A program made the position numbers and the translations under genes. 27,645 nucleotides of DNA from Zarea fungicola (Eukaryota; Ascomycota; Sordariomycetes; Hypocreales; Cordycipitaceae): positions 1-27,645 of the forward strand of contig FWCC01000261.1 in the NCBI GenBank assembly GCA_900169235.1, read 5' to 3'. A model generated the notes under the pieces. That model was not told where the DNA came from. It saw nothing but the letters and a program-made list of their open reading frames with translations, and did not search any database. This document shows positions 1 through 27,645 of the stretch, one piece after another (the stretch's first letter is position 1; each line of letters starts with the position of its first letter).

Positions 1-2086
1 AGGGAGGTGTGATTTAGGCGTCCTGGGAGGAGGACGATGCTGCCGATGCTATCAAGGTTTTTGCCGAAAACTACGGATAGAACCCCCAGCCTCCAATACA
101 GGGTGATGCGAGTCAAAATACCAGCAGAAGTGCCTCCATGGCCACGATGCGAATGAGACTAGTCATCCGCGTCATGCCTAGCTGGGAGGAGAGCCTCGGC
201 GAGCGCGGAGACTTCACGTTTTTGGACTGGTACGCGAATTAACACTGAGATGCGCTCTTGAGGGATTTCCCTCTCCAACCTTTGTTATTTCTGCGAATGG
301 CACAACAATTTCACTACTTGACGCATAGTAGCCCCGTGTCTGAACTTCACCGAGCCCTTGTTTCAATGTTCTGAGGATGCATTCGCCAACTTTCGCGCCA
401 CAAGTTTAGCTCCAATGTCATGGGGAAGTGTCTCTGTCCTGCTTAGTCGTCATCCAAGCAGATGATTGGTAAGGAGATGTTGGGTCACCAGACTCCTTTG
501 CGCTCAGCGGGAGGCCTTTGTCAACTACGTTCAGACTACGCAAGAGTGTGCAAAATCGCATGGTGGAGGAAATCCGGCCTTCTTTCCCGATACCCGCACC
601 ACTCCTTATGGACCTCGCATCCAGGCCAATATTTCAGCCTACGACAGTCGTGGAAGCGCTGCCTTGAGTGGGCAAGTTACACTGGCTGAACACACTCAGA
701 GGCGTATTCCTTGCCAACCCAGTCATGCTAAAGGCTTATCTCGTACCCCCGCACTGTTCCTCCAAAATCATGCTGGATTTTTTTGCCAATCTCTCGGATG
801 ATTGATGCCGGTGTTTTGCACTTTTGCCCTGCCTTGCAAGACTATGTCTGATGAGCTTTAAGAGCTGCACCTCAGACATCCTGCGATATTTGAACTTGGT
901 GCATATCCGCACCTTGATGCCGCACAAATGAAGTTGATGACGATCGAGACAATCAAGGCGTCATGTCGGTAACAGAAAAAAAGAGCTCTACTGCCACAAT
1001 ACAGCCTTTTATTATAATAGTAATAAATATGCTAAAATATTGTATAAATAAAATTAAGGAAATTAAGGAAGTTAAGAAGATTAAGAAGATTAAGAAGATT
1101 AAGAATATTAAGAAAAATAGTACTAAATTTTAAAGTTACCAAGCTGTCTGTTTTCTATATAAAGTAATGGCGTGTTGAAACCGGGAAGGCATAGCCTCAA
1201 TCTACATATTGATAGTTGATTGTGAGACCTTTTGGTGGAGCGCTCGTTTTTTCTGTCCCTTGCCTGAGCGTCTATTGTGTCCTTCACTATGGAGACGCAT
1301 GTGATTTCCCACGCAGAGCTTGCACCAACCAACCAAGGTGCCGATGCAGTAATCACATGCAGATGCACAAATCCACCTCTTGATATTTTACACGATCACT
1401 TCTCTGCGCACACGCATAGCCTCGCCACTGTCCTGCAGCATGTCGAACAGCAAACTGTTACCACCTCCTCCCGGCAACGAGGGGGCCGCGGTGAACTTGA
1501 ATAGCATCTGGTGACCAGGTGTTAACAAGTGACCTTGTATCGTGGAAATGGAGTTGATGACACGAACAAGGCATCTAGTGGCCACCGGCCGGTTGACAAG
1601 AGTTCTCCAAACGTCTGTAGTAGGAAATAGGTATTACGATATTTATGTCTGGGCACTGACTTTGAGCCACCTTTGACCATCAAGTGATAATTTCACATAG
1701 GTTATGAAGTCAATGTCAGTCGTTGTATTTTGATCTAGTGCAAAACAAATTATCCGTGGTATGCTTCATGCTTCGAGCGACTCTCCGCCCATCGTATGTA
1801 CATCACCGACCGTCTTCGGCGCTGCCACATTGCGCTGCGACCATGGCGTGATCAAATTAGCGGGGGCCTTTTAACATTTGGTATTGAACCTTCCAGGTTT
1901 AATTAAGGTTCACTCATGGATTCTGATCATGGCTACCGTCACGTCGCACCCTGGCTTTATTACCAAATCGAGAGGAATAGGCCGACATGATATGACGACT
2001 AATAAGAACTATGTATGCGAGAGTGTAGGCTACTCGCCTCACAGTATATAGAGTATAATAATGCTCATTATTTCAACAATGGCAAA
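1..2086. other. Gene-poor left flank, no confident gene
   Basis: I see no complete gene here. A 111-codon open stretch on the plus strand at 466-801 has a protein-like composition in its middle part (around FFPDTRTTPYGPRI), but no recognisable domain, introns or start context, so it is at best a gene fragment. Short reading frames ending near 90 and 240 could be further pieces of the same decayed gene; this is inference. From about 1000 the sequence becomes AT-rich and includes a 9-bp tandem repeat. Confidence 0.4.
1051..1113. repeat. 9-bp tandem repeat, unit like ATTAAGAAG
   Basis: About seven imperfect head-to-tail copies of a 9-bp unit (ATTAAGGAA grading into ATTAAGAAG and ATTAAGAAT) lie in an AT-rich stretch. 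It looks like an ordinary minisatellite with no coding role. Confidence 0.75.
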
Positions 2087-2241
2087 GGCACTTTGGCCGA
2101 GTGGTTGTAAGTACAAATTAGTGTACCCGCATTTATACGCATTCTAATTAGATGAAAAAGAAGGCGCCGTGTTCAGGGAGTCCTTGATTTCTCAGACATT
2201 CGCGGTCCGAAAGGGCGTGGGTTCGAATCCCACAGGTGTCA
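2087..2241 (+). tRNA. tRNA-Leu(CAG), copy 1, with D-loop insertion and anticodon-loop intron
   Basis: The acceptor arms GGCACTT and AGGTGTC pair over seven positions (with G-U pairs), followed by discriminator A2241. The D-stem is GCC/GGC, the anticodon stem CCGTG (2167-2171)/CGCGG (2201-2205), and the T-arm GTGGG-TTCGAAT-CCCAC. A short variable stem (TCC/GGG) marks a class II tRNA. The anticodon CAG is at 2174-2176. A canonical intron of 22 nt (2178-2199) follows position 37. The box A match TGGCCGAGTGG is at 2094-2104 and box B GGTTCGAATCC at 2220-2230. A six-T Pol III terminator follows. The D-loop is interrupted by 54 nt (2107-2160), described separately; without it the loop reads GAGTGGTTAA, typical for tRNA-Leu/Ser. 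Decodes CUG codons. The body is identical to copy 2. Confidence 0.9.
2107..2160 (+). other. Intron-like insertion in the D-loop of tRNA-Leu copy 1
   Basis: The 54-nt insertion starts GTAAGTA, contains TTCTAATTAG about 15 nt before its end, and ends AAAAAG. These match a fungal donor, branch site and acceptor. Exact GT...AG removal joins GTGGTT to AAGGCG. A hairpin is also possible, since AATTAG near the 5' side can pair with CTAATT near the 3' side, so processing by tRNA endonuclease cannot be excluded. Confidence 0.7.
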
Positions 2242-2251
2242 GATATCTTTC

Positions 2252-2257
2252 TTTTTT
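2252..2257 (+). terminator. Pol III terminator of tRNA-Leu copy 1
   Basis: A run of six T residues starts 11 bases after the discriminator base. Confidence 0.8.
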
Positions 2258-5174
2258 GGATATTTCCAAAATCCCCGTACGCGAATGCCGCATTTTTTTT
2301 TTGCAGGAGGGTGTGGCATTGGCGGCGGGTAGCTGGCGCAAGGACACTGTATCAATGACAAAGACCCACTCCGGTATATTAGCGGTTGGTCCGCAACGGG
2401 TAGAACTGTAGGAAAATGAAACAGAATAATCGAAAATCAAACAAGATATCTAATTCTGTGACTACGATTTGATGGAAGCACATGCAACATATCAAACTCT
2501 GCGCCGATGTAACGTCGAGGCCGAGGCAGTGAGCTCCGTCAACGACGTATCCGTCTTCCAGAACTACGGCGTAATATGGGCGATACAAACAACAAAAGCC
2601 AGGACTCCAGTACCATTATGCCAGACACAGGAGAGCCCGCCAGCGATGACAAATGACTCTCGCTTGCCTGGATGTTTTCCGCAGAGCTAGAGCGGTCCAG
2701 AAACGCCCAAGAAGCCACCACTAACCGCAACTTCACAGGTCTGGGATGCCCTCAACGGCACAGGCTGCTCAGGCACAATGATGACATAAACAATTCCAGG
2801 CCCGCCACTATCAAACGTGCGCGTTTGACGAGCATAAGCCTTCTGAGACCAATATGGGATGATGGGATGGAGGGCGAGCAGTATAGCATCGAATTGCCGG
2901 TCGGAAATGTCGCCTCGGCAGAGCTGTATTAGAATGACTCTGGCCAGCGTAACGTAAGAGCCGCTTCCTTGCAAAAAAAATTCACACGTATATCCACCAA
3001 TGTAGTTTTTATAACTTGGTTTCAAATTATTATAAAATGCAGGGCGACGCTGATGTTTACGAATCGCCGATTACCGAAAGGTCGTTAATTGCGCAATGCG
3101 CTGCGATGTGAGTTGCGTCGTCTTTATTTGGTACACGTATATATTTTATAAGCGATATTGTTAGATCCAAGACCTTGCCAGTCTTCACCCTCGAGGAACA
3201 GAGGCACAGAATACAGGCCCACAACATGCGCCAGACGTGAGCGCTGACCTCAGCGTCGATCGCAGCCATACTGACAGCTTCCACATTATACACAAACTGC
3301 ATTCCTAATCTGCTATAGCAGATATCATAAGGAGAGCTGTATCAATCTTGCCAGCCATTCATGAAGAGCCTAGCATAGGCTTGCAACACGCGGGGAATTT
3401 GTTGCAGCTTACTAAGGTGGCACACACAGCTGCTCGTGGGGCTAGCATTGCTTACCCATTCCACGAAGATGTCCATGCACAACGCCGCTCAATCAATATT
3501 AAGCATGGACGTCCTGTCCTAACCCTACTACAGACGATACGACCAGATGGTGACACAGTTAACGTGACACGCTAGAAGTATGAGACACTGCGCGCAGGTA
3601 CAGTTAAGACTAGTACATTGTTGCATAGACAATGCAGCGGTTTCCGAACACCACGGTCCATCAGCACACTAACTCATGCACGTAGGCCGAAAATGCGATT
3701 GCGATGGTCCAAAACCCAGGTATCGTAGCCAACGCCTCCCACGAACAAACGCAATAGCAGGTACCCAACGAGACGATGTCATATAAGAGTGCGACACACA
3801 AACAATTGAGGCCGCGCAACAAAGGCGCCTGCCAGAGGATGCGACACTGGACAGACCAATAATAAGAGCCAAGATAAAGACACAGGAAACACTGCACCCG
3901 AGCTTGCGCCGGCAGTCGATACCGCACACACACATGTGGTGACGCCAACGCCACCCACATCCACGCCTACAACCAGGACACAGAGTTATCCATCATGACT
4001 CTTGAACTCAGGACGAGATGATTAAACACAGGACAAGAGGCTTACCATGTGAATGGTTCAGTGAAAGTAATACTAGCTTAGTATTTAGACAACGAGGGCC
4101 GTATCTACATTACAGCAGATGGTCACGTAGTGGAAGGATGGGTATACCTTCCCTGGCACAGATAAAACTAGCTAGGGAATACAGCACCTCTCATAAGTCA
4201 ATTAACCTTACACCAACAACGGGCCAACAAGCCTGACAAAATGTAGGAATCGGACAAGAGGCAGGCATAAACACTTCTGAATTCCAGTCATGCCTGGTCT
4301 GTCCACCAGGCTTTGCGTATTTTCTTCTGTATACTAAGTTATTGACCACACCTATTAGAAACTGGGCTGTAAACGGACGAAGCTGGTGTAAAGTTGCTCC
4401 ACTCGATTGATGTATGTAGCTAGCATTCCTCTTGAATGGTACGGCTCTGTCCTCGATGTCATTTACGCGACATGTCTTCTTCGTGGAACTAGTGATACAT
4501 TGTAGAGAACTTGGTATAATGCAGTGCTGGTCCTGAATAAAAATACAGGAAGGCTTTGTTGTGATGCTACAGGATGTAAAAAGAACTATCGGAAAAAAAG
4601 GACACCGAACTGGTTTTGCAGTCCCCCCAGCAGTGCCTTTGTCACATACCATGGCTACCACCTTGTCTGGGTGTCGTGGCCAAGGCGCGGCGCCTGTTGC
4701 TAAATGTCTTTAAATTGAAACCGGTCGATTTAAGGTATTGGGGCGTTTGAACTCTACTTACAACCACTTGGCCAAGGTGCCTTATGTTTTCGGTTAGCAA
4801 ATTGTGAGTTATTTTTATATATGATACAAAACCCTTGCATGCACTCTCGATCAGTTACTGAGCCAGCCAGTGCTACAATTCGGTATCAAGCACGTTCATT
4901 CATAAGCGCTACTAAATAAAGAAAATCACCATATATGGTATTTTTGAGTTGGTCAAATAAAAAAAACGCAGCGGAATTCGATGCACAATGTTAAACACGG
5001 CCATCTTTGCTCTCAAAACAAAATGTTTAATCCGTCTCGTGGCTGATGGTTTGGGTGACACTCCGCCAGCTGTACATCATCCACAAGCCGTCCTGCACCC
5101 TGCTATACTATACGGCGATCACGGCATGATCGAGTACAGCATTTTATTTCGACAATCGACAACTATATGCCAGT

Positions 5175-5192
5175 TTAATGTGCATTGGCCAA
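5175..5192. repeat. Palindrome family, diverged copy
   Basis: TTAATGTGCATTGGCCAA retains the core and right arm of the palindrome; the left arm is eroded. Confidence 0.5.
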
Positions 5193-5244
5193 ACTCAGTA
5201 ATACAAACCACATAGCATTCAGCCAGTGCGAGATGCGGGTAATT

Positions 5245-5269
5245 TTGCTAATGTGCATTTGCCAAGGCC
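5245..5269. repeat. Palindrome family copy
   Basis: TTGCTAATGTGCATTTGCCAAGGCC: recognisable left arm, GTGC centre and right arm with the GGCC extension; one arm mismatch. Confidence 0.7.
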
Positions 5270-5666
5270 TGCATAACATTGTGCACGGACATAGCGTTGA
5301 GTATAGAGCTTCAACCCACAGAACACATGCCCGGTAGAGTAGGATTGATCTTATAATTGGTACGATTTTATTGAAAGGCTGTTTCTTGTTCTATTACCTC
5401 CATGGTTGCAATCAAAGATGCTTCGGCTTGTTCTGCCACTGTGATGGCTGAACCGGCCGACGATGAGATGCACTCGCTGCCAGGTGGCGGCGTTGTCTCA
5501 ACAATTTGTCCCCAACAGTATTCAAAGATCAGATAGGATGATAGTGGATAAAATATCGATCTTGTCGCCTTCGAGTACACCTTTGTAGATGTAGCTTCTA
5601 TATTTCTTTTTTTTCCCCAAGTCCTACTGTTGTCAGCGCCCCGTGCCTCGACTTAAAACTAAAGAA

Positions 5667-8527
5667 ATGGGGGACCAAATCCATCAAAGTACACCATCGA
5701 ATGTGCTACCAGCTAAACGCAGACGTTCAGTGCATAACAACGAGGACTCTCAGTTCACTCCCAAACGTCGGATTAAGTCAGAGGATATTGATACTCTCGA
5801 CCTAGAAAGCAATGCATGTGACGGTAAGTATACACTCAGTTCTAGGTTTCTACTATGTCTAATTAATGCATAGATGATGCAGACATTGAATTACAGAACC
5901 TAGAGCCTTCTAAATCACGTGCACCGCGTTATACAATGTCAAATGTAATATTCACGGCGAAAAAATTGCAAAATATAACATTGAAAAGCGTTGTATCCGC
6001 CCCTATAGCAAGAAACAACGGTCTACCAGAACGGTTAACAGCTCTCATGGGCACAAAACCATTCGACGTCGTATACAATGATCCAAATCTGCCCGTCATA
6101 CTCGATCGCAATTTCATATCATTGGTTAAAAATATCGACAGCGAAGATAAATTTGCCCTTATGGCCCGAAATAATAAACAATGCCGCTTTTTTCTTGATA
6201 TCGACAAAGCATAGTATACTTTGGAGGTTGCAACTCAGATATGTCAAAAGCTCACCGACGCATTAAATCGATGGCCAGATATTAACGATATAAGCGCCCA
6301 AAAACGTGGCAAGACTGTACGTTCTGGAACCAATGTCCTATTTGACGCTGCTGTGAGAAGTGTCTGCCCTCACTCTCCAACGAAAGCTCCGGCACCTCGG
6401 CTTGAACTCTCCACATCAGCTAAAGACCCACGCATGAGCTGCTTCATATTTATTATTGACCCCAATCAGAATTATAAGGGCGTGCGAAAACACTTAGTCG
6501 TGCCTGAAATCGCGGATGTCCCAGAGGCAAGAAACATCATTTTAAACCACATTGGTTCAAATAAGTATGAAGGTGATGATAATGGGACTTTTAAGTCTGT
6601 CGTTGATCAGCAAGTACTAGAAGGCAAGATTACAGATCTGTCGGTTATATCTGGATTAAAGCTGTGTGAGAGGTATCTCCGCTACCTAATTGAAGAAAAT
6701 GGGCGCCTACCTAGATTTATGAGCGTAAAAGACTATGGCATATAGGAACGCTCATGGCGTCAACGCTTTGAATCTAATAAGCAGCCGAGGCTATATAATG
6801 GTCAGCAGTTAACTAACCATCTTCAACACCCAACCACAGGAATTCGAATTCAACCTTGTCGAAATCTAATGAAAAACACCAATGGTATTTGGCCTCATAT
6901 ATGCGTGTTTTCATGGGACTTTAACTTCACAAGACGAGTTACTCTTATTGGCGATCAATCCTTCATATCAACAGGCGATCCACTCAAGGCATGGCGCGAC
7001 AGGGCAAAGGAGGCAGACATCATCAACGCAGAGATCATGAGAAAACCATCACCCTTCTCTTGCTACTGTCCCGAGCGAGGATCGTCAATAAAACATCCGT
7101 GCGGAAAATGCGGCATTCAAACACCCTGCAAATATCTCTCTCCAGGCGCATATGATCTTTTACAATGCAAGTCTTGCAATGAAAGCCAAGCGAACTTGAC
7201 TAGATGCGCTGTTCGAATCGTCCGCGTTTCGTTGGAACGCTCACTTAAACACGAGTTCAGACGGCGCGGGTGGGACAAAGGCGAGAGATTCGAACAACTC
7301 CTACATGAGGGACGTGCCAAGACGATGTCTGATCTAAGCAATCAGTCTGGAACAGCGTACCTAAGTGCCTTCTCAAGAAAGCTTATCACTTACACTGCTG
7401 TCCAGAGGTATCTAATGCCTAGCGTCGACGCGGTGTTCCCATATGGGAACGACGGAAAAGGATGTGCAGTTCTGCACGCCCCGACAAATATTTGTATAAT
7501 TGAGCAAGCCCTCAATTTTATGAAAAGCATTCATCTGCCAATTACAGTTCAAAAGATTGCAGACTACTTTGTGCGTTACTCGAAACTAAAGGGTAGTGGC
7601 TATCTAGATTGGGACATTTTAGAGTCTAATCTCGTCACTGAATGTGACCGTCTCACAACAATCCGGATTAATGCAGGATGGAAGATCACCGATCGTTCAA
7701 AAACTGGAGTTACGGCTGAATTGATGGAATACCTTCGTGAAGAATGGGTGTCTGGAAAATTTCGCTCGAACCAGCCCCAGATACAACCCAATCGCCGAAT
7801 GTGGGCAAATTTGCCCAGATTCCGCCGGTGGTCTTCATCCGACAAAGTGCGCCTGCAGACTATTTTCCAGGAAATAGAAGAGTGGACTGGTGTTACGCTA
7901 CCTCAACGGTCAGGTTGTCCGTACTTTTGTCATTCGTCGACGATGCCGTCTGATTGGGACTGGTCGAAATGCCAGAATCTCATGGAGAGTCGCCTCGCAA
8001 GAATGACAGAATGGTGCAATCGCAACTGGGATACAGTCGATACCGCCGATACAATTTTTCTCGAATGCGTCTTTCAAGTATGTATTGGAAAAATGGTGAT
8101 TGTGGATGGCGACCGTGATGAAGCGATGAAACGATCATACATGGATACATATGGCGAATTCTTGGGCCTTCCCCTCAATGTATATCACCACAACCCCTTG
8201 ACTTTTGTGGTTGCCCATCGAAACCACGGGGAGCAGATGCGAACAGGCTGGCCTGCCCAACCAACTACCATAAAGGAGCGTTTAGATGGGAATACGCTCA
8301 ATAACATTCTTATCGAGTCGCGAACAAGCAATTATCTAAAGCACGACTTTCACAGCTCATTTTATTCGGAATTAAAGGAGCTTGTGAAGAGCGTGCAGAT
8401 GCCGACTGAGCTTGTGAATGAGGAGCTGCCCCTGACACCATACAACGAATTATTTGAGAGGCAAATAGAGAAACTGGAATTTGACGACGATGAGGACATT
8501 GATACCTGTCTTATTATAACCGATTAG
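5667..8527 (+). pseudogene. Primase-like (AEP-type) protein with Cys cluster, interrupted by two in-frame TAG codons
   Basis: Exon 1 is 5667-5823 (ATG; basic, with KRRR and KRR runs suggesting nuclear import). A 50-nt intron 5824-5873 has GTAAGT, CTAATT and ATAG. Exon 2 then stays open in one frame from 5874 to the TAG at 8525 except for TAG at 6212 and 6743: 936 codons if these are read as sense. Just before the first TAG is FFLDID (D161, D163), like the catalytic hhhDhD motif of archaeo-eukaryotic primases. KGVRKHLVVPEI (H259) resembles the following sxH motif, and VVDQQV (D297) could be the third acidic position. Residues about 449-487 (7061-7177) form a Cys cluster (CYC, CGKC, PC, CKSC), comparable to the zinc knuckle after the catalytic domain in UL52/PrimPol-like primases. 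The primase call is inference from short motifs; the C-terminal half is unrecognised. Convergent with the HNH gene. Another 33 open codons, starting with a KGKKRRK run, follow the TAG at 8525. Confidence 0.55.
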
Positions 8528-8685
8528 CTTCTCAAAGGAAAGAAAAGGAGGAAAGATGGCTGGAAAGAGAAGATGGCTAGAAATAAAAGATTCAGCGAGT
8601 TTACATGTACAACAACTGAGCCTCATTAAATACTGCCCCCTGTAGCGGTTCCTATTGCGCACTAGCCACCCTACTGGATTAGGGG

Positions 8686-8707
8686 TTGGCTGATGCACAG
8701 TAGCCAA
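8686..8707. repeat. Palindrome family copy
   Basis: TTGGCTGATGCACAGTAGCCAA: both TTGGCT/AGCCAA arm ends pair; centre GCAC; inner mismatches. Confidence 0.75.
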
Positions 8708-8745
8708 TCACATGCACCGATGGCTACAGGCCCAGTTATTTGAGA

Positions 8746-8770
8746 GTGGCTAATGTGCATCAGCCAAGGC
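8746..8770. repeat. Palindrome family copy
   Basis: TGGCTAATGTGCATCAGCCA core with one inner-arm mismatch, in the intergenic region between two convergent genes. Confidence 0.8.
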
Positions 8771-8889
8771 TTGTCTGGCCCCGCCCTGTGTGCTAGTGGA
8801 GCGAAATGTACGGAGCTGTACAACAACTCGGCATCAACCGAATTTTTCCGATTAGGCGGAGAATCCATGGAAGTTAAGATGATTTTAAT

Positions 8890-8905
8890 GCTAATGCGCG
8901 TTAGC
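8890..8905. repeat. Palindrome family, diverged copy
   Basis: GCTAATGCGCGTTAGC keeps the GCTAA/TTAGC arms but has a GCGC-type centre and no outer arm. Confidence 0.45.
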
Positions 8906-9068
8906 TAATCCCATAATTCTCATCAACTGGATTTTAGCTTCGCCAGGTCTGGGCACAACTACTCCGTGCAGGGCAGAGGAACGCAACGCGGGGCTTCCGA
9001 GCCACTCCCATTAGTCTCGGCCACTACAAATATTAAAAGCTATAATAAGAGAATATCGCTACATATTG

Positions 9069-9365
9069 CTAACTCCTGGGCTTTCTCATTAACCGCATCT
9101 CTGTAAACCGCGCAATAAAATCCCTTTCAGCAGAAGCAGTATCCTTTTTCACGTCATCCTCCGGTATACTCGGAGGGGTACCAGTTCTGTCTGTAGGCCT
9201 GGCGCCCCATACAGTACTAATTTGTGTCAACCCCGGGCTTGGTGGGATTGACGGGCCGGCACCATCAGAATCTGTAGCAACAGTATTGTTACTATCGAAA
9301 GTCGGCTCGAGTTGTCGGGATTGACATGGTTGAAAGCCAGGATATACTACTGGCGCCGTTCCGCC
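9069..9365 (-). other. Open in-frame extension of the HNH gene beyond its TAG
   Basis: After the TAG the same frame reads on for 98 codons without a stop, through a Pro/Ser/Thr-rich linker to a plausible polar C-terminus (SAERDFIARFTEMRLMRKPRS without its last residue is 20 aa). This is either the lost C-terminus of a mutated gene or a readthrough extension. A chance open stretch is possible but less likely at this length. Confidence 0.5.
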
Positions 9366-11015
9366 CTAAATTAACGGACCCCAATAGCGATTTGGACCCG
9401 GCTCATCGTATTCATCTTCAGATAACCCAGCTGCACCAACCAAGCATTGTATAACAGACACTGCCCAACGAAACTGCAACATGGCAAACATATTGCTGGC
9501 CTGCTCATATTTTTCATGCCGGATAGAAAACCTATCACCTTCGGAGATTTTCTGTCCAGTAATGACATGATACTCTGAGAGGTTTGCTTTAATCGACTCA
9601 TATTCGGCATGTCCCGCCATGATTTCGTCGATTGAAGTATCATCTGGCGCCTCAATGATCTCGGTAGGCCCACTGCTTGTCCGCGGCACATCATGGATTG
9701 AGAAGTGAACAAGAAAGCATTCGCGTCCATTGTCGTCTGTAGCCTTGGTGATATTGATTGGGCGAAATCCTTTGAGTCCTTTGTCGAACAGGTAGTGTAG
9801 GTATGAATTTAGAGGCAATATGTTCCAGGGTTTGTCAGATTCTCTAACTGAGCCAAGTAGCTGCTTTGCTTTATCTGCAAATTGTTGACCGAAAAGTAGT
9901 CGTGGAATGTTGAACAGCTCAATACAGAAATGTACTGAGCCGTCGCTAGCGTTGACGGAGAATGGTACAATATGGGCCTTCTCAACTGCCTCTGCCTTGC
10001 CAGTTATAACACAAAACCTACTGCTAACCTAACAATTAAATATTAGCCATACGGTGATTTAGTTGAAAAATAAAGAACTCACAGCTATAAGGGCGCGTCT
10101 GTTTGCCGGTTTCCATGAACGAGTGACAGAGGCACTCATGTTGGCTAATGGTACAGGTAGAGTGACCGGTCCAGTGGGACTTAGGTTCCGTTGCTCGTCA
10201 GCCCCCTCCCCAAATTTGCTGGTATGAGGCTCCTCTAGTATTAGGGCATTGGTGCCATGGCGCTCGCCGCTTGGGAAGAGGTATTCCATCACAGAAACAC
10301 TGTTCTGTCTCCTGCGGCCATCTGAAACTTCCACCTCCGGCTCGTTTGAAAAATGTCTAGCAAGTTTGCGCGTCATTCCACTTAATGTATGTGATACTTG
10401 AAATGTTCGTTTGCGTCGGTTGTTTGAGTTGACAGTCATTTCTCCAGGCGTACTGATGACTGTTTGCGCCGTTGCCAAATGTCTACTTTCAGTGGAAACC
10501 GGCGTGTCATTTGTCAAAGGTCCTGTGCCGACAGTAGCAGACAACACAGCCACACGTTTTTCGGCCATTTTTTGCAGTGCGTTGGCTTCAGCCCGCGAAG
10601 AGTTTTTCCCAGTAACTTGAAGGATAAAAGGTTATTAGTAATTTGGAAGGTAGTAAAAGCTATAGCACTCACAGTGAAGTGTGAAGCCCTTTGCCTGGTC
10701 GCAAACGGTCTCAAGTAAGTCGCGGTCCGCAATGAGTTCTCTTAACGCGCTGGTACTCATGGCGTAAAGCAGACCATGGATCCACCCACTGAATTTCTTC
10801 TTTAGAAGGCCCTCTGAGCTCGTGGACTTTTCAATTTGTCGCTCGTCGTTCTCTGCGATGTCTTGGTAAATCGTGGCAATTTGCTGTACCAAACTCAACT
10901 TGGACAGACACATGGCACGAGTGGAACTGAAATCGGAAACGGGCTGCAGAACAGGGATGCTTAGGATCGGGTCATCTTCCAATGTTGTCGGCATGTCGGC
11001 AGAATGTAAAGCCAT
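9366..11015 (-). CDS. Fungal HNH_2-type endonuclease, three exons; possible nonsense truncation
   Basis: Join complement of 11015-10673, 10615-10083 and 10028-9366. Introns of 57 nt (10616-10672) and 54 nt (10029-10082) both start GTGAGT, have CTAAT/CTAAC-like branch sites and end AG; the frame is kept across both. The product is 512 aa. Start chosen at the first ATG (11015). The N-terminal 290 residues are unrecognised, with a basic patch NNRRKR. The HNH_2 signature is clear at the exon 3 start: CVITG (C298), EKAHIVPFS (H311), then N361 and LNSYLHYLFDKG (H370, D374). The end QFRWAVSVIQCLVGAAG matches the usual helical tail of this fungal family. Expected role: metal-dependent DNA cleavage; target unknown. 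The frame remains open for 98 more codons after the TAG at 9366-9368, to TAG 9069-9071, so the stop may be a CAG to TAG mutation. Introns lack the palindrome found in the SNF2 gene. Confidence 0.8.
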
Positions 11016-11803
11016 TTTGAAAAATGTTGCACGGCTGCTCAGGGGAAAGGAGAGGGGCTCATGAGGTACAAAAATACCTGGCAAGGGCGTAAAGGAAGAA
11101 AGATAGGTGCTTAAGGGAAAAAGAAATGGCGTATTGAACGGTCACTGTTGTTCGGGTATCGAAAAGGAAAGCACCCGCGCGGAGAGAAGGAAGAGCCTGT
11201 GAAGAAGTGGTTCCAATATAGATAGGCAATTGTGTATGGCTTTGTTTGCCGGTGCGCAAGGTTCGAATTTGTTCAAGGTCGTCCATATCAATGCAGTGCG
11301 GGAATCATTGTCTTTATATGCCCAGTATAAAACCGAAAAAATAATTACAATAGAGTTTTTATTTAAAGTTCATGGTGGTGTTCTAAAAAGCCTCCATGAC
11401 GCCTCCATCGCCTCAAATGTCGTGTGGTAATGGATCACTGGCAATAGAATGAATAACCGTAACTATACAACAATGATAAAACAGGTCACTTTTCAACTAC
11501 TTCCAAAAAAAATAAAAATAAACAATTTAGTGAGGAAAGTCTACATTTAGTTATAGACAAATTAATTCGTTTACAAAACCCCATCTTACTGGTGAATCGC
11601 CTCCATTGTATGTTATTTGTCTGATTTTTATCATAGAGCTACATCAAGTAATAAGCAGAGAATAAGCAATATGCGTTGCATTTGTTGACGAGTTGACCCA
11701 GCACTACTGAGTCTCCCACTTACCAAAAATTACGGAGTAACAACAATGTCCCATACAGCAGGAAATGCATAGAAGACAACTTAAGATCCAGGTTTGCAAC
11801 AAA
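11016..11803. other. HNH gene upstream region, no gene seen
   Basis: This is the region upstream of the minus-strand HNH gene and of tRNA-Leu copy 2. It holds only short frames and several AT-rich stretches (11440-11660). I see no clear promoter element. Confidence 0.4.
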
Positions 11804-11961
11804 GGCACTTTGGCCGAGTGGTTGTAAGTATAAATCGGCATCCCCGCTTTTCTACGCATTCTAATTCGATGAAAAAAAAGAAGGCGCCGTGTTCAGGGAG
11901 TCCTTGATTCCTTAGACATTCGCGGTCCGAAAGGGCGTGGGTTCGAATCCCACAGGTGTCA
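11804..11961 (+). tRNA. tRNA-Leu(CAG), copy 2, with D-loop insertion and anticodon-loop intron
   Basis: Every mature-tRNA position equals copy 1: acceptor GGCACTT/AGGTGTC with discriminator A11961, the same D, anticodon, variable and T arms, and anticodon CAG at 11894-11896. The anticodon-loop intron 11898-11919 (22 nt) differs from copy 1 at two positions. The D-loop insertion 11824-11880 (57 nt) differs at nine aligned positions plus three extra A residues. The flanking DNA is not similar to that of copy 1, so this is an independent gene copy rather than part of a long duplication. A seven-T terminator follows. Confidence 0.9.
11824..11880 (+). other. Intron-like insertion in the D-loop of tRNA-Leu copy 2
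   Basis: The 57-nt insertion begins GTAAGTA, contains CTACGCATTCTAATT (shared with copy 1 except one base) and ends AAAAG. About 45 of 54 aligned positions match copy 1, with the donor-like start, the CTAATT and the AAG end all kept. Exact GT-AG removal gives the same D-loop as for copy 1. Confidence 0.7.
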
Positions 11962-11969
11962 CACATTTG

Positions 11970-11976
11970 TTTTTTT
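11970..11976 (+). terminator. Pol III terminator of tRNA-Leu copy 2
   Basis: A run of seven T residues begins 9 bases after the discriminator base. Confidence 0.8.
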
Positions 11977-12294
11977 GGTGAACTTGATCTTCATTGTAGT
12001 GTTTCGGAATTTTCTTTTTGAATTTCTGCAACACCCTCGGTACAAGACACGCCGATTTTCTCTCGGACGTCTTGCAGGTCATTGCGCGCAACACAAAACA
12101 GTGGTCAACAGGGGTTATCGCACTACAGAGGGCAACACACCGTACCATACCGACCTCAAAAAATTGGGTGGCACGGAGATCGTGTCGCAAACGGCCAGAA
12201 AGGAACAACATGCCAATACCATGGTCCACGGTGAGAAATTCAGACGACAAAGGAATTACACACGCCCCCAAGAGGATGCAAGTTATATTGAAAG

Positions 12295-12320
12295 GCCTGG
12301 CTAATGTGCATTAGCCAGGC
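12295..12320. repeat. Palindrome family copy, perfect 11-bp arms
   Basis: GCCTGGCTAAT and ATTAGCCAGGC pair perfectly around a GTGC centre. Confidence 0.9.
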
Positions 12321-12431
12321 TCCTGCGCAGCTCCAGCAATTACGCCCTCGAGCGCCCTCGGGCATACATTTGTACCACCCGATTCATCCCATCCATGAAT
12401 GGCTTACGCACAGACCACGGCTTATTGAGCG

Positions 12432-12461
12432 GGCCTTGGCTAATGTACATTAGCCAAGGCC
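12432..12461. repeat. Palindrome family copy, perfect 30-bp palindrome
   Basis: Both halves (GGCCTTGGCTAATGT and its exact complement) give an uninterrupted 30-bp palindrome with GTAC at the centre. The outer TT/AA pair replaces the TG/CA pair of the copies at 12295 and 14094, a compensatory difference. Confidence 0.95.
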
Positions 12462-12736
12462 GTCCATGCATGTTCCTGTGTCACGTCGGGCCAAGACCAC
12501 ACCAAACAGACGATTAAACTCGTCAAGAAGAAGACAAATCTGCCAATTGAAATAAAAGATATCTAGACAATGTATAGTTAATACTTGGAAATCAGCTCGA
12601 AACTGCTTCCTCAGGCACCGAGTAAGTCACGTGGGAAAATTGATCTCGCAGGGCCGAGGAACTCAACATCCTGCCAACAACCTTCTGATCCTGCATCTTC
12701 AAACATCTCGCACACACGCAGCTTTTTTTTTCAAAG

Positions 12737-12756
12737 AGCTAATGCACATTGGCCAG
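12737..12756. repeat. Palindrome family copy, shorter left arm
   Basis: AGCTAATGCACATTGGCCAG: left arm cut short, right arm intact with one change. Confidence 0.7.
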
Positions 12757-12846
12757 CCCTCTTCTGCCAGTACCAAAATCAAGTAAATTCGGTAATCAGC
12801 AAACGTTCATTACCAGAGCAGCAGCAACGCCTTGTAAGTGATTAAC

Positions 12847-12870
12847 AGCCAATGCACATTAGCCAAGGCC
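12847..12870. repeat. Palindrome family copy, in predicted 5'UTR intron
   Basis: AGCCAATGCACATTAGCCAA followed by GGCC; centre GCAC; one arm mismatch. Confidence 0.85.
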
Positions 12871-12936
12871 TAAACTCGCCCCCTTTGTATACCCAAGCCC
12901 AAGTGGTGGGAGTAAATGAAACCGGGCGAGACCCGT

Positions 12937-12962
12937 GGAGCCAATGCACATTAGCCAAGGCC
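12937..12962. repeat. Palindrome family copy, in predicted 5'UTR intron
   Basis: Has the same core as the copy 90 bp upstream (AGCCAATGCACATTAGCCAA plus GGCC), so these two may derive from each other. Confidence 0.85.
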
Positions 12963-13048
12963 TCCATACCATACCTAAACCCCAACCCTACTGCACAATG
13001 CATGAATCGGGATAGTACTAACATCAACAGTGTCGCGAAATCGCCATC

Positions 13049-16000
13049 ATGGCAAGGGGAAAAAGGGCTCGCGCCAGTTCGAATAAGCCAAGAGGTAAAA
13101 GACAGAAGAAAAGATCTCCATCTCCTGAGCCAGCGAGGTCTCCGTCTCCTGGACCAGAGAGACCTGCATCTCCTGGACCAGCGAGGTCTCCGTCTCCTGG
13201 ACCAGAGAGATCTCCATCTCCTGAGCCAGCGAGGTCTCCGTCTCCTGGACCAGAGAGACCTCCATCTCCTGAGCCAGATCCGGACGCGATGAAGGGTGTT
13301 TGCCCCAACCCTCCCCATTCTAAAGCGGAGAAACAGGCCAACACGAACAATTCTGCCAGTGCGCTTTGCACCAACAAACTGCCAGGAAAACCAAAGGTTC
13401 CTGGGCAGACTGCATCCACATCGCCAGAGCAGGATGAGGCTGCAAAGGCTGACGCAGAACGTATTAAGAAGGAAAAGGAGGAGGCGGCCGAGCGAAATAG
13501 GCTTCTCCGAGCACCTGAAGGTGTAGTCCCGGAAGAGCCTTCCGAGGGCGTCAGAGGCATCGGGTTCGACATTGTCGAACCCGACTCTAACGAAGCCACC
13601 TTTTACCCCAAGCAACTGCCTACGGCCGTCTACGGCCCCAGGTCCGAAGACACCCGATGGCCTTTGGCGCGGAGGGCCCTCATACCACTCGAGGGCTATG
13701 TCACATGGAAGGGTAGGCGTATGACCAGATGGACAGGACCAAGACTGGCCCGGCTTTTAGCGAAGAAGAATGGATCCTCTACAACCCCCCCCGTGTAGGG
13801 TCCAGCGGAATTGACTATGAAATGGCCAGCGTGCCTGTATTCCCAGCTGCAGTCCACGCGACAATGAGGGGACAACAAATCAATAAAATCAACTGCATAA
13901 AGCAAGACATCAACGCTGGTGCGAAGGCTTCTTTGGAGAGTATTGCACAACCGGCGCTTCATCCGAATATTACCTTTATCAAGCCACCGAGACCAGCAGC
14001 CTCACCCAACTTCATCGCTGCACTGCTGGGCTTCGAAAAGATCTCGCATTTTTACTGTTTTCTAGACAGGGATGGTAAGCAAAACAGCACTGTGCCCTGG
14101 CTAATGCACATTAGCCAGGGCTTTCACAGCAAAACAGTCATTCTAACTAGCATGATAGTTTCCAAGTTGGCGTACCAGTTACGTAGAATCTTTCTCAGAA
14201 AGGATGAGAAAGGAAAAACGGTTGGACTACCCAAGTTCAACGCAATCATGGAAGGAGGCAAAATGGTCCCAAAGACAAATGATTCTATACTCGAGACTCT
14301 TCAGCAGACAGTCGGCTCGGTCTGCTGTGAAGAAACAGACGGAAGACCAGTCGTCCGGGAGAAAGAGCACAAGTACCCCTCAGACCACCCGATGGCTGGG
14401 AGAGTCAAACCGATAAACCCAGAGCAGTCACTCTTCGTTCTAATGTTCAGGTTGATTACTTTGTATCCGTCTCGCTTCCAAGACAGCTTTCTAGACAGCA
14501 AGCACAGCGTTTTGGGAATTCACCCAAACGCGTGGAGTGCAGCATACCTTGTCCTACACTATCTTCGTCTTCGCCGAAGTATGAAGCCGCCGTCTCACTC
14601 AAATCGAAACACAAAGGCAACGACGGCGAGTGCTGACTGCTATACCCTTGGCTACTTCAGCGATGATAAGAAGGCGGACATCTATGAGTTCAACGAAGTT
14701 GAGGTTATAGACAAGAGGAAAGAACAAAACATGCTACATGAGCAAAAGTTCATGGATGCGTATCCTGGCATTTTCAACACCGATGGGGTCGATGACTTTG
14801 CCAATCTTCTTGACCCCGACGCCGTGCTCAATGCATTCAGATCACTGGATCCTGCCAAAGTCAATGCGCTATTCAGTGGAGGGAAACTGCATGACCCAGG
14901 GAATATCCTCAATAACCTGCTCTCCGACAGTCTTGCTGAAATGATTGCCAAGAGCGGTGGCTTTGATAGCGGCGAGACCAGTGACTCGCAAGTCTCCGCG
15001 ATTCCACCTATGGACTCCGAGTCTTCAAAGTGGCTCATGCGAAAGTGCTTTGAGTGGGCAAACATCCAGTTTGATGGAGAGGTCCAGGTCCCTCCCGAGC
15101 TTGTCAACGCAGTCCGTGAACGCCTTGACATCGCCGGCCAGGTATCCATGGCCGAGAAGGACGGCGAGACAGAAGAGGCCCTCCGAATGTACGTCAATGA
15201 GAGTGAAGCGCAAAAGGAGGAAAACCGTCGAGGTATCGAGGCCATCGACCGTCTCCATGTCGCACAGGAGGTACACGGCGGTTTCTTACCAGACATATCT
15301 CTGGAGGATGGCATGGAGGCGCTCAACATGGTCGGATTGGACGTCCACGACCTTCGTAGTCCTCACGCCGTCAAGGAGGCACCTCCAGCTAAGCCGCATC
15401 AAGTTGTTGGTAAGTGAGAACCATACCTGCCCTGGCTGATGCACATTAGCCATGGCCGCTCCAGCTACCCGTGCCTACCGGTACAGGGCCGGTTGGCTAA
15501 TGCACATCAGCCAGGGCCTATCCACACCTTACTAACGTTCTATCCAGATGCGGCATGGATCCTCAGTCAATACAAGAGCGGCCTTGGTGTCGCTTTTCTT
15601 GCAAACGATTGCGGTGTCGGCAAAACACTTACCATCCTTCTCAGTCTTGCGCATCACACTTTCAACAGGATCTCTGAGGTACAGGATGAAGGTTTTACCC
15701 TGAAAGAAGGGGAGAAGAAGTTCCGACCGTCGCTTGTATTCTTACCACCTGCGACTGTCCAACAATTTCAAGAGGACTGGGCGCGGTGGTTTAGAGGCAA
15801 GCTGCATCTTTATGTTTGCTACGGAACCGATGGGTCCGTTGGCAGATCCAAAGGAGCCAAGCATTTAAAGGACACCAATGAGCTTACGACGCTGCAATAC
15901 CAATTAATGGAACAGTCGGACTCTCCTTCCGTAAGTGCCTGATCCTGAGCTGGCTAATGCACATCAGCCAAGTCTCGCACAGAGATCAGCCTTCATCGCT

Positions 16001-18811
16001 AACAATTCACAGACACAACAAACTGTCATTGTTATTCCATATCAGACCGCAGTTCGCAGGATGATCGCATCTTCCGAAGTCTGCGCCATCACACCAAAGG
16101 AGCTCGCGGCCCGACAAGACGACACGGGAACAGCACCACTCCGCCAACGCCTTGAAAAGCTAGAGGCCAAAAAGAAAAAAGACTCTGAAAAAGTCACCAA
16201 GAATTCAGAAGAGTCGACTGGTAAGCGCAAGCCAAAAAATATCGAAGATATCTCTGGTGTAAACAACACTGAAGAGAAAATCGTTACTTTGCACGTCCCG
16301 GACTTTGAGGTGGATTTCATAATCTGCGATAAGGCGCATTTTGTGAAAAATCCCAGGTCTGAAACCCATCTAATCGTTCATGGATTGAAGAAGGAGTTTT
16401 TACTTCTCGTCACGGCAACTCCGCTCTTGAATTCGGTTCGGGACATGCTTGGGTATCTTGGTATTATCTGGCGTCCTGAATGGCCCTTTGGGTATACTGA
16501 TCTGGATCCGATACCGGCAGAGGAATTCTATCTAGAAGACACGTGGAATGCCATTAAGGAAGGGAAGGAAGACGCGCTCGTGACTTTAAGTCGGGTGACA
16601 ACACACAACAGTGAAAAGGCGACAGATTTGTCAAAGTTTAGTGCGAATGAGCTTCGCCGACGGGCTGCATTTGTGCAACTCATCATCGACAAGAAGCATC
16701 CGGCCTGGATTCTCAATCCTGGCCTGTATTATGCATATGGCAAAACTACAGACTGGACCGTCAGTCTTTCACTTCAGGCTCTCAAGCCAATCATGAAAAT
16801 GATATCGATTCGCAGAACGATGACGACACCACTGTCTCTTCCGGGGGGAGAGACTGTCACGCCCGGCGGGGACATCCCTCCGCTGTCAATCTTCACAGTG
16901 AAGGTTAAGCCCCTGGCAGCGAACGTCCGGGTCGTCAACACGCATACCACGGCCCTCATGGCCAACATGTACATGCTGGCGCCGGGGCAGAGCCAGGTAG
17001 GCACGAAAGGCTTGGTTCAGCAGTCTGGGGGGGCGATGCTCAACACAGGGAAGCTGAGAACTGCGCAGGTAACTTCATTCCATCCCGACTTGTATTGGAT
17101 GACGCAACCGAACGCTAGGACAGCAAAGCTGCTCAAGGACCCGGCTGCTGCGCGACAGTTGCAGCAGCGCGGCAAGAGTGTCGACTTCACGGCGCAGCTG
17201 GCCCTGACGCAAAACGCTGAACAGCTGCCGCCTGTGGAGGGCGACCGTGAGATTATTGGGCTTGATGGGACAGCGCTCGGTATCGATGCGGAGAATCTAG
17301 CAGAGGATCTTGAAATTCCGACAGAAAAGATCAAAGCAAAGACGAAGGGGGCCGCTCCCACTGCAGGCGGAGTTGCCGAAGTGAATGACTACTTCACTAA
17401 GGATCATACATATGGACTACGTTGGCTGCATATGGGGTTTCGAAAGTCCAGCCGAGAGACCCTTCCGGAGTCCAGAATAGCCATGGCAACATATTTTTGC
17501 CATGATTCTCCAAAGATGGCTTATATCCTCGGCAAAGCACTGGAGATGCAAGCGAAAGGAGAGAGACTGCTGATATACGCAAATTATCCAATTACTTGCG
17601 CGTGAGTACAACTCTCTGTCTACGTTGGGCCTGGCCAATGCACATTAGCCAGCACCTATTGTGCCATGGAGTGTCTGCTTGGTTGTGCATTCCGTGGCCG
17701 ACCATGGAGTGTCGGCTAATGTGCATTGGCCAGGGCCTACATTCTAATGATACTCTAAATCAGGAGCTAATAAATTTACAGTTTTATCACCGCGCTGCTT
17801 AGTTATTGTGGAATCAAGACCATTGGGATTCGGAGCAGACAAACCTCGGAACAGCGGCAGAAGCTTATTGCTTCTTTCAATGACCCAGACACTGACGCGG
17901 AGTGTCTGGTGTCTTCCATGCAGCTAAACGCATTCGGGGTGAATTTTCATCATCAATGTCATCAGGGAATCATCGTCGAGGAGCCTTGCAATATGTCGGT
18001 TACGCAGCAGGTTCTTGGGCGGCTCTGGCGAATTGGCCAGAAATCTCATACATTCTGGCGGATTCTCTACGGTGAGAATACAATCGACGGATTCTTGCTT
18101 GGTAGATCTTTGGAGAAATATACTTTAACACAGGCTGCAGAATCCAAATATGGTGAAGAAGTCACCGGTGAATTTGCCACCATTGCCGCATATGAGGTTG
18201 CGCGGCTTGTGTTCGGGCAGGAAACAAACGGGTACGCCACGGCTCGGGTGCCGTGGCACCTCATCGACCATGCGGCGATGAAGAGGGAAGGCCAATTTTA
18301 TTCTGCACTTGGAACGGCAATATTGTGCAGAAATCCAGCGGCACTCGTAATGACGCGGGAAGGTGTCAACTTGGACAAGGTTGCACGCGCGTGGAAGCCC
18401 GGAATGGAGCTGACCGACGAGATATTGAGTGGTAATGCGGATGCGCTCAAGGATGGAACCACTATTGGCAACTTTGTCGGCGCAGAGGAGCCAGCCACTA
18501 CACCAGTCAAGGGTGCAGCATCGCTAGAGAATGAGGCAGGGTCATCGTCTTCAGTGGCAACGCCGACCTCGACACATTCCTCGCAGAAATCAACCAGGCG
18601 CTCGAAGAAAACTGTAACTCCAGTGGAGAAGCGGAGCAGACCGGATAATGAGTCAGATTCAGACGACTCTGAGTTTCTAACGCCAACCCCAAAGAAGCAG
18701 AAAACCTCTGGAATGGCGTCGCGACCGACCAGAAGATTTGAGGACAATACACCGAGCCCGAACAAAGATGCAAACAAGCCCACGGGCAAGGCGGTCAGAA
18801 CAAAGATCTAA
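13049..18811 (+). CDS. SNF2-family ATPase, five coding exons, apparent frame break near 13.72 kb and DKAH in place of DEAH
   Basis: Exons 13049-14074, 14159-15409, 15548-15930, 16013-17601 and 17782-18811, stop TAA; about 1760 aa. The four introns (84, 138, 82, 180 nt) have GTAAG/GTGAG donors and AG acceptors, the outer frames agree, and each holds the short palindrome. The N-terminus is basic (RGKRQKKR), followed by seven RSPSPxPx octapeptides (13112-13279) and a charged coiled-coil-like stretch. Helicase motifs: I DCGVGKT (15607-15627), Ia PSLVFLPPATV, II DKAH (16328-16339), III VTATP, V SSMQLNAFGVNFH (about 17912), VI QQVLGRLWRIGQ (18005-18040). Family role: ATP-driven DNA translocation or nucleosome remodelling in the nucleus; the E to K change in motif II should abolish ATP hydrolysis. 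Between about 13717 and 13730 the reading frame shifts by one base with no plausible intron. The C-terminus is Ser/Lys-rich and disordered-looking (TPTPKKQKT). Confidence 0.8.
13112..13279 (+). repeat. Seven 24-bp tandem repeats encoding RSPSPxPx octapeptides
   Basis: Units read RSPSPEPA, RSPSPGPE, RPASPGPA, RSPSPGPE, RSPSPEPA, RSPSPGPE and RPPSPEPD. Each has two Ser-Pro steps, as in substrates of proline-directed kinases. The high DNA identity between units suggests recent expansion and makes the copy number likely to vary among strains. Confidence 0.9.
14094..14121. repeat. Palindrome family copy in SNF2 coding intron 1, perfect 12-bp arms
   Basis: GCCCTGGCTAAT and ATTAGCCAGGGC pair exactly around GCAC. 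The host intron is 14075-14158 (84 nt; donor GTAAGC, branch TTCTAAC, acceptor GATAG). Without the palindrome the intron would be about 56 nt, the size of introns in the neighbouring genes. Confidence 0.95.
15429..15457. repeat. Palindrome family copy in SNF2 coding intron 2
   Basis: GGCTGATGCACATTAGCC core with GCCCT/TGGCC outer arms; lies shortly after the donor of intron 15410-15547. Confidence 0.9.
15486..15518. repeat. Palindrome family copy in SNF2 coding intron 2 (second)
   Basis: TTGGCTAATGCACATCAGCC core with outer GGGCC/GGGCC sequence; lies upstream of the branch site TTACTAACG in the same intron. Confidence 0.9.
15949..15972. repeat. Palindrome family copy in SNF2 coding intron 3
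   Basis: CTGGCTAATGCACATCAGCC core inside the 82-nt intron 15931-16012 (GTAAGT donor, GCTAAC branch, CACAG acceptor). The arms have one mismatch. Confidence 0.9.
17628..17653. repeat. Palindrome family copy in SNF2 coding intron 4 (first)
   Basis: CTGGCCAATGCACATTAGCC core near the donor side of the 180-nt intron 17602-17781. Confidence 0.9.
17712..17737. repeat. Palindrome family copy in SNF2 coding intron 4 (second, opposite orientation)
   Basis: CGGCTAATGTGCATTGGCCA core with a GTGC centre, the reverse orientation of the copy at 17628. A 12-bp direct repeat CCATGGAGTGTC (17664 and 17702) lies between the two copies. Confidence 0.9.
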
Positions 18812-18875
18812 AGGGCGTTGAGTTTGCTTTATTTTAAAGGGTTAGGTGGAGACACTACTGGCTTAAGGGATAACT

Positions 18876-19062
18876 GAAGTTTTGATATCTTTAGAATAGG
18901 ATTTTTCATGAGGTCGATCCACTAGCTACACTTTATACGTCGGATCGGCAAAGCAATCAAGCTGGCCTAGGGGGAAAAGGAGTTTTGGTATCTTAAGAAT
19001 AAGATTTTTATGAGACTGATTGACTAGCTTAACTTAACACATCAGCTCATTAGAGCAATGAA
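18876..19062. repeat. Imperfect direct repeat, unit about 105 bp
   Basis: The stretch from 18876 (GAAGTTTTGATATCTTTAGA) is repeated from about 18980 (AGTTTTGGTATCTTAAGAAT), and similarity continues through ACTAGC to AGCAATCAAG / AGCAATGAAG. The second copy has diverged by several substitutions and small indels. Confidence 0.6.
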
Positions 19063-19129
19063 GACTTTCACATTTTATTTCCTAACATCGTGTATATTGT
19101 GCTGCCTAGACTACGGGCATGTATGTGAT

Positions 19130-19153
19130 GCTGGCCAATGCACATTAGCCAGA
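19130..19153. repeat. Palindrome family copy, intergenic
   Basis: CTGGCCAATGCACATTAGCC core, the same sequence type as the first copy in SNF2 intron 4. Confidence 0.85.
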
Positions 19154-19166
19154 GTCTGTCCAGACA

Positions 19167-19188
19167 GGGCCAATGTGCAGCAGCCGCT
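19167..19188. repeat. Palindrome family, diverged copy
   Basis: GGGCCAATGTGCAGCAGCCGC keeps the left arm and GTGC centre; the right arm is altered. Confidence 0.5.
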
Positions 19189-20479
19189 GAATGTCTCCGT
19201 AGTCATAGCCAACGTGCAAAGTACCTATGGACTCTCCAACAGGTAGAGGGAACGCCGACAATGTGATGCCGACCACGCTATTCGGCAGGTACACCCACCA
19301 GGGGAACCATCGTCTGCCCGCTAGGTACGAGCCTTAATATTGCCTTGAGGAACGCTAGGAATAGCACTATTAATTAACTCGATGGACTCGACGTCAATTG
19401 GCAGTGGCTTCAATGGCGTTTACTCGCTGACCGGCGGGCGGATCGGCAGGCCAACGCTGAGAATACTTTTCCATGTGGAAGTACACACAACTTCGTAGTG
19501 GGTGCCCACCTCCGTCCATGACCAGATGCCAACCAACAGGGAAAGGTGTCAGACCTTAAGGGGTCCTCTAGTTATGACTTGCTAGGGGTCAGGTCTACCG
19601 GGGTTATCACTAGGAATGGCGATACACTGCTCTTAAATATGAAGATACCTACTGGGGGAGGCTGTTTTCTGACATGGCTTAGGAATACTTTTGGCGCTCA
19701 TGGGTTTTTTTAGCGTACTGAAATACTATAGTGTAGCTAACACCTTATGAGTGTAGCCTGTATCTTTTCTGCACGGTTTTGAACTCTGAAATAAGTTTGT
19801 GCCCTTTGACATGTTGTAAGGCATTTTGATATATTTTAAAGCAACTTAAAATCTTTCTCTACCTTTCAACAGGTCATGCCTTCAACCTGCTTTTAACGGG
19901 CTAGCCAGCCGTTGACCTTCTTCAAACACTCCACACCTCCATCAAACGCACCTCCATCAAGCCCTCCATCAAGCCCTTCATCTAGCTACCTGTAGTATTA
20001 GAATACTATCAAGAGGGCTCAGCGGATGAGTAATCGGCTGGCTGGCTGGCTGGGTATTAGGTAGGCTCCGCCTAAGCCGACCCTTTCATGAGTCGATAAT
20101 CACACCCCGCACAACCTCAATACATCATAAACTCGCCTAAATTCCAGGAATCTAGCATAATCGAGGAAGAAATTCAGTGTGCTTGTGGCGGAGGGGCGGC
20201 TTAGACCGGCTGTCGGCTCACATGTCTGTTGGCCCAACCAAATGAATGTCAAAGTTGCCACACTACGTTGCCTGATTTATCCATTGGTATTGAATATCAA
20301 TGATGAGCGCTTGCAGGTTTACCAGAATTTGAAACGTTGGTAAGAGAATCCTGGCTGTTGGTGGGAAGGATAAACGGTAAAGGCCGCGGAAAGAAAACGA
20401 AGCTCTCGAAGACCTGTGCGAACCATTGGCGGGAGAGACCGGAAGGCGTGGATTTGAAGGATTATGCCTCCGTTGAGCT

Positions 20480-21450
20480 CGGTGTAACGATGTTGTCTGT
20501 CGGTGCAACTGCCAAACGATTGGGCCGTCACCGACGAAGACCGTGTAGCCAGCTGTGGAATAATCAGGCAGCCAAGTTGTAACCAAAATGGGCGTCTATA
20601 TAGACACGAATTGGAAATCGGACGGACCATAATAGCCGCCGAATTAAAGGTCCTAATGCAATGTGTGATGCAGGTAGCGGTATATCTAATAATTACTCCG
20701 AGGATGGTAGCTATGAGGGTCTATGTTAGCCTCGCTGAGCTTTTTGCAGTGTGAATGGGAGGTCTGGCCGCGTGCTACGTTATATAAAGTTCAATCTTCT
20801 GGTCTGACGGAGCCAGCTGTGAGCGCCACGGATTGGTTCTTTATTACACCGGTTCGCTGGAATTGTACGTTTTCGTTGGCCAAGGCATGTTAGCTAAGTT
20901 AACTACGTTGTGACTAGATCATTGTGTTATAAGCTTGGATGGGTATTTGGTTCCGGGGTAATATCTCTGTTGTGTTTGGTGATTTATGATGGGTTTGGAT
21001 GCCGAAGAAGCTGGCCTGCTAATTTCGTGAAGCTTGAATATAGGGTTGAGAGATTGGCCGCAAGCTGTTGGGCCTCAGCCGGTGCAGGTGCGGCTGCCAG
21101 TAAATCATCCACAAATGTGATGAGGAGCGCGCCGCCCTTGTGGCTGTAGAGGCACTGTTCGGCATCGATGGGGTATAAAGCCAGCCTTGGAAAGGAATGC
21201 ACGGCACAAATCCGACCATTATACTGGTGCTGCGTGTATGCCGTTTAGAGCACGGCTTAAGGGGCGCATGCGGTCGGCGTAGTATCTAGGCCTCGTGGTT
21301 GGACAACCTAGACCTTAGTTTTGGCTGGCGCGTTGAGAAACGCGGCTACAGCGTCATATTGGCAGAGTTCATAGTCTAGGATTGCGACGAATGTAAGGAA
21401 GAGACGGATAGGGAAGCTGATGTCACTGTGGCATATAAATCTTGAATCTC
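20480..21450 (-). pseudogene. Ty1/copia-type reverse transcriptase and RNase H relic
   Basis: Read on the minus strand, the fragments follow copia RT order. CQYDAVAAFLNAP (about 21330-21365) corresponds to the usual DVxTAFLxG, ALNGIHAAPV (about 21222-21255) to ALYGLxQAPR, and LLITFVDDLLAA (about 21098-21130) to the YVDDLL catalytic motif. Downstream, STAGYTVFVGDGPIVW (about 20510-20560) corresponds to the RNase H STSGYxFxLGxGPIxW motif. Stops (for example after NAPAKTKV and AAPV) and at least two frameshifts separate the pieces, so no functional polyprotein is encoded. The 123-codon minus-strand frame at 21606-21977 may be an upstream linker part of the same polyprotein. Ends and LTRs were not found. 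Confidence 0.8.
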
Positions 21451-22609
21451 GTCAAATTATTCCTCGTTACCACGGACGACCCAGCGAGCCTTGGGCTGCG
21501 AGGGCTGTCCTCTGTCATTGTTTATAGCCAGCGGCCTTGCAAGACCTGTCGAACTAGAGGGCCGTGGACCAAGTCCCAGGCTATCATTCCCATAAAGGTT
21601 TGGTGTTACAATTCTATGGCTGGCGAGCATATGGCGTGATAATCGTCACAGCGCGGCGCTTCGTGCCAGCTAATAGGAGTGGACGCGGCACCTGGAGTAG
21701 CAGCCAGCGCTGTGGAAGAGTGGATTTGCTTCGCTGGTTCTGTCACATCCGGCGCGATGTTGCCACGATGCAGGTACTGGTACTTTGGTCGGGTAACCTG
21801 CCGTCGTTGACGGTCGGAAGGGTCATTCGCTGCGAAAATTAGCTGGGGAGCAGTTGGTAGAGTGGTCGCAGGAGATGATGCTGCACCTGGTAGTGGAGGT
21901 CCCGAAGAATAGACTGCACACACGTGAACACCCACCACAGTGACCACCACCGTGACCACACAAGAAAATGCTAGCAAACACTAACAAAAAAAAAACTTAA
22001 AAACTTAATATCTTTATAACTAAAGAATATAAAATTATAAAAGAATATATATAAAATTCTTTAGATAATAGAGTATATAAAGTATAATTTATATAGGTTT
22101 TAATTAAGTAATTAATAAAAAGAACTTAAAAAGTCTATTTCTTAAGTATTAATTCTATTATAGAATAGCCTTAGGGATGAATCTAGTAAAGGTCTAAAAG
22201 TTATTAATATTCTAGCTAAAGAGAAAGGAGTAAAGTAAAGGTATTCTATAGTATAAGCCGCTTATAAGGTGGCTATCACGTGGTTGTTCACTTTATGTGT
22301 ACGTACCTAGCCTAGGGGGGGGGGCGTTCTAGTGACTAATACGATCCAGGTTAAAGCCTGAATCTATAATAAAATTTTAGATTTTAATTTTAATTAAATT
22401 AATATAAAATATTAAAATATAGGCTTTTTAAAATAGATTTTTATTAATACTAATATAATAATAAGATATTTTTTTATATTTTTAACTATAAAGGCTTTAA
22501 AGTTATTTAAACTTTAAAAAGCTAAAATTAATTCTTTTTAAATTCTTTTAAAATATATTATTTTAAAACTAAAATAGTTAAAATTATAATAAAATTATTA
22601 ATATATGTT

Positions 22610-23767
22610 AACGTGGTTAATAAGCGTGCGGCCTAAATAAGTGTATGGCCTACTTGACCTTGTTTTTACCATCCTAGGTATTTAGATCTATAATACTTAA
22701 CTAACCCTAATAGAATACTTATTAAAAGAGGCAAGGATTATTCTTACCCTTATAGCTCTCTAAAAAGACCTAAAACTAAGCTATAAAGAAGTTACTAAGC
22801 TCTATAGTATACTATATATAATTATATATATATAATAAGATAACTAAATTTTATAATATAATTATATACTAGAATTATAAAAGCTTACTAATTTAAAGGA
22901 GAAGGTAATAATAAAATATATTCTTTAGCTAGATTTATAAGAGCTACCCCCCTAATATATAAATATAGAAGATATAGTGAACTAATTACTTATAAAATAT
23001 AATAATAGATATATTAGTATATACTAGGCAAAAAACCTTATATAGTACTAACTAAAGCTTATTATATATTTTAAATAGAGATATAATTATTAAAGAGCTA
23101 AATATAAAGATCTAGTTATTATTTATAGTTAATTTAAGCTTTTATAAAATATAATTATAAAATATAATATCTTAAAGTCTAATATTTATAATTTTAATAA
23201 GACTAGGTTTATAATAAGTCTTATTTTTATAAAAATAGTTATTATAAGCTTTAATTAAACTAAAAAAGTAAAAGTAGTATCCCTTTGGCAGTCATAAAGG
23301 AGCAAGCACGTCACCGCAGCCAATCAGGAGCTATCACGACAAAGTGGTACAATAAGCTACATAGTAGACGATATAAAAGACATAATTAATGCACTTTTAT
23401 AAATCAGAATAAATTTATATTAACCCAACTAAGTTAGTTTTCTCTTAAATATATAAGGTTAGTATATAATCTTTTTTAGATATAATCTTTTACTATTAAT
23501 TGCTTTATTTTATAATAATGGTAGATAAGCTCTTCCTTCTCTTCTAAGTACTGTAATGTATTTATAAAGGCCATGTGGGTCTAGAGGCCCACTTGCTCCT
23601 TTATGACTGCCAAAGGGATAGCCTAGTAATAGAAAATAGGTTATTATAATATAAAGATTAATTCTTAAGGCTAGATAGTACTATTATATATTATAATAAA
23701 AGGCTAAAATCTCTTTATAATTTAGTTTAAAGATATATAACTACCTATAAATTAATATATTAATATA
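22610..23767 (+). mobile_element. Old, heavily mutated Fot1/Pogo relic, split by a TIR element
   Basis: A left end resembling the Fot1 termini of the neighbours starts near 22610 (AACGTGGTTAATAAGCG, then GGCC-rich pieces). From about 22727 one frame shows a degraded HTH_psq-like start (IALxKDLKLSYKEVTKLY) and then PPxYINIEDIVN and IYNFNKTRFI, the latter from IYNFDETxFM with D and E of the DDE domain replaced by N and K. The frame resumes after the 339-bp insertion at 23280-23618 with PSNRKxV. It is older than the two full copies to its right because it has many more changes. Confidence 0.7.
23280..23618. mobile_element. 339-bp MITE-like element with perfect 27-bp TIRs and TA target duplication
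   Basis: The left end begins TCCCTTTGGCAGTCATAAAG and continues GAGCAAG; the right end is its exact reverse complement over 27 bp. A TA flanks each side, as in Tc1/mariner-Pogo insertions. It carries no open frame, so it needs a transposase in trans. Its TIRs do not match the Fot1 copies nearby. It interrupts the transposase frame of the older relic and its ends are GC-containing and unmutated, so it inserted after most RIP of its host. Confidence 0.85.
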
Positions 23768-25628
23768 ACGTAGTTCACAGGTAAGCGGGCCACATGGGTT
23801 AGTGGGCTAGTTCGCGTTTTTTTTTAATTAAACACATATAAACCTTAATAATTTAACAACGGAAAATGGTTTCTACGTTAAATAAAGCAAATATTATCTT
23901 AGCCATCTAAGCATTAGAGAAAGACCCCAAATTAAGCGTCCAAGCCGCAGCGCAAACCTATAACATGTCCCAAACAACACTTAAGCGTCGGCAACAGAAT
24001 ATACCAAGCCAGGCCAATACAACTTTAAAAGTTCAAAGATTGACTATTAACAAAGAAAAATTACTTATTTAATATATTATCAACCTAGATTCCCAATCTC
24101 AGCTGCCGCGCCTACATAACGTAGAAGTTATAGCGAATTAGTTGCTAGAGCTATAACACAACATTCTAGTTAGAAGGAACTAGGTTATAAGCTTTATTAG
24201 ACGACATCTAGAGGTCATTACGCATTTATTGCATTAGATTGACTATTAAAGAGCCTAATATAAAGATCTAAATATTTTTAAAGGCTAGTTTTAGCTTATA
24301 GAGAATATAATTATAAAATATAGTATATAGGACATAGATATATATAACTTTAATAAGACTAGCTTTATAATAGGCTTAATAATATTAAAAATAGTCATTA
24401 TAGGCTTAGAAAGACATTAAAAAGGTTAAAAAATATAACCTAAAAATCAAATATAGATAATAGTTATATAGTATATTAGTATAGTTAGTGCTATTCTCCC
24501 GCTTTTTATTATTATTATAGCTAAAACCCACCTCTCTTCCTAGTATAAAAATAGCCTATTACCATATATATAGGCTATTTCTATATTAGAAAATAAATAA
24601 ATAATAAATAAAAAAGGCCTTAACTAACTAAAATACTTTAATTAGTATTTAAAAATAAAAAATACTAGTACTTATTACCTCCTAATCCTTAATAGTTATA
24701 AGAGTTACTAGTTAGTAGAATTTAAGTTATATTATAAGGCAAATAATATAATTATATTATATATGCTGGCTTATTTATTATATATGCTTTAGCCACTTAA
24801 TATTGCCTACTTTTAGCTGCTAAAATAGGTATATAGTTAAGTAATTAATAATCTAATAAGAGCCTAGGTAACCTTAATTACTAAGGAGGAATTTCTACTT
24901 ATATTTTATAGTATATATAAAGCTACTATAATAGAAAAAAATATCCTTATAGGTTTCTATAGTGCTGGCATTTGGCCTTTTAATCTAGAATATATCATTT
25001 TATAATTAGATATAGTATTATAGACGCCTTTGCCTCCTAGGACCTTAGGTAGGCTTAAACTTCCTTAGCTTCTATAAACGCCTAATAACCTAATAAAGGC
25101 TTTATTATATATAGAATATATTAAGAAGAGGATAAGAAACTATTAAAATAGCTTACTAGTAGAAATTATTAAGAGTTTAATATAAATATTAAAGTATATA
25201 ATAAAAGCTCTATAATAGATGGTCCTTATATAAGACCAACTTAGGGAGCTAGAGGCAGTAAATAAATGGCTTTCTTAGCACTAATATATTAAAAAAAAAC
25301 ATTTATAAAGTAGAGGATCTCTTACTTTAAAGGCTAGTAAAAATTTAGCTACTTAATCTTAGGTTAAGGTTAAGAAAAAGCGCGCTAAAGCTAAAAGTTC
25401 TAGTTAGCTAAAATATAATAAATTACACTACTAGTGATATAGTAATTATAGCGAAATTAGCCATAATTCTAGAATATATAAAGAGATAATAAAAATTACT
25501 TCTTTAGAGGATTCTAAGTAGCTTTTATTATTTAGATTTTATTGTATTTTATAGTGGTTGGCTATATACCGTGGTGTCATGGTAGGTAGCCTACTAACCT
25601 ATATGGCCCACTTACCTATAAACTACGT
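23768..25628 (+). mobile_element. Fot1/Pogo-family DNA transposon copy A, 1861 bp, RIP-degraded
   Basis: TIRs of about 44 bp: left starts ACGTAGTTCACAGGTAAGCG, right is its inverted, C-to-T altered version ending CTACGT, with TA on both sides. The transposase starts at ATG 23866 and runs on the plus strand to about 25519. Recognisable parts: an HTH_psq-like region (ALEKDPKLSVQAAAQTYNMS), a CENPB-type DNA-binding region (INLDSQSQLPRL), the first DDE acid context DIYNFNKTSFIIG (D and E changed to N and K), and a C-terminal GHNSRTC-type knuckle read as SHNSRIC. More than ten in-frame stops make it inactive. The length and TIR size match Fot1-type elements. Confidence 0.88.
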
Positions 25629-25661
25629 TAAATATAAAGATCCTACTATTATTTATAGTTA
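25629..25661. other. 33-bp spacer between the two Fot1 copies
   Basis: This 33-bp segment, bounded by TA at both ends, matches 29 of 33 bases of 23099-23131 inside the old relic. It therefore looks like a piece of another old relic into which copies A and B inserted on either side. Confidence 0.6.
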
Positions 25662-27522
25662 ACGTAGTTCACATATAAGCAGGCCACATAGGCAAGTAGG
25701 CCACCTCTTATAACCTTAGGGTATATAGCTAACTATAATAAAATAAAATAAAATAGAATTAATAAAATCTAATTAAAATCCTCTAAAGAAGTGATTTCTA
25801 CTTTATTATTATATATTCTAGAATTATAGCTAATTTTACTATAATTACTATATTACTAGTAGCATAATTTATTATATTTTAGCTAACTAGAACCCTTAGT
25901 TTTAGTGCATTTTTTCCTAACCTTAACCTATAATTAAGTAGCTAAATTTTTTCTATTTTTTAAAGTAAGAGATTTTCTAGTCTATAAACACTTTTTTTTA
26001 ATATATTAATACTAAGAAAGTCATTTATTTACTGCCTCTAGGTACTTAACTTAGTCTTATAAAAGGACCATCTATTATAGAGCTTTTATTATATACTTTA
26101 ATATTTATATTAAACTCTTAATAATTTCTACTAGTGAGCTGCTCTAATGGCTTCTTATCCTCTTCTTAATATATTCTATATAAGATAAAGCCTCTATTAG
26201 GTTATTAGGCATTTATAGAAGCCAGGGAAGGGCTAGTTTATTAGAGGTCCCTAGAGGCAAAGGCATCTATAAAATTATATCTAATTATAAAATAATATAA
26301 CTTAGATTAAAAGGCTAAAGTCTAGCACTATAGAAACCTATAAAGGCATTTTTTTTTATTATAGTAGTATTATATATATTATAAAATATAGGTAGAAATT
26401 CCTCCTTAGTAATATATATTATATAGGCTTATATTAGATTACTAATAGCTTAACTATATGCCTATTTTAATAGCTAAAAATAAGCAATATCTAATAGCTA
26501 AAGCATATATAATAAATAAGTAGGCATATATAATATAATAATAGAGTTTGCCTTATAATATAACTTAAATTCTATTAACTAGTGGCTTTTATATCTATTA
26601 AGGATTAAGAGGCAATAGTGGCTAGAATTTCATAGTTTTATATTATTATTAAAATGTTTTAGCTAATCTAAGCCCTTTTTATTTATTATCTAACTATTTT
26701 CTAATATAAAAATAGCCTAGGTATAAGGTAATAGGCTATTTTTATACTAAGATGAGAGGTGGGTTTTAGCGGTAATAATAATATATGGCAGGATAATACC
26801 ACTAGTTGCACTAATACACTAGATAACTATTGTCTATGTCTAATTTCTTAGTTATATTTTTTAACCTTTTTAACGCTTTTCTAATCCTATAACCACTATT
26901 TCTAAGCTTATTATGCCTATTATAAAGCTAGTCTTATTAAAGTTATAGATATTTATATCTTATATATTATATTTTATAATTATGTTCTCTATAAGCTAGA
27001 ACTAGCCTTTAAATATCTTTAGATCTTCACATTAGGCTCTTTAATAGTCAATTTAACGTGATAAACACGTAATAACTTCTAGGTGTCATCTAATGAAGCT
27101 CATAACCTAGTTCCTTCTAACTAGAATGCTATGTCACAGCTCTAATAAGCGATTCGCCATAACTTCCACGTTATATAGGCGAGGCGGCTAGGAACGAGAA
27201 TCTAGATCAAGGATATATTAAATAACTAGATCCTTCTCTTCTTTTTTTAATTTCCGACCATTTGGGCTTATATCGGCTTAGCTTGGTATATTTCGTTGAT
27301 GACGCTTAAGTGTTATTTAGGGCACATTATAGATTTAAGTAGCGCCTTAAATGCTTAATTTTAGGTCTTTCTTTAAAGCTTTAATAGCTAAGAGAACATT
27401 TACTTTATTTAATGTAGAACCTATTTTCTATTATTGAGTTATTAAGGTTAGAAGGTGTTCAATTAAAAAAAAACGTGAAGTGGCCCACTCGCCCGTGTGG
27501 CCCGCTCGTATGTGAACTACAT
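25662..27522 (-). mobile_element. Fot1/Pogo-family DNA transposon copy B, 1861 bp, inverted relative to copy A
   Basis: It has the same length as copy A, the same TIRs (ACGTAGTTCACATATAAGCA at the left; inverted GTGAACTACAT at the right) and TA on both sides. The transposase lies on the minus strand from about 27424 down to about 25771. Its start codon is ATA where copy A has ATG, again a G-to-A change. Stops are at partly different places from copy A, showing that the two were mutated independently. The two copies are tail to tail, giving a 3.7-kb imperfect inverted repeat. Confidence 0.88.
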
Positions 27523-27645
27523 TATACCTATATATTCTTCTTATATACTCTAGCCTCTAGATATTAGTTATTTTAGTTTACTTAAAATAGCCTATAGGTG
27601 GTAAATTAAGTATCTTATAATAGCTAGTGTGTTGGGGCGAACAAA
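27523..27645. other. AT-rich right edge of the window
   Basis: This is AT-rich sequence right of Fot1 copy B that turns GC-richer in the last 20 bases (GTGTTGGGGCGAAC), possibly the border of the mutated block. Nothing else is identifiable. Confidence 0.4.

Follow-up and report, generated by a model that had tools for sequence, protein, structure and literature searches.

The window, a stretch of 27,645 nucleotides that makes up the entire contig C427, one of 456 contigs in a genome totalling 43,144,919 bases, carries two tRNA-Leu(CAG) genes and the remnant of a third (Table 1). The first gene, copy A, is interrupted twice. The Rfam tRNA model spans it with a score above the gathering score of 29, leaving one large insert in the D-loop and another insert in the anticodon loop. 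A 54-nt segment, gtaagtac...cattctaattagatgaaaaag, separates its first 20 bases (GGCACTTTGGCCGAGTGGTT) from AAGGCGCC. Excision of the segment from GT to AG joins GAGTGGTT to AAGGC and yields the D-arm GAGTGGTTAAGGC, and in the spliced gene ARAGORN recognises a tRNA-Leu(CAG) whose anticodon-loop intron is 22 nt long. A genome-wide pattern search places TGGCCGAGTGGTTAAGGC, without interruption, at eight nuclear sites; a ninth listed match, with one extra T, lies on C218, which is taken as the mitochondrial contig. The initial annotation had described a tRNA-Leu(CAG) with a GTAAGT...AAG segment in its D-loop and, in addition, a normal anticodon-loop intron, and had proposed that exact GT-AG removal restores a standard D-loop. 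Both points hold, with the restored D-arm found uninterrupted at the eight nuclear sites. The window genes have the features of a type 2 Pol III gene, namely an A box, a B box, and a T-run. In copy A, the segment which we take to be the A box is intact and lies upstream of the intron.

Table 1. Features of the tRNA-Leu(CAG) genes in the window and the interrupted tRNA genes of the genome (insert positions in this study's own tRNA numbering).
Feature	Location	Strand	Remarks
tRNA-Leu(CAG) gene, copy A, interrupted twice	2087..2241	+	Rfam tRNA 31.2 bits; Leu(CAG) once the D-loop insert is removed
Copy A, A box TGGCCGAGTGG	2094..2104	+	Presumed; read from sequence
Copy A, putative GT-AG intron, 54 nt, D-loop, ~20a/21	2107..2160	+	Donor GTAAGT, acceptor AAAAAG
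Copy A, branch-site motif CTAAT	2144..2148	+	A at 2147, 13 nt from intron end
Copy A, ordinary anticodon-loop tRNA intron, 22 nt	2178..2199	+	Register per ARAGORN
Copy A, B box GGTTCGAATCC	2220..2230	+	Pattern match
Copy A, T-run, putative Pol III terminator	2252..2257	+	Sequence after gene
Third Leu(CAG) copy, remnant	4755..4781 (starts 4781)	-	First 20 gene bases with two changes, plus donor GTAAGTA
tRNA-Leu(CAG) gene, copy B	11804..11961	+	Rfam tRNA 31.3 bits; layout as copy A; mature sequence identical to A
Copy B, putative GT-AG intron, 57 nt	11824..11880	+	CTAAT with A at 11864; 45/57 aligned columns identical to copy A
Copy B, ordinary anticodon-loop intron, 22 nt	11898..11919	+	Contains both A/B spliced-form differences
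Copy B, B box	11940..11950	+	Pattern match
Copy B, T-run	11970..11976	+	Sequence after gene
Leu(CAG), two genes	C427 (window contig)		Insert ~20a/21
Leu(UAA)	C98		Insert ~34/35, within anticodon
Leu(AAG), two genes	C123, C276		Insert ~18/19
Pro(AGG), two genes	C299, C305		Insert ~13/14
Thr(CGT)	C172		Insert ~35/36, within anticodon
Trp(CCA), four genes	C318, C341, C357 (twice)		Inserts ~24/25 and 47/48

Copies A and B are identical at all 79 mature bases, and their D-loop inserts are alike at only the columns given in Table 1. The spliced forms differ at two positions, both inside the ordinary intron. The flanks of the two genes are unrelated, although CAAA precedes both starts and a T-run follows both ends. 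If the exons drifted like the insert, the probability of no change in 79 bases would be about 1e-8 by our own arithmetic. Gene conversion could be an alternative cause of the exon identity. For the third-copy remnant, the B-box search found no B box. The exact D-loop donor context has three perfect matches genome-wide, all within the window, and three one-mismatch matches outside it, around which no tRNA was seen by eye. An uninterrupted tRNA-Leu(CAG) of different sequence, which is not an exact counterpart of the window genes, lies on C450 (L194:862-960). Its locus (C450:43340-44340) is a tandem cluster of three Leu(AAG) genes and this one uninterrupted Leu(CAG).

The remainder of the window has several features of its own. 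A palindrome like GGCTAATGCACATTAGCC occurs in 14 copies between 5244 and 19163, some of them within ORFs, and the pattern GGCYAATGYRCATTRGCC has six sites, all on the window contig and none elsewhere in the genome. A 1577-nt inverted repeat with arms 84% complementary and 13 nt apart occupies 24062-27228, within a segment whose GC content is 22-27% and which extends from about 22 kb as far as the contig end. ORFs at 15439-17605 match SNF2-related helicase domains, and relatives of a 552-aa ORF at 6869-8527 occur in Beauveria and Fusarium. A protein of Beauveria shares 45% identity with one window ORF. Over 94% of the query, the RPB2 of the genome (L091) shares 95% identity with a protein named from Beauveria thailandica; the other matches listed (best 120 of 2940) are at 86-90% identity, with Trichoderma, Claviceps, and Epichloe among those that carry names. 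These matches place the host in the Hypocreales, probably within the Cordycipitaceae.

Across about 123 nuclear tRNA genes examined in this one genome, 12 genes contain 15 GT-AG inserts at seven positions in six isoacceptors (Table 1). The gene set was built from B-box plus terminator patterns, supplemented by B-box sites without a terminator match, and the patterns favour particular B boxes. ARAGORN made 119 distinct calls on the nuclear loci, 111 of them outside the loci of the interrupted genes. The B-box/terminator-based search yielded no nuclear Phe, Gln, or Asn gene, and the set is thus partial. Seven further nuclear Rfam tRNA matches (C73, C143, C163, C170, C309, C329, C336) are available as coordinates only; at 72-87 nt, they are too short to contain such an insert. 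Two other loci (L153 and L187) carry genes read as Ala(CGC), in which C rather than T seemingly precedes the anticodon.

The GT-AG inserts do not occupy the canonical position 37/38, but lie instead in the D arm, inside the anticodon, and in the variable loop. Three Trp genes contain two inserts each and the fourth contains one. The anticodon is split by an intron in Leu(UAA) and Thr(CGT), and in Leu(UAA) a 3-nt exon (AAG) inside the anticodon loop separates the GT-AG intron from the ordinary one. In both interrupted Pro genes the A box is split, which could weaken their transcription. A T-run lies within 24 nt downstream of all 12 interrupted genes, which are spread over 10 contigs up to 366 kb long. 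Ordinary introns of the 37/38 type are also present in the Leu, Pro, and two of the Trp genes of this set. The four Trp genes (L172, L176, L181, L182) have in common a 3' trailer, ATTCCCACC[AT]TTCGGTG, a possible small hairpin that precedes the T-run.

Many of these genes escape standard tRNA finders. A search of the window at default settings reported no tRNA, and genome-wide searches with RF00005 returned 63 matches, missing the window genes and many others. With cmscan at E up to 1, a tRNA was found in three of the ten interrupted genes outside the window (L110, L033, L181) and none in the other seven (L165, L169, L176, L182, L172, L145, L163). ARAGORN, given the 12 unspliced genes, made no call for four, named the wrong isoacceptor for five, and reported the expected anticodon for three. 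After removal of the inserts, it returned the expected isoacceptor for 10 of 12; the spliced Trp genes of C341 and C357 (the first of two) were reported as '???' with the letters ccag. Interrupted genes of this kind could therefore account for gaps in tRNA gene sets.

All 15 inserts combine a GTNNGY donor, a CTAAY branch motif, and an AG acceptor, with the branch A 11-16 nt before the insert end. The donors are GTAAGT, GTAAGC, GTTAGT, and GTACGT. The acceptor is CAG in 11 inserts and AAG in the four inserts of the Leu(CAG) and Leu(AAG) genes. Insert lengths range from 53 to 69 nt with a median of 57. For the variable-loop insert of Trp, the donor was set at GTACGT because this leaves a five-base variable loop; GTGTAC, 2 nt away, was dropped, and the ARAGORN calls are the same for both. 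When seven representative inserts were shuffled 300,000 times each, donor, branch, and acceptor were all retained in one to five shuffles, and for the window insert GTNNGY...AG plus the branch motif survived in only 2 of 300,000. The ordinary tRNA introns in the 111 other ARAGORN calls (n = 74) include none of the form GT...AG, with two that start with GT and four that end with AG.

Figures for Fusarium mRNA introns served as the reference because a frame-joining scan for mRNA introns at 57 loci, which gave 48 donors with a branch motif versus 13 in reversed sequence, was too noisy to yield a consensus for this genome. In excerpts of the Fusarium study, the median length is 57 nt, CTRAY is present in 91%, and the acceptor is YAG in about 94% and RAG in about 6% (PMC5677156). 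The window introns, whose acceptor is the rarer AAG and whose branch motif is CTAAT, are among the weaker cases of the set, and their reading leans on the other interrupted genes. Minimum free energy folds of the two window precursors have z-scores of -1.06 and -1.94. Pairwise comparison of the seven intron families (21 pairs) against middle-shuffled controls gave z-scores from -0.9 to 3.2; most pairs are without similarity, and the highest value belongs to the Trp D-stem and Leu(AAG) introns. A shared origin of intron families is possible.

Several genes of the same genome are counterparts that lack the intron. The spliced Thr(CGT) gene of C172 and an insert-free Thr(CGT) gene on C170 are the same at all 72 bases. 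At the site where the Pro(AGG) genes of C299 and C305 have GGTCT-intron-AGCGGT, two Pro(AGG) genes on C135 have GGTCTAGCGGT; of these two, the one at 148k shares all 72 mature bases with the interrupted genes, and the second differs by one base near the 5' end. Among the Trp genes, the D-stem intron is exactly absent from one of four: the gene at C357:103658-103793 reads GGTAGCGCGTCAG, and the other three read GGTAGCG-intron-CGTCAG. The Trp exon pieces beside the ordinary intron are identical in all four genes. For Leu(AAG), the intron-free relatives on C450 have a D-loop one base longer. Interrupted copies differ at none of 82 mature bases in Leu(AAG) and none of 72 in Pro, as in Leu(CAG), and their inserts diverge outside the splice signals, so that divergence is concentrated in the inserts. 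Four of the six isoacceptors, namely Leu(CAG), Leu(AAG), Pro, and Thr, also have intact genes; these may carry the load for the four, and some interrupted genes may be silent. An interrupted Pro gene had no match in viral and genome contig collections, and the Trp 5' end had none in a viral contig collection; few fungi are expected in either.

From these observations, the D-loop segment of copy A very probably belongs to a group of at least 15 spliceosomal (GT-AG) introns that this fungus carries in 12 nuclear tRNA genes of the Pol III type. The initial annotation had raised a spliceosome-like intron in a Pol III tRNA gene as a highly unusual prospect, and a non-canonical endonuclease substrate as a nearly as unusual alternative. 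The spliceosomal reading gains strong support from the second window copy and from ten further genes with donor, branch, and acceptor, and it is also favoured by the intron-free counterparts of Thr(CGT), of Pro(AGG), and of the D-stem site in Trp.

A different machine could be proposed, in which the inserts are non-canonical tRNA introns of the red-algal or archaeal type, with bulge-helix-bulge motifs at which the tRNA splicing endonuclease cuts. Introns of that type are described in the D arm for Cyanidioschyzon merolae, nucleomorphs, and archaea in excerpts of PMC4090602, and endonuclease-type introns are present in most of the interrupted genes themselves. The endonuclease mechanism, however, does not require the GTNNGY, CTAAY, and AG that are common to all 15 inserts, and this explanation is considered improbable. 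A test for the central helix of a bulge-helix-bulge found no excess pairing at the inserts, nor at the ordinary introns, and so does not discriminate.

The interrupted genes could also be pseudogenes killed by insertion, with intact genes doing the work. Excerpts of PMC4090602 state that eukaryotic insertions in the D and T arms are mostly thought to mark pseudogenes, and the genome does hold an uninterrupted Leu(CAG) of different sequence along with intact Thr(CGT), Pro(AGG), and Leu(AAG) genes. Yet the mature sequences are unchanged between copies while the inserts diverge, a pattern that gene conversion could also produce by keeping exons alike, and every Trp(CCA) and Leu(UAA) gene recovered in the partial gene search has a GT-AG intron. 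The pseudogene account is given a slim chance. An assembly or contamination artefact might be suspected from the window contig, which is short and partly odd in composition, but the 12 genes lie on 10 contigs, the longest reaching 366 kb, and the introns have diverged within families, which makes an artefact most improbable.

For the spliceosomal reading, gene anatomy, splice signals, the occurrence of genes with and without the intron, and insert-concentrated divergence are read directly from the DNA. The pathway proposed is as follows. Pol III would transcribe the precursor and end at the T-run. Recognising the donor (GTNNGY), the branch site (CTAAY), and the AG, the spliceosome would excise the segment; the tRNA fold would thereby be restored, and with it the anticodons of Leu(UAA) and Thr(CGT). 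The tRNA splicing endonuclease and ligase would then take out the ordinary anticodon-loop intron where one is present, leaving a presumably functional mature tRNA. The spliceosome is expected to act first because unspliced Leu(UAA) and Thr RNAs do not have a complete anticodon and because a 3-nt exon lies between the two introns of Leu(UAA).

The balance of evidence leans, with moderate confidence, towards a broader reading in which spliceosomal introns repeatedly entered the tRNA genes of this lineage. As part of the same reading, decoding of UGG (Trp) and UUA (Leu(UAA)) would depend on the spliceosome, and single precursors would pass through two unrelated splicing machines.

Introns of tRNAs and introns of mRNAs are treated as separate worlds served by separate machines. 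If the present reading is true, the spliceosome can act on tRNA precursors, and splicing independent of Pol II becomes directly testable, as does the order in which two splicing systems act on a single RNA. Because the mature tRNA product is tightly constrained, these genes would also offer a clean record of intron gain or loss. A search of open-licence literature, a body in which subscription papers are mostly not covered, had no paper on spliceosomal introns in tRNA genes among the matches listed, and an exact-phrase search, again of mainly open-licence literature, returned 0 papers.

Several known systems resemble these inserts in part. Canonical 37/38 nuclear tRNA introns differ from them in position and size, and in this genome none of 74 has the GT...AG form. 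The introns of C. merolae, nucleomorphs, and archaea are alike in occupying the D arm and other sites away from 37/38, sometimes with several in a gene, but they differ in relying on the bulge-helix-bulge and the tRNA endonuclease, and those of nucleomorphs measure 3-24 nt (excerpts of PMC4090602). GT-AG borders with a branch site, as in the present inserts, are described for none of the introns in those excerpts. Excerpts of PMC8527467 describe spliceosomal introns in lichen rDNA that are excised from Pol I transcripts, in yeast too. In both lichen rDNA and the present genes, introns of the mRNA type interrupt the transcript of a polymerase other than Pol II: Pol I for the lichen rRNA, presumably Pol III for the tRNA.

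Fungal U6 snRNA and U3 snoRNA genes carry mRNA-type introns, with paralogs that have and lack them, and excerpts of the 2017 paper state that, of the small structured RNAs, only U3 and U6 are known to be frequently interrupted (PMC5832005). U6 is a Pol III product (PMC10484740). Like the tRNA inserts, the U6 and U3 introns described in those excerpts combine GT-AG borders, a CTRAY-type branch motif, fungal intron lengths, and a small structured RNA as host (PMC5832005). Unlike them, the present inserts reside in tRNAs, at seven sites in six isoacceptors, and mostly share their precursor with an endonuclease-type intron.
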